From Arthrobacter sp. UKPF54-2 (GTDB lineage: Bacteria > Actinomycetota > Actinomycetes > Actinomycetales > Micrococcaceae): 64,000 bases of DNA. Made by a program: the position numbers and the translations under genes. A model generated the notes under the pieces. It was not told where the DNA came from and ran no database searches. It saw only the letters and a program-made list of their open reading frames with translations. The stretch spans positions 1,612,001 through 1,676,000 of the forward strand of contig NZ_CP040174.1 of assembly GCF_007858535.1 (NCBI RefSeq), read 5' to 3'. Positions 1-64,000 of this stretch are shown piece after piece; position 1 is the stretch's first letter; each line of letters opens with the position of its first letter.

Positions 1-2
1 TC

Positions 3-146
3 GGCTACACCCGCTTCCGCCGGCGCATCCGGGCCGGCGTTCCCCTGGGCATCCGCCTCGACCTGCACGAAGAAGCAGTGCTCGCCGAACACGGCGACGC
101 CTGCGAAGACAAGCACAGCCTCCCGGCGCCGGCCCCCGTGGCCTGA
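3..146 (+). CDS. C-terminal fragment of an unidentified protein
   Basis: The window opens inside a reading frame that runs to a TGA at 144-146. The 47 visible residues begin GYTRFRRRIRAG and end in a Pro/Ala-rich tail (LPAPAPVA). Codon use is G/C-rich at third positions, as expected for coding DNA here. It lies 47 bp upstream of the creatinase gene on the same strand and may belong to the same creatinine-use operon. I do not recognise the family from this tail. Confidence 0.55.
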   Translation, partial: GYTRFRRRIRAGVPLGIRLDLHEEAVLAEHGDACEDKHSLPAPAPVA

Positions 147-193
147 ACCGGCACCAGCCTTCCCCTGAAAACCCCGCAACGTAAGGAACACGC

Positions 194-1450
194 ATGACCA
201 TCACCACTTCTGCCCCCGCTGCAAACGTCTCCGAGCTGGAGCGCCTCAAGGTCCTGAACAACGGCCAGAAGGTCAGCCTGACGTTCTCCGACGCTGAATT
301 TGAGCGCCGCCTCGCGGGGCTTCGCCGGATCATGGCGGAGAAGGACCTCGACGCCGTCGTCCTCACCAGCTACCACTCGATCAAGTACTACTCCGACTTC
401 CTCTTCACCTACTTCGGCCGGTCCTACGCCATGGTGGTCACCAAGGACGACACCGTGACCGTCACGGCCAACATCGACGCCGGGATGCCCTGGCGCCGCA
501 GCTACGGCGACAACGTGGTCTACACGGACTGGCGCCGCGACAACTACATCTTCGCCATCCAGGAGGTCCTCCGCACCCGCGGCATCAACCCCCGCCGGAT
601 CGGCGTCGAAGATGACTCGCTCCCGCTGGACAACCGCAATAAGATCCAGGCAGCCTTTGCCTCGGCCGCTCTTGTCGATGTCGCCCAGGCCGCCATGCGC
701 CAGCGGATGATCAAGTCGGCCGAAGAGATCGAGGTCATCAAGCACGGGGCGCGCATCGGCGACCTCGGCGGCGAGGCGATCCGCAACGCCATCACGGCCG
801 GGATCACCGAGTACGAGGTCGCCCTGATCGGCACCGAGGCCATGGTCCACGAAATCGCCCGGACCTTCCCGGACTCGGAAATTCGTGACACCTGGGTTTG
901 GTTCCAGTCCGGCATCAACACCGACGGCGCCCACAACTGGGCCACCACCCGCAAGATCCAGGAACACGACATCCTGTCCCTGAACTGCTTCCCCATGACC
1001 TCCGGCTACTACACCGCCCTGGAACGCACCCTGTTCTACGGCGAACCGGATGCCCGTTCGCTGGAACTCTGGAACATCAACGTCGAGGTCCACAAGCGCG
1101 GCCTGGAACTGATCAAGCCCGGTGCCGTCTGCAAGGACATCGCCGCCGAGCTGAACGAGATCTACGTGGGCCACGGGCTGCTCGCCAACCGGACCTTCGG
1201 CTACGGCCACTCCTTCGGCGTCCTGAGCCACTACTACGGACGCGAAGCCGGACTCGAGCTCCGCGAGGACATCGACACCGTCCTCGAGCCCGGCATGGTG
1301 GTCTCCATGGAACCGATGATCACCGTCCTGGACGGCCAGCCCGGCGCGGGCGGCTACCGGGAGCACGACATCCTCGTCGTCGGCGAGGACGGGGCCGAGA
1401 ACATCACCAAGTTCCCGTTCGGCCCGGAATACAACATCATCGGCGCCTGA
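194..1450 (+). CDS. Creatinase (creatine amidinohydrolase)
   Basis: Hydrolyses creatine to sarcosine and urea in the cytoplasm (EC 3.5.3.3). The 418 residues closely follow bacterial creatinases such as the Pseudomonas putida enzyme: TSYHSIKYYSDFLF near residue 58, YTDWRRDNY near 110, the catalytic-His segment GINTDGAHN with His247, and the C-terminal YGHSFGVLSHYYGREAGLEL and EPGMVVSMEPM blocks. It has the two-domain 'pita bread' M24 fold and the usual family length (about 400-420). The ATG at 194 is preceded by an AAGGAA ribosome site. The creatininase gene follows 101 bp downstream, supporting creatine rather than proline-peptide cleavage. Confidence 0.93.
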   Translation: MTITTSAPAANVSELERLKVLNNGQKVSLTFSDAEFERRLAGLRRIMAEKDLDAVVLTSYHSIKYYSDFLFTYFGRSYAMVVTKDDTVTVTANIDAGMPWRRSYGDNVVYTDWRRDNYIFAIQEVLRTRGINPRRIGVEDDSLPLDNRNKIQAAFASAALVDVAQAAMRQRMIKSAEEIEVIKHGARIGDLGGEAIRNAITAGITEYEVALIGTEAMVHEIARTFPDSEIRDTWVWFQSGINTDGAHNWATTRKIQEHDILSLNCFPMTSGYYTALERTLFYGEPDARSLELWNINVEVHKRGLELIKPGAVCKDIAAELNEIYVGHGLLANRTFGYGHSFGVLSHYYGREAGLELREDIDTVLEPGMVVSMEPMITVLDGQPGAGGYREHDILVVGEDGAENITKFPFGPEYNIIGA

Positions 1451-1551
1451 CACCCGCGCCAACGGCAAGAGGCAGGGTGCGGCGCCACGGATACCGTGGC
1501 GCCGCACCCTGCGGCAGATTCGACGCCGCACGAACAAGGAGCACCACCAGC

Positions 1552-2355
1552 ATGCAAAAGTCAGTATTCCTGGAAGACCTGGATGCGTTCAGCTACCGCG
1601 AAGTCCTTGGCTCCGGCGAGGCGATGGTCCTCATCCCGGTCGGTTCCTTGGAGCAGCACGGCCCCCACCTTCCGCTGGGCACGGACACCGTCCTCTCGTC
1701 CCGCTTTGCCGAGGGGGTCGCCAGGCAGGTTGGCGCCCTGGTGGCCCAACCCATCGCCTACGGCTACAAGTCCCAGCAGAAATCAGGCGGCGGCAACCAC
1801 CTTGCCGGCACCACGAGCCTGGACGGGACCACCCTGATCGGGATGGTGCGCAACCTGGTGAAGTCCTTCCTGAACCAAGGCGTCCGGCATCTGGTCCTGA
1901 TCAACGGACACTTCGAGAACTACCAGTTCCTCTACGAGGGAATCGACCTGGCCCTGGAAGACCTGGGGATCAAGCCCGGCGCAGAGCAGAGCGTGCTGCT
2001 GTTGTCCTACTGGGACTTCGTCAGCCAGGACACCCTTTCGCAGGTTTATCCTGACGGATTCCCGGGCTGGGAAATCGAGCACGGAGGCGTCCTGGAAACC
2101 TCGCTGATGCTCCACCTGGAACCGGCGCGGGTGGCCATGGACCGGCTGGTGGACGGTCCGCCTGCCGTGTTGCCACGCTTCGACAGGCTTCCGGTGGTGA
2201 CCGAGCGTACTCCGGCCACGGGCTGCCTCTCCTCGGCGGCCGGATCCAGTGCCGCCAAGGGCAGCCTGCTGTATGCGCAGGTCATCGAAGACCTGGTGGC
2301 CGACATCGTCGGAGAGCTGGTCAGGGAACCCGCCGCGGCCGCTGCCCGTCACTGA
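1552..2355 (+). CDS. Creatininase (creatinine amidohydrolase)
   Basis: Interconverts creatinine and creatine (EC 3.5.2.10), feeding the creatinase encoded upstream. The 267 residues match the Pseudomonas creatininase along their length. Metal ligands are visible as Glu34 and His36 (SLEQHGPHL), Asp45 (GTDTV), His120 and Glu122 (NGHFEN), and His177 (WEIEHGG). The block GYKSQQKSGGGNH is a near-exact creatininase signature, separating it from the wider creatininase-like amidohydrolases such as MftE. The ATG at 1552 follows an AAGGAG site. An open frame extends much further upstream, but that part is the creatinase gene in another frame. Confidence 0.92.
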   Translation: MQKSVFLEDLDAFSYREVLGSGEAMVLIPVGSLEQHGPHLPLGTDTVLSSRFAEGVARQVGALVAQPIAYGYKSQQKSGGGNHLAGTTSLDGTTLIGMVRNLVKSFLNQGVRHLVLINGHFENYQFLYEGIDLALEDLGIKPGAEQSVLLLSYWDFVSQDTLSQVYPDGFPGWEIEHGGVLETSLMLHLEPARVAMDRLVDGPPAVLPRFDRLPVVTERTPATGCLSSAAGSSAAKGSLLYAQVIEDLVADIVGELVREPAAAAARH

Positions 2356-2372
2356 CCGGCGAGGGCTGGGCA

Positions 2373-2570
2373 GTGACGACGATTCAGGCGACATTCTTGG
2401 TGACGGGCCTGATGCTTCTTCCCGCGTCGGCTCTCTTGATGGTCCCGGAGGTGCGGCGGGACGGGCCCGTGGCGGCCCTCCCTGGCCGCCGCGGGCGGCT
2501 GATCTTCGCAGGGCTGGTGGGCGCGCTGGGAGGGCTCCTGCTGCTTGCCGGCACGCTGGCGGGGGTTTAA
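2373..2570 (+). CDS. Small two-helix membrane protein
   Basis: A 65-residue frame starting at a GTG with GAGGG just upstream, 17 bp after the creatininase stop. It has two hydrophobic stretches (about residues 7-22 and 43-64) separated by a charged loop containing RRDG and GRRGR, so a two-pass membrane protein is likely. No family recognised. Its position suggests it is transcribed with the creatinine genes, but nothing in it points to a transport function. Confidence 0.5.
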   Translation: MTTIQATFLVTGLMLLPASALLMVPEVRRDGPVAALPGRRGRLIFAGLVGALGGLLLLAGTLAGV

Positions 2571-2612
2571 CTCCCGCTGCAGTTCCTGAGCAATGGACGA
2601 TTCGGCGTCGGG

Positions 2613-3185
2613 CTAGGGCAGGCGGGACGGGCGCAGCAGGGTCGCCTCGCCGGCGCGGTCCGGGTCCAGCGGCACGGGGCTGACCAGCACTGCCGGTCCG
2701 CGGTGCAGGACGCCGTCTGAAAGCACCTGGCACCGCACCCCGCCCCGCCCGCGCATGGCCTTGTGGGCGCCCGGGGCAAGCACCGCGTCCATCCAGGCGC
2801 AGGGATGCGCGGGCCGTCCGGCTTTGAACCGCACCAGGTCCCCGCCGGATTCCAGTGCGAAGTCGTGGCCCAGCAGCGGAGCCAGCTCGGCGCCCCGGAG
2901 GTGCACGTTGCGGCGCGTCAGCAGCGCGTCGAGCGGGGCAGTCCCCTGCTCGGCGGCGATCGCGTCGAGGGCCTCGACGGCGAAAATGGTCACGGCCGCA
3001 TCCATGTGCGCGGCCTTGCCGAAGAACCGGTCCCCGGCGATTCCCTTGCCGGCCACGAACTCGGCCCGCGCGGCGTCCGTGGTGGGAACGTCGGCTGCGC
3101 CGTCACGGGCACGGCCGAAGTAGGCGTGGGCGGGCGAGACGAGCAGGTGAAGGATCTCGACGTCGTACCTGTAACTAGCCGTCAT
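2613..3185 (-). CDS. MOSC domain protein
   Basis: A 190-residue stand-alone MOSC domain. This fold carries or transfers sulfur in molybdenum-cofactor sulfurases and in YiiM/YuaD-type N-hydroxylated base reductases. Visible family features are GKGIAGDRFFG near residue 50, RRNVHLRG, the conserved cysteine segment HPCAWMD, and GGVRCQVLSDG. It is convergent with the creatinine genes and divergent from the GPP34 gene. The substrate is not readable; detoxification of N-hydroxylated compounds is a possibility only. Confidence 0.85.
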   Translation of the reverse strand: MTASYRYDVEILHLLVSPAHAYFGRARDGAADVPTTDAARAEFVAGKGIAGDRFFGKAAHMDAAVTIFAVEALDAIAAEQGTAPLDALLTRRNVHLRGAELAPLLGHDFALESGGDLVRFKAGRPAHPCAWMDAVLAPGAHKAMRGRGGVRCQVLSDGVLHRGPAVLVSPVPLDPDRAGEATLLRPSRLP

Positions 3186-3279
3186 CCCACCAAACTATCG
3201 TCTCGCGGAAGTCTCACGGGAAGAGGGTCGGGACGAAATCCTCATTGTGGGGCCCGTCCAACAGGGCCACGATGATCCT

Positions 3280-4098
3280 ATGGATGCTGAGACAAAGAAG
3301 ACCGCGGAGCTGAGCCTTCCCCAGGCCTTCCTCCTGCTGGCGACGAACGACGACGATGGCAAGCCTGCAGTGCCGGTGTTCGCCCTCAGGACCACGCTGG
3401 CCGGGGCCGTCCTGGCCGAGCTGGAACTGGCCGGCGCGATCGAGCTGAAGGGAAAACATGTCCGCGCTACGGGCATGGCAGCGCCGGCGGACTACCAGCA
3501 CGAGCTGGAGCTCATCCGGGGCAAGTCGCGGCCGCATACTCCCAAGCGGTGGGTGTCCATGCTTGAAGGCCGCGCCGAAGTGCAGCGTGTCTACGAGACG
3601 ATGGCGTCGCGGGGGATCGTGGAACATGTCGGCGAGAAGCACCTGGCCCGGTTCCGGGCCGTGCGGTACCCGGAAAAGGACCATGCTCCGGAGGCGGCGC
3701 TGCTGGAAAAGCTTGAGGCCGCGTTGAGCGGTGCACCGTCCGCATCCGAGAAGCCCGGGCCCGAGGCGCCGGCGGCTGCCCAGGCCGACACCACCTCGGC
3801 CGATACGGCGCCGGCCGAAGCGGCGGCTCCGGCCGCCGGCACGCCTGATGCCGCGGGGCCCGGAGCGGGGCCCGAAAACGCCACTCCCGAAGCCAAAGCG
3901 CCCCAGTCCCAGGGGCCCGACGCCAGAACGACGGCGCTGTTCGCGTTGCTGCATGCGGCCGGATTGTTCGGGAAGCTCTTCCCGGCGGCAGACCGGGTCT
4001 TTGCGGACGAGCTGGCAAAGGACTACTGGCCCGCCCGCGCGGTGGAGGATGAACTCCGGCTGATCAGGCTGGCGCAGGAAGAGGCCGCAACCTTGTAA
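3280..4098 (+). CDS. GPP34 family phosphoprotein
   Basis: GPP34 (Golgi phosphoprotein 3) fold protein. In eukaryotes the family binds phosphatidylinositol-4-phosphate; bacterial members, abundant in actinobacteria, are uncharacterised. The N-terminal part (LSLPQAFLLLATNDDDGK, about 11-28) and LRTTLAGAVLAELELAGAIEL (about 37-56) are typical, and the domain ends with WPARAVEDELRLIRLAQ. Between about residues 150 and 213 it carries an Ala/Pro-rich low-complexity stretch that looks like an insertion in the usual fold. I chose ATG 3280 (MDAETKK) over an in-frame upstream GTG at 3247 because family homology begins soon after it. Confidence 0.85.
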   Translation: MDAETKKTAELSLPQAFLLLATNDDDGKPAVPVFALRTTLAGAVLAELELAGAIELKGKHVRATGMAAPADYQHELELIRGKSRPHTPKRWVSMLEGRAEVQRVYETMASRGIVEHVGEKHLARFRAVRYPEKDHAPEAALLEKLEAALSGAPSASEKPGPEAPAAAQADTTSADTAPAEAAAPAAGTPDAAGPGAGPENATPEAKAPQSQGPDARTTALFALLHAAGLFGKLFPAADRVFADELAKDYWPARAVEDELRLIRLAQEEAATL

Positions 4099-4129
4099 CA
4101 CCGGCTCAGGGCTGGGGCCACGCTCGGCT

Positions 4130-5014
4130 TTACCGGCTGATTCTTTTCAGCGCGCGGTGGGCTTCGGCCGCGGTGGGCCGGTTGCCGGGTTCGGCGTCGG
4201 TCATTGAGTGCAGCAGCATCGACCAGCGCCGCCGGACCGTGTCCGGGAGCCGGGGTGCGCGGAGCGTTCGGGCCACCATGGACTCCAGTGCGGGGCCGGG
4301 GAAGGCCTTGATTCCGGTGAGGCACTCGAACGTGACCAGCCCCAGCGCGTAAACGTCGCTGGCCGTGGTGGTGGTTGTTCCATGCACGGCTTCGGGGCTC
4401 AGATAGTGCGGTGTGCCGGAGCCGGCATGGTTTGGCCGGTGCCACGAACTGGTGGCAATGCCAAAATCGGTCAGTTTCGCGAGCCCCGCGGGACCGGCGC
4501 TCGCGGAACGGTCCACAAGGATGTTGGCCGGTTTAACGTCATTGTGGACCACGCCCTTGCGGTGGACGTGCGCCAGCGCGCCGGCGACGTCGCCCATCCA
4601 GGCCGCCACGAGGGGCATCCGCAGCGGACCGTCCTGAAGGACGGTCCGAAGGTCCGGACCGCTCACCAGTTCGGTGACAAGGTAGTTCCGGCCCGAGCCG
4701 CTGCCCCCGTCATCCGGCCCGTGGCCGTAGCCGTTGACGCGCACGATATGCCGGTGGTGGAGCGGGGTGTGCAGGTCTTTCTCCCGGCTAAACGGCGATG
4801 CCGCGTCGCTGGCGTCGGACCGGAAGATCTTGACGGCCACCTCGGAACCGTTGGCGGCGTCGGTTGCCCGGTAGACGTCGGCCTCGGAGCCCCTGCCTGC
4901 CAGGGTCCCCAGCCGGTACCGCTGGTCCAGCAGGCGGTCTTCCGCAAGGGGGCCGAAGAAGGCCGCCCGGGGAGCGGCAGCCCGCGCCGGCCGCCGGGTG
5001 AGGGCGAGTGTCAC
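4130..5014 (-). CDS. Soluble Ser/Thr protein kinase with non-RD catalytic loop
   Basis: A 294-residue PknB-like kinase lacking transmembrane or PASTA segments. Visible motifs: glycine loop AGRGSEADVY (about 39-48), VAVK with Lys62, catalytic loop VVHNDVKPANIL with Asp159, DFG at 183-185, and SPEAV in place of APE. The usual HRD arginine is asparagine (HND), so this is a non-RD kinase, a type often not regulated by activation-loop phosphorylation. The GTG start at 5014 overlaps the stop of the preceding Cys-rich gene (GTGA), so the two are probably translationally coupled. Targets unknown. Confidence 0.9.
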   Translation of the reverse strand: MTLALTRRPARAAAPRAAFFGPLAEDRLLDQRYRLGTLAGRGSEADVYRATDAANGSEVAVKIFRSDASDAASPFSREKDLHTPLHHRHIVRVNGYGHGPDDGGSGSGRNYLVTELVSGPDLRTVLQDGPLRMPLVAAWMGDVAGALAHVHRKGVVHNDVKPANILVDRSASAGPAGLAKLTDFGIATSSWHRPNHAGSGTPHYLSPEAVHGTTTTTASDVYALGLVTFECLTGIKAFPGPALESMVARTLRAPRLPDTVRRRWSMLLHSMTDAEPGNRPTAAEAHRALKRISR

Positions 5015-5418
5015 TGCAGCAAATTTTGCAGCTCGTCCGGTGTCAGCCCTGCGGCCAGGGCCATGGCCGGGCGGTCCGCCCCGAGGCCCGATGCCGCCTT
5101 GAGGGCATTCTCGAAGCGCTCCTGGGCCGCGTCCAGCTCCCAGTGCAGGCTCTCCACCCGGGCGGAGGCCAGCCGCACGGCGGCAAGGGGATCAGCGGCA
5201 ATATCGGCGTCCAGCCGGTAGCCACACCCGCAGGTCCACGCCGCGAACCCCGACTGCAGCGGCGCCCACGGCAATGAAGCCGACTCGGCCGCCAACATGG
5301 TCATGGCCGCGCCGCAGTGGGAGGGAGCACCCGATGCAGGAGCGCCGACGTCCGTGACGGCAGCGGTATTGGGTCCAGATGTCTTGCGATCAACTACGGC
5401 CGTCATTCGATCCACCAT
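5011..5418 (-). CDS. Cys-rich hypothetical protein coupled to the kinase
   Basis: A 135-residue protein of unknown function. Cysteines occur as SHCGAAM and WTCGCGY, a spacing that suggests a degenerate zinc ribbon, followed by a charged helical region (about 75-130). Its stop overlaps the GTG start of the downstream kinase gene, so it may be a kinase partner or substrate. Two starts are possible (5418 or 5406). Just upstream lie the CTAGT/ACTAG palindromes that may bind the MarR protein encoded at 5486-5992. Confidence 0.65.
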   Translation of the reverse strand: MVDRMTAVVDRKTSGPNTAAVTDVGAPASGAPSHCGAAMTMLAAESASLPWAPLQSGFAAWTCGCGYRLDADIAADPLAAVRLASARVESLHWELDAAQERFENALKAASGLGADRPAMALAAGLTPDELQNLLQ

Positions 5419-5419
5419 T

Positions 5420-5456
5420 CTAGTAACTAGTTCACAATGTAGCTAGTCTAACTAGT
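5420..5456. promoter_or_regulatory. Paired CTAGT/ACTAG palindromes, candidate MarR operators
   Basis: Two palindromes with identical 5-bp arms: CTAGT-A-ACTAG at 5420-5430 and CTAGT-CTA-ACTAG at 5443-5455. They lie directly upstream of the Cys-rich/kinase pair and just after the marR-like gene. ACTAGTT and GTCTAAC recur upstream of the marR-like gene itself (6010-6031). CTAG is rare in high-GC actinobacterial DNA, so this clustering is unlikely to be chance. Assignment to the neighbouring MarR protein is inference. Confidence 0.5.
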
Positions 5457-5485
5457 GTTTGGTGGTTGTCCAGTCGACGCCGGTC

Positions 5486-5992
5486 TTACTCGCCGTCGAC
5501 GTCGATTTCGTCCACGGCTTCGCGCATGTGCAGCAGGAAATGCAGCACTGCCTTTGCTTCCTCGTCGCTCAGGGATTCAGCCACCTCGATCATCCGACCG
5601 TGCATCTTGCCCAGGGTGTGGCGGACTTCCTCGTCAGCGCCGCGGGTGGGGCGCAGAATGATGGCGCGGCGGTCCGACGGGTGCGGCTGGCGCGTGATGT
5701 ACCCGCTGGTGGCCATGCGGTCAACCAGGGCGGTCATGGATGCGGAGGTCATTCCCAGTCGGGCGGCGAGTTCCTTGGGGCGGACTTCCTGGCCCGCAGT
5801 CTCAGCCTCAAGCAGGTACCGCAGTGCCAGGAGGTCGGTCTCGCCCATCGCCATGGAGTTGCGGGTGCGCCGCCGCATGGCGGTCTCCGAGGCCCGATAC
5901 TCCCGGAGCGCGTTCAGGATATCGACGGCGTAAGGCTGCCCGTGTGCCTTCGGCGGGTACCAGTAGCCTTCTCTTTCAGCGGGCGGAGTCAC
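5486..5992 (-). CDS. MarR family transcriptional regulator
   Basis: A 168-residue winged-helix regulator. The helix-turn-helix region RPKELAARLGMTSASMTALVDRMATSGYI is followed by the MarR wing PHPSDRRAIILRPT. Dimerisation helices flank it. It lies upstream of, and on the same strand as, the Cys-rich protein and kinase genes, with palindromic candidate operators both ahead of itself and ahead of that pair, suggesting autoregulation and control of the kinase pair. The inducing ligand is unknown. Confidence 0.9.
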   Translation of the reverse strand: MTPPAEREGYWYPPKAHGQPYAVDILNALREYRASETAMRRRTRNSMAMGETDLLALRYLLEAETAGQEVRPKELAARLGMTSASMTALVDRMATSGYITRQPHPSDRRAIILRPTRGADEEVRHTLGKMHGRMIEVAESLSDEEAKAVLHFLLHMREAVDEIDVDGE

Positions 5993-6009
5993 GCTAATTC
6001 CTTCGATGG

Positions 6010-6031
6010 ACTAGTTGTACGTTCGTCTAAC
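6010..6031. promoter_or_regulatory. Candidate MarR operator upstream of its own gene
   Basis: ACTAGTT (6010-6016), 8 bp, then GTCTAAC (6025-6031), within 40 bp upstream of the marR-like start at 5992. The same two heptamers occur in the same order, 13 bp apart, at 5426-5432 and 5446-5452. The shared words at both ends of one gene suggest a common DNA-binding protein, most simply the MarR product. Confidence 0.4.
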
Positions 6032-6089
6032 CAATGGATACTAGCCCAACTTACCGCTCAGGGCGGCACCGCCTCCGAAGGTGCGGCGC

Positions 6090-7346
6090 CTACTCTGCCG
6101 CTGCGCCGGGTTTGTCCTCCAGCAGGCCCCCGCTGGCCCAGCGACGCAGCGCGAGCTTCTCGGCGTCGTCGAACTCCATCAGCGCAACCCGGCAGAGCTC
6201 CTCGACGTTTATCGTCCACGCCGCCGCCAGCTCCGGGGCCGGCAATGCGCCCGTGAGCGGGACCCCGGCATACCCCAGGCCCTGGAGAACGAAATTGACG
6301 GCCGCGCGGGAGACCGGCTGGCCCGCCGCGACGCAGTCGTCCCGCACCGCCTTGGACAGCTCAACGCGGTTGCCGGGGTGTTCGCGCAGCTTCGTCTCCA
6401 GCGACAGGAAGACCTGCCGGAACTGGTCGGACGAGAGCGCCGGGACATCCGTCACCCGGATGATCTGTTCCTCGATCGCCGGCTGCAGGCTGGCCGGGGC
6501 CGGAAGATCCTCGGCCGAGAAGCGCTGGGCGTCCCACACCCAGCCGCTCTGCGCTGGAGAGTAGTCCACGTCTTGGCCGATCTGCGCCACCCAGGCGCCG
6601 AACTTTCCGGCACCTCCCCAGTCCGTCTTCAGCGACGGGTCTGCCGTGAGCGCGCGGTGGGCAACCATCGCGCCGGCAACCGGTCCCGGAGCGGAACGGA
6701 CAAAGGCCACGAGCTCGCGGACCGCCGGCGAGGCGGGCTTGGGTTTCGGCTTGCCCGCCGCCGGGGCTGGTTGTTGCTTGGGGGACGCCACTGTGTGGAT
6801 GGACTCGGCCGCGCTCCCGTTGAGGACGGCCACGAAGTCGTGGGATTCGACCACGCTGTCCGCCATCTCCCGGTACGCGAACGCCACGGCGCCGGCGGCG
6901 ATCACCGTCGTCATCCGGTCCGCGGCACGGAAGCGCTGGATCAGCGAGGTGAAATCCGCATCCGCCGAGGCCACAAAGAACTCTTCAATATGTGCCGCAC
7001 CGGACAGGGCATCCATCGCGTCCAGGACAAGGTTGATGTCCGTGCTGCTCTTGCCCCGCTGCGTGAGTGACGGGCAGTCGATCACCCGGAAGCCCGCCCG
7101 GGTCCAGTACGGCCGGTACTTGGAGTAGATGACGGGGTTGAGGTAGCAGTTGCGGATCAGGAAGCGCCGGGAGTCCTCGCCCGCGACGCCGTCGGCCAGC
7201 GCCTCCGTCCAATGCTTGGGATCCTCGGCGAACCGCTTGTCGGCCGCCGGGTCCAAGGCCATCAGGCCCGTGTAGACGTTGTCGAAGTCCACGAACATCG
7301 CGGCGCGGATCCCCGGCCGCCGGGACTGATGGAGAGGTTCGGTCAT
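6090..7346 (-). CDS. NYN domain (PIN-like) putative RNase
   Basis: A 418-residue protein with an N-terminal NYN/DUF88 nuclease-fold domain: AAMFVDFDNVY near residue 16, GKSSTDINLVLDAMDAL near 98, and FFVASADADFTSLIQRF near 122. These supply the acidic residues expected for metal-dependent RNA cleavage. A linker rich in Pro, Lys and Ala (about 195-215) leads to a C-terminal region (about 217-400) with ELVAFVRSAPG and GAGKFGAWVAQIG, which may be an OST-HTH/LOTUS-like module. Such architectures are usually assigned to RNA turnover; the substrate is unknown. Confidence 0.8.
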   Translation of the reverse strand: MTEPLHQSRRPGIRAAMFVDFDNVYTGLMALDPAADKRFAEDPKHWTEALADGVAGEDSRRFLIRNCYLNPVIYSKYRPYWTRAGFRVIDCPSLTQRGKSSTDINLVLDAMDALSGAAHIEEFFVASADADFTSLIQRFRAADRMTTVIAAGAVAFAYREMADSVVESHDFVAVLNGSAAESIHTVASPKQQPAPAAGKPKPKPASPAVRELVAFVRSAPGPVAGAMVAHRALTADPSLKTDWGGAGKFGAWVAQIGQDVDYSPAQSGWVWDAQRFSAEDLPAPASLQPAIEEQIIRVTDVPALSSDQFRQVFLSLETKLREHPGNRVELSKAVRDDCVAAGQPVSRAAVNFVLQGLGYAGVPLTGALPAPELAAAWTINVEELCRVALMEFDDAEKLALRRWASGGLLEDKPGAAAE

Positions 7347-7416
7347 CGGCTCAGTCTGCCAGCAGGAGTGCCGGGCGGGGCAGAAGTGAATCCGCGCGTT
7401 GCCGGGCCCGCCGTGG

Positions 7417-8748
7417 TCATGCCGCCGAGGAAACTTTCAAGGGCTCGATTTTGCCCAGTATGAACACGTAATTCGCGGCACCCAGCAGCGAGATGAAACC
7501 GATGACCGCGAGGGGTGCCACAAAGGATCCAGTCCGGTCCACCAGGACGCCGATCAGGACGGGCGTGAAGATGCCCGCCAGGTTGGATGCGAAATTCTGG
7601 AGACCGCCGATGGATCCGACGTGCCGGGAGCTCGGGGCGACGTCGGCGGGTAGTGACCAGATCCCGGTGGCGGCGACCGTGAGGCTGGAATAGGCAACGG
7701 ACAGCAGCGCCAGGGCCATCCATGCCTCGGGAACAGTCGCGGCGAACATGATCACCGACCCGCCGATCAGGCCTCCGGCGATGGCGGTCTTGCGAACCCT
7801 GGTCACCGAGGTGCCGCGCTGCACCGCTCGGTCGGCGAGGTAGCCGGCCAGCCAGCCGAAGGCCACCGCGCAGATGCCGGGGATTGCACCGAAGATGCCA
7901 AGTTTGAGCAGGTCGAATCCGCGCTCTTTGACGAGATAGCCCGGGAAGAAAGTGATGAAGAAGTAGATGGCGCTGTTGAGGCAGAAGAAGCCGAACATCA
8001 TGCTGAGGATGGTGCGGTATTTGAAAAGTGACCTCCACGGCAGCTGCGCGGCGGCGTCGTCGTCGGAGGCTTCGCTCCGGGCGCCCCCTTCCCGGATGTA
8101 GGCCACTTCCTCGGCGTTCGCACCCGGGTGTTCCTCGGGGTTGCGGTACGCATTCCACCACACGGCCGCCCAGATGATGCCGGCCATGCCGATGATGATG
8201 AAGACCGCGTGCCACGAGGTGAACGCGACGATCAGCGTGACGATGGGAAGCGCAATGACTGCACCTACGCGGGATCCGGAGTCCCAGATGCTGGTCGCGA
8301 AGGCCCGCTCGCGGAGGGGAAACCAGGTGGCCACGACCTTGGCCGCGGTGCTTGGAGCCGGGCTCTCCCCGACGCCCAGCAGGAACCGGGCAGCGAAGAG
8401 CGACCAGAAGTTTTGCGAAAAGGAGGTGGCGATCGTAAAGGTGGACCACCACAAGGCCGCCAAGGAGAAGGATTTCCGCGGTCCGACCTTGTCGACGTAC
8501 CACCCGGCTGCCAGTTGGCAGAAGTCGTAGGCCCAAAAGAACGCTGCGAAAATCAACCCCTGCTGGGTCGCCGACAGTTCAAAGTCCTTGCCCATGAACG
8601 GCAGCGCCACACTGAGGCTGGAGCGGTCCAGATAGTTGATGCTCAACCCAACGAACGCGAGCCAGATGATCACCCAGCGCCTGCGCGATCTCGTGCGGGG
8701 CGCCGCGGAGGACGACGGCGATGCGTGCCTGCTGCCCAAGGTGGTCAT
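7417..8748 (-). CDS. MFS transporter, anion:cation symporter (sugar-acid) type
   Basis: A 443-residue, twelve-helix carrier of the ACS family that includes glucarate/galactarate (GudP/GarP) and hexuronate (ExuT) symporters. Typical features are INYLDRSSLSVALPFM in helix 1, FFWAYDFCQLAAGWYVDKVGPRKSF in helix 2 and loop, and the GVGESPAPSTAAK segment. The ATG at 8748 has an AAAGGAG site; an upstream in-frame extension has none. It is divergent from a GntR regulator and beside genes for fuconate/arabinonate breakdown, so sugar-acid uptake by proton symport is the likely role. Confidence 0.85.
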   Translation of the reverse strand: MTTLGSRHASPSSSAAPRTRSRRRWVIIWLAFVGLSINYLDRSSLSVALPFMGKDFELSATQQGLIFAAFFWAYDFCQLAAGWYVDKVGPRKSFSLAALWWSTFTIATSFSQNFWSLFAARFLLGVGESPAPSTAAKVVATWFPLRERAFATSIWDSGSRVGAVIALPIVTLIVAFTSWHAVFIIIGMAGIIWAAVWWNAYRNPEEHPGANAEEVAYIREGGARSEASDDDAAAQLPWRSLFKYRTILSMMFGFFCLNSAIYFFITFFPGYLVKERGFDLLKLGIFGAIPGICAVAFGWLAGYLADRAVQRGTSVTRVRKTAIAGGLIGGSVIMFAATVPEAWMALALLSVAYSSLTVAATGIWSLPADVAPSSRHVGSIGGLQNFASNLAGIFTPVLIGVLVDRTGSFVAPLAVIGFISLLGAANYVFILGKIEPLKVSSAA

Positions 8749-8846
8749 ATGGTCTCCTTTGACACGACAGAAGCTTCGGATGTTCCGGCAACTGGGCAGC
8801 GAGAGGCCAAGCACAAGGCGTCGCCCAATTCATGCCGAAATCTGGC

Positions 8847-8857
8847 TAATCATATAG
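8847..8857 (-). promoter_or_regulatory. Candidate -10 and GntR half-site of the MFS gene
   Basis: On the minus strand this reads CTATATGATTA, identical to 9767-9777, the left arm of the palindrome before the dehydratase gene. It contains a TATGAT -10-like hexamer oriented toward the MFS gene. No good -35 is seen, and there is no matching second arm, so this is a single half-site at best. Confidence 0.35.
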
Positions 8858-8971
8858 AGGGTGCGGTCAACGGACAGACCCGAGCAGGCAACCTTGCGAC
8901 ACATCGGGCAAAGGCCCGTGGCTTATGATTCCCACAGCGACTCAGTTCAACCATCCCAAAGAGGTAACCGC

Positions 8972-9700
8972 GTGCCCCCTCGTCTTCCGTCCGATACGTC
9001 CAAAAGCAAGGCGGCCGTCGGCGATGTCTATGCCTCGATGCGGGCTTCCATCCTCAGGGGCGAAATTGAGCCCGGTGCCAGGATCAACATTGATGCGGTT
9101 TCCCGCAGTCTAGGTGTTTCGCAGACCCCGGTCCGGGAGGTTCTGCAGCGGCTGGAGGGCGACAACCTGGTGATTTACAGCCCCGGTCGGGGCTATAGCA
9201 CCACCCCGTTGCTGGATCTGGCCGAGTTGCGGGCCCTCTTTGAGTTCCGGTTGCTGGTGGAGCCGTGGGCTGCCCGCTCGGCCGCCGTAGATCGCCTCGC
9301 CAACCCAGCAGCGGCGCTGGAAAAGGAGCTGTCCGCCTTTCGGGCCACCATGGAAGCCGGTGGCGAACTGCGGCAGGATCTAGTTGCCCATGACACCCGC
9401 TTCCACGACACCATCCTCGCCGCCGCGGGAAACCCGGTGGTGCGCCATGCCTTTGCCCAGACCCATTGCCACCTGCACACGTTCCGGCTCTACCCGGCGG
9501 ACATCGACGGCGCCATCACCGCGGCCGAACACTCCGCCGTGCGGGATGCCATCTCGGCCTGCATGCCTGACGAGGCCGAACAGGCGATGGCTGAACACAT
9601 TAGGAACTCCTTCCACCGTTTCGCCCAGGCGTTCGAGGGCGGCGACGAGCTCCCGCCGCTGGAAGACAATGGCCCTCCCCGAAGGCGAATCGTCGAGTAG
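8972..9700 (+). CDS. GntR/FadR (FCD) family regulator, copy 1
   Basis: A 242-residue GntR protein with an N-terminal winged helix (ASMRASILRGEIEPGARINIDAVSRSLGVSQTPVREVLQRLEGD) and a C-terminal FCD ligand domain with metal-site histidines (VAHDTRFHD, THCHLHTFR, EHIRNSF). I chose GTG 8972, which has AGAGG upstream; the frame continues farther upstream without a ribosome site. It is divergent from the sugar-acid carrier and just ahead of the dehydratase operon, so control by a pathway intermediate is likely. A close paralogue is encoded at 15573-16307. Confidence 0.9.
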   Translation: MPPRLPSDTSKSKAAVGDVYASMRASILRGEIEPGARINIDAVSRSLGVSQTPVREVLQRLEGDNLVIYSPGRGYSTTPLLDLAELRALFEFRLLVEPWAARSAAVDRLANPAAALEKELSAFRATMEAGGELRQDLVAHDTRFHDTILAAAGNPVVRHAFAQTHCHLHTFRLYPADIDGAITAAEHSAVRDAISACMPDEAEQAMAEHIRNSFHRFAQAFEGGDELPPLEDNGPPRRRIVE

Positions 9701-9703
9701 AAG

Positions 9704-9738
9704 GAAGCCCTGGCCAGCCGGCCGGGGCTTCTTTGTTT
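9704..9738 (+). terminator. Intrinsic terminator after GntR gene 1
   Basis: A 12-bp stem, GAAGCCCTGGCC (9704-9715) and GGCCGGGGCTTC (9720-9731), with one G-T wobble and loop AGCC, followed by TTTGTTT. It begins 4 bp after the gntR stop and isolates that gene from the dehydratase promoter that follows. Confidence 0.85.
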
Positions 9739-9747
9739 CCTGGGCAC

Positions 9748-9795
9748 TTGATCTGGATCACGGTTCCTATATGATTAACTCAATTCATATAGGAA
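9748..9795 (+). promoter_or_regulatory. Promoter and palindromic operator of the dehydratase operon
   Basis: -35 TTGATC (9748-9753), 16 bp, -10 TATGAT (9770-9775). A perfect 11-bp-arm inverted repeat, TTCCTATATGA (9764-9774) and TCATATAGGAA (9785-9795), covers the -10 and the expected transcription start, the position of a repressor site. It starts about 60 bp after the GntR gene, so the GntR protein is the obvious candidate. The word CTTGA-Y-CTGGATCAC around the -35 is repeated at the transporter promoter at 16.4 kb. Confidence 0.75.
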
Positions 9796-9834
9796 TTGCG
9801 TCCGCTCGTTGAATTGACCAGAGAGAAGATAACT

Positions 9835-11181
9835 GTGCCTTCCATCGTTTCCATCCACACCCAGGACGTACGCTTCCCCACGTCCCTCGAGCTTGACGGC
9901 TCTGACGCCGTCAACGTCGACCCGGACTATTCGGCCGCCTACGTCGTCATCCGCACCGATGCCGGCGACGAGGGCCACGGCTTCGTCTTCAGCTGCGGTC
10001 GCGGCAACGAGATCCTCACCCACGCGATCGACGCCTACGCCAAGCTGCTCCTCGGCCGGGACATCGAGGAACTCATCTACGACCTCGGCGGGGCGTCCAA
10101 GCGCCTCGTCCATGATTCCCAGCTGCGCTGGCTGGGTCCGGAAAAGGGCGTCACCCAGATGGCCTGCGGGGCGCTCGTCAGCGCCCTCTGGGACATCCGT
10201 GCCCGTCGGGAAAACAAGCCCCTGTGGCTGCTGCTCAGCGAGATGCCCGCAGAGGAGATTGTCGACGTCGTCGACTTCACCCACATCCGCGATGCCCTGA
10301 GCCCGCAGCAGGCACTCGACATCCTGCGCGCCGGCGAGGCCGGCAAGGCCGCCCGCATCGCGTCGCTCAAGGTGGATGGTTTCCCGGCGTACACGACGTC
10401 GCCCGGCTGGCTCGGCTACAGCGACGAGAAGCTGGTCCGGCTCAGCAAGGAAGCGGCCGCCGACGGGTTCTCCATGATCAAGCTCAAGGTGGGCGGCGAC
10501 ATCAACGACGACCGCCGCCGCATGGCCCTGGCGCGCCAGGCCGTCGGCGACCTGCCCATCGCCATCGACGCCAACCAGCGCTGGGAGGTCTCCGAAGCCA
10601 TCGAATGGGTCAACCAGCTCGCCGAGTTCAACCCCTACTGGATCGAGGAGCCCACCAGCACCGATGACATCCTGGGCCACGCCGAGATCCGCAAGGGCGT
10701 TTCCCCCATCCGCGTCGCCACCGGCGAGGCCGTCGCGAGCCGCATTGTCTTCAAGCAGCTGCTGCAGGCCGGCGCCATCGACGTGCTCCAGCTGGACTCC
10801 ACCCGCGTGGGCGGCGTGAACGAAAACATCGCCAACCTCCTGCTCGCCGCCCGCTTTGACGTCCCGGTCTGCCCGCACGCTGGCGGTGTGGGACTCTGCG
10901 AGCTCGTCCAGCACTTCTCCTTCTTCGACTACGCGGCCGTCAGCGGCAGCCAGGACGGGCGCATGATCGAATACGTGGACCACCTCCACGAGCACTTCGC
11001 CGAACCGGTCCGGATAATCAACGGCCGTTACGCGGCCCCGCAGCTGCCGGGCACCGGCGCCGAAATGATCACCGCTTCCCGCTCCCGGTGGGAATTCCCG
11101 GGCGGCGCGGGCTGGCTGGAGGTCGGGAACCGGGCCGCCGTGACCGGCGCCTCGCTGACTCCGACCGGCGCGGTCCGATGA
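9835..11181 (+). CDS. L-fuconate dehydratase (enolase superfamily)
   Basis: Dehydrates L-fuconate to 2-keto-3-deoxy-L-fuconate (EC 4.2.1.68); characterised relatives also accept D-arabinonate and other acids with matching stereochemistry. The protein (448 residues from GTG 9835) follows FucD/ENOSF1 closely: FVFSCGRGNE, EKGVTQMACGALVSALWD, GFPAYTTSPGWLGYSDEKL, the base motif KLKVGGD, metal-site blocks DANQRW, WIEEPTS and TGEAV, and VCPHAGGVGLCELVQH. GAGAGAAG lies upstream of the GTG. It is the first gene of an operon joined by ATGA overlaps to the dehydrogenase gene. Confidence 0.88.
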   Translation: MPSIVSIHTQDVRFPTSLELDGSDAVNVDPDYSAAYVVIRTDAGDEGHGFVFSCGRGNEILTHAIDAYAKLLLGRDIEELIYDLGGASKRLVHDSQLRWLGPEKGVTQMACGALVSALWDIRARRENKPLWLLLSEMPAEEIVDVVDFTHIRDALSPQQALDILRAGEAGKAARIASLKVDGFPAYTTSPGWLGYSDEKLVRLSKEAAADGFSMIKLKVGGDINDDRRRMALARQAVGDLPIAIDANQRWEVSEAIEWVNQLAEFNPYWIEEPTSTDDILGHAEIRKGVSPIRVATGEAVASRIVFKQLLQAGAIDVLQLDSTRVGGVNENIANLLLAARFDVPVCPHAGGVGLCELVQHFSFFDYAAVSGSQDGRMIEYVDHLHEHFAEPVRIINGRYAAPQLPGTGAEMITASRSRWEFPGGAGWLEVGNRAAVTGASLTPTGAVR

Positions 11182-12662
11182 CGACCACAGCCGCCGAGCT
11201 CAACGCGAAAGTTGAGGCGGCCCACACGGCGTTCGAGAAGGGCCGCGCCGCGGACCCCCGGACCCGCGCGGGCTGGCTCGAGGCAGTGGCCGACGGTCTC
11301 GAGACCGACGCGGAAGCCCTGGTGGAAATCGCCGGCGAGGAAACGCACCTCGGCGAGGCGCGGCTCCGCGGCGAATTGAAGCGCACGGTCTTCCAGCTCC
11401 GCCTCTTCGCCGCCGAAATCCGCGCCGGCGAGCACTTCGACGCCACCATCGACCACGCGGACGCGGAGTGGGGCATGGGCCCGCGGCCGGACCTGCGCCG
11501 GCTCAACGTGCCAATCGGCGTCGTCGGCGTGTTCGGGGCATCCAACTTCCCCTTCGCCTTCAGCGTGATCGGCGGAGACAGCGCCTCGGCGCTCGCCGCG
11601 GGCTGCGCCGTCGTGCACAAGGCACATGACGGACACCTGAAGCTGGCTCTGCGCACGGCCGAGACGGTGGCCGCGGCCCTCGACGCCGCAGGGGCGCCTT
11701 CCGGGCTCTTCTCGCTGGTCACCGGAAGGGCAGCTGCGGAGGCTTTGGTCGACCATCCCTTGGTGAAAGCCATTGGATTCACGGGTTCGACGGCGGGTGG
11801 CCGGGCACTCTTCGACCGCGCCAACGCCCGTCCGGAGCCGATCCCGTTCTACGGCGAACTCGGCGGCATCAACGCGGTGTTCGTGACCGAAAAGGCGTGG
11901 GCCGCCCGGCGTGACGAGATCCTCGGCGGCTATGCCGGCTCGTTCACGATGGGCATGGGGCAGTTCTGCACCAAGCCGGGCCTGCTCTTTGTGCCCGGCG
12001 GCCAGACCGACAAGGTGCGGGAGGTCCTCCGTGCGGCCCTGGCGGACTTTGTGCCGGCACGGCTGCTCAGCAGCCGGCTGCACGAGGGTTTCTCCGAGGC
12101 AGTCCGGGCGCTGCAAAGTGGGGACGGAGTCGACGTGCTGGTCGAGGGCGACTTCGCTGCGACCCCGGCTCCGACCCTGCTTCACACGACGTCCGCCGCC
12201 GTGCGCCGTGATCCGTCGGTCCTCCGGCAGGAGATGTTCGGACCCGCCAGCGTGCTGGTCGAATACGGCGATGAATCCGAGCTCCCGTCGCTCGCGGAGC
12301 TCCTGGAAGGCCAGCTCACCACCACCCTGCAGGCGGAGCCGGACGATGACGTCGCCGAGCTCGCAGCACGGCTGACGGACATCAGCGGCCGGGTGCTCTG
12401 GAACGGCTGGCCCACCGGCGTTACCGTCAGCTACGCCCAGCACCACGGCGGGCCCTACCCGGCAACGACGTCGGCCACCACCTCGGTGGGTACGGCCGCC
12501 ATCCGCAGATTCCTGCGTCCGGTGGCCTACCAGTCCTTCCCCGAGGGGAGGCTGCCCGAACCCCTGAGGGATGCCAACCCGTGGAACGTGCCGCAGTGCA
12601 TCGACGGTACTTGGCGGCTGCCCGCGGCTGAATCCGCGGTCCAGGGCGAGGGGCAGCGGTGA
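11178..12662 (+). CDS. 2-oxoglutarate semialdehyde dehydrogenase-type ALDH
   Basis: A 494-residue aldehyde dehydrogenase of the NADP-linked ketoglutarate-semialdehyde (2,5-dioxopentanoate) class, which oxidises the semialdehyde to 2-oxoglutarate. Visible motifs are VFGASNFPFAFSV, GFTGSTAGGRALFDRA, the catalytic Glu in YGELGGINAVF, the nucleophile Cys in MGQFCTKPG, and QEMFGPAS. Its ATG overlaps the dehydratase stop (ATGA) and its stop overlaps the next gene's start. With the XylX-like dehydratase that follows, it forms the last two steps of a Weimberg-type pentonate route. Lactaldehyde oxidation is an alternative. Confidence 0.87.
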   Translation: MTTTAAELNAKVEAAHTAFEKGRAADPRTRAGWLEAVADGLETDAEALVEIAGEETHLGEARLRGELKRTVFQLRLFAAEIRAGEHFDATIDHADAEWGMGPRPDLRRLNVPIGVVGVFGASNFPFAFSVIGGDSASALAAGCAVVHKAHDGHLKLALRTAETVAAALDAAGAPSGLFSLVTGRAAAEALVDHPLVKAIGFTGSTAGGRALFDRANARPEPIPFYGELGGINAVFVTEKAWAARRDEILGGYAGSFTMGMGQFCTKPGLLFVPGGQTDKVREVLRAALADFVPARLLSSRLHEGFSEAVRALQSGDGVDVLVEGDFAATPAPTLLHTTSAAVRRDPSVLRQEMFGPASVLVEYGDESELPSLAELLEGQLTTTLQAEPDDDVAELAARLTDISGRVLWNGWPTGVTVSYAQHHGGPYPATTSATTSVGTAAIRRFLRPVAYQSFPEGRLPEPLRDANPWNVPQCIDGTWRLPAAESAVQGEGQR

Positions 12663-13852
12663 ACGCGCCGCTGGCAGCGCCCTCGGTTCTGCCCGATGAT
12701 GCGGCGCAGGCCCTGCTGGTCGGCCGGCTCTGGGACCCGGCAACGGGGGGCCCGCGGGTGGTCGCGGTCCAGGAAGGGGTTGTCTTCGACCTGACCGGCC
12801 TGGCGGGAACCGTCTCCGAACTGCTGGAGCTTACCGACCTGGCCGCAGCGGTTCGTGCCGCCCTGACGGAGCCGCGGTGGAACACCGCCGACGTTGTCAG
12901 CGCATCCCTGGCGCGGGACGCGGACCGTCCGCACTTCCTGGCGCCGGTGGACCTGCAGGTCATCAAGGCCTGCGGCGTGACCTTCGTGGACAGCATGATC
13001 GAGCGTGTCATCGAGGAGCGCTGCGGCGGCGACGCCAGCCGCGCCCTCGAGGTGCGCGAGCTCGTGGGCCGCGCACTCGGCGGCAGCATCGCCTCCATCC
13101 GCCCTGGTTCGGCGGAAGCGGCCGAGGCCAAGAAGGTACTCATCGCCGAGGGGCTGTGGTCGCAGTACCTGGAGGTCGGCATCGGGCCGGACCCGGAGGT
13201 CTTCACCAAGGCTCCGGTCCTCTCCTCGGTGGGGCTGGGCGCCGGAATCGGCATTCCCGCGTTCTCCTCCTGGAACAACCCGGAGCCGGAACTGGTGCTC
13301 ATCGCCACCTCGAAGGGCGCCGTTGTGGGCGCAACGCTGGGCAACGACGTGAATCTCCGGGACGTGGAAGGACGCAGCGCCCTGCTGCTGGGCAAGGCGA
13401 AGGACAACAACGCGTCAAGCGCACTGGGTCCCCTGATCCGCTTGTTCGACGGAAGCTTCACCCTCGAAATGTTGCGCCAGGAGGAAATCCTGCTGCGGGT
13501 GGAAGGGGAGGACGGCTACGAGCTGGAGGGCCGCAACTCCGTGGCGCGGATCAGCCGGCCGTTCGAGGAGCTGGTCGCGGCAACGTACGGCAGCCATCAC
13601 CAGTACCCGGATGGGTTTGCTCTGTTCACGGGGACCCTCTTCGCGCCGACCCAGGATCGGGCGGAGCCCGGACAGGGCTTCACCCACCGGCCGGGCGACC
13701 TCGTGACTATCCGCAGCCGTCACCTCGGGGCCCTCATCAACCGGGTCGGGGCGGCGGAAGAGCTGCCGCGATGGTCCTTCGGCCTGCGGGAACTCTTCGG
13801 CTACCTGCAGGACCAGCGCACAGCCCGGGAATCCAGCTTCAGCGCCAGCTAA
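12659..13852 (+). CDS. 2-keto-3-deoxy-pentonate dehydratase (XylX/KdaD type, FAH fold)
   Basis: Predicted to dehydrate 2-keto-3-deoxy-D-arabinonate or -xylonate to 2-oxoglutarate semialdehyde (EC 4.2.1.141). The 397 residues match Caulobacter XylX strongly: LLAPVDLQ-like FLAPVDLQVIKACGVTF, SMIERVIEER, LWSQYLEVGIGPD, SWNNPEPE, GNDVNLRDVEGRSALLL, KAKDNNASSALGP, HHQYPDGFALF and QGFTHRPGD. These mark a distinct fumarylacetoacetase-fold branch with Mg ligands in the NNPEPE and NDVNLRD blocks. GTG start overlaps the upstream stop (GTGA), so it is tightly coupled to the ALDH. Confidence 0.85.
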   Translation: MNAPLAAPSVLPDDAAQALLVGRLWDPATGGPRVVAVQEGVVFDLTGLAGTVSELLELTDLAAAVRAALTEPRWNTADVVSASLARDADRPHFLAPVDLQVIKACGVTFVDSMIERVIEERCGGDASRALEVRELVGRALGGSIASIRPGSAEAAEAKKVLIAEGLWSQYLEVGIGPDPEVFTKAPVLSSVGLGAGIGIPAFSSWNNPEPELVLIATSKGAVVGATLGNDVNLRDVEGRSALLLGKAKDNNASSALGPLIRLFDGSFTLEMLRQEEILLRVEGEDGYELEGRNSVARISRPFEELVAATYGSHHQYPDGFALFTGTLFAPTQDRAEPGQGFTHRPGDLVTIRSRHLGALINRVGAAEELPRWSFGLRELFGYLQDQRTARESSFSAS

Positions 13853-13859
13853 GCCACAA

Positions 13860-13932
13860 AGCCCGGCCCGCCGGGCTGTCCGCTGGCGGACCGAATCGGG
13901 AAGACGACGGCCGGGAGCTTCCCGCCGTCGTC
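13860..13932 (+). terminator. Tandem hairpins between the two FAH-fold genes
   Basis: Two successive inverted repeats in the 117-bp gap: AGCCCGG/CCGGGCT at 13860-13877, and a long one at 13903-13932 whose arms are GACGACGGC plus CGGGA and TCCCGCCGTCGTC (one bulged base). Only a weak T tract follows (CTTCTG), so this could be a leaky terminator or an RNA-stability element splitting the operon. The second hairpin is nearly identical to that at 36680-36708. Confidence 0.55.
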
Positions 13933-13969
13933 CTTCTGCGTACCGATGAACGACCGAAAGGAACTCTCC

Positions 13970-14812
13970 ATGAAGTTTGCCCAGATTGGCGCCCCCGGCG
14001 CCGAACAGCCTGTTCTCGTCCACGAGGGGAGGCACTACGCGCTCAGTAGCCTCACCGCCGCGATCGACGGAAACTTCCTGTCCCAGGGCGGTCCTGCGGC
14101 CGCCGCCGCCGCGCTGACCGCGGGCACCCTCGCGGAAATTAATGCCACGGGCGTGCGCTACGGCGCTCCGATCGCGCGGCCGTCGGCGGTTATCTGCGTA
14201 GGCTTGAACTACGCCGCACACGCCGCCGAATCCGGCGCGGAGCCGCCCACCCACCCGGTCATTTTCCTCAAGACCCCCAACACCGTCGGCGGCCCGGATG
14301 ACGCCGTGGGCATCCCCCGCGGATCGACCAGGACCGACTGGGAAGTTGAGCTCGGAGTGGTCATCGGGAGCCGCGTCTCCTACCTGGAGTCCCCCGAAGC
14401 CGCCCGGGACCACATTGCGGGCTTCGTCGTGGTCGATGATCTCTCCGAGCGTGATTTCCAGCTGAACGTTTCCGGCGGCCAGTGGTCCAAGGGCAAGAGC
14501 TCACCGGGGTTCTGCCCCACCGGGCCGTACCTGGTCACCCCGGACGAGGTCGGTACCGGCGAGCTGCGCCTCCGCAGCTGGGTCAATGGCGAACTCCGCC
14601 AGGACTCCTCCACGGCTGACATGATCTTCGACGTCGAGACCATCGTCTGGAACCTCAGCCAGTACATGGTCCTCGAACCCGGCGATCTGATCTGCACCGG
14701 CACGCCGGAGGGGGTCGCGTTGTCCGGGCGCTTCCCGTACTTGAAGGCCGGCGATGTGGTGGAAATCGAGATCCAGGGCCTGGGGCGCCAACGCCATGAG
14801 TTCGTAGCATGA
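13970..14812 (+). CDS. 2,4-diketo-3-deoxy-L-fuconate hydrolase (FAH family)
   Basis: Predicted to cleave 2,4-diketo-3-deoxy-L-fuconate to pyruvate and L-lactate, the last step of the non-phosphorylating L-fucose route. The 280 residues have classic FAH hydrolase blocks: RPSAVICVGLNYAAHAAESG, PVIFLKTPNTVGGP, the metal-binding DWEVELGVVIG, VVDDLSERDFQ, KGKSSPGFCPTGPYLV and LICTGTPEGVALSG. ATG 13970 has an AAAGGAA site; a start 24 bp upstream lacks one. Its stop overlaps the SDR start (ATGA). The family also includes other acylpyruvases, so the substrate rests on context. Confidence 0.85.
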   Translation: MKFAQIGAPGAEQPVLVHEGRHYALSSLTAAIDGNFLSQGGPAAAAAALTAGTLAEINATGVRYGAPIARPSAVICVGLNYAAHAAESGAEPPTHPVIFLKTPNTVGGPDDAVGIPRGSTRTDWEVELGVVIGSRVSYLESPEAARDHIAGFVVVDDLSERDFQLNVSGGQWSKGKSSPGFCPTGPYLVTPDEVGTGELRLRSWVNGELRQDSSTADMIFDVETIVWNLSQYMVLEPGDLICTGTPEGVALSGRFPYLKAGDVVEIEIQGLGRQRHEFVA

Positions 14813-15576
14813 ACGGGGACCACGGCATGGAGTTTGCCGGTATCCGGGTCATCGTCACCGGCGGAGCCTCCGGAATCGGTGCCGCCACAACGGCCCATCT
14901 GCTCGGCAGGGGGGCCAAGGTGGCGGTGCTGGACCTGAATCCGGAGGCCGTGGCCGCGCCCGCGCTCGCGATCCGGTGCGACGTCGCCGACGACGCCTCC
15001 GTCCGCGGCGCCGTCGAGCAGGCAGCCCGGGAGCTCGGAGGAATCGACGTCGTCGTCAACAACGCCGGGATAGGGGCGCAAGGCACCGTCGCGGACAACG
15101 ACGACACCGAATGGCACCACGTCTTCGACGTCAACGTGCTCGGCGCAGTCCGCGTGAGCCGGGCCGCGCTGCCCTACCTCCGCCAGTCGGCAGCCGCCGC
15201 CATCGTCAACACCTCATCCATCGCGGCCACCGCCGGGCTGCCGGGGCGGGCGCTCTACGCGGCCAGCAAGGGCGCTGTCCGTGCCCTGACGATGAGCATG
15301 GCGGCGGACCACATCCGTGAGGGCATCAGGGTCAACTGCGTCAATCCGGGCACCGCGGACACGCCATGGGTCAGCCGCCTGCTGGGCCAGGCTGACGATC
15401 CCGTGGCGGAACGCGCCGCGCTGGAGGCCCGCCAGCCGCACGGCAGGCTGGTCGCCCCGGAAGAGATCGCCGCCGCCATTGCCTATCTTGCGAGCCCGCT
15501 CGCCGGTTCGACCACGGGGACCGAACTGGCCGTCGACGGCGGCATGCAGGCGTTGCGCCTGCGTCCCGCCGGCTAG
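14809..15576 (+). CDS. 2-keto-3-deoxy-L-fuconate dehydrogenase-type SDR
   Basis: A 255-residue short-chain dehydrogenase, predicted to oxidise C4 of 2-keto-3-deoxy-L-fuconate with NAD. It has TGGASGIG at the cofactor site, NNAGIG, the active-site Ser in NTSSIAA, YAASK, and the loop RVNCVNPGTADTPWVSRLL, which resembles the Xanthomonas KDF dehydrogenase. The start ATG overlaps the hydrolase stop. An alternative start (MEFAG, 14827) is possible. It is convergent with the second GntR gene, the stop codons sharing CTAG. Confidence 0.83.
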   Translation: MNGDHGMEFAGIRVIVTGGASGIGAATTAHLLGRGAKVAVLDLNPEAVAAPALAIRCDVADDASVRGAVEQAARELGGIDVVVNNAGIGAQGTVADNDDTEWHHVFDVNVLGAVRVSRAALPYLRQSAAAAIVNTSSIAATAGLPGRALYAASKGAVRALTMSMAADHIREGIRVNCVNPGTADTPWVSRLLGQADDPVAERAALEARQPHGRLVAPEEIAAAIAYLASPLAGSTTGTELAVDGGMQALRLRPAG

Positions 15577-16307
15577 GAGGCGGCCGGCCGGTCCGGGGCC
15601 ATCCGCACCAGGGTGGCTTCGGCGAGGGGCGCCGGCTCCTCGTCGAACGCCCGCGCGAAGCGGTAGAAGGAGCTGCGGATGTGCTCGCTCATGGCGTTCT
15701 CGGCCGCCCCCGGGTCCCGGTCCGCAATGGCCGCGTGGATGCCCTGGTGCTCCACCAGGGTGATCCGGCCGTCCCAGTCGGCGGGGTAGAGGCGGAACAT
15801 GTGGAGGTGGCAGTGGGTCTGGACATAGGCCTGCTGGACCACGTGGTTTCCTGCCGCTGCCAGGATCAGGTCATGGAAGCGCGCATCATGGGCCACCAGG
15901 TCCTGGCGCAGGTTGGCCGTGTCATCAACGTGGCGTTCAAGTGCCGCGAGCTCGGACCGGAGGGCGCCCGAGGGGTTTGACAGCCGCTCCACTGCCGCCG
16001 AGCGCGCCGCCCACGGTTCCACCAGGAGCCGGAACTCAAACAGGGAACGGAGCTCTGCCAAGCTCAACAGCGGCGTGGTGCTGTAGCCCCGGCTTGGGTA
16101 GTACCTCAGCAGGTTGTCGCCCTCGAGCCGCTGCAGCGCCTCCCGGACCGGCGTGTGGGAGACTCCCAGCCGCCGGGACACGGCGTCGATGTTGATGCGC
16201 GTGCCAGGCGTGATCTCGCCGTCCAGGATCGACTGGCGCAGCGCCGCGTAGACCCCGCCGGCTGCGACCTTGGTCATCGATGTGTCGCCTGCGGTTGGTG
16301 CCGTCAT
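15573..16307 (-). CDS. GntR/FadR (FCD) family regulator, copy 2
   Basis: A 244-residue paralogue of the protein at 8972-9700. By eye most of the winged helix and early FCD domain are the same, for example RINIDAVSRRLGVSHTPVREALQRLEGDN, RGYSTTPLLSLAELRSLFEFRLLVEPWAARSAAVERL, with FCD histidines in VAHDARFHD and THCHLHMFR. ATG 16307 is preceded by GAGAGGAAG. It is divergent from the ABC transporter operon, and so likely controls it, but the near-identical recognition helix suggests overlap with copy 1. Confidence 0.9.
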   Translation of the reverse strand: MTAPTAGDTSMTKVAAGGVYAALRQSILDGEITPGTRINIDAVSRRLGVSHTPVREALQRLEGDNLLRYYPSRGYSTTPLLSLAELRSLFEFRLLVEPWAARSAAVERLSNPSGALRSELAALERHVDDTANLRQDLVAHDARFHDLILAAAGNHVVQQAYVQTHCHLHMFRLYPADWDGRITLVEHQGIHAAIADRDPGAAENAMSEHIRSSFYRFARAFDEEPAPLAEATLVRMAPDRPAAS

Positions 16308-16383
16308 TTCTTCCTCTCGGTGCCCGAGGAGGCGCCCGCGGCGCCCCCTCGGCAGTAGTGCGACAGACCTAAGTTCACAAAGC

Positions 16384-16430
16384 TTGACCTGGATCACATT
16401 GCATATATGATACAACATATTCCTATACGA
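16384..16430 (+). promoter_or_regulatory. Promoter of the ABC transporter operon
   Basis: -35 TTGACC (16384-16389), 16 bp, -10 TATGAT (16406-16411), the same spacing as at 9748-9775. The block CTTGACCTGGATCAC matches CTTGATCTGGATCAC at the dehydratase promoter with one change. TTCCTATACGA at 16420-16430 matches the operator arm TTCCTATATGA with one change, suggesting a GntR site just after the expected start of transcription. Confidence 0.65.
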
Positions 16431-16515
16431 TCCTCGACCACACAGCGGCCGGGGACACCCGGGACGCCGTCAGCGCCCGCATCCGATACGCAGTAACGAT
16501 CACAGGAGAGTTCCC

Positions 16516-17352
16516 ATGTTCAGAGCAACACCGAAGTTGCTTCTTGTTCCGGCAGTCGCTTTGGCCCTGACGTTGGGGGGCTGCTCCTCGGGCGGCGCCG
16601 CGAACGCAGGCGCTTCGGCAGGAGCCGTGGCGGACAGCCATCTCACGAAGATTCTGAAGTCGAAGACGATCAAGATCGCCGTCAGCGCCGACTCCCCGGG
16701 TTACGGAGTCATGAATGCGAACGGAGACCGCGAGGGCTTCGATATTGACGTCGCCAACGCGCTGGGTGCCTCGCTGGGCGCGAAAATTGAATTCGTCACC
16801 GCCACGAACGAAAGCCGCATCCCGCTGCTGCAGACCGATAAGGCGGATGCCGTCATCGCCACCTTCACCGCTTCCGATGCGCGTGCCCAGGTGGTCGAGA
16901 TGTCTGACCCGTACGCGGCCAGCTCCACGGTCTTTATGGTGCCGGCCGGAAGTAAGATCGCCAGCTACGCCGATCTGGACGGCAAATCGGTCGCTACCTC
17001 ACGGGGCAGTGTTGGCGAACAGATCCTCAAGGCCAGCTTCCCCAACGCCAAAGTGACCGGGTTCAACACCACGGCTGACTCAATCCAGGCGCTGAAGAGC
17101 GGCAAGGTGGACGCCCTGATCGAAAACAACGCCATCGTCGGCGGGCTCGTGAAGAAGGAACCCACCGCGTTCCAGGTCGTCAAGGGCGACCCGATCAAGC
17201 CGGCCCTGTTCTCGATCGGCGTGAAGCCGGGCGACCAGACGTGGCTGAACTACCTCAACAACTTCATCCGGAACTACAACATCTCCGGACAAAACGAGGC
17301 GTCGCTGCAGAAGTGGTTCGGGCTGAGCCTGCCGCCCTTCCTCGCCCACTAA
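16516..17352 (+). CDS. ABC transporter solute-binding lipoprotein (family 3)
   Basis: A 278-residue extracytoplasmic binding protein of the polar-amino-acid family (SBP_bac_3, like GlnH/FliY). A signal peptide ends in the lipobox LGGC with lipidated Cys23. The mature part shows ILKSKTIKIAVSADSPGYG, GFDIDVANALG, the RxxL-type ligand region NESRIPLLQTDKADAVIATFTASDARAQVVEMSDPY, and GVKPGDQTWLNYLNNFI. Family members bind amino acids, but the operon context is sugar-acid metabolism, so an acidic or amino sugar-acid ligand is plausible. Confidence 0.92.
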   Translation: MFRATPKLLLVPAVALALTLGGCSSGGAANAGASAGAVADSHLTKILKSKTIKIAVSADSPGYGVMNANGDREGFDIDVANALGASLGAKIEFVTATNESRIPLLQTDKADAVIATFTASDARAQVVEMSDPYAASSTVFMVPAGSKIASYADLDGKSVATSRGSVGEQILKASFPNAKVTGFNTTADSIQALKSGKVDALIENNAIVGGLVKKEPTAFQVVKGDPIKPALFSIGVKPGDQTWLNYLNNFIRNYNISGQNEASLQKWFGLSLPPFLAH

Positions 17353-17373
17353 CAGATAGTCGAACGCGCCTCC

Positions 17374-17410
17374 AGCGTGGGTGGGGGAGAGCAAGCCACC
17401 CACCCACGCT
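17374..17410 (+). other. Intercistronic hairpin after the binding-protein gene
   Basis: A perfect 12-bp stem, AGCGTGGGTGGG (17374-17385) with CCCACCCACGCT (17399-17410) and a 13-nt loop, in the gap between the binding-protein and permease genes. There is no T tract. Such structures commonly shield the binding-protein message from 3' decay and raise its level over the permeases. Confidence 0.7.
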
Positions 17411-17437
17411 GCCGTTCACGGACAGGACCCTTTGCAC

Positions 17438-18109
17438 ATGGCTTTATATTTTGGAGACCTTCTCCCGTACAGCTCGCTTCTTCTGGAGGGGCTCTGGACA
17501 GCTTTGTACATCACCCTCGTGGCCATGCTGGCGGGCAGCGTGCTCGGTGTACTCGTGTACCTGGGGAAGGCCGGACCCGGAAAAGCAATCAGCATCCTCT
17601 GCACCTGCTACATCGAGGCCATCCGCAACACGCCTCTGCTCGTTCAGCTGTACTTGATCTACTTTGCCCTTCCCGCTCTGGGCATCAACCTCGAGCCCGT
17701 CTGGGCGGCCGTTATCGGCCTGACCCTGAACAACGCCGCCTACACGGCCGAGATCTACCGTGCAGGGTTCGAGTCCGTGCCCCGCGGACTGCGTGAGGCC
17801 GGAAAGGCGCTGGGCATGAAACCCGCCCAGATCGTTCGCTACATTGTGCTGTTGCCGGCCACCCGCAACGTCTTCCCCGCATTGACCAACCAGCTCATTC
17901 TGCTGTTCCTGGCTTCGTCGATTGGATCCATCATCTCGCTCCCAGAATTGACCAACGCGATCATGAGCGTCAGCAACACCACGTACCGGACCATTGAGGT
18001 ACTGGCCGTCGGCGGGCTCCTCTACCTCGGAGTGTCAGCACTGATGTCCCTTGTCTCAAAGCGGGCCGAAACGACCCTGTTCCGTTGGGCGGTGGGGACG
18101 CATGTTTAG
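17438..18109 (+). CDS. ABC transporter permease 1 (HisM/GlnP type)
   Basis: A 223-residue inner-membrane permease of the polar-amino-acid ABC family. It has several hydrophobic helices, the family block CYIEAIRNTPLLVQLYLIYFALP near residue 55, and the ATPase-contact EAA loop YRAGFESVPRGLREAGKALGMKPAQIVRYIVLLP. The ATG at 17438 (MALYFGD) is chosen because homology starts there. Its end overlaps the next permease by 8 bp, so the pair forms a heterodimer. Confidence 0.92.
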   Translation: MALYFGDLLPYSSLLLEGLWTALYITLVAMLAGSVLGVLVYLGKAGPGKAISILCTCYIEAIRNTPLLVQLYLIYFALPALGINLEPVWAAVIGLTLNNAAYTAEIYRAGFESVPRGLREAGKALGMKPAQIVRYIVLLPATRNVFPALTNQLILLFLASSIGSIISLPELTNAIMSVSNTTYRTIEVLAVGGLLYLGVSALMSLVSKRAETTLFRWAVGTHV

Positions 18110-18791
18110 GCCCTTCGATTGGCAGGACCTCGTGCCCCTGGCCGAGGGTGCCTGGCTGACTATCCAGCTCTGTGCAGTTTCCGGAGTGCTTGGTGTGATT
18201 TTCGGCCTGATCCTAGGCATCGCCCGGACCTCTCCGAGCAGGATTGCGCGGTGGATCAGCACCATCTACATCAGCTGCGTCCGCGGGATTCCCGTCCTGG
18301 TCATCATCTTCTTCGTCTTCTTCGGAATCCCACTGCTGTTTCCGGGCTTGGAGCCGGATAAGTTCTCCTCGGCTGTCATAGCCCTGACCTGCTTCGCAGC
18401 CGCCTACGTGGCCGAAATCGTACGCGGCAGCATCGAGGCCGTGGAGAAAGGCCAAAGCGAAGCGGCCGACGCACTGGGCCTCGACTACTGGCGCAAGCTC
18501 CGGTATGTCATCCTGCCGCAGGCGGTCAGGATCATGGTCCCGCCCGGAATCGGCTTCCTCATAGGGCTCGTCAAGGACTCGTCCTTGGTCACCGTCACCG
18601 GCCTGCTCGAACTCACCCACGCGGGCAATGTCGTCACCAACCTGACCGGTGATCCCATCAAGACATTTCTGGTTGTCGCCGGCATGTATTTCGTCATCTG
18701 CTACGGCATCTCCCTGCTGGGGCGGCTGTACGAGAAAAAGACCGGGATCCACGTGGACCCTCTCAAACTCCCAGAGCCCGCGGGCATCTAG
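18102..18791 (+). CDS. ABC transporter permease 2 (HisQ/GlnP type)
   Basis: A 229-residue second permease. It has the family block YISCVRGIPVLVIIFFVFFGIPLL and the EAA loop VRGSIEAVEKGQSEAADALGLDYWRKLRYVILPQAVR. The start ATG lies inside the end of permease 1, implying coupled translation. Together with permease 1 it makes the heterodimeric channel served by the ATPase encoded next. Confidence 0.92.
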   Translation: MFRPFDWQDLVPLAEGAWLTIQLCAVSGVLGVIFGLILGIARTSPSRIARWISTIYISCVRGIPVLVIIFFVFFGIPLLFPGLEPDKFSSAVIALTCFAAAYVAEIVRGSIEAVEKGQSEAADALGLDYWRKLRYVILPQAVRIMVPPGIGFLIGLVKDSSLVTVTGLLELTHAGNVVTNLTGDPIKTFLVVAGMYFVICYGISLLGRLYEKKTGIHVDPLKLPEPAGI

Positions 18792-18806
18792 AACGGAACA
18801 TGAAAA

Positions 18807-19529
18807 GTGATTGTTGTTGAGAACCTGAACAAGAAGTTCGGACAAAACCATGTGCTGAAAGGGGTGGATTGCCACATCCGGGAGCGTGAGGTCGTGTGCG
18901 TCATTGGCCCTTCCGGTTCCGGCAAAAGCACCTTCCTGCGGTGCATGAACGGCCTGGAATCGATCACCTCCGGGAGCATCGTTATCAATAAGCACCGGCT
19001 GGATGACGCGAAAACCAACATCAACCTGGTTCGGCAGGAGGCCGGGATGGTCTTCCAGCATTTCAACCTCTTCCCGCATTTGAAAGTCATCGACAACGTC
19101 ATGCTGGCACCGCTCAAGGTCGGCAAGGTTTCAAAGGAAGAGGCCCGGGCCAAGGCGGAAATGCTCCTGGCCAAGGTTGGTCTCGCCGCAAAGACGGAAA
19201 CTTACCCCGGGAGCCTGTCCGGCGGCCAGATGCAGAGGGTGGCCATTGCCCGGGCCCTGGCCATGGATCCGAAAATCATGCTCTTCGACGAACCGACGTC
19301 CGCCCTCGACCCTGAGATCGTCGGCGAAGTGCTGACCGTCATGAAGGACCTGGCAAACGAGGGCATGACCATGGTGGTCGTCACCCACGAAATGGGATTC
19401 GCCAGGGAAGTGGCGGACCGCGTGATCTTCATGGACCAGGGGCTGATCGTCGAGGAAGGCACCCCCGAACAGATCTTTTCCACTCCGCAGCACGCGCGAA
19501 CTCAAGGGTTCCTTAGCAAGGTCCTTTAG
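18807..19529 (+). CDS. ABC transporter ATP-binding protein (GlnQ type)
   Basis: A 240-residue ATPase. Walker A is GPSGSGKST (34-42), Q-loop [11 protein letters not shown], signature [15 protein letters not shown], Walker [13 protein letters not shown], and H-loop VVTHEMGFA, all characteristic of the polar-amino-acid subfamily. GTG start at 18807 with only a weak ribosome site (GGAAC), 15 bp after permease 2. It energises import through the two preceding permeases. Confidence 0.93.
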
Positions 19530-19564
19530 CCCGCTAGCCCTCAACCATTGCAAGGAGTATTTCC

Positions 19565-20593
19565 ATGACCGCCGCCACGTATATCGGATCCCGAACCTTC
19601 AGCACCACTCCAACCGCCCAGACCCCGCCGCGAGCCGGGGAAGTGCAGATTGCGGTGTCCTACACCGGGCTTTGCGGCACCGATCTGCACATCTTCCACG
19701 GCGACATGGACGCCCGCGTCAGTATGCCGGCGATTATTGGCCACGAGATGTCCGGTGTCATTGCCGGCCTGGGTGAAGGCGTGACCGGGTGGACTTTCGG
19801 CCAAGCTGTGACCGTGATGCCCACCCTGTCCTGCGGTTCCTGCGCCGCCTGCACCCGCGGACACGGGCACATTTGTCACAAGCTGGACTTCATCGGCATC
19901 GACTCGGACGGCTCGATGCAGAGCTCCTGGAACGTGCCGGCCGACGTTGTGGTCGCCCTGCCCGAAGGCCTGGCGCTCGACGAGGCCGCGCTGATTGAAC
20001 CCACGGCGGTGGCCGTCCACGACGTGCGCCGCGCACGGCTCGTCGCCGGTGAATTCGTCGTCGTCATTGGCGGAGGCCCGGTTGGCCAGCTGATCGCATC
20101 CGTCGCGCTGCGGCGGGGAGCCCGGGTGGTCCTGGTCGAATTGGACCCCGCCCGGCGGGCACTCGCGAAGGAATCCGGCATCAACGCCATCGACCCGCGC
20201 GAACAGAACCTGCTCGACCTCGTCCTGCAGGAAACGGACGGAGCCGGTGCAGATGTGGCCTTTGAAGTCTCCGGCGCGGCGGCCGGGGTGAACTCCGCCG
20301 TCGATGTCCTCACCACGAGGGGGCGGCTCGTCATGGTGGCGATTCATCCCAAGCCCAAGGAGATCGACCTGCACCGATTCTTCTGGCGCGAGCTGGAAAT
20401 GTTCGGTGCCCGGCTGTACCAGCGCGAGGACTTCGAGGAGGCAGTGAGGCTCGTGGCTTCCGGCGCGATCCCTGCCCGGCGGCTGATCTCGCGGATCGTC
20501 AGCCTTCACGACGTCGAGGAGGGGTTCTTGGCCCTCGAGTCCGGCGGTGCCATGAAGGTCCTCGTCGACTGCCGTCCCGTGGCCACGTCATGA
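19565..20593 (+). CDS. Zinc-dependent medium-chain dehydrogenase (polyol/sugar-acid type)
   Basis: A 342-residue zinc alcohol dehydrogenase of the sorbitol/threonine/idonate class. Catalytic-zinc residues lie in GLCGTDLHIF and GHEMSGV. The structural-zinc site has four cysteines in CGSCAACTRGHGHIC. The NAD fold is VVVIGGGPVGQL followed by VVLVELD. The ATG has an AAGGAG site. It heads a four-gene coupled block (ATGA overlap with the KduD-like SDR). Oxidation of a hexonate at C5, as by L-idonate or L-gluconate 5-dehydrogenases, would fit, but the substrate cannot be read. Confidence 0.85.
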   Translation: MTAATYIGSRTFSTTPTAQTPPRAGEVQIAVSYTGLCGTDLHIFHGDMDARVSMPAIIGHEMSGVIAGLGEGVTGWTFGQAVTVMPTLSCGSCAACTRGHGHICHKLDFIGIDSDGSMQSSWNVPADVVVALPEGLALDEAALIEPTAVAVHDVRRARLVAGEFVVVIGGGPVGQLIASVALRRGARVVLVELDPARRALAKESGINAIDPREQNLLDLVLQETDGAGADVAFEVSGAAAGVNSAVDVLTTRGRLVMVAIHPKPKEIDLHRFFWRELEMFGARLYQREDFEEAVRLVASGAIPARRLISRIVSLHDVEEGFLALESGGAMKVLVDCRPVATS

Positions 20594-21354
20594 GTGGCGG
20601 CCTTTTCGACCTCACCGGGCAAACCGCCGTCGTCACCGGTGCTCGGCGGGGCATTGGACTTGCCATGGCCGTGGCCTTGGCCGAGGCAGGCGCGGACATT
20701 ATCGGAGTGTCCGCGAATCTTGAACCCGTCGGCAGCGCGGTCGAGCAGCGCATCACGGAGCTGGGGCGACGCTTCACCGGCATCCGCGCGGATTTCGGCG
20801 ACCGCGAAGCCGTGCGCGGCCTGACCGACGAGCTGGCCGGTGTCGGCCCGATCGACATCTTGGTGAACAACGGCGGCACGATCGCCCGAAAGCCCGCGGC
20901 CGAGCACCCGGATGACATGTGGGACCAGGTCATCGAAGTGAACCTCTCCAGCCAGTTCATGCTGAGCCGGGAAATCGGGAAAACCATGCTCAAGCGGGGG
21001 AGCGGGAAGATCATCTTCACGGCCTCACTGCTTAGTTTTCAGGGCGGCATCAACGTGCCGGGGTATACCGCGTCCAAGGCCGGCATCGCCGGTCTCACCA
21101 AGGCGCTCGCCAACGAGTGGGCGCCTAGGGGCGTGAACGTCAACGCCGTGGCACCGGGCTACATTGCCACCGACAACACCCAGGCGCTGCAGGATGATCC
21201 CGTCCGGGAAAAGGGCATCCTGGACCGGATTCCCGCTGGCAGGTGGGGACGCCCCGACGACCTCGCAGGCGCAACGGTGTTCCTTGCCTCAAGGGCCTCG
21301 GACTACGTCAACGGGGTCATTCTTCCCGTCGACGGCGGATGGCTGGGCCGCTGA
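20590..21354 (+). CDS. KduD-like 2-dehydro-3-deoxy-gluconate 5-dehydrogenase (SDR)
   Basis: A 254-residue SDR that closely follows KduD: FDLTGQTAVVTGARRGIG, NNGGTIARKPA, SLLSFQGGINVPGYTASKAG, ANEWAPRGVNVNAVAPGYIATDNTQAL, ILDRIPAGRWGRPDDL and ASDYVNGVILPVDGGWL. KduD interconverts 2,5-diketo-3-deoxygluconate and KDG; gluconate 5-dehydrogenases (IdnO) are nearby in sequence space. Here the NNAG motif is NNGG. No KduI isomerase is in the window, so feed-in must be by another route, possibly the upstream Zn-dehydrogenase. Confidence 0.85.
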   Translation: MSGGLFDLTGQTAVVTGARRGIGLAMAVALAEAGADIIGVSANLEPVGSAVEQRITELGRRFTGIRADFGDREAVRGLTDELAGVGPIDILVNNGGTIARKPAAEHPDDMWDQVIEVNLSSQFMLSREIGKTMLKRGSGKIIFTASLLSFQGGINVPGYTASKAGIAGLTKALANEWAPRGVNVNAVAPGYIATDNTQALQDDPVREKGILDRIPAGRWGRPDDLAGATVFLASRASDYVNGVILPVDGGWLGR

Positions 21355-21355
21355 G

Positions 21356-22030
21356 ATGTCCTCACTGCAGCTCCCGACGGTCGCCAGCCGGCCCGCGCCG
21401 TCGCAGATCCTGCGCGACACCCGCGTGATCGCGGTCCTGCGGGCCACCCACGCCGCCGCCTACGCTCCCGTCATTGAAGCCCTCCTTAAGGGCGGTGTTG
21501 TCAGTGTCGAACTGACTCTGAGCACCCCCGGAGCGTTCGAGGAACTTCCGCGGCTGCAAGAACGATTTGGCGCCGACGCCGAATTCGGGGTGGGGACCAT
21601 AACCACGGTTGCCGAGGCACTGGAGGCGATCGCGGCGGGGGGCAAGTACCTCGTCACCCCGCTGACAGATCCGGCAGTCATCGCGGCCGCCGTCGACCAT
21701 GGTGTGGCTGTCTACCCGGGTGGCCTGACGCCTTCGGAGTTGTTCGGCGGCTGGTCGGCGGGGGCCACCGCCGTCAAGGTCTTCCCGGCATCGGTGGTCG
21801 GTCCGGGCTACGTTTCCATGCTCCGCGGACCGTTTCCCGGCATCGAATTGGTTCCGTCGGGCGGGGTGGGAATCACCGACGCCGCGGACTGGATTCGAGC
21901 CGGGGCACTTGCCGTCAGCCTGGGCGGACCCTTGATTGGCGACGCCTTCCAAGGTGGAGATTTGAAACAGCTCACCGAACGCGCCGTGCGGCTGCGCGGC
22001 CTTGTCGACGAGGCGGGGGCGGGGCAGTGA
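21356..22030 (+). CDS. KDPG aldolase (bifunctional 2-keto-4-hydroxyglutarate/KDPG type)
   Basis: A 224-residue class I aldolase that splits 2-keto-3-deoxy-6-phosphogluconate into pyruvate and glyceraldehyde 3-phosphate. Family blocks are VIAVLRA, VSVELTLSTPGAFEEL, FGVGTITT, FLVTP-like YLVTPLTDPAV, PGGLTPSEL, the Schiff-base lysine region TAVKVFPASVVGPGYV, and LVPSGGVG. The ATG is 1 bp after the KduD-like stop and its own stop overlaps the kinase start, so product flow from KDG through KDPG is coherent. Confidence 0.9.
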   Translation: MSSLQLPTVASRPAPSQILRDTRVIAVLRATHAAAYAPVIEALLKGGVVSVELTLSTPGAFEELPRLQERFGADAEFGVGTITTVAEALEAIAAGGKYLVTPLTDPAVIAAAVDHGVAVYPGGLTPSELFGGWSAGATAVKVFPASVVGPGYVSMLRGPFPGIELVPSGGVGITDAADWIRAGALAVSLGGPLIGDAFQGGDLKQLTERAVRLRGLVDEAGAGQ

Positions 22031-22992
22031 GCTCGTCCATTCCGCCGGCCCCCTATCTTGTAACCCTGGGGGAGACGATGGCGCTCCTCACGGCGGAGCA
22101 GCCGGGGCCGCTGGCCCATGTGTCGACCATGGGCCTTGGCATAGGTGGGTCCGAATCGAACGTGGCCATCGGGGTGCAGCGGCTCGGGGGAAATGCCGTG
22201 TGGTGCGGACGGGTGGGCGCCGACTCGCTGGGGCAACTCGTCCAGCGCGAGATCCGGGCAGAGGGGGTTACGGTGCGGGTCACGGAGGATCCGGACGCGC
22301 CGACCGGCCTCATGCTGAAGGAGCGTCGCACGCAATCAACGCAGAAGGTCAGCTACTACCGGGCAGGCAGCGCGGGCTCACGCCTCTCACCCGCTGACCT
22401 TGATCCGCTGCTGATCGCGGGCGCGTCGGTTCTGCATGTCAGTGGCATTACCCCTGCACTGTCCGGTTCCGCTGCGGCAGCCATCCGGCAGGCCATGGAG
22501 TTGGCGAGGGAACACAGCGTGAGCGTCTCGTTCGACCTCAACTACCGGGCCAACCTCTGGTCTGCCGCAGCCGCCGGAAAGTCCTACCGGGCACTGGTTC
22601 CGCTGGTCGACGTCGTCTTCGCCGGGGATGAGGAAGCAGCCCTGGCGGTCGGAAGTGCGGACAACCCGGCTGAACTGGCGCAGCGTATGGCAAACCTGGG
22701 CCCGGCCCAAGCCGTCATCAAGCTCGGCAGCGACGGCGCGGTGGCCTGGATCGACGGGAAAATCTTCCGCCAGGAGGCAGTGCCGGTCCAGCCGGTGGAT
22801 ACTGTTGGCGCCGGCGACGCCTTCGTCGCCGGCTACCTGACGGAACTCATGGCCGCCAGCGCACCGGCGCAGCGGCTTGAGTTGGCCGCGAAAACCGGAG
22901 CCTTTGCCTGCCTTGCCTACGGCGATTGGGAAGGGCTCCCGCGACGGGAGGAACTCGGCCTCCTGCAACAGCGCGAAGCTGTGACGCGCTGA
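22027..22992 (+). CDS. 2-keto-3-deoxygluconate kinase (PfkB family)
   Basis: A 321-residue PfkB sugar kinase predicted to phosphorylate KDG to KDPG, the aldolase substrate encoded just upstream. It shows LVTLGETMALL at the N-terminus, GGSESNVAIGVQRLGG, FDLNYRANLW, and the anion-hole/catalytic motif DTVGAGDAFVAGYL. The GTG start overlaps the aldolase stop (GTGA). Gene order kinase-after-aldolase in one coupled block is typical of KDG utilisation operons. Confidence 0.88.
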   Translation: MSSSIPPAPYLVTLGETMALLTAEQPGPLAHVSTMGLGIGGSESNVAIGVQRLGGNAVWCGRVGADSLGQLVQREIRAEGVTVRVTEDPDAPTGLMLKERRTQSTQKVSYYRAGSAGSRLSPADLDPLLIAGASVLHVSGITPALSGSAAAAIRQAMELAREHSVSVSFDLNYRANLWSAAAAGKSYRALVPLVDVVFAGDEEAALAVGSADNPAELAQRMANLGPAQAVIKLGSDGAVAWIDGKIFRQEAVPVQPVDTVGAGDAFVAGYLTELMAASAPAQRLELAAKTGAFACLAYGDWEGLPRREELGLLQQREAVTR

Positions 22993-23037
22993 AGGTCCCT
23001 CCCGCGCCAGCCTTGTATTTTGTTCCGGCGGCCAGAA

Positions 23038-24024
23038 TCAACTCCTGAGGCCGAGTGCGGCTTTCGCGTTGTTCTTGCGCTCAGCGAGTTCCCTGCGTGC
23101 CGCCAAGGCTTCATCCATGCTCACGGCCACGAACCTGGTGGACGTGCCGGGGGCGGCGCGGGCCACCAAGTCCATGTCGGCGCTGATGACTGTTCCCACC
23201 ATGGCATAGCCGCCGCCGGAGACGGCATCGCGGTGCAGAATGATCGGCTGGGTACCGCCCGGAATCTGGATGGACCCGACGGCGTAGCCGGCATCCACGA
23301 TGTTCGACGGGTCGGAACCGGCCCCGAAGGGCTGCTCCCGTTCCTTCCACTTCACGCCGGGACCGGAGTACCGCAATCCCATCCGGTCGGCCACCGGAGT
23401 CACCTTCCACTCGCCGTTCAGGAGATTGTCCAGTCCCTCGTCGGTGAGGCGGTGGTCATAGAGTCCCAGCACTATCCGGACGGTCTGCTCCTTGGCGAAG
23501 GCGGGCCGGAACTCTTCCGGAACCGTATCCGCGTCGGGCACGGCTCCGTCGTTGAGCGGGCTGCCGACAGAAATCCGGTCGCCGGCCTCCAGCTTGCGGC
23601 CGTGGAATCCGCCGATTGCGCCCAGGCTGTAGGTGGACCGGCTACCCAGCACCTCGGGCACATCAATGCCGCCCTGGACCGCGATGTAGTACCGTGTGCC
23701 GCCCCGGATGACGCCGAAGCTGAGTTCGTCGCCGGCTTTCAGTTGCAGTCGGCTCCACTGTGGCCGGGGTTCGCCATTGACCCTGACCTCAACCGGGGCC
23801 CCCGTGACGGCAATGACAACATCCTGGTCGGCGGTCAGCGCCGGGCCCAGGTACGTGCATTCAAGGACCGCTTCCTTGGCGGTGTTGCCCACCAGTGCAT
23901 TGCCGAGTTCGGCCGAATACTGGTCCAGGGAACCGCTCTGCGGGATGCCGACGTTGTAGTGCCCGGTGCGTCCCTGGTCCTGGACCGTGGTGGCAAGCCC
24001 GGGGCTCGTGATATCAAATGCCAT
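23038..24024 (-). CDS. pxpC: 5-oxoprolinase subunit PxpC / biotin-dependent carboxyltransferase family
   Basis: A 328-residue KipA/PxpC protein (allophanate-hydrolase subunit 2 fold, shared with the carboxyltransferase part of urea carboxylase). Motifs include SPGLATTVQDQGRTGHYNVGIPQSGSLDQYS, LECTYLGPAL, YYIAVQGGIDVPEVLGSRSTYSLG, and RYSGPGVKW. It overlaps PxpB by 11 bp and is the last gene of the operon. With PxpA and PxpB it should form an ATP-dependent 5-oxoprolinase; the linked biotin genes suggest a carboxylation-dependent variant. Confidence 0.85.
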   Translation of the reverse strand: MAFDITSPGLATTVQDQGRTGHYNVGIPQSGSLDQYSAELGNALVGNTAKEAVLECTYLGPALTADQDVVIAVTGAPVEVRVNGEPRPQWSRLQLKAGDELSFGVIRGGTRYYIAVQGGIDVPEVLGSRSTYSLGAIGGFHGRKLEAGDRISVGSPLNDGAVPDADTVPEEFRPAFAKEQTVRIVLGLYDHRLTDEGLDNLLNGEWKVTPVADRMGLRYSGPGVKWKEREQPFGAGSDPSNIVDAGYAVGSIQIPGGTQPIILHRDAVSGGGYAMVGTVISADMDLVARAAPGTSTRFVAVSMDEALAARRELAERKNNAKAALGLRS

Positions 24025-24915
24025 TGAGGGCCTCCATGAGTTCCTTGTTGTAGCCTTCGGGATTCGCCAGCGCTTTGGACAGATCGAAGGTCACGGGCGA
24101 CTGCCGGTAGCGGAACGTCCCCGCGGCGATTTCGGCCTGGATGCTGTTGTACTCGGCCTCGGTGACAGGCTTGAACTTCACGATGTCGCCCGGCCGGAAG
24201 AACACCATAAAGTCCTTGAAATCGGCCAGGGCCTGCGCCGGATCGAAGATTGGCGCGGCAGCGATTCCGAACATCTGATACCCGCCCGCTCCCCGTACCG
24301 AGTAGATGCAGCCGAAGCAGCCACCGTGGCCCACCGTCAAGGCAGGTGTGTCCGTGCGGGGGCTTAGGTACTTGGGGACTTCCAGCTGTTTCTCGCGCTC
24401 TACCAGCTGGAAGAGGAACGGCAGGCCGGCGACGAATCCGACCATGGAGACGAGCCAGGGCTGCTCGTGGTGCCGCTTTATGAACTCCGCGGCGTCCTTG
24501 AGGTTGTTGACTTTGGCGGCATAGTCAATGTCGCTGCCGCCCGGCTCTTGGTGGAATCCTTCGCGGAAGCGCTCTGCCACCTCGGCCGTGAATGGATCGT
24601 CGTACCAGACCGGCACTTCGATGATCCGGGTTTCGAGGGCCTGCTGCTGGTGGTGCGCCAGGTCCGCCTCAATGGTCCGGACGGTCTCTTCAAGGGTCGA
24701 CGGCGGCAGGACGTCGGGATCGAACCGCACCAGCAACGAGGCGTTGGCCGGGCAGATGTCCACGATGCCCGTCAGCTCCAGCTCTGAAAGCTTCTCGGCG
24801 ATGGACATGACCCTGAAATTGGCGGCCAGGCTCATGGACTCGGAGACCTCGACGAACAGGAATTCGTCTCCGCCCCAGGTGTAGCGGGCCTCCAACGCGG
24901 CGGGTGCGGGGCTAC

Positions 24916-24919
<4 letters not shown>
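24014..24919 (-). CDS. pxpB: 5-oxoprolinase subunit PxpB / KipI family, enlarged
   Basis: A 301-residue KipI/PxpB protein (allophanate-hydrolase subunit 1 fold). The core signatures are GDEFLFVEVSESMSLAANFRV, NASLLVRFDPDVL and the active-site region VGFVAGLPFLF, followed by TPALTVGHGGCFGCIYSVRGAGGYQMFG. It is longer than typical PxpB (about 220-240), with an extra segment around residues 100-150 (VPVWYDDPF to NNLKDAAEFIKRHHE). The start overlaps the end of the biotin carboxylase gene (4 bp). Works with PxpC. Confidence 0.85.
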
Positions 24920-26268
<1,349 letters not shown>

Positions 26269-26270
26269 CA

Positions 26271-26510
26271 CTAGCCTTCTCGGATGACGATGATGGTGTC
26301 GCCCGGATTGACCATTTCGCCCTCGTTGACCTTAAAAGATTCGAGGGTCCCGGCGACATCGGACTGGATTTCGGTGAATTGCTTCATGATTTCGATGATG
26401 CCTACGGTCTGGCCGACTTCTATGGTGTCGCCCTCGTTGGCGAAAGGCGGCTTTCCCGGGCCGGGCTTGCGGTAAAAGACTCCGGGGAGCGGGGAAACAA
26501 TGTTTGCCAT
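26271..26510 (-). CDS. Biotin carboxyl carrier protein, minimal
   Basis: A 79-residue protein consisting only of a biotinyl domain. The biotin-accepting lysine is Lys43 in GIIEIMKQF, where the family usually has EAMK or EVMK. It lacks the N-terminal extension of AccB from acetyl-CoA carboxylase. It sits between PxpA and the biotin carboxylase, and its stop touches the carboxylase start. It presumably shuttles carboxyl groups to the PxpB/PxpC pair. Confidence 0.88.
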   Translation of the reverse strand: MANIVSPLPGVFYRKPGPGKPPFANEGDTIEVGQTVGIIEIMKQFTEIQSDVAGTLESFKVNEGEMVNPGDTIIVIREG

Positions 26511-26546
26511 GGGGTGCTCGCTTTCAGGTGGTTGGATTAATCGGCT

Positions 26547-27302
26547 CTAGCCCAGGACCGCACGCACGGCGCTGGCCACGGCAGTGGAATTGGGGGCGTC
26601 GGAGTGCACGCAGATACTTCTAAACGGAATGTCCAGTTCGGTGCCGTCAACGGCCAGTACCGGCTCACCGGCCAGGGCGCGGCTGACGCGTTCGGCGGCG
26701 GCTGCGGGGTCAGTGGGAACCGGGCGTCGCTGGATCAGCAGCTCCCCTGCAGGACCGTAGTTGAGGTCAACATAGAGCTCCGGCACGAATTCCACGCCCA
26801 TCGCCCGGCACACCTTTTCGTGGGCGGTCCCGGCGAGCCCGTAGAACGGAACTCCGTACTGCAGCGCCGCTCCGGCGGCGGCCTGCATCAGCTCCTCGTC
26901 GCCGGCCAGCATTCCGTAGAGGGCGCCATGGGGTTTGATGTGGTTCAGCGAGAGCCCGTGCTTGCCCAGGAACGCCGTCAAGGCCCCGGTCTGGTACAGG
27001 ATGATCGACTCGACCTCGTCAGGGCTAAGCACCATCCGGCGGCGGCCGAAACCCACCACGTCGGGGAGCCCGGGGTGCGAACCGACAGCCACGCCGTGCT
27101 CGGCGGCCAACGCCACGGTCCGGTTCATCACGTCGGGATCACCCGCGTGGAACCCGCACGCCACGTTGGCAACGTCGATGACGCGCATGAGTTCCTCGTC
27201 GTTTCCGAACTCGTGGAGGCCCAGGCCCTCACCCATGTCGGAATTCAACAACACACGCCCTTCAGGGCGGGGAGAAGTGCCGGGAGTCACATTTGTTTGC
27301 AT
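26547..27302 (-). CDS. pxpA: 5-oxoprolinase subunit PxpA (LamB/YcsF family)
   Basis: A 251-residue LamB/YcsF protein, first gene of the operon. It has LLNSDMGEGLGLHEFGNDEELM, VANVACGFHAGDPDVMNRTV, VGSHPGLPDVVGFGRRRM, LNHIKPHGALY and FRSICVHSDAPNS. The family's Escherichia coli member is part of the ATP-dependent 5-oxoprolinase PxpABC, which opens pyroglutamate to glutamate; older work tied a fungal relative to lactam use. It is divergent from the PucR regulator with a 119-bp shared control region. Confidence 0.88.
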   Translation of the reverse strand: MQTNVTPGTSPRPEGRVLLNSDMGEGLGLHEFGNDEELMRVIDVANVACGFHAGDPDVMNRTVALAAEHGVAVGSHPGLPDVVGFGRRRMVLSPDEVESIILYQTGALTAFLGKHGLSLNHIKPHGALYGMLAGDEELMQAAAGAALQYGVPFYGLAGTAHEKVCRAMGVEFVPELYVDLNYGPAGELLIQRRPVPTDPAAAAERVSRALAGEPVLAVDGTELDIPFRSICVHSDAPNSTAVASAVRAVLG

Positions 27303-27421
27303 GGTGCAACGCTACTCAGCTTCCGGGGGAGCCGATATTGTGCAGGTCGATGAATCGAAGGGCCTGACTTATGATGTTTGCACTATCTGGAGGGTTTGGC
27401 CCGCCACTCATTGGAGGCTCC

Positions 27422-28867
27422 GTGAGAATCTCAGACCTGATTGACGACGCCGATCTCAACATCCGGCTTCGTGTTCGGGGCGCCGAAGGCCGTCTGGACC
27501 GGCCGATCACCTGGTGTGCACCCGCCGAACATATGGACCCCACGCCTTTCCTCAGCGTCAATGCCCTGCTGCTGACCAACGGCATGGGGCTGAACGTTAG
27601 AGACTTCAGGATCTGGGACGCCTACGTGGAACGGCTGGTCTCCGTCCCCGTGTCCGGACTCGCATTTGGCCTGGGCGCCGCGCACCGCGAGCTGCCGGAG
27701 GGCCTGCTGCAGGCTTGCGAGGCGCACGGACTGCCACTGCTGGAGCTCCCGCCGGATGTGCCCTTTGTGCTGGTCATGCGCCACGTGGAGCGGATCATTG
27801 CCGCCGAGCGCTATGAGGAGCTGCGGACGGGCTGGGAGCTGGCAGACGAATGCACCCGCCTGGCGGCCGACGGACATTCCTTGGGGGAGGTGCTTGGGCG
27901 GGTGGCGGGCGCCGTCAACGCGAGGGTGGCCGTGGTCGATCAGAATGCATTCGAGCTCGTAGCCGCAGGCACCGCCCACGGCCACACCGCGCGGACCACG
28001 CTGCGCCTGCCAAGCGGCGCATCCGAGCAGTTCAGGCTGGCCATCGAGGGGATCGGTAGCGACATTGTGCTGCAGCCCGTCCTGGGCCCGGTTGCCGCAG
28101 TCATCGGCATGCAGCTGAGCTACACCCTTGGCTCGCGATCGCCCCTGCATTCCCGGGAAGCAGCGCGCTTTATGGAGGCCCTCTATGCGGATCACGGTGA
28201 GCCGTCCCTGCCGCTGCGGCGCTATGCGCTGGAGTCCGGCTTCGATCCCGACGGTGACTGGAGCACGGTACTCATCGGCAGCTCGGAGGAGGTCGCGCCC
28301 GCCAAGCTGCGTGCCATCGCATGGCGCGCCCGGGTGGGATTGCAGGCCACGTTCAGCACGGTGCGCTTCATGGAGGAAAACGGCCTCACCTCGCTGTTGC
28401 TGCAGCGCCGGCAGGGAACGGCGGACCTGCTTGCTGCCGTGCGGGAGTTCTTTCTGGACGCGCCGGAATTCTCTGTCATCGTCACCGAGTCCGCGAGCCT
28501 CAGCGAACTGCCGCTGACGCTTCAACTTGCCCGGCGCCAGGTGGGGCGGCCGGGCGTGCGTAGGGCGCCGCTGGCCGACCTCGCCGGCATAGTGCAGGGG
28601 CTGCCCAGCCCGGGGTTGGTGGCGATGTGCCAGCGACTGCTGGCCCCCTTGACCTCTGACCGCGGCATTGCGTTGAGGGAGACGTTCGACGCTTACCTCC
28701 GGCACAGCGGGAATTCCACTAAAATCTGTGACGAGCTCTTCATCCACAGGAACACGCTCAGCTACAGGCTGAGGAAGATCCAGGAGCTCCTGCGCCTTGA
28801 TCTGGCCGACGGCGAGGTCCGTGCCACCTACATGCTGGCTTTGAGCATCGTCGCGGCAGCCCGCTAA
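27422..28867 (+). CDS. PucR family transcriptional regulator
   Basis: A 481-residue PucR-type regulator. An N-terminal PucR domain (about 1-130, with LLTNGMGLN and GLPLLELPPDVPF) is followed by a sensor/GGDEF-like middle and a C-terminal HTH_30 domain, LRHSGNSTKICDELFIHRNTLSYRLRKIQELL. I chose GTG 27422, with GGAGG at 27414-27418, over upstream in-frame ATGs. Divergent orientation from the pxp/biotin operon makes it the likely nitrogen-source or pathway-specific activator of that operon. Confidence 0.9.
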   Translation: MRISDLIDDADLNIRLRVRGAEGRLDRPITWCAPAEHMDPTPFLSVNALLLTNGMGLNVRDFRIWDAYVERLVSVPVSGLAFGLGAAHRELPEGLLQACEAHGLPLLELPPDVPFVLVMRHVERIIAAERYEELRTGWELADECTRLAADGHSLGEVLGRVAGAVNARVAVVDQNAFELVAAGTAHGHTARTTLRLPSGASEQFRLAIEGIGSDIVLQPVLGPVAAVIGMQLSYTLGSRSPLHSREAARFMEALYADHGEPSLPLRRYALESGFDPDGDWSTVLIGSSEEVAPAKLRAIAWRARVGLQATFSTVRFMEENGLTSLLLQRRQGTADLLAAVREFFLDAPEFSVIVTESASLSELPLTLQLARRQVGRPGVRRAPLADLAGIVQGLPSPGLVAMCQRLLAPLTSDRGIALRETFDAYLRHSGNSTKICDELFIHRNTLSYRLRKIQELLRLDLADGEVRATYMLALSIVAAAR

Positions 28868-28934
28868 GGCAACGCGATACACGGCGCAGGCGCGCCGTCC
28901 GGCTGATCGCAGATCTCTCCGGGAGTCTTCGAGA

Positions 28935-29975
28935 TCACCCGGGGATCGCCTGAGCGCTGCTTTCCCGGATGCATAGGGTCGGTTCGAGCAGGACAGGTTC
29001 GACCGGTTCGCCGTCCAGCACGCGCTTCAGGAGCTGCATGGCGGTCCGGCCGATATCCAGCATCGGTGAGCGGACCGAGGAAAGAGGGATGGGAAGCTCC
29101 GCGGCGACCGACGTGTCGTTAAAGCCCACCACCGCGACGTCACGGCCGACGGTGAAGCGATGGGACCGCAACACGCCCATAGCCCCGATTGCCGCGAAGT
29201 CGTTAACGGCGAACACGGCCGTGGGATGAGGCTTCCCGCTGGCCAGGATGGTTTCGGTTGCTTCGCGTCCGCCGGACGTGTCGAATCGGGACCACACCAC
29301 AGCGTCGTCGGGAATTTCGCCGCCCAGGGATCGCCACCGGTCCACGAACCCGGCCGTCCGGTCAACGGCTGTGCTGGCGTACGGTTCACCCGCAACCACG
29401 GCCACGTTCCTGTGGCCTTTGCTCCACAGATGGTCCGCCGCAAGTCGGCCTCCGAGGACATCGTCGCAGGTGGCCGAGGGATAGCCGGGAACGCGGCGGT
29501 TCACGAGCACGAAAGGGACCTTGCGCTCGGTCAGCTCACGCAGCTGGTTGCCGTCCAGGTGCGCATCTCCAATGATCAGCCCGTCCACCCGGCGGGCCAG
29601 CATGGTGTCCGTTTTTCGGCGCTGTTCCTCCGGGTCGTCCCGGGAGTTCATGACGAACGTCGAGTAGCCGAGCTCAGCCGCGGCCTCCTCAATGCCCTCG
29701 TACATGATGGCCAGGACGAGGTCCGAAAGCCGGGGAACGATTACGCCCGTGAGGCGGGTCCGCCGCGTCCGCAGGCCGGCGGCCTGGGGGTTGGGGGAGT
29801 AACCCCGCTTCCGCGCCAACTCGCGAACGCGTTCGGCCGTCGCCACGGACGCGGCGCCGCGTGCCACGTCCGAGCCGGAATGAAGAATCCTGGACACGGT
29901 CGACGGGTGGATGCCGAGCTCATTTGCAAGGTCCTTAAGCGTGACCGTGCGGCCATCGGCCGTGATTTCTTTCAT
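28935..29975 (-). CDS. LacI family transcriptional repressor
   Basis: A 346-residue LacI regulator: N-terminal HTH (VTLKDLANELGIHPSTVSRILHSG, residues 11-34), hinge region RGYSPNPQAAGLRTRRT, and a periplasmic-binding-fold effector domain (LVNRRVPGYPSATCDDVLGGRLAADHL, FAVNDFAAIGAMGVLR). ATG at 29975 has GGGGAG upstream. It is divergent from the asparaginase operon, whose control region carries two matching palindromes. The effector is not readable; LacI proteins usually bind sugars or purines. Confidence 0.92.
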   Translation of the reverse strand: MKEITADGRTVTLKDLANELGIHPSTVSRILHSGSDVARGAASVATAERVRELARKRGYSPNPQAAGLRTRRTRLTGVIVPRLSDLVLAIMYEGIEEAAAELGYSTFVMNSRDDPEEQRRKTDTMLARRVDGLIIGDAHLDGNQLRELTERKVPFVLVNRRVPGYPSATCDDVLGGRLAADHLWSKGHRNVAVVAGEPYASTAVDRTAGFVDRWRSLGGEIPDDAVVWSRFDTSGGREATETILASGKPHPTAVFAVNDFAAIGAMGVLRSHRFTVGRDVAVVGFNDTSVAAELPIPLSSVRSPMLDIGRTAMQLLKRVLDGEPVEPVLLEPTLCIRESSAQAIPG

Positions 29976-30051
29976 TTGCTCCCCTGTCGCAGCTCAAGAA
30001 GGCGTCATACAAGACTGCCCGATGCTGCGCGAATCCTCAGCACTGGGACCC

Positions 30052-30080
30052 TTGACGTGTCCCAAGTCACATCCTATAGT
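30052..30080 (+). promoter_or_regulatory. Sigma70-type promoter of the asparaginase operon
   Basis: -35 TTGACG (30052-30057), exactly 17 bp, -10 TATAGT (30075-30080). The first LacI operator begins 14 bp after the -10, so a bound repressor would block initiation or early elongation. The leader to the asparaginase start is about 180 nt. Confidence 0.75.
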
Positions 30081-30093
30081 CAGTTTAACCTCT

Positions 30094-30111
30094 TACCCAA
30101 TCGATTGGGTA
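30094..30111. promoter_or_regulatory. LacI operator O1
   Basis: Perfect 18-bp palindrome TACCCAATCGATTGGGTA with the central CG step typical of LacI-family operators. It lies just downstream of the promoter at 30052-30080. Confidence 0.85.
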
Positions 30112-30206
30112 GCCCGGCGGGTCGCATTCCACGCCAAAAGTGTTTACATCGCCGAAACGCCGGGCGCCATGTGGGCGAAACATCGCACAGATACTTTTTA
30201 GCCAGA

Positions 30207-30224
30207 TACCCAAACGATTGGGTA
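30207..30224. promoter_or_regulatory. LacI operator O2
   Basis: TACCCAAACGATTGGGTA, one base different from O1, with centres 113 bp apart. Two such sites between the promoter and the first gene suggest DNA looping by a tetrameric or paired repressor, or a downstream roadblock. Confidence 0.82.
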
Positions 30225-30265
30225 AGCGTTCGCCGGAGGCGGATGCAGGAGTAACGGAGTCGAAC

Positions 30266-31360
30266 ATGACCGTCACAGATACGGGCCAGGCACACGTGGT
30301 ACTGCTGGCCACGGGCGGCACCATCTCCTCCCGCGGGTCAGAGGGGGGCGGCGGAGCGGTGGCCTCGGACACGGGAGAGCAGGTCTTTGCCAGCGTGGGC
30401 GGCCGGGCTGCCTACCCGGTTCGCGTGGTGGACGTCTTCCGGAAGGGCTCGTACCTGCTGACCGTTGACGACATGATCGCCATCTGCGCCAGGATCCGCG
30501 AGGCCCTGACGGACCCGCAGGTTCTCGGGGTAGTGGTCACGCATGGCACGGACACGATGGAGGAAACGGCGTACCTGGCGGAACTCACACATGACGATGC
30601 CAGGCCGGTCGTCTTCACCGGAGCCCAGCAGGCTGCCGACTCCACCACCCCTGATGGCCCGGGAAATCTCGTCCGTGCGATCGCCGTCGCCGGTTCCCCC
30701 GCAGCCCGGGGGAAGGGTGTTCTCCTGGCCTTTGCCGGGACCATTTTCCCTGCGGCTGGAGTGCGGAAGTGCCACACCACAAGACCCGAAGCCTTCGCTA
30801 ATCCGGATTTCGGAACGGCCGGATCGGTCAGCGATGCGGGAGAAGTAAGGCTGACGGCGGTACGGCCGCCGATTGAGGCGTTGCCGTTGCCGTTGCCGGG
30901 CGACGGGTCAGGTTCGCCTCGCGTGGACCTCATAGCCGCCTACCCCGGCGCGGACGCCGCCCTGCTGCGAAGTTCCCTCCAGGCCGGTGCGGCGGGGATT
31001 GTCCTCCAAGGAACCGGAACGGGCAACGCCAACCGCGAGATCTGCCGGGAGGTCGCCGCGGCCACCGCGGCCGGCGTGGTGGTAGTGACAAGCACCCGCG
31101 TGGAGGCCGGCGCCGTCGTGCCGATCTATGGCGACGGCGGCGGCGACGATCTGCGCGCGGCGGGCGCCATATCCTCTGGGCTGCTCCGGCCCTCCCAGTC
31201 GCTGGTTCTCCTGAGCCTGCTGCTCCGCCTCGGCGCACCACCGGACCGCATCGCGGCAGCCTTCGCCCTGCGTGGCAGGTTGCCGGACCCCGACCACCCC
31301 GAAGACAGTACCTCACCACACAACTCCAACAAAAAGCCCAGTGAAAGGTTGATCTCATGA
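30266..31360 (+). CDS. L-asparaginase (type I/II fold amidohydrolase)
   Basis: A 364-residue asparaginase/glutaminase-family enzyme. The first catalytic threonine is in ATGGTISS (Thr19) and the second motif is [15 protein letters not shown], followed by [19 protein letters not shown]. No signal peptide from ATG 30266, which has GGAG upstream, so it is cytoplasmic. First gene of a LacI-controlled operon; its stop overlaps the next start (ATGA). Given an imidase-like neighbour, it could act as a half-amidase on ring-opened imides as well as on asparagine. Confidence 0.9.
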
Positions 31361-32247
31361 CTAAGGACATCCAAGTCGCGTTCGGCGTCGACGTGGACGC
31401 CGTTGCCGGAATGCTCGGCTCCTACGGAGGCGAAGACTCTCCGTGTGACATCTCCCGCGGTCTGTTCAGCGGTGAAGTCGGCGGCCCGCGCCTCATCCGC
31501 CTCTTCGAGAAATACGGGCTGCCGGCCACCTGGTTCGTCCCGGGTCACTCGATCGAGACGTTCCCGGATCTGACGCGGATGATCGTTGACGCGGGGCACG
31601 AAATTGGCGTCCACGGGTACTCGCACGAGAACCCCATCGCAATGACGCGGGAGCAGGAGACGGCCATCCTTGATCGGTCGATCGAACTCATCGAAAAAGT
31701 CTCCGGCCGCCGCCCCACGGGGTACGTCGCTCCCTGGTGGGAATTTTCGCAGGTTACCAACGAAATCCTCCTCGAACGCGGGATCAAGTACGACCACTCT
31801 CTGATGCACCGCGACTTCGAGCCCTACTACGTCCGGGTCGGTGACAGCTGGAAGAAGATCGACTACACCAAGGACGCCGAAACCTGGATGGAGCCGCTGG
31901 TCCGCGGCAAGGAAACCGACCTGGTCGAAATTCCGGCCAACTGGTACCTCGATGACCTGCCTCCCATGATGTTCATCAAGGCGTCCCCGAATTCGCACGG
32001 CTTTGTGAGCCCCCGCGACATCGAGCAGATGTGGCGCGACCAGTTCGACTGGGTGTACCGGGAAATGGACCAGGCCGTCTTCACCATGACCATCCACCCG
32101 GACGTCTCGGGCAGGCCCCAGGTCCTCCTCATGCTCGAACGCCTCATCGAACACATCAACTCCCATGAAGGCGTCAGCTGGCTCAAGTTTGACCAGATCG
32201 CAGACTCCTTCCTCGCTCGCAGCCCCCGAAAGGAAAACCAGTCATGA
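31357..32247 (+). CDS. Polysaccharide-deacetylase-fold hydrolase, HpPgdA/cyclic-imidase type
   Basis: A 296-residue NodB-fold metal hydrolase almost collinear with the Helicobacter pylori HP0310 (PgdA) group. Metal ligands: Asp14 in GVDVDAV and His86/His90 in VHGYSHEN. Group signatures are [63 protein letters not shown] and [14 protein letters not shown]. No signal peptide. Some members of this cytoplasmic group are described as cyclic imidases, which suits a neighbouring amidase better than peptidoglycan deacetylation. The reaction is not settled by sequence. Confidence 0.85.
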
Positions 32248-33638
32248 CCATCCAGCAGCCCGCCGTCGACCTGACGAACCCGACACCTGACGAGAAGCGC
32301 CGTTTCCCGGTCTTCTCCAAGCGCAACACGACCACCGCCACGGTACTGGCCCTGCTGGCCTGGACCATCGCCGTTTTCGACTACGGCCTTTTCGGCACCC
32401 TCTTGCCGGCCATGCAGGAAGAGTTCGGCTGGACAGCAACCGAGGCCTACGCCATCAACACCTGGATCGCCGTCGGCACTGCCATCGTCTGCTTCGGCAT
32501 CGGCCCTGTCATTGACCGGCTTGGCCGGCGCAAGGGCATGATGACCACGATCGGCGGCACCGCCGTCGTCTCCGGCCTGACGGCCCTGATTCCGACTGGC
32601 ATCCCGTTCCTCAGCAACGGCATGCTCGTGCTGGTCCGGTCCTTCGGCGGCCTCGGCTTCTCGGAGCAGGCAGTCAACGCGACCTACATGAACGAGGTCT
32701 ACCAGGTCACCGAGGTTGCCGATAAGCGGAAGCGTCCCGGTTTCCACTACTCCTTCATCCAGGGCGGCTGGCCGCTGGGCTTCCTGCTCGCCAGTGCCCT
32801 GGCCCTCGCTTTCCTTCCCTCCCTCGGCTGGCGCGCCCTGTACCTCATGGCGACGATTCCGGCAGCGATCATCGTGTGGGTCATTTCCAAGAAGCTCAAG
32901 GAGACTCCCCAGTTCGAACTGCACCACAAGCTGACCCAACTTGAGAAGAGCGGCCAGTCCGGGGACGCGCACGCCCTGGCCCACGCGTACGGTGTCGAAC
33001 ACTCGTCCGCGGCCCCGCTGAAGCGCATCTGGGAACCGCACCTGCGCCGGAACACGATCGTCTTCTCGCTGGCCTGGATCTTCAACTTTTTCGGGATCAT
33101 GATCTTCAGCATCCTCGGCAGCTCCGTACTGAAGAACGCCAAGGGCGTGGAACTTTCGGATGCGTTCTGGATGCTGATTGTCATCAACATGCTGGCGTAC
33201 TTCGGTTACGTCTTCCACGGATGGCTCGGTGACAAGATCGGCCGCAAGCGGACCATCATCGGCGGCTGGATTCTCTCCGGCCTGTCCTTCACCATCATGC
33301 TCAGCCCCATCGCCACCAGCCCGTTCATGATCATCCTCACCTACGGCGCCGGGCTGTTCTTCCTGGTCGGACCCTACGCCGCCATCCAGTACTTCATGGC
33401 CGAGTGCTACCCCGTCAGCTGCCGTGCCACCGGCACCGCATTCATCGGTGCCATGAGCCAGCCCGGCACCATCCTGGGCGGCGCACTGTTCACCGCAGCG
33501 GCAGCCAGTGCGGGCACCGGCGCTGCAGCCCTCTGGGTCGGTGCAGCCGGAACCCTGTTCTCCGGGCTCCTGATGATCGCTGCGAAGCCGCCGGCTGAGG
33601 CCCTGCTCGAGGACCACCCGCACGAGGTCGACGCATGA
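32244..33638 (+). CDS. MFS transporter (organic-acid/sugar symporter type)
   Basis: A 464-residue, twelve-helix carrier of the general sugar/aromatic-acid:H+ symporter group. Signature regions are the loop 2-3 motif [10 protein letters not shown], the repeated loop [17 protein letters not shown], and [23 protein letters not shown] in the C-terminal half. Coupled by ATGA overlap to the imidase-like gene and to the SDR. Uptake of the operon's starting compound is the natural role; the substrate class cannot be narrowed from sequence alone. Confidence 0.87.
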
Positions 33639-34402
33639 CCGCGGACACGAGGGTGGCCGTGATTACCGGGGCCGCCAGCGGAATTGGCCGCGCGCTCGCC
33701 GTTCATTACGCCAAGCATGGCGTGCGGTCGGTGATCGGCACCTTCCCGGGGGATCCCCACGACCCGGAGGAAACCCTGCGCCTGGTGAAAGATGCGGGGG
33801 GCCAGGCGGTGATCCACGAAGTGGATGTCCGCAGCACTCCCTCGGTTGACGCGTTCGCCGAACGTGCGGTCAACGAATTCGGCCGGCTGGACTACGCCGT
33901 GGCGAACGCCGGAGTCCTTCGAAACTCGTCCCTCGGCGAGATGACCGACGAACGCTGGGACGACATGCTCGACGTCGACCTCACCGGCGTGTTGCGGACC
34001 CTGCGGGCGGGATCCGCGCAGATGACCGAGGGCGGGGCGATGGTTGCCGTGTCCTCAATCGCCGGCGGTGTCTACGGGTGGGAGGAGCATGCCCACTACG
34101 CGGCCGCCAAAGCCGGCGTGCTCGGGCTGATCCGCAGCGTAGCCGCAGAGCTGGGACCGCGTGGCATCCGCGCCAACGCCGTCATCCCCGGGCTCATCGA
34201 GACGCCGCAGTCCCTGGACCCAGTGAACTCGCTGGGGCCCGAGGGCCTGCAACGCGCCGGGCGGGACATTCCGTGGGGCCGGGTTGGGCGGCCCGAGGAG
34301 GTTGCCAGCGTGATCGGCTTCCTGACCTCCGATGACGCCGCCTACGTCACCGGCCAGTCGGTAACAGTCGACGGCGGCCTCACGATCAAAATGCGGGCCT
34401 GA
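33635..34402 (+). CDS. SDR family oxidoreductase 1 of the LacI operon
   Basis: A 255-residue classical SDR: TGAASGIGRALA cofactor loop, ANAGVL, Ser in VSSIAGG, YAAAKAG, and the C-terminal AAYVTGQSVTVDGGLT. NAD or NADP preference is not obvious. Its start overlaps the transporter stop (ATGA), so it belongs to the same message. Substrate unknown; it may oxidise or reduce a hydroxyl on the imported compound. Confidence 0.85.
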   Translation: MTADTRVAVITGAASGIGRALAVHYAKHGVRSVIGTFPGDPHDPEETLRLVKDAGGQAVIHEVDVRSTPSVDAFAERAVNEFGRLDYAVANAGVLRNSSLGEMTDERWDDMLDVDLTGVLRTLRAGSAQMTEGGAMVAVSSIAGGVYGWEEHAHYAAAKAGVLGLIRSVAAELGPRGIRANAVIPGLIETPQSLDPVNSLGPEGLQRAGRDIPWGRVGRPEEVASVIGFLTSDDAAYVTGQSVTVDGGLTIKMRA

Positions 34403-34421
34403 GAAGCACTGGAAGGAACGA

Positions 34422-35144
34422 ATGAACAACACGTACACCTCACCCAACCAATCGGGCCGGGCTGTGGTGGTCACGGGCGGCGCCAGCGGCATCGGCAAAG
34501 CCATCGCCGAGGCCTTCACCGCCAATGGCGACAGAGTGGCCGTCTTGGACCGGTCGGGCGCGGGGGGAGCCATCGCCGTCGATGTCTCGGATGAAGAGAG
34601 CGTGAAAGCCGCCTTCGCCACGGCACGGGACCAGTTGGGCAGTATCGACATCCTCGTTAACAGTGCGGGGCTGCTCACCGAATCGCGGCTGGAGGACATG
34701 ACCCTGGCCATGTGGAACGAGACTATATCCGTCGACCTGACCGGCGTCTTTCTCTGCTGCCGGGAGGTCGTGGGGGAGATGCGGCAGCAGAAGTGGGGCC
34801 GCATCATCAACATCGCCTCCCAGCTGGCCATCAAAGGCGGAACCGGGCTCAGCCACTACAGTGCCGCCAAGGCCGGGGTGGTGGGGCTGACAAAAGCCTT
34901 GGCCCTGGAAACCGCCGGCGACAATGTGCTGGTAAACAGCATCGCCCCGGGTCCGATAGAAACCCCGCTGGTTGACGGAATATCGGAAGACTGGAAGGCG
35001 GCCAAACGTGCCGAGCTTCCGCTGGGGCGGTTCGGAAAACCGGCGGAGGTGGCACCCACAGCTCTCCTGCTAGCGAGCGACCCCGGGGGAAACCTCTTTG
35101 TTGGGCAAACTCTCGGCCCCAATTCCGGCGATGTAATGCCCTAG
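34422..35144 (+). CDS. SDR family oxidoreductase 2 (FabG-like)
   Basis: A 240-residue classical SDR: TGGASGIGKAIAEAF, NSAGLLTESRLEDM, NIASQLAIKGGTGLSHYSAAKAG, and NSIAPGPIETPLVDG. It resembles FabG-type 3-ketoacyl reductases, as do many catabolic SDRs. ATG has a GGAAGGA site and starts 20 bp after SDR 1. Paired SDRs in one operon often carry out sequential oxidation and reduction, that is, an epimerisation. Confidence 0.85.
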   Translation: MNNTYTSPNQSGRAVVVTGGASGIGKAIAEAFTANGDRVAVLDRSGAGGAIAVDVSDEESVKAAFATARDQLGSIDILVNSAGLLTESRLEDMTLAMWNETISVDLTGVFLCCREVVGEMRQQKWGRIINIASQLAIKGGTGLSHYSAAKAGVVGLTKALALETAGDNVLVNSIAPGPIETPLVDGISEDWKAAKRAELPLGRFGKPAEVAPTALLLASDPGGNLFVGQTLGPNSGDVMP

Positions 35145-35158
35145 AAAGGGGAAACCGC

Positions 35159-36616
35159 ATGTGCGGTGCCTGCGGACGAACCGTGGTGCCAGATCCCATT
35201 CTGGGCCCGGTCAGAACGATGCGGCAACACCTGATTGTCGCAGCCACGATCAACAGCTTGTGTCAGGGCCTGCCGGGAGCCCCCAGAGTGACCGCGCTCA
35301 AAGAGGGCTGGATCATGACAGGCCCTTCCGGGGCTTCAAAGCAATGCGAGACCCTTGAAGAACTAGGGGCAGCTGTCCTCGCTTGTTTTACTGAAGCCTC
35401 GGTTCGCGGACGCCTGCGCAGGCGTCAGAAAGACTACGCGGCCGACCCGTCCAATGAAGGGCTGCCCGCTCGTGCGGCCGGCATGTTAGCAACAAATCGC
35501 AGAGGAGATCTTATGATTGACTTCACCCCCCTTTGGTCACCCTTTCAGATCGGTTCCACTCACCTCGACAACCGGGTGGCGCTGGCTCCGATGACACGGA
35601 TCAGTGCCACTGAAGACGGACTCGCCACGGAACGAATGGCCTCTTATTACCGGACGTTCGCCCGCGGTGGTTTTGGACTCCTCATTACCGAAGGGATTTA
35701 TCCTGACACGGCGCACAGCCAGGGCTACCACTACCAGCCAGGCATTGCGACCGAGGAGCAGACCCGGTCTTGGGCCACCGTCGTCGACGGCGTCCACTCG
35801 GCTGGCGCACGAATGTTCGCCCAGCTCATGCATGCAGGAGCGCAAAGCCAGGGAAACCGGTTTGTCACGTCCTCGATCGGTCCATCAGCAGTGGCTCCCA
35901 AGGGGGAGCAACTCGCGTTCTACCGCGGTGAGGGGCCGTATCCAGTTCCCGCGGAGATCACCCCAGACCAGATGACCGACGTCCGGAAAGGCTTCGTCAC
36001 GGCTGCGCTGAACGCCAAGCGGGCCGGTTTCGACGGCGTCGAAATCCACGGCGCCAATGGGTATCTGCTGGATCAGTTCCTCACGGACTACCTGAACCAG
36101 CGCACAGACAGCTACGGAGGATCGCCGGAAAACAGGGTGCGCTTCGCTGCGGAGATCTGCCGCGACGTCCGGGACGCGGTGGGCCCCGACATGACAGTGG
36201 GCATACGAATTTCACAGTCGAAAGTCAGCGACAATGACCACCGATGGAGCGGCACCGGGGAAGAAGCGGAAGTCATCTTCTCCACGCTGGGGGCCACCGG
36301 CGTCGACTTCATCCACACCACGGAATACCAGGCGAGCGAGCCCGCATTCGAGGATTCGGAGGAGACTTTGGCCGCACTGGCCAAGGCGCATTCCGGAGTG
36401 ACAGTGATCGCCAACGGCAAACTCGACGATCCCGAAACCGCGGTGTCCATGTTGCGTGACGGTGCTGCCGACGTCGTCGCGCTCGGCAAGGCCGCCCTGG
36501 CCAACCGGAACTGGCCGCATCTGGTCCGGAACAACTTGGAATTCGACGAACTCGACCCCGGCGTTTTCGCTCCCCTCGCGGATGTCAAAGACTGGGAGTT
36601 AGAACCTCCCGCCTAA
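35159..36616 (+). CDS. Old Yellow Enzyme-type flavin reductase with extra N-terminal domain
   Basis: NADH:flavin oxidoreductase of the Old Yellow Enzyme fold, reducing activated C=C bonds (enones, maleimides). The OYE part starts at an internal ATG, 35513 (367 residues), with a GAGGAG site, and shows FQIGSTHLDNRVALAPMTR, LMHAGAQSQG, EIHGANGYLLDQFL, and RTDSYGGSPENR. The same frame is open back to ATG 35159, which has an AAAGGGG site, adding 118 residues (MCGACGRTV..., with a CxxC) that look coding but are unrelated to OYE. Either a fusion, or two in-frame starts, or a lost stop codon. The OYE call itself is firm. Confidence 0.8.
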   Translation: MCGACGRTVVPDPILGPVRTMRQHLIVAATINSLCQGLPGAPRVTALKEGWIMTGPSGASKQCETLEELGAAVLACFTEASVRGRLRRRQKDYAADPSNEGLPARAAGMLATNRRGDLMIDFTPLWSPFQIGSTHLDNRVALAPMTRISATEDGLATERMASYYRTFARGGFGLLITEGIYPDTAHSQGYHYQPGIATEEQTRSWATVVDGVHSAGARMFAQLMHAGAQSQGNRFVTSSIGPSAVAPKGEQLAFYRGEGPYPVPAEITPDQMTDVRKGFVTAALNAKRAGFDGVEIHGANGYLLDQFLTDYLNQRTDSYGGSPENRVRFAAEICRDVRDAVGPDMTVGIRISQSKVSDNDHRWSGTGEEAEVIFSTLGATGVDFIHTTEYQASEPAFEDSEETLAALAKAHSGVTVIANGKLDDPETAVSMLRDGAADVVALGKAALANRNWPHLVRNNLEFDELDPGVFAPLADVKDWELEPPA

Positions 36617-36679
36617 GCCCCAAGACCGCCGTACGCGGTGCCCGGGCGTCATTGCTTTTGCCGCGCCCACAGACGCGAC

Positions 36680-36708
36680 GACGACGGCGGGAGCCTCCCG
36701 CCGTCGTC
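36680..36708 (+). terminator. Strong hairpin terminator after the OYE gene
   Basis: A perfect 13-bp stem, GACGACGGCGGGA with TCCCGCCGTCGTC, loop GCC, followed by ATCGTTTAA. It sits about 60 bp after the OYE stop and between it and the convergent small gene at 36733, so it may work in both directions. Its sequence is almost the same as the hairpin at 13903-13932. Confidence 0.7.
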
Positions 36709-36732
36709 ATCGTTTAATGCTGGGTTATGTTC

Positions 36733-36936
36733 TTAGGCGGAGGCCGAATCCAGGTTGGCTGCACCGTTGTTCAGGCTGAGCGTGAAGGTGTTGGGGCCGC
36801 TGGCGTGAACCGCGATGTTGGACTTCGCGGTGTTGTGCCGGACCGAGAGGTCGTGGACCAGGGCGTCCAGCTCGTGATGCATCGTGGAGCGGTCCCAGAG
36901 CTTGTGGGTGACAGAGTTGGCAGTTTCAAACGTCAT
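36733..36936 (-). CDS. Small hypothetical protein
   Basis: A 67-residue soluble protein starting MTFETANSVTHKLW, with HHELDALVHDLSVRHNT and a Ser/Asn-rich C-terminus (HASGPNTFTLSLNNG). GGAAG lies upstream of the ATG at a long distance. Third-position GC is lower than in neighbours. No family recognised. It has its own start and stop in a gap between the OYE terminator and a 330-bp non-coding stretch. Confidence 0.5.
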   Translation of the reverse strand: MTFETANSVTHKLWDRSTMHHELDALVHDLSVRHNTAKSNIAVHASGPNTFTLSLNNGAANLDSASA

Positions 36937-37269
36937 TGTTCAGTGCTTCCATTCATGTTTCCGGGTGTCCGGCCGCCGCACCGATGCGGAGCCGCCGTGT
37001 CCATACCAGGAACGCCTGAGACTGGGGCAGCTCTGCGAGCTCACCGGTTTGGCCTCATTGCGTCCACCAGGATGGTGCCCTGGCTCGCTGCGGACGCGTG
37101 GCGTCCAGCGATGACCGGGGCTAAGCGGGAGGGGAGTCGAAACCCCGCCTGCCTTTTTATGATGCACAGCGGCCCGACGGCGGCTCAAGCCAGATGGCGA
37201 TTATTGCGGGTGAGACTCATCACACTCACGCTGCGGGCCGGCGCCAGCGGACCGCCCCGCTCCTGCGCT
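36937..37269. other. 333-bp stretch without a convincing gene
   Basis: Open frames here are short and lack both ribosome sites and recognisable sequence. The only structured element seen is GGGGAGTCGAAACCCC (37131-37146) with a CTTTTT tract 9 bases later; the stem is only 4 bp, so a weak terminator at most. It probably contains the promoter for the gene at 36733. Confidence 0.5.
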
Positions 37270-37833
37270 TTACGCGTCGCGCGTGTGGGCCGTAGCGACG
37301 GATTTCCCTACGGCGATCTGGCGTTTGACCTGCTCAAGCTCTTCTTTGAGCTCGTCGACGGTGGCGCGGTATTTGTCGAAGGCCGCGGCCCGGCGCCGGG
37401 CCGCGATAAAACTGACGACGGCGGCAATTACGGCCAGCGGGAACGACAGCAGCAGGGCCCACCCGGCGGAGCCGAGGAATTCCAGTGCGATGGGAAGGGC
37501 GTGTTTGAAGGCCAAGAAGTCGTTCACCCCGCCGACGACGCCGTTCAGGGCTGCGTCCAGCGGGCCCAGGAACTGGCCCACCACCGGTGTGCCGGACAAC
37601 GACGGCGCGCTCAGCGGCGGTTCGGCCCCGGTCGACCAGCGCGGATCGGTGAAGTGGTTCAGGACGTAGATGCCGGCGACAGCGTTGAGGGCCGCAAAGA
37701 GCAGCACGGACCCCAGCGCGGTCCAGTGCAGGCTGCGCGGGCGCCAGAGGCCGGCCACGAGGGCGAAAACGGCGGCCGCAACCCACATGAGGGTCCGAAG
37801 TTCCTCGCGGCCCAGGCCGGCCAGTAGATCCAC
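37270..37833 (-). CDS. Membrane protein with C-terminal coiled coil
   Basis: A 187-residue protein with three hydrophobic segments (about 15-27, 37-56 and 119-142) separated by a polar stretch. A positively charged tail, ARRRAAAFDKYRATVDELKEELEQVKRQI, has heptad spacing typical of a short coiled coil, likely cytoplasmic. No known family. Last gene of a minus-strand group, 53 bp after the P-loop kinase. Confidence 0.65.
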   Translation of the reverse strand: MDLLAGLGREELRTLMWVAAAVFALVAGLWRPRSLHWTALGSVLLFAALNAVAGIYVLNHFTDPRWSTGAEPPLSAPSLSGTPVVGQFLGPLDAALNGVVGGVNDFLAFKHALPIALEFLGSAGWALLLSFPLAVIAAVVSFIAARRRAAAFDKYRATVDELKEELEQVKRQIAVGKSVATAHTRDA

Positions 37834-37886
37834 AGAGTTCCCGCCTTAACGGTTGACGTCGATGCTTGTTCAGGTCCCGAGAGAGC

Positions 37887-38411
37887 TTATCCCAGTCGCC
37901 TCGCCGCCAGTTCGGCGGCGAGCGACGCCGCGTCGACCGGCGCGGAGGTGTCGACGTGGACCGTCCGGCCCACGCCCAGGGGGACCGCATTCTCCGACCA
38001 TTCAGCCCAGTCGCGTTCTGCCGCGTTCGCGGTCGGATGAATCGCGTGGCGTTGCCGGCCCTGGTAGCGATCCCACGCCAATCCGGGCGGGACTTCGCAC
38101 CAGACCTCGGTGAGCCGGGGATTGCCGGACTGAGCGACGCCCTCGCGGACGAAGTCAAGGTCCCGCGGCCGGTACCACCACGATTCGACGATCGCCGTGC
38201 CCGGCATCGCGGCGACCAGCTGCCACATGGTTTCCGAGGCGATCTGGCCCAGCTTGCCGCTGCCGACCCGGCCCAGGGCCAGATCCGCGAGGGCTTCCTT
38301 GATGCTGTCCTTGGAGATAACCGGCACGCCCAGCACCTCGCCGAGCCGGGCCGCCAGGGTGCTTTTGCCCGCGCCGGGAAGACCGTTGATCAGGATTACA
38401 GATTCAGCCAT
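37887..38411 (-). CDS. P-loop NTPase/kinase (AAA_33-like)
   Basis: A 174-residue small kinase-fold protein. Walker A is INGLPGAGKSTLA (about 8-20), followed by ISKDSIKEAL, as in the zeta-toxin/polynucleotide-kinase/chloramphenicol-phosphotransferase group. VESWWYRPRDLDF and YQGRQRHAIHP supply a lid region. Phosphorylates an unknown small molecule. It starts 4 bp after the stop of the hydrolase-like gene upstream, so the two form an operon. Confidence 0.75.
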   Translation of the reverse strand: MAESVILINGLPGAGKSTLAARLGEVLGVPVISKDSIKEALADLALGRVGSGKLGQIASETMWQLVAAMPGTAIVESWWYRPRDLDFVREGVAQSGNPRLTEVWCEVPPGLAWDRYQGRQRHAIHPTANAAERDWAEWSENAVPLGVGRTVHVDTSAPVDAASLAAELAARRLG

Positions 38412-38414
38412 GGT

Positions 38415-38876
38415 TCATTGTGGCTTGCCGGCGGCGTCCGGCTCGAAAGCAGCGCTATTAAGGAAAAACCGAGGGTGATCAATCCCGATATCGACCACGA
38501 AACGTTCAGCAGCGGTGAATGCCTGCGCCTGGGCTGCCTGCGAGGCGCGCCAGTCGTTCGGCACCTGCAGGGAGTGGTCGGCGTCGTCGATCTCAACAAA
38601 GGTGCCGGCGGTCCCGGACAGTCCGGCGGTGTCCCAGAACTTGTCACGCAATCCGCCGATCAGCAGATCGGCTTTGGTGGTCCGGGAGAGCGTTGTGCGG
38701 ATGGCGGCGTCCGTCCAGCGGATGGCGCGGACGTGCCAGCCGCGGTCCTTGAGCAATTCGGCGGGCCAGTCCAACAGGGGAGACTCGACCTTATAGCCCG
38801 CGCCGGGAACAACAACGGCGACTTTGGGCGCGCCCTGTTGATCAGGCGCGCACCCGGGCCGGAGGAAGGTCTCCAT
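38415..38876 (-). pseudogene. Alpha/beta hydrolase lacking its nucleophile region
   Basis: A 153-residue relative of small actinobacterial alpha/beta hydrolases of roughly 200 residues. The N-terminal strand block (VAVVVPGAGYKVESPLLDWPAELLKDRGWHVRAIRW) runs straight into the late part (TTKADLLIGGLRDKFWD, IDDADHSL with the catalytic His). The middle, which should hold the GxSxG nucleophile elbow, is absent, without a frameshift. The reading frame is otherwise intact with a normal start. Probably an in-frame deletion leaving a non-catalytic protein; I label it a pseudogene with that caution. Confidence 0.55.
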
Positions 38877-38917
38877 GGGGTCGATCCTAGGGCGGACTCC
38901 CGCCTGAGCCGGGTAGC

Positions 38918-39145
38918 TCAGCCGGACAGGCGCGCCTTGGCTGCATGTTCAACAAGGACCGGCACGAAGTCGCGGATCCGGCCACCATCCAGTGCCTGGT
39001 GTTCCTCCCGCACGGCCTCTTCGATGCTGGAGCGCGAGAGGTGCGGAAAACGTTCCGCTAGGCGGTCGACGACAATCCCGAGAGCCTTCACTTCGTCGTC
39101 CCTGTTCACTCCCCAAGTGTCCCGCCCGCCGGGCCGGACGGTCAA
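38918..39145 (-). CDS. Small three-helix protein
   Basis: About 75 residues, with a compact helical segment LGIVVDRLAERFPHLSRSSIEEAVREEHQALDGGRIRDFVPVLVEHAAK. This matches a small actinobacterial family thought to form a three-helix dimerisation bundle. The start is uncertain: TTG 39145 or GTG 39106 (VNRDDEVKAL); homology begins near the latter. Function unknown. Confidence 0.6.
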   Translation of the reverse strand: MTVRPGGRDTWGVNRDDEVKALGIVVDRLAERFPHLSRSSIEEAVREEHQALDGGRIRDFVPVLVEHAAKARLSG

Positions 39146-39229
39146 GGATCACCCGCCTCGCCGCCGCCTCGCCGCCGGACGGTCGCACCCGCAACGCACC
39201 CGTATTACGCAAAGCTTTTGTATCCTAAT

Positions 39230-39253
39230 TTGGCTTAGGCAAGCCTAAGCCAA
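39230..39253. promoter_or_regulatory. Iron box (DtxR/IdeR/DmdR-type operator)
   Basis: A perfect palindrome with 11-bp arms, TTGGCTTAGGC and GCCTAAGCCAA, and AA at the centre. It contains the core TTAGGCAAGCCTAA, the actinobacterial iron-box form. It starts 37 bp before the GTG of the adenylation/acyltransferase gene and overlaps its likely transcription start (possible -10 TATCCT at 39221-39226). Fe(II)-loaded DtxR-type repressor would switch the gene off in iron-rich conditions. Confidence 0.88.
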
Positions 39254-39266
39254 TACCATCGTCCGG

Positions 39267-41852
39267 GTGACCACGCAGCTTGACTTTATGCGGGTGCCCT
39301 TCGCCGCCGACCTTGCGAGCTACGGGGACCGACCCGCCATCCTGACCGACACCCTGACCCTGAGCTACCGGGAGCTGGCCGAACGCGTCGACGAACTCGC
39401 CCTCCGGCTCGGCCCCGAACGCCGGCTCGTGGCGTTGACCGCCGCGAACGACGTCGGCTCGCTCGTCGCCTACCTGGCGGCGCTGACGGGCGGCCACCCT
39501 CTCATCCTCCTGCCCGAGGACAAGCCCGCCGCCCTGGACTCCCTGCTTGCGGCCTACGACCCCGACGTCGTGCTCCGGCCCGGCGGCGGGCACCCGCTCC
39601 TGGAGGAAAGGCGGCCCGGCACACGGCACGAGCTCCATCCGGATCTTGCCCTGCTGCTCAGCACCTCCGGATCCACGGGCTCGCCCAAGCTCGTCCGCCT
39701 CTCGCACACCAACCTGCAGTCCAACGCCGAATCCATTGCGGCATACCTGGACATCGCCCCGAACGACCGCGCCGCGACGACGCTGCCCATGTCCTACTGC
39801 TACGGGCTGTCGGTGATCAACAGCCACCTGCTCCGCGGCGCAGGCCTGGTCCTCACGGACCTCTCCGTCGTCGACCCGTGTTTCTGGGATCTGTTCCGAA
39901 ACCGTGGGGCGACGGCGTTCGCGGCGGTGCCGTACACGTTCGAGCTGCTCGAACGCGTGGGGTTCGCGGACATGGAGCTGCCCGGGCTGCGCTACGTCAC
40001 CCAGGCCGGCGGCCGGTTGGCGCCGGAGTCGGTGCGCCGGTACGCCGAGCTGGGCCGCCGGAACGGCTGGGACCTCTTCGTGATGTACGGCCAAACCGAG
40101 GCGACCGCCCGGATGGCGTACCTGCCGCCGGAACTCGCCGCCAACGTCCCCGGCGCTGTTGGCGTCGCCGTGCCCGGCGGTTCGTTCCGGATCGACCCGG
40201 TTCCTGGCCTGGAGCACGGCGAACTGGTCTACTCCGGCCCCAACGTCATGCTGGGCTATGCCGAGACCCCGGCGGACCTCGCCTTGGGCCGGACCATCAC
40301 GGAACTCCGCACAGGCGATCTCGCCCGGCAGCACCCCGCAGGAGTGTACGAGGTGGTGGGCCGGCGCAGCAGGTTCGTCAAGATCGTCGGACTGCGCGTC
40401 GACCTGGGGCAGGTGGAACGACTCCTGGCAGACCTCGGCGTGCAGGCGGCCGCGGCCGGGACGGACGACGGCATCGTCGTCGCCGTCGAAGGCGACCACG
40501 ACACCCGCCTGCTGGGCAAGGTCCTCGCCCAGGGGATGGGGTTGCCGCGCGCGGCCCTCCAACTCCACGCCGTCGATGAGCTCCCGCGCCTGGCCTCAGG
40601 CAAACTCGACTATCAGGCCGTCCTGGCGCTGTCCCGGCCCGAGCGGGGGACCGTGGCCGCGGAGGCGGGCGCCGACGGCGCCGGCGTCGCCGTCGGCCCG
40701 GGCAGTGTCCGCGGGATTTTCCGGGACGCCCTGGAGCGCGAGGAGATTGCCGACGGCGACACGTTCGTCTCGCTCGGCGGGGACTCGCTGTCCTACGTGG
40801 CCGCCTCGGTGCGGCTGGAGCAGGCCCTGGGCCACCTCCCGCAGGACTGGCACGTGACCCCGGTCCGGGACCTGGAAGAGCGCGCGGGCGGGGTGCCGGT
40901 GCGGAAACGGCGGCGCGTCTTCGTCCCGGTCGAAACGGGCACCGTGTTGCGGGCGGTGGGGATCGTCCTGATCATCGGCACCCACGTTGGACTCTTCACG
41001 TGGCAGGGCGCCGCCCATGTCCTGATGGCCGTGGCCGGGTACAACTTCGCCCGCTTCCAGCTCGCCGGGGAGCGCCTGCCGCGGCTGCGGCGGCAGCTGG
41101 CCAGCGTGGCCAGAATCGTGGTGCCCAGCACGGCGTTCATCCTGTTCGCCTACCTGGCCACCGACAACTACAGCCCGGCCAACGTCCTGCTCCTGAATGC
41201 CGTCATCGGGCCCGAGGCCGTGACCACCCAGTGGCATTTCTGGTTCGTCGAGGTCCTTGTCTACCTGCTCCTGGCCATGACGGCCCTGCTGGCCATACCG
41301 TGGGCGGACCGCGCCGAGCGGCGCTTCCCCCTGCTGCTGCCGCTGGCCCTGACCGGCGCCGGCCTGCTCACCCGCTACGAGCTGGTGGATCCCGGCGTGC
41401 CGCACACGGCGCCGGCGCTCTGGCTCTTCGCCCTGGGCTGGGCCATTGCACGGTCCCGGACGGCGGCCCAGCGGTGTGTGGTTTCGGCCATCGCCGTGCT
41501 GACCGTGCCGGGGTTCTTCGAGAACGCGGCCCGGGAAGGAACGCTGCTGGCCGGGATCCTGCTGCTCATCTGGCTGCCCAGCCTCCCGGTGCCGGCGGCG
41601 CTCCGCAGGCTCACCGTGCTCCTGGCCAGCGCCTCTCTTTATGCGTACCTGGTGCACTGGCTGGTGTACCCGCCGCTCGCCGGAATCAGCCCGGCCGTCG
41701 CCGTGGCGGCCTCGCTCGCCGCGGGGGTGGCGTATTGGGCGCTGTGGACCCGGGCGATGTCCGTGGCCGGCCGGTGGCGGACCGGCGCGCAGCTCCGCAG
41801 GGCGGCCCGGCGGCTGAAAAGTCAGGGGCCGGAGAGCTCCAACCGCGGATAG
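39267..41852 (+). CDS. Adenylation / carrier / acyltransferase-3 fusion, iron-regulated
   Basis: An 861-residue three-part protein. (1) Adenylation domain, about 1-455: STSGSTGSPK (132-141), YGQTEAT (274-280), TGDL (349-352), VGRRSRFVKIVGLRVDLGQVE, and the late lysine in ASGKLDY (Lys446). (2) Carrier domain, about 478-540: FVSLGGDSLSY, with pantetheinyl Ser507. (3) Acyltransferase-3 membrane domain, about 555-845: many helices, His573 in IIGTHVGLF, and QWHFWFVEVLVYLLLAM. It should activate an amino or carboxylic acid, hold it as thioester and pass it to a membrane or exported acceptor, like Dlt logic in one chain. GTG start without a good ribosome site. Controlled by the iron box upstream, so probably tied to iron limitation or a siderophore. 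Confidence 0.88.
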   Translation: MTTQLDFMRVPFAADLASYGDRPAILTDTLTLSYRELAERVDELALRLGPERRLVALTAANDVGSLVAYLAALTGGHPLILLPEDKPAALDSLLAAYDPDVVLRPGGGHPLLEERRPGTRHELHPDLALLLSTSGSTGSPKLVRLSHTNLQSNAESIAAYLDIAPNDRAATTLPMSYCYGLSVINSHLLRGAGLVLTDLSVVDPCFWDLFRNRGATAFAAVPYTFELLERVGFADMELPGLRYVTQAGGRLAPESVRRYAELGRRNGWDLFVMYGQTEATARMAYLPPELAANVPGAVGVAVPGGSFRIDPVPGLEHGELVYSGPNVMLGYAETPADLALGRTITELRTGDLARQHPAGVYEVVGRRSRFVKIVGLRVDLGQVERLLADLGVQAAAAGTDDGIVVAVEGDHDTRLLGKVLAQGMGLPRAALQLHAVDELPRLASGKLDYQAVLALSRPERGTVAAEAGADGAGVAVGPGSVRGIFRDALEREEIADGDTFVSLGGDSLSYVAASVRLEQALGHLPQDWHVTPVRDLEERAGGVPVRKRRRVFVPVETGTVLRAVGIVLIIGTHVGLFTWQGAAHVLMAVAGYNFARFQLAGERLPRLRRQLASVARIVVPSTAFILFAYLATDNYSPANVLLLNAVIGPEAVTTQWHFWFVEVLVYLLLAMTALLAIPWADRAERRFPLLLPLALTGAGLLTRYELVDPGVPHTAPALWLFALGWAIARSRTAAQRCVVSAIAVLTVPGFFENAAREGTLLAGILLLIWLPSLPVPAALRRLTVLLASASLYAYLVHWLVYPPLAGISPAVAVAASLAAGVAYWALWTRAMSVAGRWRTGAQLRRAARRLKSQGPESSNRG

Positions 41853-43114
41853 AGGACGTCGAAGCCCGCGCTGAGCCCGCCGTTCAGCGCCCCGATGACA
41901 TGGCCGCCATTGGGAACCTCGTGGTACGTGACGGTCATTCCCGCGGCAGTTGCCGCGGCGGAAAGGTGGCGGGCCGCCTCCAGGTACACCGGATCGTCGG
42001 TGGACGCCGTGAAGATGGCCGTGGTGTCCGGGTACTTCCGCTGCTTCAGGATGTTGGCTGGTTTCTCGGCGTCGTAGGCCGCCTGGCTGCCGCCGAACAT
42101 CTCCCGCAGGTTGGTCTCCGGTTCTTCCGCTCCCGGGTATTCCTCCCCGGAGATGTCCAGGACGTTGCCCCAGACGGAGGGATACTTTGCCGCAAAAGAG
42201 ATCGCGCATTGGCCGCCGTGGGAATAGCCGGCGATGGTCCAATACTTGCGGTCGTCGATGATGTGCAGGTGGCCCCGCGCCCAGTCCACCACGTCGCGGT
42301 TAATGAACGTTTCGGGACGTCCGTGGAGCGGCGAATCCAGGCAGAGATTGTCGACGGCGGGGTTCCTGAGTTGGTCTGCGACGATCACGATGGGGGCCAG
42401 CCCGTCGTGGCGTGAGGCAAAGTCATCCAGAATCGTCTTGACGTACTGGGGGTCCGGATTCCCGGGCTGCCCCATCATAAAAACCACTAGCGGTAGGGCG
42501 GGCGGGTCGGCCACCAGGGCCGCCGGGGGAAGATACAGCCCCGCCGGCCGCGAGTCGAAACCGGACACTGTTGGCGGGATGGCGATCTGGGCTGTTGTTC
42601 CCTCCGGCGGCAGCTGCTCCGGCGCCTTCCAGCGCTCCCACAGCGGCGCCTGATGCTTGGCCGGGGTGTGGGGTTTGACGGGATCCAGCTCGATCCTGGG
42701 GGCGAGGGAAATCCCCAGCAAGGACGCCACAGTCGGGTGCAGACCGTAGTAGGCGTTGACTCCCAGCACCGCGGTGACGGCAAAAACGAGGGCCGCTGCG
42801 CACGCCAGCGCTTTCCGCCACGGCCGTGATCGCCGGAGACTGGCCGCGCAGATTCCCAGCCCCGCGAAGCACGCGATCACCCAGAGCCGGACGTGCCACC
42901 CCAGCGGGCCGCCGAAGGCGTGCATCAGGCCCTCCGAAACAATCAGGAGCGCGGCGCCGACGGCGGCGCCAACCACCCCCGCCTTGGCCGGGAAGACCAG
43001 GAGCCGCAGCCGACGTCCGAGCAGAAGCGCGACGGCGAAGCCCACACTCAGCGCGTAGAACGTCACGATCAGGGGGCCGTCAACGATGTTGAGGGTCAGC
43101 AAGAAGGAATCCAT
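41822..43114 (-). CDS. Membrane-anchored esterase (alpha/beta hydrolase, EstA/antigen-85-like)
   Basis: A 430-residue protein with about four N-terminal transmembrane helices (roughly residues 8-120) and a C-terminal alpha/beta hydrolase domain probably outside the membrane. Nucleophile elbow is AGYSHGGQCA; PLVVFMMGQPGNPDP and the late His in VPNGGHVIGAL complete the pattern. Similar four-helix-plus-esterase proteins occur widely in actinobacteria and resemble mycolyltransferase/esterase D folds. Its 3' end overlaps the convergent acyltransferase fusion gene by 31 bp. ATG 43114 (MDSFLL) is preferred over an upstream in-frame start. Confidence 0.8.
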   Translation of the reverse strand: MDSFLLTLNIVDGPLIVTFYALSVGFAVALLLGRRLRLLVFPAKAGVVGAAVGAALLIVSEGLMHAFGGPLGWHVRLWVIACFAGLGICAASLRRSRPWRKALACAAALVFAVTAVLGVNAYYGLHPTVASLLGISLAPRIELDPVKPHTPAKHQAPLWERWKAPEQLPPEGTTAQIAIPPTVSGFDSRPAGLYLPPAALVADPPALPLVVFMMGQPGNPDPQYVKTILDDFASRHDGLAPIVIVADQLRNPAVDNLCLDSPLHGRPETFINRDVVDWARGHLHIIDDRKYWTIAGYSHGGQCAISFAAKYPSVWGNVLDISGEEYPGAEEPETNLREMFGGSQAAYDAEKPANILKQRKYPDTTAIFTASTDDPVYLEAARHLSAAATAAGMTVTYHEVPNGGHVIGALNGGLSAGFDVLYPRLELSGP

Positions 43115-43294
43115 TGAACCCAAGAATGCGTGATACGGGGACCGTCCCCGGCCGGGACGGCAGCTCCCGCGGCGTGAGGGGGCCGGTGCTAACAATCAAC
43201 CAGAGCGGGCTGCGGCTCCGGTCATCGCGTTGATCATACTGCCGCGGCTGGCACCCGGCCGAGTGGGCGGTGGACGTAACCACGAACCGGCAAA

Positions 43295-43332
43295 AGGAAA
43301 CGCCACCCCCTATCCGGCGGGTGGCGTTTCCT
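43295..43332. terminator. Long inverted repeat
   Basis: A perfect 14-bp stem, AGGAAACGCCACCC (43295-43308) with GGGTGGCGTTTCCT (43319-43332), and a 10-nt loop. It is downstream of the minus-strand genes at 43371-44528 and shows an AAAAGG/CCTGA flank; on the minus strand GGTTTCC is followed by TTTTGCC, giving a short T tract. A terminator for the DUF6454-like gene is likely. Confidence 0.7.
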
Positions 43333-43370
43333 GACGGTTCTCTGAGCTGGCAGCGAATCCGGCCCCGAGG

Positions 43371-43487
43371 CTACTTGTCGCGGCTTTTGCCGCCGCTGTC
43401 GCCCTTGTCCTTGGTGATGGACTCTACGGCGCCGGTCTGTTCGTCGAGCAGGACCTTATCGGAGCGCTGCCTATCGAAGTTGAACAT
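43371..43487 (-). CDS. Possible 38-residue peptide
   Basis: ATG 43487 to TAG 43371 encodes MFNFDRQRSDKVLLDEQTG and then a Lys/Asp/Gly/Ser-rich tail. It is 18 bp after the stop of the DUF6454-like gene on the same strand and before the long inverted repeat. Only a weak GAG precedes the ATG. Composition is hydrophilic. It could equally be the remnant of a longer C-terminus. Confidence 0.3.
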   Translation of the reverse strand: MFNFDRQRSDKVLLDEQTGAVESITKDKGDSGGKSRDK

Positions 43488-43505
43488 GGCGCTCAGCGAG
43501 CCGGC

Positions 43506-44528
43506 CTATTTGGCCGGGGTGACGGCGGCCTCGTAGGTGAGGATTTCGGTGCCGTTGCCCTCTTCGCCGTTGTCGGGCGCGACCTTCATGGTGAGGTGGT
43601 CGCCGTCGGCGGTCATCTTGAAGGGGTTGCGAGTGGCGACGTGCCCGGCAGTGGACCACTGCTGGAACGGGGCCTCGCGGGTTACGCCGTGGGACTTGAG
43701 GTCGATCATTGCCATGCCACCGAGTTCGTACGTGGCTCCGGCGCCGCCGGCCGCCGGGGTCTGCGGCAGGTTGGTGATGCCGCCGCAAAGCATCTTGGCG
43801 TTGGGCACGTACTGGCAGTCCTGGTAGTCGATGAAGAAGTTCGGGTTTTCCCAGGTTGAGAGCTGCTTGCCCTGAAGGTCCCATTCGGCGAAGCGGCGCG
43901 AGCCCCAGGTGTTGCCGACCAAGTGGCCCGTCTGCTTGTCCATCACGATGCCGCCGAAGTGGTCCGGCACCTCGAACTGTTTGTGCACGTCGAGCCTGTT
44001 CGCGTCGACCTTGTAGATGATCGCGCTGCTGTTGGGCCGGTACTGGGCCACCGGGACCCACACACTGGTGCCGTCGAAGTCGATGCCGCCCGGGTGGTAC
44101 ATGTCTCCTTCGCCCAGGACGATGTCCTTCTGCAGGTTTCCGGCAGTGTCCATCACAAACAGGTGACCGATGCCCTTGCCGGGCGAACGGTCGAAGCCGT
44201 TCTGCGGGGTCGGAAACTTTGTGGTGGGTTCGGTGATCTGTACGGCGGAGAGGAAGATGTGGTCCTGGCTGTAAGCGATTCCTTCGGTGTGGTACGTGGG
44301 GAAGTTCAGCTTCAGCTTGGACGTCTGCTGCCACTTCGTGTTGCGGTCGACGCCGTCGAACGCGTCGGCCAGTGCGGTATCCGTTTCATGATGGGAACCT
44401 GCTCCGTTTCCGGCGGGCTGATCGTTGGTTCCTGCAGCCTGGGCGGCAGCGGTGCCGCCAATTGCGGACGCGGCCAGCACGAAGGCTGCGGCGGCGGTGA
44501 GGATGCCTCGGGTACGAGTCGTGCGCAT
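43506..44528 (-). CDS. Secreted DUF6454-like beta-propeller protein
   Basis: A 340-residue exported protein. The twin-Arg-like or Sec signal (MRTTRTRGILTAAAAFVLAASAIGGTAAAQA) ends near residue 31. The mature part has repeated propeller-like segments: HTEGIAYSQDHIFLSAV, MYHPGGIDFDGTSVWVPVAQYRPNSSAIIYKVD, DHFGGIVMDKQTGHLVGNTWGSRRFAEWD. It resembles DUF6454 proteins of unknown function. ATG 44528 has GAGAGG upstream; an extension to 44579 has no support. Monocistronic apart from the tiny frame after it. Confidence 0.75.
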   Translation of the reverse strand: MRTTRTRGILTAAAAFVLAASAIGGTAAAQAAGTNDQPAGNGAGSHHETDTALADAFDGVDRNTKWQQTSKLKLNFPTYHTEGIAYSQDHIFLSAVQITEPTTKFPTPQNGFDRSPGKGIGHLFVMDTAGNLQKDIVLGEGDMYHPGGIDFDGTSVWVPVAQYRPNSSAIIYKVDANRLDVHKQFEVPDHFGGIVMDKQTGHLVGNTWGSRRFAEWDLQGKQLSTWENPNFFIDYQDCQYVPNAKMLCGGITNLPQTPAAGGAGATYELGGMAMIDLKSHGVTREAPFQQWSTAGHVATRNPFKMTADGDHLTMKVAPDNGEEGNGTEILTYEAAVTPAK

Positions 44529-44659
44529 GGGAAAGCCTCTCAAAGGTTGGGTCTCTGGGACTTCCCCCAAGCTACGCATGGGTAATGAACCGTGCGTGTA
44601 GGGAGGGTGAACAGCGCGCCGACTAGCTGTCGGGCGGCGCGGCGGCGGATCGTGGGGCG

Positions 44660-45094
44660 CTAAGCCGACTCAAGGACTCGCTTAAGGGTGCCCAGCTGGT
44701 CCACCTCGGCGCGCATGGTCCGGGCGATCATCGGCCCGACAACCTTCATAAGTCCCTTGGGCTCAAGGTCCAGGCTGAAACGAACGGTGGTTCCGCCCGT
44801 AGCTTCGCTCAGGTGGTACGTTCCGGCCGGACGTGCCGGGCCCGCGACAACCTGGAAGTCCAGCCGCCTCCCTGGGTCCGCGGCGGTGATCTCGTAGTCA
44901 CCGGTGATGGGCCGCCCGCCTGGCCCAGAGAGTGTCTGGGCGTAGATTGCCCCGACGGCACCCGGGGTGCCCGTCTTAAGTGCAATGCTCTGAATCCCCG
45001 ACCGCCACGCAGCGTTGTTCAGCCCGTCGGCGAGGAATGCAAATACGTCCTCGGGTGAACGGTTGATGGTGAGGTCGTTCTCGGCGTGAGCCAC
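44660..45094 (-). CDS. SRPBCC (polyketide cyclase-like) protein
   Basis: A 144-residue START/SRPBCC-fold protein that would bind a hydrophobic ligand in a deep cavity. It opens AENDLTINRSPEDVFAFLADGLNNAAWRSGI, continues with GDYEITAADPGRRLDFQVVAGPARPAGTYHLSE, and ends with a long C-terminal helix (MKVVGPMIARTMRAEVDQLGTLKRVLE). GTG start with GAGGGG at good spacing. No partner gene is obvious, and the ligand is unknown. Confidence 0.82.
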   Translation of the reverse strand: MAHAENDLTINRSPEDVFAFLADGLNNAAWRSGIQSIALKTGTPGAVGAIYAQTLSGPGGRPITGDYEITAADPGRRLDFQVVAGPARPAGTYHLSEATGGTTVRFSLDLEPKGLMKVVGPMIARTMRAEVDQLGTLKRVLESA

Positions 45095-45213
45095 GGCTGC
45101 CCCTCATAGTTTTCCGGCTGCCGGTTCCTGGACTGAGACGAGCCGACAATGACCACACTCTACTGCGCCGTGTTGTCCCGCCGAGTGGCCCGGCCGCGCC
45201 TAGACTTGGCCGA

Positions 45214-45642
45214 ATGACGCCAGAACCAATCCTTGCTGCGAGCGGGAAGAACTCCCTATGCGTCAATGGCGGCATCATCGAGTCGGTCTGGGCGCCGGGG
45301 TCGTTTGTCGACGTCGTTGACGCCCGGGACGCGATGCGGGCCACCGCGCTGCTCGCCGAGGCGGGGCGGATGCCCATGCTTTCCGTGATGACGGACGTGG
45401 AGATCAGCGCAGCGGCGCGCTACGAGTTCGCCAAGTCGATTGATGTGCTGGCCATCGCCGTGCTGGGATCCAGCGCGGTGGACCGCGTCGTGGCCGCGGC
45501 AACCAGCCGGGACACCCAGTACCCGCACGAATTTTTCACGTCCAGGGACGACGCCGTGGCCTGGCTCAACGGGTTCGTCTCCGACTCCGGAGGCCTCAGG
45601 CAGGACGAACCCGATTCCACCACGGCGCCGCGCTCCCGTTAA
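45214..45642 (+). CDS. STAS/SpoIIAA-like domain protein
   Basis: A 142-residue soluble protein. The core (WAPGSFVDVVDARDAMRATALLAEAGRMPMLSVMTDVEISAAARYEFA, then VLAIAVLGSSAVDRVVAAA and YPHEFFTSRDDAVAWLNGF) resembles the SpoIIAA-like/STAS-fold proteins with a final 'D-x-x-A-W-L' helix that are frequent in Arthrobacter. These may bind lipid or act as small regulators; no activity is assigned. The last 20 residues are polar and probably disordered. Confidence 0.65.
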   Translation: MTPEPILAASGKNSLCVNGGIIESVWAPGSFVDVVDARDAMRATALLAEAGRMPMLSVMTDVEISAAARYEFAKSIDVLAIAVLGSSAVDRVVAAATSRDTQYPHEFFTSRDDAVAWLNGFVSDSGGLRQDEPDSTTAPRSR

Positions 45643-45660
45643 GGCCCTTCTCGACTCCGG

Positions 45661-46317
45661 CTAAGTCCCCAGGATCAGGCCGGCGAGCTGCCGGGGGCGG
45701 CTGATGAACGGCGAATGGCTCGCATCCAGGCTGACCACGGTGGTGCAGCGCTCGCCCATACGTTCCTGAAGCCCGGGACTAAGGGCCCGGTCCTGTTCGC
45801 ATCTGAGGTAGGTGCTCCCGACGCTTTCCCACGCGATGCGGTCGGGAACCCCACGGCCGTGACCGGGCCGCTGTCGCACGAGCAGCCCGGCAGCGCGCTC
45901 GCTGTCGGCTTCGGTGCAGTCGGCATAGAGGACCTCCCGGGCCTTCTCCGGCCGGATGCTGGTGCTCCCATCCTCATGGCGGTGTACCGCTGCGTTCACC
46001 AGCGCCCCGGCGCCGCCCAGCAGCGCACCGCTCTCGCCGGCGGCCGGCACGAAGGCCGCGGCGTAGACCAGATGACGGACCCGGTCCAGCCCCGTAATGA
46101 CGGATCCTCCGTAGGAATGGCCCACAACGACGGGCTCCGTCAGGCACCGGTCAACGGTCGCCTGGACCGTTGAAGTGTCGGCCGCGAGCGAGCCGCGGTG
46201 CAGCCGGGGGATGTGAACGGTCGCTCCCTGTCCGCGCAGTTCTTCCGCCAGGCGGTCGAAGTGCGCCGGCTGATGCCACAATCCGTGGACCAGAACGACT
46301 TCCAGCTTTTGCCTCAT
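45661..46317 (-). CDS. Alpha/beta hydrolase
   Basis: A 218-residue alpha/beta hydrolase. It has VVLVHGLWHQPAHFDRLAEELRGQG at the oxyanion strand, the nucleophile motif GHSYGG, and a late His in SLDASHSPFISRP. This AbHydrolase_6-type sequence resembles EstC-like esterases. ATG 46317 (MRQKLE) is preferred over an upstream frame extension. Monocistronic, with a substrate that cannot be inferred. Confidence 0.82.
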   Translation of the reverse strand: MRQKLEVVLVHGLWHQPAHFDRLAEELRGQGATVHIPRLHRGSLAADTSTVQATVDRCLTEPVVVGHSYGGSVITGLDRVRHLVYAAAFVPAAGESGALLGGAGALVNAAVHRHEDGSTSIRPEKAREVLYADCTEADSERAAGLLVRQRPGHGRGVPDRIAWESVGSTYLRCEQDRALSPGLQERMGERCTTVVSLDASHSPFISRPRQLAGLILGT

Positions 46318-46507
46318 CGCCTCAGCGTACGGGCCCTCTAACCTGAACGGAGATTTTCGCGCCGGCCCCGATAGGGGACGGGCCGTCGTCGCACACCGTG
46401 CCAAATGGTGCAGAACTGCTACGCTCCACGTATCGGCCCGGCCCGGCGCGGCTCAGGCGGGCTGAGGCACGTTTCGTACCAGCTTCGGTGTGAGCGAGGG
46501 ATTCAGC

Positions 46508-48481
46508 ATGACGGTTGCCGAAATCCAGGTGGACCAGCGCGTGATCGGGATCGACTCGCGGCGCTTTGCCTCGGTCGAGAAAGCGCTGGTGGAGCTGATC
46601 ACCAACAGCGACGACAGTTACGCCCGCCTCGAAAGAACCGGCGGGCACACGAGCGGCCGGATCCACGTGCGGTACGAGCGCCACCACGCCGGCGCGGTGA
46701 TCACGGTCGGCGACCAGGCGGAGGGCATGTCCTTCGAGCAGGCCGGCCGGATCCTCAGCTACGGCGGCGCGCACAGTCCGCTGGCGCGCGGCGAGGGCGA
46801 CGGCCGCGGCTACTTCGGCCGCGGCCTCAAACAGGCGATCTTCGGCCTGGGCCACGGCTGGATCGAGACCATCCAGGGCGGCCGGTTCACCCGGATCGAC
46901 GTCTTCCGCGGCGAGAACGGCGGCTACCTCTACGACGACGGCGGCGAGGACCGGCGCGCCTTCCCCGCCGACTACGCCCGGCTGGGGATCGACGAAGAGC
47001 CGGCGGCCAGCGGCACCCGGGTGAGCGTCGTCGTCGACAATCCCCACGTCCGGATCACCCAGTACAGCACCCTGCTGGAGTCCCTCGCCGACAACATCTA
47101 CCTGCGCGCGGTGCTGGGGCGCCGGAGCGTGGAGCTGGAACACGGGCAGCCGGGAGCGGGCGACTACCGCAGGGAGCCGGTCCGGTTCCGGGAGCCGCCG
47201 GCGGCGCTGCTGCTGGGGCCGGACCTGCCGGGCAGCGTCGATTTTGAGGGCCAGGAGTACCCGTTCACCCTCACGCTGAAACGCGCCAGGGACACCGAGC
47301 TGACCCTTAAGGGCGACGAACGCACCAACGGCCTCATCGTCCTGTCCGGGCAGGCCGTCCTGGACTGTCAGCTCTTCGACTTCGAAAACCAGGTGGGCAC
47401 CGAATACCTCTTCGGCGCGGTGCGCTGCGATGCCCTGACCGGGATGCTGGGCCGCGGCCGGGCGGTCATCAGCGACGAGCGCGAGGGCCTGAACCCGCGC
47501 GACCCCTTTGTGGCCGCGTTCGCCCGGGCCGTGAGCCGGATGCTCGCCGACGCCGTGCAGGCCGAGAAGGAGAAGCTCACGCACCTCGAGCGTGCCACCA
47601 CCTCCGGGCGCACCGCCGAAATGATCGAACAGCTGCTGCAGCACATGAACGCGGCGGCCGTCGTCGACCTGGGGCTGGAGACCGCGCCGAGGCCGGGGAA
47701 CGGCCTGCCGGCGGGGGATGAGGCAGCGGCGCTGCGCTTTACCACCCCGTTCTACTACCGGCCGCCGGGCCAGCCGTTCCATGTGTCCCTGCTGCTGGAT
47801 CCCGCCCGGCTGCCCGACGGCGGGACGCTCACTTTCGAGGCGGACCTGCCCGGCTCGATGCGGATGGACCCCGCCCCGGCCCCGGCCGCCGTCGACGCGC
47901 TGGGGCAAACCCGGCGGCTAGAGTGGACCGTCACCGGCGAGCGGTCCGGTGACCGGGGCGAGCTCACGGCCCGGGCCGGCGACTACTGGGCGCTCTGCGA
48001 GATCGTCATCGCCGAGCACGCCTCGCACCGGAGCGCCGACCAGCCGCCGCATCCCTCGGCCGCCGGAGTTGCGCCCGGCGGTGCCGGCGTCGCCGTCGGG
48101 CAGCAGGGGCGGCCAAACCGGGGCGGGCACAAGGAGGGACACCGGCCGGTCCGGGACCACGGCGTCGACCTCTTCACCGGATATGAGTTCCGCAGCCTGC
48201 ACAACAGCGCGGACCGCGCCGTCTATAGCGCGCAGGAGCGCAAGGTCATCATCAACACCGCCGCCCCCACCGTCCAGCTCTACGTTGACGGGCGCGGCCG
48301 TTTCCGCGATTCGGCGCGGCTGCTGTTGGCCGAACTGTTCCTGGACGTGATCGCGGACGAGCTCGCCCGGCGGCGGGCGGAGCAGCACGGCCACGGCGGG
48401 GACCTCGAGGCGTTCCGGAGCGCCAAGCGGGACATCATCCGCCGCTACGGCAGCGACGTCCACCGTACGTTCATGGGGTGA
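46508..48481 (+). CDS. Orphan GHKL-type ATPase (Hsp90/MORC-like fold)
   Basis: A 657-residue protein with an N-terminal HSP90-type ATPase: N-box ELITNSDDSYARLE (residues 29-42), second motif DQAEGM (69-74, in place of the usual DxGxGM), and glycine lid GRGYFGRGLKQAIFGLG (99-115). A middle segment (about 215-320) may be a transducer-like domain. A low-complexity, His/Gly-rich linker near 520-555 leads to a conserved C-terminal block (GYEFRSLHNSADRAVYSAQERKVIINTAAPTV to RRYGSDVHRTFMG). No histidine-kinase phosphoacceptor or response regulator nearby. ATG 46508 has GAGGG 7 bp upstream. Function unknown. Confidence 0.82.
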   Translation: MTVAEIQVDQRVIGIDSRRFASVEKALVELITNSDDSYARLERTGGHTSGRIHVRYERHHAGAVITVGDQAEGMSFEQAGRILSYGGAHSPLARGEGDGRGYFGRGLKQAIFGLGHGWIETIQGGRFTRIDVFRGENGGYLYDDGGEDRRAFPADYARLGIDEEPAASGTRVSVVVDNPHVRITQYSTLLESLADNIYLRAVLGRRSVELEHGQPGAGDYRREPVRFREPPAALLLGPDLPGSVDFEGQEYPFTLTLKRARDTELTLKGDERTNGLIVLSGQAVLDCQLFDFENQVGTEYLFGAVRCDALTGMLGRGRAVISDEREGLNPRDPFVAAFARAVSRMLADAVQAEKEKLTHLERATTSGRTAEMIEQLLQHMNAAAVVDLGLETAPRPGNGLPAGDEAAALRFTTPFYYRPPGQPFHVSLLLDPARLPDGGTLTFEADLPGSMRMDPAPAPAAVDALGQTRRLEWTVTGERSGDRGELTARAGDYWALCEIVIAEHASHRSADQPPHPSAAGVAPGGAGVAVGQQGRPNRGGHKEGHRPVRDHGVDLFTGYEFRSLHNSADRAVYSAQERKVIINTAAPTVQLYVDGRGRFRDSARLLLAELFLDVIADELARRRAEQHGHGGDLEAFRSAKRDIIRRYGSDVHRTFMG

Positions 48482-48497
48482 GGCGGCGCCAACCCCG

Positions 48498-48544
48498 TTG
48501 ACGGCCACCCGGCTGGGGTCTATCCTACAACCAAATGGTTGTAG
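48498..48544 (+). promoter_or_regulatory. Promoter/operator overlapping the ArsR start codon
   Basis: -35 TTGACG (48498-48503), 17 bp, -10 TATCCT (48521-48526). A perfect palindrome with 9-bp arms, CTACAACCA (48525-48533), AA, TGGTTGTAG (48536-48544), overlaps the -10 and contains the gene's ATG at 48535. Transcription should begin within a base or two of the ATG, giving a leaderless mRNA, with repressor bound across the start site. Confidence 0.8.
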
Positions 48545-48912
48545 ATCGGTTGAGTGACGAAGTGGTGGACCGCCTGTTCCAGGCGTTTGCCGACTCGACC
48601 CGCCGGGACATCGTGCGCCGCGTGACGGTGGCGGAGTACTCGGTCTCCGGGCTCGCCGCGCTCTACGCCATGAGTTTCGCTGCCGTCCAGAAACATGTGG
48701 CGGCGTTGGAACGCGCTTCCCTGGTGACCAAGGAGAAGCGCGGACGGGAGCAGATTGTGCGGGCCAACCACGACGGACTGCAGAAGGCCCGCAGGATGCT
48801 CGATGAGTACGAAGCTATCTGGCGACAGCGGTCCGAACGGATCGCGGACCTGCTCTCCGACACGGATCCACCCAACGGCCCGCCGGGCAGCAGCGAGGCG
48901 GAAGACGGCTAA
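48535..48912 (+). CDS. ArsR family transcriptional repressor
   Basis: A 125-residue winged-helix repressor: VVDRLFQAFADSTRRDIVRRVTVAEYSVSGLAALYAMSFAAVQKHVAALERASLVTKEKRGREQIVRAN. No cysteine metal site, so it is of the SdpR-like/non-metal group often paired with SRPBCC genes. Its ATG lies inside a palindromic operator, pointing to autorepression and leaderless translation. The AHSA1-like gene follows 21 bp later and is co-transcribed. Confidence 0.9.
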   Translation: MVVDRLSDEVVDRLFQAFADSTRRDIVRRVTVAEYSVSGLAALYAMSFAAVQKHVAALERASLVTKEKRGREQIVRANHDGLQKARRMLDEYEAIWRQRSERIADLLSDTDPPNGPPGSSEAEDG

Positions 48913-48933
48913 CAAGGATAGGAAGGGTTGGGC

Positions 48934-49431
48934 ATGACAGTCATCAGTTCAGTCAAGAACATTGAGGCGCTGAGTCTCAGCATCGTCGCGGAGTTCGACG
49001 CCGGCGTCGAACGCGTGTGGCAGATCTGGGAGGATCCGCGCCAGCTGGAGCGGTGGTGGGGGCCGCCCACGTGGCCGGCCACCTTCGAGAAGCACGACTT
49101 TGTCCCGGGCGGCGAGGCCAGCTACTACATGACTGGACCCGACGGGGAGAAGGCCCGCGGCTGGTGGCGGTTCGTCATCATTGACGCCCCGCACAGCCTG
49201 TCATTCGACGACGGTTTCTCGGACGACAGCGGCGAGCCGGTGGCCGAGATGGGCTCCATCCACGGAGTTGTGACGCTGGAACCCATCGGCGACCGCACCC
49301 GGATGACGGTGCTCTCCACCTTCGAAACGGAGGACCAGATGGAGAAGATCGTCGCCATGGGCATGGAGGAGGGCATGAAGGGGGCGCTGGGCCAGGTGGA
49401 CGCGATCCTCGCCGAGCACGCCAACGCCTGA
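48934..49431 (+). CDS. SRPBCC/AHSA1-like domain protein
   Basis: A 165-residue AHSA1-type SRPBCC protein: LSIVAEFDAGVERVWQIWEDPRQLERWWGPPTWPATFEKHDFVPGG, GWWRFVIIDAPHSLSFDDGF, MTVLSTFETEDQMEKIVAMGMEEGMKGALGQVDAIL. The ArsR-plus-AHSA1 pair is common in actinobacteria, with the second protein presumed to bind or modify a small hydrophobic compound. ATG 48934 has AGGAAGGG upstream; a TTG at 48928 is an alternative. Confidence 0.87.
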   Translation: MTVISSVKNIEALSLSIVAEFDAGVERVWQIWEDPRQLERWWGPPTWPATFEKHDFVPGGEASYYMTGPDGEKARGWWRFVIIDAPHSLSFDDGFSDDSGEPVAEMGSIHGVVTLEPIGDRTRMTVLSTFETEDQMEKIVAMGMEEGMKGALGQVDAILAEHANA

Positions 49432-49458
49432 GCCGCCGCGCCTCCCGCCTCCCGCCGT

Positions 49459-49526
49459 CGAATTCGCCGGACGCACGCCAACTCGCCGGAACATTCCGGC
49501 GACTAGGGGAGTTTCCGGCGAATTCG
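49459..49526. repeat. Nested palindrome A between convergent genes
   Basis: Outer arms CGAATTCGCCGG (49459-49470) and CCGGCGAATTCG (49515-49526) enclose a second palindrome, CGCCGGAA-CA-TTCCGGCG (49484-49501). The core TCGCCGGA therefore occurs four times: two forward, two reversed. It lies between the SRPBCC and TspO stops and could serve as a two-way terminator. Confidence 0.75.
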
Positions 49527-49543
49527 GCGCGCAGCGTCCGCAC

Positions 49544-50113
49544 CTAGTTGTGAACCGCCGCGTAAAGGTTCAGGCTGGCCGAGAACACCAGCCAGGAAAC
49601 GTAAGGCAGCATCAGCAGACCCGCCGTCGTGCTGATCGGCCCGAAGCGCAGCACCGCCACGGTCGCCAGCGCGGTGTGCGCCGCGATCAGCAGCAACGCC
49701 AGCCACAGGGCGGCGGTCCCCAGCGCCGGGTACAGGCCGAAGAACATCAGGGGCCAGGCAAGGTTCAGCAGCATCAGGCCCGCGTAGACCGTGAGGGCCT
49801 TCCGGCGCGGGAAGAGCTGCTGCCGCCACACCAGCCACGCCGCCACGGCCATCGCCGCGTAGAGCGCCAGCCAGGCCGAGGTGAACATCCACCCGGGCGG
49901 GGTCCACGGCGCCTTGTCCGCCGCCGCGTACCAGCCGGCGTTCATCCTGATCGGCAGGGAGCCCAGCAGCGAAACCGCCCAGGATGCCGCCAGGAAAGCG
50001 ATGAGGGCCGCAAACTGCCGCGGGCGGGTGCCGGGGGCGAAGGTGCCCGGGGCGCTTTGTTCAACGTTCAAGAGCACTGACTCACTGTGGACAACCGCGC
50101 GCCCTCCCGTCAA
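49544..50113 (-). CDS. TspO/MBR family membrane protein
   Basis: A tryptophan-rich sensory protein of up to 189 residues, with five transmembrane helices. Family signatures: WYAAADKAPWTPPGWMFTSAWLALYAAMAVAAWLVW, LNLAWPLMFFGLYPALGTAALWLALLL, and the final LMLPYVSWLVFSASLNLYA. Members bind porphyrins and cholesterol-like ligands and affect stress or photo-regulated responses. The start is uncertain: the first 30 residues are polar, and GTG 50077 is an alternative. Confidence 0.87.
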   Translation of the reverse strand: MTGGRAVVHSESVLLNVEQSAPGTFAPGTRPRQFAALIAFLAASWAVSLLGSLPIRMNAGWYAAADKAPWTPPGWMFTSAWLALYAAMAVAAWLVWRQQLFPRRKALTVYAGLMLLNLAWPLMFFGLYPALGTAALWLALLLIAAHTALATVAVLRFGPISTTAGLLMLPYVSWLVFSASLNLYAAVHN

Positions 50114-50170
50114 ACTACGACGGCGGGACCTTGCGAGCTCGGCACGATCATCTACGTCTGGAAGGACATC

Positions 50171-50950
50171 ATGGGCAACGACGCTTCATGGCAGGAAATC
50201 ATCACCCCGGGCCGGTTCGCCGGCAAGACCGTGATCGTCACGGGCGCCGGCTCCGGCATCGGTCTTGCCACAGCGCTGCGCGTCGCTAAAGAGGGCGGCA
50301 AGGTCATCGCGGCGGACATCAGCAAGGAGCGCCTGGACGACCTGGTGGCCCAAAACCCGGGCCTGGAACTGGTGCCGGTGCCCGGCGACATCTCCACCGA
50401 GGAAGCCGTCGACGCCGTAGTCGCCGCCGCGGGCGGGCGGGTGGACGCGCTGGCCAACGTCGCGGGCATCATGGACAACTTTGCCCCGATTCACGAGGTG
50501 GACGACGCCGTCTGGGAGCGGGTGTTCCGGGTCAACGTCACGGCCCTGATGCGCCTGACCCGCGCTGTTGTCCCGCTGATGCTCGAGGCCGGGACCGGTT
50601 CCGTGGTCAACGTGACGTCCGAGGCCGGTCTGCGGGGGTCCGCCGCCGGTGCGGCTTACACCGCGTCCAAGCACGCCGTCGTCGGCCTGACCAAGAACTC
50701 CACGGTGATGTACGGGCCGAAGGGCCTGCGCTTCAACGCCGTGGCGCCCGGGGCGACGATCACCAACATCGTGGCGGACTGGGGCTCGCAGCTGGCGGCC
50801 GAACGGCTGGGGCCGCTGATGGGCGCCAACATCCCGGCCCCGGCCACGGCGGCGCAGCTGGCGGCCTCGATCACGTTCCTGCTCAGCGACGACGGCACCA
50901 ACGTTAACGGCGCCATCCTCGCATCCGACGGCGGCTGGTCCGCGCTGTAG
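50171..50950 (+). CDS. SDR family oxidoreductase
   Basis: A 259-residue classical [54 protein letters not shown], Ser in [24 protein letters not shown], and [14 protein letters not shown]. The active-site Tyr-Lys are in AAYTASK. ATG 50171 has GAAGGA upstream. Monocistronic; a nested palindrome separates it from the acyl-CoA ligase. The substrate is unclear. Confidence 0.87.
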
Positions 50951-50963
50951 GCCCTCCCACCCC

Positions 50964-51060
50964 GGACGCTCCCTCAGGTTTGGTGGTCTCTTGATGGACG
51001 CTCCCTCAGATCAGCTGAGGGAGGGTTTGTCGTTTGGCGGCCAGAGGTGAGGGAGCGTCC
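50964..51060. repeat. Nested palindrome B between SDR and ligase genes
   Basis: GGACGCTCCCTCAG occurs forward at 50964-50977 and 50996-51009; its complement occurs as CTGAGGGAG (51015-51023) and TGAGGGAGCGTCC (51048-51060). The second forward and first reverse copies form a tight hairpin (9-bp stem, 5-nt loop), followed by GGTTTGT. The layout, two forward then two reversed cores, is that of element A, with a different core. Confidence 0.75.
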
Positions 51061-51099
51061 GAATTCGCACGCACGCGCAGTTCGCGAAATGATGTGGGC

Positions 51100-52788
51100 A
51101 TGGAGCACACTGACCAGCAGCCCTGGGTAAAGAACTACCAGCCGGGCGTCCCGGCCGAGATCGAACTGCCCACGGAGTCGCTGGTGGCCATGCTGGAGCG
51201 GTCCGTGGCCGAGGCCGGCAGCGCGCCCGCCCTGGAGTTCTTCGGCCGCCGGACCAGCTATGCGGAGCTCGGCGAGCAGGTGGACCGGGCCGCCGAGGGC
51301 CTGCGCCGGCTCGGGGTCCGGGCCGGGGACCGGGTGGCCCTGATCCTGCCCAACTGCCCGCAGCACGTCGTCGCCTTCTACGCGGTGCTACGCCTGGGTG
51401 CCGTCGTCGTCGAGCACAACCCGCTATACACCTCCCGCGAGCTGCGCCACCAGTTCGAGGACCACCAGGCCCGCGTTGTGATCGCCTGGGACAAGGCCGC
51501 GGCCGCCATCCGCGAGTTCCCGTCCGACGTCGAGATCGACCACGTGGTCTCGGTCAACCTGCTGGAGGCCCTCCCCGCAGCTAAGCGGCTCGCCCTGTCC
51601 CTGCCGATCGGGAAGCTGCGCGAGACCCGGGCGTCGCTCACGGCCCCCGCGCCGGGCACGATGCCCTGGAAGGAACTCCTGGGCCACGGCCGGATCGACC
51701 CGGCACACCCCCGCCCGGCGGTAACCGACCTCGCCGCGATCCAGTACACCTCCGGCACCACCGGCCGGCCCAAGGGCGCGATGCTCACGCACTTCAACCT
51801 CTACGCCAACGCCCTGCAGGGTGAGGCCTGGATGGCCGGCGCCGAATACCGCAAGGAAATCTTCTACGCGATCCTGCCGATGTTCCACGCCTTCGGCATG
51901 ACGCTCTACCTGACCTACGGCATCCGCAAGCAGGGCCTGCTGGTCCTCTTCCCCAAGTTCGACCCGGACCTGATCCTGGCCGCCATGAAGAAATCGCCCG
52001 CCACCGTCTACTGCGCGGTCCCGCCGATCTACGAGCGCACCGCCATGGCCGCCAAGGAAAAAGGCGTCTCGCTGCGGTCCTGCAAGTACTGCATCTCCGG
52101 CGCCATGAACCTGCCCGACCACGTGGTGGAGCTCTGGGAGTCCGTTTCCGGCGGCCTGCTGGTGGAGGGCTACGGCATGACGGAGTCCTCCCCGGTGGCG
52201 CTCGGCAACCCCTTCCACCCCACCCGCCGCACCGGCACCATCGGGGTGCCGTTCCCGTCCACCCTGATGAAAGTGGTCGACGTCGACGACGCCACCGTGG
52301 AGGTCCCGCAGGGCCAGCCCGGCGAGCTGCTGATCAAGGGCCCGCAGGTCTTCCAGGGCTACTGGAACAACCCGGAGGAAACCGCGAAAACCCTCACCGC
52401 CGACGGCTGGCTGCGCACCGGCGACGTGGTCACTGTGGACCAGGACGGCTTCACCACAGTGGTGGACCGGGCCAAGGAACTGATCATCACCGGCGGCTTC
52501 AACGTCTCGCCCACCGAGGTGGAGTCCGTGCTGCGCCTGCACCCGGACGTCCGGGACGCCGCCGTCATCGGCAAACCGCTGGAACGCGGCGGCGAGCTGG
52601 TGGTGGCCGCCGTCGAACTGGAGCCTGGCACCGAACTGGACGAAGAAGCCCTGCGCACGTACTGCCGCGAGCACCTCGCCGGCTACAAGGTCCCGCGCCG
52701 GATTGTTCCCGTCCCGGACCTGCCCCGCTCCATGCTCGGAAAGATCCTCCGGAAGCAGGTCCGCGAACAGGTCCTGCCGGGGTTGTAG
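51100..52788 (+). CDS. Long-chain fatty acid-CoA ligase
   Basis: A 562-residue acyl-adenylate-forming ligase: Walker-like YTSGTTGRPKGAMLTHFNL near residue 219, GYGMTESSPVALGNP, GYWNNPEETAKTL, TGDVVTVDQDGF, VVDRAKELIITGGFNVSPTEVE, and the late lysine in SMLGKILRKQVRE. It activates medium or long-chain fatty acids for beta-oxidation. ATG 51100 (MEHTDQ) is chosen as the start of homology. The MBL-fold gene follows 2 bp later, so the two are co-transcribed. Confidence 0.9.
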   Translation: MEHTDQQPWVKNYQPGVPAEIELPTESLVAMLERSVAEAGSAPALEFFGRRTSYAELGEQVDRAAEGLRRLGVRAGDRVALILPNCPQHVVAFYAVLRLGAVVVEHNPLYTSRELRHQFEDHQARVVIAWDKAAAAIREFPSDVEIDHVVSVNLLEALPAAKRLALSLPIGKLRETRASLTAPAPGTMPWKELLGHGRIDPAHPRPAVTDLAAIQYTSGTTGRPKGAMLTHFNLYANALQGEAWMAGAEYRKEIFYAILPMFHAFGMTLYLTYGIRKQGLLVLFPKFDPDLILAAMKKSPATVYCAVPPIYERTAMAAKEKGVSLRSCKYCISGAMNLPDHVVELWESVSGGLLVEGYGMTESSPVALGNPFHPTRRTGTIGVPFPSTLMKVVDVDDATVEVPQGQPGELLIKGPQVFQGYWNNPEETAKTLTADGWLRTGDVVTVDQDGFTTVVDRAKELIITGGFNVSPTEVESVLRLHPDVRDAAVIGKPLERGGELVVAAVELEPGTELDEEALRTYCREHLAGYKVPRRIVPVPDLPRSMLGKILRKQVREQVLPGL

Positions 52789-52790
52789 CC

Positions 52791-53669
52791 ATGGGTGCGC
52801 CCGCAGCGATCGACTTCACCTCCGGCGTCCCCCGGCCGGGTGACCTCACCGTTTCCTGGATCCACGGCTCGGAGTCCGCCAAGCACAACACGGACCCGGA
52901 CATCCAGGTCCACGCCTACAACGAGCACACCTTCGTGCTCCGCCAGAACATGGCGGTCAACTACGAGGCGCCGTTCATGTTCCTGCTGTTCGGCAATGCC
53001 CGGGCCGTGCTGATCGACACCGGGGCCACCGCCGCAGCCGAGTTCTTCCCGCTCCGCCGCATCGTCGACGGGCTGGTGAAGGCGTGGCTCGCCGCCCATC
53101 CCAGGGAGGGCTACGGGCTGTTGGTGCTCCACACCCACCCGCACGGTGACCACATTGCGGGCGATGCCCAGTTTGCAGGCCGCCCCGACACCCTGGTGGT
53201 GGACGCGGAGCAGGGCGGCGCCTGGGAGTTTTTCGGGTTCACCGACGACGACGGCCCGCCGGCCCGGATCGACCTGGGCGGCCGGGAACTGCAGTGCTGG
53301 CCCAGCCCGGGACACCACAGCGCCGCCGTCACCTTCTACGACCGGTACACCGGGTTCCTGCTGACCGGCGACACCGTCTACCCCGGCAGGCTCTACATCC
53401 AGGACTGGGCCGCCTTTGTCCGCACCATCGACACGCTGGTGCGCTTCTGCGCGGAAAACCCGGTCAGCCACGTGCTGGGCTGCCACATCGAGATGGCGGG
53501 GAAGCCCGGCGTCGACTACCCGGTATACACCACCTACCAGCCGGACGAGGCGCCCCTGCAGCTCAGCGTGGACGACCTCGTCGAGCTCCGCCGGGCCATC
53601 GACGTGGTGGACGGACGCCCCGGACGGCACGTCTTTCCCCGCTTTGTGCTCTGCCTCGACGGGGACTGA
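52791..53669 (+). CDS. Metallo-beta-lactamase-fold hydrolase
   Basis: A 292-residue MBL-fold protein. The zinc motif is HTHPHGDHIAG (HxHxDH form), with further ligands in SPGHHSAAV, LTGDTVY and the late His in LGCHIEMAG. ATG two bases after the ligase stop indicates coupling. MBL proteins near acyl-CoA ligases may act as thioesterases, but the substrate is not defined here. PGRLYIQDWAAFVRTIDTL is typical of a group widespread in actinobacteria. Confidence 0.87.
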   Translation: MGAPAAIDFTSGVPRPGDLTVSWIHGSESAKHNTDPDIQVHAYNEHTFVLRQNMAVNYEAPFMFLLFGNARAVLIDTGATAAAEFFPLRRIVDGLVKAWLAAHPREGYGLLVLHTHPHGDHIAGDAQFAGRPDTLVVDAEQGGAWEFFGFTDDDGPPARIDLGGRELQCWPSPGHHSAAVTFYDRYTGFLLTGDTVYPGRLYIQDWAAFVRTIDTLVRFCAENPVSHVLGCHIEMAGKPGVDYPVYTTYQPDEAPLQLSVDDLVELRRAIDVVDGRPGRHVFPRFVLCLDGD

Positions 53670-53784
53670 ATAGCCCCGGGTCCGCGGCGCACGGGCCTTT
53701 CGGCCCCGGCCGGTTGTTGCGCATACTGGAAGGCAAACCCGGGATTCCGGGACAGGTTCCGGCAGGCGGGAAGGACGGTGGCCC

Positions 53785-54380
53785 ATGGGCAGCGGGGGAG
53801 GCTCGGCGTTCCGGCGCCGGGTGGAACGGGCGGCAGAGCTGCGCTCCATCCGGGCCAGCGGCAGCACGGTCCAGGAGAACGACGAGCTCAGCGTGGCCGA
53901 GGAGGAACTCCGGCAGAAGCGGGCCGCGGTGGACGACGCCGCCAAGGCCGACTACCTGATCCGCGACGCCATGGCGCAGGGGAAGTTCGACAACCTCAAG
54001 TACGCCGGCAAACCCATTCCCGGCCTCGGCGAGGTATACGACCCGGACTGGTGGGTCAAGGGGCTGCTCCAGCGCGAGAACATCACGGGGCTGGGCCCCA
54101 CGGCCATCCTGCTCCGCACCGAGGACGCCGGACTCGATGCACGCCTCGACGAGCAGTTCTCCGAGAAGCAGGTGCGGGACATCCTGACCGACTTCAACGC
54201 CCGCGTGATCGACGCCCGGCGCCAGCTCCAGGGCGGACCCCCGGTGGTCACGAGGACCCGCGACGTCGACGCCGAACTCGTGCGGTGGCGCGAAGCCGGG
54301 CTGCCACGGCGGCAGCGGCCGCCGCGCCCGCACCGGAACCGAAGCAGCCCTGGTGGCGGCGAACCTGGAACCGCGGCTAG
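53785..54380 (+). CDS. DUF1992 (DnaJ-C28-like) protein, frameshifted near the C-terminus
   Basis: A DUF1992 domain protein: LIRDAMAQGKFDNLKYAGKPIPGL, DPDWWVKGLLQRENI, LGPTAILLR, and NARVIDARRQL. The starting frame (ATG 53785) is in phase through RDVDAELVRWREAG. The expected basic Trp ending (PAPEPKQPWWRRTWNRG) is in another frame, ending at a stop at 54378-54380. One missing C within GCCGGGC near 54294-54300 would join the two. Left unrepaired, the frame runs on into unrelated sequence overlapping arfB. A recent frameshift or a sequencing error. Function of the family is unknown. Confidence 0.7.
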
Positions 54381-54434
54381 GCACGCCGCGGTTCGGCACG
54401 CGGCGGCTGGGTGCGCCTACCGCCCGGAGCATCC

Positions 54435-54497
54435 GGCCGGGATAATTCCGCCCGGATCATTCGGCCGGGATAATTCCGCCCGGATCATTCGGCCGGG
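54435..54497. repeat. 28-bp tandem repeat, two full copies plus partial
   Basis: A 28-bp unit (54435-54462) beginning GGCCGGGATAATTCC and ending GGATCATTC is repeated exactly at 54463-54490, with GGCCGGG of a third at 54491-54497. It sits between the converging DUF1992 and arfB genes, the last bases entering arfB. TAATTCC/ATCATTC words make it stand out against the GC-rich background. Confidence 0.85.
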
Positions 54498-54907
54498 GGC
54501 CGCCGTCGCTGCTGCTTCGTCGCTGCCCGCTGTTCCTTCGCTGCGAGCCGCCGGCGGTTCGATGCGCGGGTGGGCTTGGTGGCCCGCCGGCGTGCTGCGT
54601 CGGGAGCGAGGGCCCCTGCGACCAGGGCGGAGAGCTTGGCCAGGGCAATCTCGCGGTTGCGCAGCTGGGAACGCCGCTCGGAGGCGGACACGGTGATGAC
54701 GCCGTCGATGAGGCGTTGTCCCAGGCGCGAGGTCAGCCGCAGCCGCTGGCCGTCCGAGAGCGCCGCGGACCCGGCCACATTCCAGGAGAGCTCGACCCGG
54801 CTGTCCGAGGTGTTGACGTGCTGGCCGCCCGGCCCGGAGGACCGCGAGAACCGCCAGCCGAGTTCCGACGCAGGGATCGTGAGAGCGGGTGACACCTCCA
54901 GGTCCAT
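54485..54907 (-). CDS. arfB: Alternative ribosome-rescue hydrolase ArfB (YaeJ)
   Basis: A 140-residue peptidyl-tRNA hydrolase that frees ribosomes stalled on non-stop mRNAs. The class-I release-factor core is SRSSGPGGQHVNTSDSRVEL with GGQ at 27-29, followed by LRLTSRLGQRLIDGVITVSASERRSQLRNREIALAKL. The C-terminal tail (about 105-140) is very rich in Arg, Lys and Gln, as needed to probe the empty mRNA channel. Length matches ArfB rather than prfA/prfB. Its 3' end touches the 28-bp repeats. Confidence 0.92.
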   Translation of the reverse strand: MDLEVSPALTIPASELGWRFSRSSGPGGQHVNTSDSRVELSWNVAGSAALSDGQRLRLTSRLGQRLIDGVITVSASERRSQLRNREIALAKLSALVAGALAPDAARRRATKPTRASNRRRLAAKEQRAATKQQRRRPPAE

Positions 54908-55087
54908 GCCACTAGCGTCGCACGTTAGCGGCGCGAGTGTGCAGCGCGGGGACCGGGCGGACGCCGGACCTTTTCATGAGTCAGCGCGGACTGTGGCCCC
55001 GCGGGAGCAAGCGGCGTAGCCTGCGCTTATACGCACCTATCGCGCACTGCACGACTCGCGCAGTTGCGCGCCGGCACGAAGCGGGCG

Positions 55088-55861
55088 ATGCCCATGCAGC
55101 AGTTCAGGTCAGAGGAAAGTCCGGGTGCCCGGCCGGCTGGACCGGCACGGCCAGCACCGCCCCGTGCGCCATTGCGGCTGGCCGCCACGCTCGCCTTTGC
55201 CGGCGTCGTCGTCTCCTTGCTGGCCGGGCTGTTCCACGCCGATTCCGCCAATGCGAACGACCACGCGGCGACGTTCGCGGAGTACGCACGCAGCGGCATC
55301 TGGACGGCCGTCCACCTGGGCCAGTTCGCAGGGATGGGGTTGCTGGTCGCGGGGCTGCTGGTCCTGATCGTGGTCCTGAAACCGCCGGACGGTGCCCTCG
55401 CCTGGACGGCCCGGTCCGCCGCGGTCGCGGCGGTGGCAGCGCTGGTTTTGTACGCGGCGCTCCAGGCCGTGGACGGGGTTGCCCTCAAACACGCCGTGGA
55501 CGCCTGGGCTGCCGCCGCGGAGCCGGAGAAGGCCGGCCGGTTTGCGACAGCCGAGGGCATCCGCTGGCTGGAGTGGGGGATGCGCAGCTACCAGAGCTTT
55601 GTCCTGGGCGCGGCCCTGGTCCTCACCGGCGCCGTGATCGCCGGCACCGGCCGGGTCTCCCGGCCGCCCGGGTACCTGATGGTGCTCTCCGGGCTGGCCT
55701 ACCTTGCCCAGGGCTGGATCATCGGCGCCGTGGGCTTCTCTTCGGCGAATGCCATCCCCACGCTGGCGGGTATTGTCCTGGTCCTGGTGTGGTCCGTGTG
55801 GCTGCTGGCCGTTGCCTGGTCGGGGAAAAGCCGTGCTCCCGCGGGGGAGCGGGAGGCATAG
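55088..55861 (+). CDS. DUF4386-like multi-pass membrane protein
   Basis: A 257-residue membrane protein with about six helices after a Pro-rich N-terminus. Hydrophobic blocks include AATLAFAGVVVSLLAGLFHA, LGQFAGMGLLVAGLLVLIVVL, and ALVLTGAVIAGTG. HLGQF and the WGMRSYQSFVLG loop fit the DUF4386 group. No enzymatic motif. The start is uncertain (ATG 55088 or 55094, weak ribosome sites). Confidence 0.65.
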   Translation: MPMQQFRSEESPGARPAGPARPAPPRAPLRLAATLAFAGVVVSLLAGLFHADSANANDHAATFAEYARSGIWTAVHLGQFAGMGLLVAGLLVLIVVLKPPDGALAWTARSAAVAAVAALVLYAALQAVDGVALKHAVDAWAAAAEPEKAGRFATAEGIRWLEWGMRSYQSFVLGAALVLTGAVIAGTGRVSRPPGYLMVLSGLAYLAQGWIIGAVGFSSANAIPTLAGIVLVLVWSVWLLAVAWSGKSRAPAGEREA

Positions 55862-55893
55862 GGACGGCGGCGGGCGCCGCCGCCGCCGTCGTG
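55862..55893. terminator. GC-rich hairpin between convergent genes
   Basis: A strong GC-rich inverted repeat (GACGGCGGCGG with CCGCCGCCG-CCGTC) in the 39-bp gap between the DUF4386-like and F420-reductase-like genes. No T tract on the plus strand. Probably acts as a shared 3' structure. Confidence 0.5.
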
Positions 55894-55900
55894 AAGCACC

Positions 55901-56551
55901 CTAGTGGGCGCGGACGGTGCGGGGTGCCTTGGCCAGGTTGTCCCGGAGTTCGGCGGCGTTTTGGCGGACCACGTACGCCGGGCGGTCCCGTTCCACGCGC
56001 CAGCTTTCGGACAGCGGGCCGATGTTGACGGTGTCGAAGCCGAACTCATCGTAGAGCCGGGTCACGAGCTCGGCGGCTTCCGGAAAGTCGCTCGCGGTGG
56101 CCAGCGCACGCCGGTTCTCCGTGCCGTCGGGGGTGCCGTCGGTGGTGATCTGGGCGGCCATGATGTGGTTGAACCCCTTGGCCACCTTGGAGGCGGGCAG
56201 GTGCTCCTGCAGCAGTCCCGACGTCGTGGCCTCGCCGTTGTCCAGGGCGGGGAACCGGCCGTCGCGCTCCCAGTAGTAGTTGTTTGTATCGATCACGATC
56301 TTGCCCGCCAGCGGCTCGGCCGGGATGTCCTTGATGTTCTTCAGCGGGACGGTCACGACGGCGAAATCGCCGGCCGCGGCGGCCTCCGCCGCGGTGGCTG
56401 CCCGGGCCCGCGGCCCCAGTTCGGCGACGAGTTCCGTTAGGGTTTCCGGGCCCCGGGAGTTGCTGATCACGACGTCGTAGCCGAGCTGCACGGCCTTCCG
56501 TGCGACCTGGCTGCCAATGTGTCCTGCCCCGATGATTCCGATTGTTGTCAT
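55901..56551 (-). CDS. NADPH-dependent F420 reductase-like oxidoreductase
   Basis: A 216-residue Rossmann protein: TTIGIIGAGHIGSQVARKAVQLGYDVVISNSRGPETL, VVTVPLKNIKDIP, IVIDTNNYY, GLLQEHLPASKVAKGFNHI. It matches the NADP oxidoreductase, coenzyme F420-dependent (NPD/FNO-like) family, which in actinobacteria includes many NADPH-only relatives. Substrate or F420 use is not provable from sequence. Monocistronic. Confidence 0.82.
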   Translation of the reverse strand: MTTIGIIGAGHIGSQVARKAVQLGYDVVISNSRGPETLTELVAELGPRARAATAAEAAAAGDFAVVTVPLKNIKDIPAEPLAGKIVIDTNNYYWERDGRFPALDNGEATTSGLLQEHLPASKVAKGFNHIMAAQITTDGTPDGTENRRALATASDFPEAAELVTRLYDEFGFDTVNIGPLSESWRVERDRPAYVVRQNAAELRDNLAKAPRTVRAH

Positions 56552-56621
56552 ATCCGGGCCAACGGCATCCTGGGCGCGGATATTTCACGGGCCGCCAAGC
56601 GGGCCCGGCCCAAGCCCGTGC

Positions 56622-56939
56622 TCAGGGCCGAAGCCAGCCCTGCTCGAAGTCCGGATGGTCGAAATAGGGCAGCGCCAGGGCCTGCAGCGAACGCTCCATC
56701 CAGTCCAGCGACCGCGGCGCCCAGTGGGCCTCCTGGAGCGGATCGCTGACCATCGCGGCCAGCGCCGACTGCCGTGCCGCCTCGACGACGCCGATCAGCC
56801 GCCGTTTCGCCTCGCATTCGAGCAGCAGGCGCTGTTCATACCATTCGCCGGACTTGGAGACGGTCCGGTCGCTGAGCAGGGTCCGGGCCGCGGCCTCGTC
56901 CTCGGAAATGCGCTCGGACAGAAACTCGACAATGTCCAC
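56622..56939 (-). CDS. DUF6221 family protein
   Basis: About 105 residues starting VDIVEFLSERISEDEAAARTLL and ending LQALALPYFDHPDFEQGWLRP, with ECEAKRRLIGVVEAAR in the middle. This is the DUF6221 pattern, frequent in actinobacteria and their phages, of unknown function. The GTG at 56939 matches family N-termini (MDIVEFL); an in-frame start at 56963 is possible. It lies 34 bp after the antiporter gene on the same strand. Confidence 0.75.
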   Translation of the reverse strand: MDIVEFLSERISEDEAAARTLLSDRTVSKSGEWYEQRLLLECEAKRRLIGVVEAARQSALAAMVSDPLQEAHWAPRSLDWMERSLQALALPYFDHPDFEQGWLRP

Positions 56940-56973
56940 AAACCGAGGGTACGCGCGGCGCACCTACTTGGCA

Positions 56974-58848
56974 TCACCCCAGCAGGTCGTCCTGGTAGCA
57001 CCAGCGCCAGTCCTCGCCCGGCTCGATGCTGCGCATCACCGGGTGGCCGGTGGCCTCGAAGTGCCGGGAGGCGTGCGTTCCGGGGGAGGAATCGCAGCAG
57101 CCCACGGTTCCGCACGCCAGGCACATCCGCAGGTGCACCGGCGTCGTGCCCTCGCGGCGGCAGTCCGCGCAGAAAGGGTCGGGCGGCACGTCCGGGTCCG
57201 GCGCGGCCTCGAGGTGTCCGCAGACCCCGCCGGGCCGCGCGATCCCTTCCCCGCCGCCCTCGCCGGCGGTGTCCAGCTCATCGAGGGCGACGTCCAGCAT
57301 GGATTCCTCCACATCCAGCCGGTCGAGGACTTCGCTCAGGACCTCGTGGGCGTACTCGCCGCCACGGCGCAGCTCCAGCACCTTGGCCCGTTCCGCGTCC
57401 AGCATGGCCAGCCGTAGCTGGGCATAGCGCTGGCTGGGGGTCGCGGCTTCCGCCGTCGGCCGGCCGAGCCGTTCCCAGGCCGCCAGCCCGCGCTCCTGGG
57501 TGCGGCGCTTGAGCATGGCCACGACCTCCGGCGGATCGTTGTCCGTGCGCAGTTCCTGCAGCCGCGCCACCCCGGCCGCGGTGGCCAGCTGCATCAGCGA
57601 CGCCTGGTTCAGGGCGTCCTCGCGCTGGTCCGGGCCCTGCACCCGGAGCAGGCGCACCAGCGCCGGCAGGGTGAAGCCCTGCAGCGTCAGCGTCCCGCCA
57701 ACCACCACCAGCGCGGCCAGGACCAGCACCTGCCGGTGTTCCAGGTCCGCGGGCAGCACCAGCACCGCAGCCAGCGTCACCACCCCGCGCATCCCCGCCC
57801 AGGACACAATCGCGGCGAACTGCCACGGCGGTGCCGGGTCCTTGCGCCGGATGGACGGGATCAGCCGGGGCAGGTACGTCGCCGGGAACACCCACACCGG
57901 CCGGAGCAGCAGCACTGCCAGCAGGATCACCGCGCAGCCGGCCCAGATCCGCCCGGCGCCCAGCGAGTCGTCCTGAACGCCCTCGATGATGGTGCTGACC
58001 TGCAGCCCGATCAGCAGGAACACGGAGTTTTCGAGCAGGAACTGCACGGTGTTCCAGTTGCTGCGCTGGCTCAGCCGGGCGGCCCCGTTGGGCATTGACG
58101 GCGCCTTGGTGCCCATCACCAGCCCGGCGACGACGACGGCGAGGACCCCGGAGGCGTGGATCGCCTCGGCGGGGAGGTAGGCGACGAACGGGGCCATCAA
58201 CGACGTCGAGGTGTTGATGGCGACGTTCCGGATCCGCTTGCGGAGCTCGGTCAGGACGTAGGCGGCAGCCAGGCCCACCACCAGCCCGCCTCCGGCCGCG
58301 AGCACGAAACCGCCCGCGATCCCGGCCGCGGACACGGTCCCGGCGATCGCCGCGATGGCGGCGCGCAGGCAGACCAGCGCGGTGGCATCGTTGACCAGTG
58401 ATTCACCTTCGAGGATGGTGACGATCCGGCGGGGCATGCCCACCTTGCGGGCGATGGCAGTCGCGGCCACGGCGTCCGGCGGCGCCACCACGGCACCCAA
58501 GGCGATCGCCGCGGCCAGCGGAATTTCCGGGAACAGCCACCAGACCACAAAGCCGACGGCCAGGGTTCCGAAGATGACGTAGCCCACCGAGAGCAGCCCG
58601 ATGGCGCGGCGGTTGGAGCCGAAGTCGAAGAGCGAGGTCCGCAGCGCCGCGGCGTAGAGCAGCGGCGGCAACAGTCCGACCAGGACCAGCTCCGGGTTCA
58701 GCTCGATCGGCGGGACAAAGGGGAGGAAGGAACCCGCCACGCCTGCCAGCACCAGCAGCAGGGGGACGGAGACATTGAGCTTGCGGCCCAGTGCGCTGCC
58801 GGCGCAGACCACGGCCACGAGCACCAGGAGTCCGAGGGCGAGTTCCAT
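56974..58848 (-). CDS. CPA1 Na+/H+ antiporter fused to a UBP-type zinc finger
   Basis: A 624-residue protein. The first 400 residues form a CPA1 cation:proton antiporter with about 12 helices (LLPPLLYAAALRTSLFDFGSNRRAIGLLSVGYV, VVAPPDAVAATAIARKVGMPRRIVTILEGESLVNDATALV). A cytoplasmic helical region (about 410-545) follows. The last 80 residues are a UBP zinc finger: VCGHLEAAP, CADCRREG, CLACGTVGCCDSS, HASRHFEATGHPV, GEDWRWCYQDD. In eukaryotes this finger binds the ubiquitin C-terminus; in bacteria its partner is unknown. Confidence 0.9.
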   Translation of the reverse strand: MELALGLLVLVAVVCAGSALGRKLNVSVPLLLVLAGVAGSFLPFVPPIELNPELVLVGLLPPLLYAAALRTSLFDFGSNRRAIGLLSVGYVIFGTLAVGFVVWWLFPEIPLAAAIALGAVVAPPDAVAATAIARKVGMPRRIVTILEGESLVNDATALVCLRAAIAAIAGTVSAAGIAGGFVLAAGGGLVVGLAAAYVLTELRKRIRNVAINTSTSLMAPFVAYLPAEAIHASGVLAVVVAGLVMGTKAPSMPNGAARLSQRSNWNTVQFLLENSVFLLIGLQVSTIIEGVQDDSLGAGRIWAGCAVILLAVLLLRPVWVFPATYLPRLIPSIRRKDPAPPWQFAAIVSWAGMRGVVTLAAVLVLPADLEHRQVLVLAALVVVGGTLTLQGFTLPALVRLLRVQGPDQREDALNQASLMQLATAAGVARLQELRTDNDPPEVVAMLKRRTQERGLAAWERLGRPTAEAATPSQRYAQLRLAMLDAERAKVLELRRGGEYAHEVLSEVLDRLDVEESMLDVALDELDTAGEGGGEGIARPGGVCGHLEAAPDPDVPPDPFCADCRREGTTPVHLRMCLACGTVGCCDSSPGTHASRHFEATGHPVMRSIEPGEDWRWCYQDDLLG

Positions 58849-58912
58849 GAGGCCATTCTGTCAGGCTGGTCTTTCGGCGGATGCCGAGGGGTTCCCGGCC
58901 CGCCCCGCAGCG

Positions 58913-60277
58913 TTACACGAAGCTGTCTTCCCGCACGCGCTCCGGCTGGCCGTGCGGTGCCGTAGCAGCAGCGGCAGCGGCAGTCGCCGCGGCGTGGGCG
59001 TTCACGTGGTGGGCCTGGAGGTGGTGCCCGAACGGGTTGAAGCGGCTGTGCGCCAGGCCGTCGAATTCGTAGGCGGTCTCGGCGTGCTCCGAGCGGTCCA
59101 CGCCGGCCACCTCGTCCTCGTGGCTGACGCGGAAGCCGATGCTCTTGTGCAGCGCGAGCCCGATGACCGCCGTGCCCAGTCCGGACAGCGTGACGGTGAT
59201 CAGCACGGCCACGGTCTGCGCGAGCAGCTGGTGCAGGCCGCCGCCGTAGAAGAGCCCGCCGCCCTGGCCGTCCACCGGCAGTGCGATGAAACCAAGCGCC
59301 AGCGTCCCGATCAGCCCGCCGCCCAGGTGAACGCCGACGACGTCGAGCGAGTCATCGAAGCCGAACTTGAACTTCAGGTCCACGAAAACGCAGCAGGCGG
59401 CGCCGGCCACCAGGCCCAGGACGATCGCGGCGAGCGGGCTGATGTTGGCGCAGGACGGGGTGATGGCGACCAGGCCGGCCACGACGCCGGACGCCGCGCC
59501 CAGCGAGGTGGGGTGGCCGTGGCGGACCTTTTCGGCCACCAGCCAGCTGAGCATGGCCGCGGCCGGGGCGGCGAGGGTGTTGACCCAGATCAGGCCGGCC
59601 TGTTCCGCCGTCGTCGCCGCACCGGCGTTGAAGCCGAACCAGCCGAACCAGAGGATCCCGGCGCCGAGCATGATGAACGGGATGTTGTGCGGCCGGTGGG
59701 CCGGATCCTTGCCGAAGCCGTGGCGGTTGCCCAGGATCATGACCAGCACGAGGGCGGCGGTGCCGGAGCTGATTTCGACCACGGTGCCGCCGGCGAAGTC
59801 GATCACCTGGCCGAAGATGGAGCTGACGGCCCCGCCGGCGCTCATCAGGCCGCCGCCCCAGACCATAAAGGCCAGCGGGCAGTACACCAGGGTGATCCAG
59901 ACCGGAACGAAGAGCGCCCAGGCGGTGAACTTGGCACGGTCGGCGATGGCGCCGCTGATCAGGGCGACGGTGATGATGGCGAAGGTTGCGCTGAAGCCGG
60001 CCTTGAGGAGCTCCGGGGACCCCATCAGCCCGGCCAGGCCGAAGCTGGCGAACGGGTCTCCGAAGATGCCCAGGACGCCCTTGCCGCTGGTCATGGGGTA
60101 GCCCCAGAGCACCCAGACCACACCGACGATGCCGGCCGAGACGAAGCTCATCATGATCATATTCAGGGAGGCCTTGGCCCGGGTCATGCCGCCGTAAAAG
60201 AGCCCCAGGGCCGGGGTCATGAGCAGCGCGAGGGCCGCCGAGACCATGATCCAGATGTTTCCCGCAGTGAGTTGCAC
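58913..60277 (-). CDS. amt: Ammonium transporter (Amt family)
   Basis: A 454-residue, eleven-helix Amt channel. Motifs: ALALLMTPALGLFYGGMTRAKASLNMIMMSF, DRAKFTAWALFVPVWITLVYCPLAFMVWG, FAGGTVVEISSGTAALVLVMILGNR, NTLAAPAAAMLSWLVAEK, GVVAGLVAITPSCANISPLAAI, and VVGVHLGGGLIGTL. The first pore twin-His (Escherichia coli His168, in GGTVVH) is Glu here, while the second (VHLGG) is His. GTG 60277 is chosen as homology start, with AGGGAC upstream. No glnK follows in the window. The C-terminus is His/Ala-rich. Confidence 0.92.
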   Translation of the reverse strand: MQLTAGNIWIMVSAALALLMTPALGLFYGGMTRAKASLNMIMMSFVSAGIVGVVWVLWGYPMTSGKGVLGIFGDPFASFGLAGLMGSPELLKAGFSATFAIITVALISGAIADRAKFTAWALFVPVWITLVYCPLAFMVWGGGLMSAGGAVSSIFGQVIDFAGGTVVEISSGTAALVLVMILGNRHGFGKDPAHRPHNIPFIMLGAGILWFGWFGFNAGAATTAEQAGLIWVNTLAAPAAAMLSWLVAEKVRHGHPTSLGAASGVVAGLVAITPSCANISPLAAIVLGLVAGAACCVFVDLKFKFGFDDSLDVVGVHLGGGLIGTLALGFIALPVDGQGGGLFYGGGLHQLLAQTVAVLITVTLSGLGTAVIGLALHKSIGFRVSHEDEVAGVDRSEHAETAYEFDGLAHSRFNPFGHHLQAHHVNAHAAATAAAAAATAPHGQPERVREDSFV

Positions 60278-60470
60278 CTGAGTGTCCCTTCTCAACAAAT
60301 CGCCGTACCGGGACACCTCGCCGCCGGCCCCCAACCTGGTTTAATCCTCGCGGGCCCGTGTTTCAGGCAGTCGGGAACTACGTTGCAGGGAAGTTACAGG
60401 AATCGGCGTTGTGTGAAGAAGGCGTCTCGGCCATGTTTCGGGCATGTTAACGCCGGCTCTCCTGCGCCGT

Positions 60471-60530
60471 TTCGACGGTTCCCCGCGCGCTCGACGTTTC
60501 CCGGCGTCGATCGCACACGGAACCGTCGAA
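60471..60530. repeat. Nested palindrome C upstream of the LLM gene
   Basis: Outer arms TTCGACGGTTCC (60471-60482) and GGAACCGTCGAA (60519-60530) enclose TCGACG (60491-60496) and CGTCGA (60505-60510). The first inner copy extends as TCGACGTTTCCC, close to the outer arm. Two forward and two reversed cores again, as in elements A and B. It is in the 296-bp gap between the divergent amt and LLM genes. Confidence 0.75.
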
Positions 60531-60555
60531 GTGGGCCCGGAATGAAACTCAATAC

Positions 60556-60567
60556 TTGAATGTTCAA
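60556..60567. promoter_or_regulatory. TTGAA-TG-TTCAA palindrome before the LLM gene
   Basis: Short perfect inverted repeat 6 bp ahead of the LLM start codon, in an A/T-rich patch (ACTTGAATGTTCAATAAAGC). There is no ribosome site between it and the ATG, so it may be a repressor site close to the transcription start of a leaderless message. Confidence 0.4.
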
Positions 60568-60573
60568 TAAAGC

Positions 60574-61605
60574 ATGGACTTTGGCATCTTTACCTTTGGC
60601 GAGCTTTCCCGCAACATCAGCACCGGCAGTGCCCGGTCGCCGCAACAGCGGTTGACGGAGATCATCGAGCTGGCGAAGCTGGCCGACCAGGCGGGCCTCG
60701 GGTTCCTCGGCCTCGGGGAACACCACCGCCACGACTTTGCCCTCTCGGCGCCGGAAATCGTGCTCGCTGCGATTGCCCGGGAGACCAAGAACCTGAGGCT
60801 CGGCACCGCCGTCACCGTGCTCTCCACCCAGGACCCGGTGCGCCTCTTCGAGCAGTTTTCAACCTTGGACCTGATCTCGGACGGCCGCGCCGAGATCATC
60901 GTGGGCCGGGGCGCCTTCGTGGAGTCCTACCCGCTGTTTGGGCACCGGCTGGAGGACTACGACGAGCTCTTCGACGAGAAGCTGGGGATGCTGCTGGAAC
61001 TGCGGGACAACGCCGTCGTTGACTGGAACGGGCGCCTGACGCAGAACCTGGCGGGCATGGACGTGGCGCCGCGGCCGGCGCAGGCCAAGCTGCCCGTCTG
61101 GGTGGGCGTGGGCGGGACGCCGGCGAGCTTTGCCCGCGCCGGACGGCTTGGCCTGCCGCTGTTCGTTGCGCTGCTGTCCGGTCCCGCCCGGTTCCGCCGG
61201 CTCGTGGAGCTCTACCGGCAGAGCGCGGCCGACGCCGGCCACGACGCCGCCGGGCTGCAGGTGGGCGCCGGCGGCCACTTCTACGCCGCGCCCACCTCGC
61301 AGCAGGCACGCGACACCTTCTACCCGCACTACCGCGCCTACTTCGAGCAGAACATGCCGCGCCCGGTGGACCACTTCCCGCGCGCCACCTTTGACGAGTG
61401 GACCGAGCCCGGCGGCGGCCTCCTGGTGGGGAGCCCGCAGCAGGTCATCGAGAAGCTGCTGGAAATCCACGCCACCCTCGGCAACAGCCGCTACCTGGCC
61501 CAGATCGGACTCGGCAGCCTGCCCTTTGCCGAGACCGCGCGCTCCATCGAGCTGCTGGCCACCGAAATCATGCCCGCGGTGAACCGCGAGATCGGCACCG
61601 CCTAA
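60574..61605 (+). CDS. LLM class flavin-dependent oxidoreductase
   Basis: A 343-residue luciferase-like monooxygenase family protein: MDFGIFTFGE start, LGFLGLGEHHRHDF, ETKNLRLGTAVTVLSTQDPVRLFEQFSTLDLISDGRAEIIVGRG, LPVWVGVGGTPASFARAGRLGLPLFVAL and GSPQQVIEKLLEIH. It should use FMN (or F420) to oxidise an unknown organic compound. Convergent 4-bp overlap with the DUF4232 gene. The atypical A/T-rich start region is noted separately. Confidence 0.88.
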   Translation: MDFGIFTFGELSRNISTGSARSPQQRLTEIIELAKLADQAGLGFLGLGEHHRHDFALSAPEIVLAAIARETKNLRLGTAVTVLSTQDPVRLFEQFSTLDLISDGRAEIIVGRGAFVESYPLFGHRLEDYDELFDEKLGMLLELRDNAVVDWNGRLTQNLAGMDVAPRPAQAKLPVWVGVGGTPASFARAGRLGLPLFVALLSGPARFRRLVELYRQSAADAGHDAAGLQVGAGGHFYAAPTSQQARDTFYPHYRAYFEQNMPRPVDHFPRATFDEWTEPGGGLLVGSPQQVIEKLLEIHATLGNSRYLAQIGLGSLPFAETARSIELLATEIMPAVNREIGTA

Positions 61606-62783
61606 GCGGCAGGCTTGGCCAAGCTCCAGGCGGTCACGGCCACGTAGCCGCCGCTCACCATGTCCAGGTCCGCGGGCAGGCTGGTGCGGGGGACGCCGGC
61701 GAAGGGTGCCACCAGGATGGTGCCCACCCGTGTGTCGCCCGCGCCGGCCATGGCATTCCAGCCCAGGAACGCCTCGGCGGTGGCGCCGGGGGCCACCGTG
61801 ACAGGGCTGGGGCCCCGGTCCGTGGTCATAAATGAGCCGCCGTGCACCGCCAGGATGTCCATCGCCCAGCCTGCGGTGTCGTTGAACGCGACATCCGGAT
61901 AGGCATTGAGTACGCAGGGCGTTCCGCCGGTGTTGAGCAGCCGGAGGGGCATGCCCCGGTGGCCGGTGGCGGCGTCGGGTTCGCCGAGGGTGATCCGGAC
62001 CTGCTCGCTCCGGCACCAGGCCGGATCGGCAGCCTGCAGGGACGGACCAACGGTGGGCGAGCCGTAGACGACCGGCGGAGGGGTTGGCGATGGCGCGGGG
62101 GCCGGCCGGGCCTGCGCCAGGCTGGCGGCGCGGGTGGCCGACCCGGACAGCGGCGCGGCGGCCACCAGCAGCATGGCGACGACGGCGGTGGCCGCCACGG
62201 GGGCGCCCGCAGGGAGCCGGCGCGGTACGGCGTCGGGAACAGTGCCTTGCCCGTGCGGTGCGCGGCGGGCCACCCGAACCCAGGCGACGGCCGGGACCCA
62301 GCCCCAGACAATGCCCCAGTAGCCGGCGGACAGCAGGGCGGTGCCTGCGGCGTCGAACAGCATCGCGGCACGTGGCGGCGGCCATTGCGCCAGGATGCTC
62401 CCGGCGGACCAGAGCGCGCTGGTCAGGAACGACGCGAGCACCACACACAGCCACACGCTCATCAGATCGGCCCGAGAACCGGGCTGAGCACCGGGCCGGT
62501 CCGCCGTCGCGCGGGGAACGGCAAAACGCAGCAGGAGCAACAGCACGCCCAGCAGCGTCAGGACCGAGAGCACGGGAATAGCCAGCGGCCACGGCATCAC
62601 GGCGCGCCAGGCGGTCGCAACCACTGTTTCAGGAACCAACAGGCGCACCAGGGAGGCGGGCAGAACACTGAACCAGCTCAGCGCGGCGAAAAGTGCTCCG
62701 CTGAGAAGCCACCCGATTCCCGCCGCGGCTGCCGCCGCTGTTGTTGCTGCGCTGCCTGACATTCCTCCGCTGCGTATCCCCAT
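61602..62783 (-). CDS. DUF4232 membrane-anchored protein
   Basis: A 393-residue protein. Four or five hydrophobic segments span about residues 8-215, then a Pro-rich linker (PAPAPSPTPPPVV), then an extracellular DUF4232 domain starting near CRSEQVRITLGEPDAATGHRGMPLRLLNTGGTPCVLNAYPDVAF and ending SGGYVAVTAWSL. Two cysteines (WCRSE and TPCVLN) likely form a disulfide. Function unknown; the domain is common in secreted actinobacterial proteins. Confidence 0.78.
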   Translation of the reverse strand: MGIRSGGMSGSAATTAAAAAAGIGWLLSGALFAALSWFSVLPASLVRLLVPETVVATAWRAVMPWPLAIPVLSVLTLLGVLLLLLRFAVPRATADRPGAQPGSRADLMSVWLCVVLASFLTSALWSAGSILAQWPPPRAAMLFDAAGTALLSAGYWGIVWGWVPAVAWVRVARRAPHGQGTVPDAVPRRLPAGAPVAATAVVAMLLVAAAPLSGSATRAASLAQARPAPAPSPTPPPVVYGSPTVGPSLQAADPAWCRSEQVRITLGEPDAATGHRGMPLRLLNTGGTPCVLNAYPDVAFNDTAGWAMDILAVHGGSFMTTDRGPSPVTVAPGATAEAFLGWNAMAGAGDTRVGTILVAPFAGVPRTSLPADLDMVSGGYVAVTAWSLAKPAA

Positions 62784-62874
62784 GCCCGCCAGCCTAGTTC
62801 AGCCCGCGGACCTCGCCCGACGGCGGGCGGCGGCGCAGTGGCGCGGCCGCCCGGCACGGGTCCGGTGCCGCGGC

Positions 62875-64000
62875 TCAGGAGTGGCCGGTGTGGCTCCCGC
62901 TGCCGTTGCCATTTCCATTCCCGTTGCCGTTGCCGGGGCTGCCCGGGTCGAGCACGCGGTACCGGACGAGCATGCCGGCGGTGATGTGGTCGTTGACGTG
63001 GCAGTGGAAGAGCCAGGTGCCCGGGTCGTCCGGGACCATGTCGGCGGTGACCATGGTGGCCGGGAGCAAACTCACGACGTCGGTGCGCATTCCCAGCGCG
63101 GTGACCGTGTTGCCGTGCCAGTGCGGGGTGTGCAAGTCCACTTCGGTGCCCATGCCCATCAGGTACCAGCGCACCCGTTCGCCCTTTTTCATGGTCAGGG
63201 CGTCCAATGGCAGGTTCCCGTACACGTAGCCGTTGACGCTGTGCATGAGGTTGCTCTCGATGAATTCCTCGTCTCCGGGGTTGACCGACCCGGGGTTCCC
63301 GGCGAAGCGCTGGATGTTGCGCTGCAGGTACGGGCTGGCGTTCTCATTGCTGACCTTGAACTGGACGAAGAATTCCCGGTCAACATCGTCCGGTGTGCCG
63401 TCGGCGCGGGCGGACCCGGCCTTGGTGATGACCATCGGACCCACCAGCCCGGCGTAGTCGTCGCCCACCTCGTCGGTGTGCGAGTGGTACATCCACATGA
63501 CCGAGCTGCCGTCCATCGGCCCGGGGCCGGCCCGCTCCGGGACCTGGTAGCTGTAGGTATAGACGCTCCCGGGCGGTACGGCGTCGTCGCCCTTCTGCGC
63601 GGGGCCGGTGCCGTCGTTGTAGGGGGCGCCCTCGTTGGCCTTGTCGTAGAACACGCCGTGCACGTGGACGGCGGCGGGACGGTCCAGGTTGTTCTTGAAC
63701 ACCACCTTGATGGTGTCCCCGACGACGGCGCGGATGACCGGGCCCAGCATGCCGAGGTGCTCGTCCGCGGCGCTGCGCGGCTTCAGCGTCCGGAAGGAGG
63801 AATCGGTGTACTCCCGGTAGAGGGATTTGATGTACGTGCTGCCGATGCGGTCGGGGCCCTGGCGGGTGAAGACCGCGGCCGTCTCGTCGAACGGCTCACC
63901 CGTGAGCTGGTTTGATCCGGTGGGTGCGTAGTTCCAGTCCGTCTCGTCCGCGCCGATGTAGTAGGTCCGCACCTGCGGGACGTATTTGCCCTTGGCCGCA
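62875..64000 (-). CDS. Multicopper oxidase, N-terminus beyond the window
   Basis: At least 375 residues of a copper oxidase of the ceruloplasmin/nitrite-reductase-like group; the frame stays open through the right edge. Type 2/3 copper histidines are in VHVHGVFYD and MWMYHSHTDE, and the C-terminal set in HTPHWHGN and WLFHCHVNDHITAGM (Cys ligand to type 1 copper with flanking His and Met). Ends in GNGNGNGNGNGSGSHTGHS, a flexible, possibly copper-binding tail. It presumably oxidises Cu(I), phenols or metals outside the cytoplasm. Confidence 0.88.
   Translation of the reverse strand, partial: AAKGKYVPQVRTYYIGADETDWNYAPTGSNQLTGEPFDETAAVFTRQGPDRIGSTYIKSLYREYTDSSFRTLKPRSAADEHLGMLGPVIRAVVGDTIKVVFKNNLDRPAAVHVHGVFYDKANEGAPYNDGTGPAQKGDDAVPPGSVYTYSYQVPERAGPGPMDGSSVMWMYHSHTDEVGDDYAGLVGPMVITKAGSARADGTPDDVDREFFVQFKVSNENASPYLQRNIQRFAGNPGSVNPGDEEFIESNLMHSVNGYVYGNLPLDALTMKKGERVRWYLMGMGTEVDLHTPHWHGNTVTALGMRTDVVSLLPATMVTADMVPDDPGTWLFHCHVNDHITAGMLVRYRVLDPGSPGNGNGNGNGNGSGSHTGHS

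Follow-up and report, generated by a model that had tools for sequence, protein, structure and literature searches.

An adenylation/carrier/acyltransferase-3 protein behind a predicted iron box in Arthrobacter sp. UKPF54-2 and its linkage to predicted ferric importers in relatives

Gene, domain architecture and conserved residues

The analyzed window is a 64,000-nucleotide stretch of the Arthrobacter sp. UKPF54-2 genome (3.52 Mb, one contig, 99.96% complete). It contains a gene encoding an adenylation/carrier/acyltransferase-3 (AT3) protein, preceded by a palindrome with similarity to iron boxes. The features distinguished at this locus (window positions) are:

39230..39253, no strand: 24-base palindrome with two overlapping 19-base iron-box registers (39230-39248 and 39235-39253), 15/19 per register
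39230..39235, plus strand: putative -35 hexamer TTGGCT that overlaps the box, predicted from sequence, weak match
39254..39259, plus strand: -10 element TACCAT, 7 bases ahead of the GTG; TAnnnT spacing in relatives
39267..41852, plus strand: open reading frame (ORF) of the adenylation/carrier/AT3 protein, GTG at 39267, stop ending at 41852, 861 codons
39306..40640, plus strand: adenylation domain, approximately residues 14-458; predicted pocket without the amino-acid Asp and with invariant Arg282
40707..40832, plus strand: carrier (phosphopantetheine) domain, residues 481-522, Ser507 codon at 40785-40787
40899..41786, plus strand: AT3/TmAT membrane domain, residues 545-840, with R562-X10-H573, H584, E662 and H797

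A domain search of the 861-residue protein confirmed the proposal of an earlier note on this DNA that adenylation, carrier Ser507 and AT3 parts share one chain, and the ORF lies where that note had placed it. The AMP-binding (residues 14-331, 150 bits) and PP-binding (residues 481-522, 24.8 bits against a cut-off of 20.8) domains both scored above cut-off and Ser507 sits within an LGGDSLS motif, which is the adenylation-plus-carrier organization of NRPS-like proteins. Acyl_transf_3 (PF01757, residues 560-814) reached 26.7 bits, under its gathering cut-off of 31. In precomputed annotation, 119 of the 120 best homologues, which are those listed, have PF01757 and roughly two thirds have PF00550. 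No NCBIfam model matched above cut-off among the 25 listed of 82, the nearest (below cut-off) being an exosortase-associated acyl ligase.

When modelled alone, the AT3 part gave a confident model with the ten-helix membrane fold expected of the AT3/TmAT superfamily. Foldseek alone found nothing significant with this model, and a second structural comparison matched it to HGSNAT, a member of the superfamily. Because of this match, the low Acyl_transf_3 score may be read as divergence of the AT3 part. The modelled fold also agrees with the suggestion in the earlier note that the transferase differs from the MBOAT protein of Dlt systems. The full-length model had a pTM of 0.55, and its domain arrangement is not trusted.

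The consulted part of a review (PMC9558356) lists the AT3 motifs R/K-X10-H (TM1), RxxR and VxxFFx(I/V/L)SG(F/W/Y), the last being common to many AT3 proteins. The first of these is present as R562 and H573 in 80/80 family sequences and in a distant copy from genome G060. RxxR of the first cytoplasmic loop corresponds to R603-x-x-R606 (R606 in 80/80; R603 in 73/80, Val in G060), and AHVLMAVAGY at residues 583-592 keeps the end of the third motif, with Ser replaced by Ala.

The protein search scored 7117 relatives, and every one of the best 120, which are listed, is at least 77% identical; the closest named relatives among the matches listed belong to Arthrobacter and Pseudarthrobacter. A scan of a genome collection revealed 407 encoding stretches, and neighbourhoods were read for the best 80 of these only, with a home-made gene caller. 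The best 80 come mostly from Arthrobacter and Pseudarthrobacter, and also from Kocuria, Sinomonas, Zafaria, Paenarthrobacter, Streptomyces, Micromonospora, Kineococcus and Actinotalea, with one assembly each from Nocardioidaceae and Thermoleophilia. This is a conserved, uncharacterised actinobacterial protein family, common in actinobacteria (407 stretches in one scan) and patchy in occurrence, with the enzyme present in 9/80 genomes of the window's taxonomic family. Two copies of the protein are found on different contigs in Arthrobacter liuii and in one Arthrobacter assembly (L025/L026; L052/L063).

Residues were counted in 80 sequences, i.e. 79 relatives and the window protein; L072, a locus at a contig start with a prematurely ending frame, was excluded from these counts and from the tree described below. 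Invariant positions (80/80) are K141, E278, D351, R366 and K446 in the adenylation (A) domain, S507 in the carrier, and R562, H573, H584, N593, R596, R606, Y635, W659, E662, Y794 and H797 in the AT3 part. The carrier Ser and AT3 His, whose presence in homologues was a check named in the earlier note, are thus kept throughout, and the AT3 part retains its Arg and His rather than looking degenerate. These data bear on the idea that the protein is an iron-regulated acyl-CoA-ligase relic with an inactive AT3 part and no iron role. Such a relic would agree with the sub-threshold Pfam score, but invariance of R562, H573, H584, W659, E662, Y794 and H797 and a confident model with the HGSNAT fold make it highly improbable. 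Even the G060 copy (37% identity over the carrier-AT3 part) retains S507, R562, H573, H584, R282 and M273, and deviates at positions 178, 179, 224, 245, 603, 662 and 797.

Solved relatives of the A domain (LgrA, PltF, MenE, oxalate-CoA ligase, PvdL and chain 4oxi, which we take to be AlmE) indicate no single substrate. Names among the 120 A-domain relatives listed are generic where given, with one "Phenyloxazoline synthase MbtB". In a hand alignment to GrsA and DhbE numbering, the Asp found at GrsA position 235 in amino-acid A domains is absent and Cys178 occupies the equivalent position; the substrate is probably other than a standard α-amino acid. Seven of the nine pocket positions examined (179, 182, 245, 247, 273, 281 and 282, the last an Arg) are invariant in 80/80, position 178 is Cys in 79/80 and Ser in 1/80 (Thr in G060), and position 224 is Thr in 73/80 and Ser in 7/80. 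Since these positions are conserved, the family may be read as sharing a single substrate. The invariant Arg282 would suit an acidic or hydroxylated acid, which we take as a hint only. An attempt to name the acid from the pocket residues was given up: the alignment excludes the usual amino-acid Asp and points to no particular acid.

Seven neighbouring genes were scanned with Pfam; they include those for an AAA kinase, an esterase-like protein, a DUF6454 protein, a polyketide-cyclase-like protein and an FMN oxidoreductase. Neither an iron nor an envelope theme was found among the seven, no domain matched separate dltA, dltB, dltC or dltD genes, and the earlier observation that no siderophore gene stands beside the enzyme holds for this set. 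The next ORF downstream is convergent, with a 31-base overlap. A tRNA-like stretch guessed near position 38900 was tested for and not found. An inverted repeat with perfect 19-base arms and a 3-base centre (positions 1472-1512, GC-rich), the longest short-gap one in the window, is perhaps a terminator hairpin.

Iron box and promoter

The palindrome reads TTGGCTTAGGC-AA-GCCTAAGCCAA, with 11-base perfect arms and a 2-base centre. It had been described as a perfect DtxR/IdeR-type palindrome; its symmetry stands, while its match to the consensus is partial (15/19). All box scores were obtained against a DtxR/IdeR-type consensus, with a threshold of 14/19. With a gap of no more than 4, inverted repeats of at least this length are present at 5 sites in the window and in 4/20 shuffles, so repeat length was rejected as evidence for an iron box. 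The core pattern TTAGGYWAGSCTAA occurs without mismatch only once in the 3.52-Mb genome. A degenerate whole-genome search allowing two mismatches gave 10 matches versus 39 for the reversed control, and since the control gave more, pattern matches alone are not evidence.

Conservation of the box, for which the earlier note proposed a genome survey, was found across homologues. At least 14/19 is reached before the gene or its operon in 67/81 loci; shuffled upstream regions reached 14/19 in 0/810 cases and 13 in 12/810 (these shuffles cover the gene-upstream regions only, and not those before fbpA). By arrangement, such a box precedes 45/55 standalone loci (window included) and 5/5 divergent ones, and in 17/20 loci with fbpABC upstream it lies before fbpA or before the gene itself. 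Neither the partial locus L072 nor the G050 stretch has a box of at least 14/19.

A TAnnnT sequence is located 6 or 7 bases ahead of the start in 41/56 relatives, every other distance being represented by at most 6/56; these 56 are the relatives aligned from residue 1, among which L078 has CTG there. Because its -10 element lies 7 bases from the GTG, the window gene is suggested to have a leaderless mRNA, and the box between the -35 and -10 elements reads as a predicted repressor site on a leaderless promoter. Three Fe_dep_repress matches above cut-off, two of them strong, reveal DtxR-type regulators in the same genome. With a box at its promoter and a regulator in the genome, the gene qualifies by sequence as a candidate member of a DtxR/IdeR regulon. 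The selected genome sites that were scored reached 17 (fbpABC), 15 (window gene), 14 (aconitase-like gene) and 14 (C1:64160). The aconitase-associated site (L098:4197-4220; C1:3219196-3219219) is located about 50 bases upstream of its gene (L098:1332-4145, minus strand).

Linkage to fbpABC and iron genes of the genome

Genes of an fbpABC-type importer lie beside the gene in 25/80 relatives, in two arrangements. In 20/80 a same-strand fbpABC is placed directly upstream (gap of -4 to 80 bases) and encodes, according to Pfam, a lipoprotein that binds solutes, a two-part permease and a TOBE-domain ATPase. In the other 5/80 (three Streptomyces, Kineococcus and Micromonospora) fbpABC is divergent. 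A third arrangement is seen in the distant G060 copy, where the gene, fbpA, fbpB and fbpC follow a 16/19 box in this order. Besides the enzyme, only the three fbp families are present at over 10 of the 81 loci, the ATPase family including other ABC ATPases. Counting against a functional tie to Fbp, 55/81 loci (window included) have no fbpABC among the three upstream genes.

The best solved relative of the linked FbpA type is the Fe(3+) ABC transporter binding protein 7li0 (E 3e-86), and nearly all further solved matches of the linked and own-genome FbpA are iron-binding proteins. All 25 linked binding proteins contain the adjacent Tyr pair that presumably binds iron in FbpA-type proteins, in the form NHYYLAR (18), another type of NHYY (6) or HYYYYGDQ (1, L060, resembling the FbpA of the window's own genome). 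On account of the solved relatives, the Tyr pair and the iron boxes, the linked binding protein is predicted to be of the ferric type, and three binding-protein types, as judged from these motifs, are linked to the same enzyme. Neither the binding protein nor the permease was given a ferric name by NCBIfam, whose nearest models, far under their cut-offs, describe putative 2-aminoethylphosphonate and other anion transporters; this speaks against the ferric assignment. On a tree of 81 proteins, built by a quick method and with G060 on a very long branch, 9 changes between linkage and its absence are required, and well-supported branches force 6 or more of them; on this phylogeny, fbp linkage has arisen or disappeared repeatedly. 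Genes for a luciferase-like monooxygenase and an FMN reductase lie near the homologue in relatives from Micromonospora (L079:537-2263; downstream in L073); they could represent a reductive iron-release or tailoring step.

The window's genome has an fbpABC operon of its own, with FbpA starting at C1:736228, followed by FbpB and FbpC, and a 17/19 box at 736127. This region (L096:6128-10046; C1:736127-740045) encodes a YfuA/SfuA-type, fbpABC-like transporter, and 17/19 is the best box among those scored there. The solved relatives of its FbpA are a ferric iron-binding protein and YfuA/SfuA kin (E 6e-139). This FbpA shares only 31% identity with the linked type of Arthrobacter, and linked FbpB finds its best match in the genome outside the operon; these comparisons indicate that the operon and the linked ones are not orthologous, which counts against the ferric-ligand reading set out below.

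Co-occurrence was surveyed in 80 genomes drawn evenly from the window's taxonomic family, with an FbpA homologue defined by E≤1e-20. FbpA was found in 9/9 enzyme carriers versus 31/71 non-carriers (Fisher p 0.0012, an optimistic value since genomes share ancestry), and in G057, G060 and G079 the enzyme and fbpA genes are neighbours or near neighbours by coordinates. The 31 non-carriers, which have FbpA but not the enzyme, count against the view that the enzyme makes a ferric ligand for Fbp. Only two of the 80 genomes, G000 and G037, are free of FecCD matches, and both are carriers (p 0.011, optimistic owing to shared ancestry). The argument from exclusivity is weakened by G018 and G052, which have weak FecCD matches only and yet are non-carriers.

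Searches of the window's genome found no IucA/IucC, FecCD permease or FTR1. The carrier domain has four matches there, located in frames of 104, 149, 867 and 1401 codons; judged by these lengths, none is a multimodular NRPS. These searches put a siderophore-cluster reading out of favour. The enzyme could instead acylate a siderophore, cell-made or scavenged, as the earlier note had allowed. The iron box would suit such tailoring, as would the siderophore-type permeases of 7/9 carrier genomes (3 to 9 FecCD matches each), which also count against a ferric ligand as the enzyme's product; however, the recurrent partner is Fbp and the genome under study lacks matches to the siderophore genes sought. 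Siderophore tailoring is therefore a weak explanation in this organism and, overall, an improbable one.

One of the four carrier-domain matches falls in a protein of 1361 aa (L097:2461-6546) that combines adenylation and carrier domains with a membrane part and presumably resembles poly-amino-acid synthetase-type proteins; the fetched 9-kb stretch around it has no box of at least 13/19. In this protein and in the ε-poly-lysine synthetase type, adenylation and carrier domains are likewise fused to a membrane part, but one that differs from that of the window enzyme.

A possible role in ferric iron acquisition

The domain anatomy, the conservation of catalytic residues, the conserved iron boxes and the linkage and co-occurrence with fbpABC are the observations on which an interpretation can be built. 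Our best explanation, to which we give a little under an even chance, is that this iron-starvation enzyme makes an extracytoplasmic ferric ligand, or a surface group capturing ferric iron, for an Fbp importer. In the presence of iron a DtxR/IdeR repressor would occupy the box between the -35 and -10 elements; when iron is absent it would leave the promoter, allowing synthesis of the leaderless mRNA and of the protein. The A domain would then adenylate one specific small acid, probably other than a standard α-amino acid, and load the acyl group onto the phosphopantetheine arm of Ser507. This arm may reach into the AT3 pore from the cytosolic side, the route that acyl-CoA takes in the AT3 superfamily, and Arg562 and His573 would support transfer of the acyl group to an acceptor outside. 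The product would aid FbpA in collecting Fe3+ for FbpBC. Against this reading, the chelating chemistry does not follow from the sequence. A bolder version, possible though doubtful, is minimal siderophore-free iron scavenging, in which the carrier-fed enzyme makes a ferric ligand at the outer membrane face and hands the iron to FbpABC, as the sole such system in some genomes.

The fusion of a carrier to the AT3 part suggests a carrier-bound donor in place of acyl-CoA. OafB, OatA, HGSNAT and GWT1 of the AT3/TmAT group use acyl-CoA, whereas the window enzyme has a donor-making domain and a carrier fused N-terminally. According to the consulted parts of the literature, the AT3 donors shown so far are acyl-CoA, a carrier protein is argued against (PMC9558356), and AT3 fusion partners include SGNH, racemase and NRF (PMC9558356, PMC12423673).

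The architecture also invites a comparison with envelope-modifying systems. Dlt (DltA-DltC-DltB-DltD) likewise combines ATP activation, a carrier thioester, a membrane transferase and an extracytoplasmic target, and AlmEFG lipid A glycylation an adenylation enzyme, a carrier and an envelope-acting acyltransferase. Dlt, however, employs separate proteins, D-alanine and an MBOAT transferase, and AlmEFG three proteins, glycine and a different transferase, with no iron link; the window enzyme, compared with Dlt, is one chain with an AT3/TmAT fold, an iron box and a pocket without the amino-acid Asp. By this analogy a wall polymer, glycolipid or lipid might be acylated and the altered surface charge or permeability might help iron-starved cells without any chelation, the fbp link reflecting shared regulation and location. 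Such envelope remodelling agrees with the presence of chain 4oxi among the A-domain matches, and in the consulted part of PMC9558356 characterised AT3 systems mostly acylate extracytoplasmic sugars. The operon and divergent linkages are, however, specific to ferric transporters in separate lineages, and no other families recur beside the enzyme to that extent. The recurrent link to fbpABC, which the earlier note does not mention, shifts the preferred interpretation towards ferric-iron acquisition and away from general envelope acylation, which we consider unlikely but of some weight.

Alternatively, the AT3 part could give the acyl group to water, so that the enzyme would work as an ATP-paid exporter of a chelating acid. 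This would account for the lack of a widely recurrent acceptor-making gene family beside the enzyme in the 81 loci, and the invariant pocket Arg282 could bind an acidic substrate. However, no AT3 protein is known to us to have hydrolysis of its donor as its function, and an equivalent of Arg282 presumably occurs in related ligases as well, making the acidity a guess; we assign carboxylate export a low probability. That AT3 domains occur together with other metabolism is illustrated by VanT, in which AT3 is fused to an amino-acid racemase (consulted parts of PMC12423673 and PMC9558356).

Ferric-ligand production for Fbp thus remains our preferred reading. FbpABC/YfuABC/FutABC ferric ABC importers are the recurrent genetic partner of the enzyme, under iron boxes, and no adenylation/AT3 partner of these importers was found in the parts of the literature and listings covered. 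Titles and abstracts, mostly from outside subscription journals, yielded no description of a single chain with a carrier-fed AT3, an iron box and an Fbp partner. The individual parts are familiar, and their logic is akin to that of Dlt and Alm. With a predicted iron switch and, in many relatives, a ferric importer beside the gene, the enzyme suggests a mode of iron gathering that has yet to be described, and there is a real chance that it constitutes a new iron-acquisition strategy. If this holds, siderophore searches would overlook this route to ferric iron, because its whole biosynthetic step resides in a single gene that mostly goes by the name "AMP-binding protein" or "acyl-CoA synthetase". 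It would also mean that an AT3 pore can be fed by a tethered carrier and not by acyl-CoA. Gram-positive Fbp importers presumably take unchelated iron, and the enzyme would offer an answer to how they are supplied.
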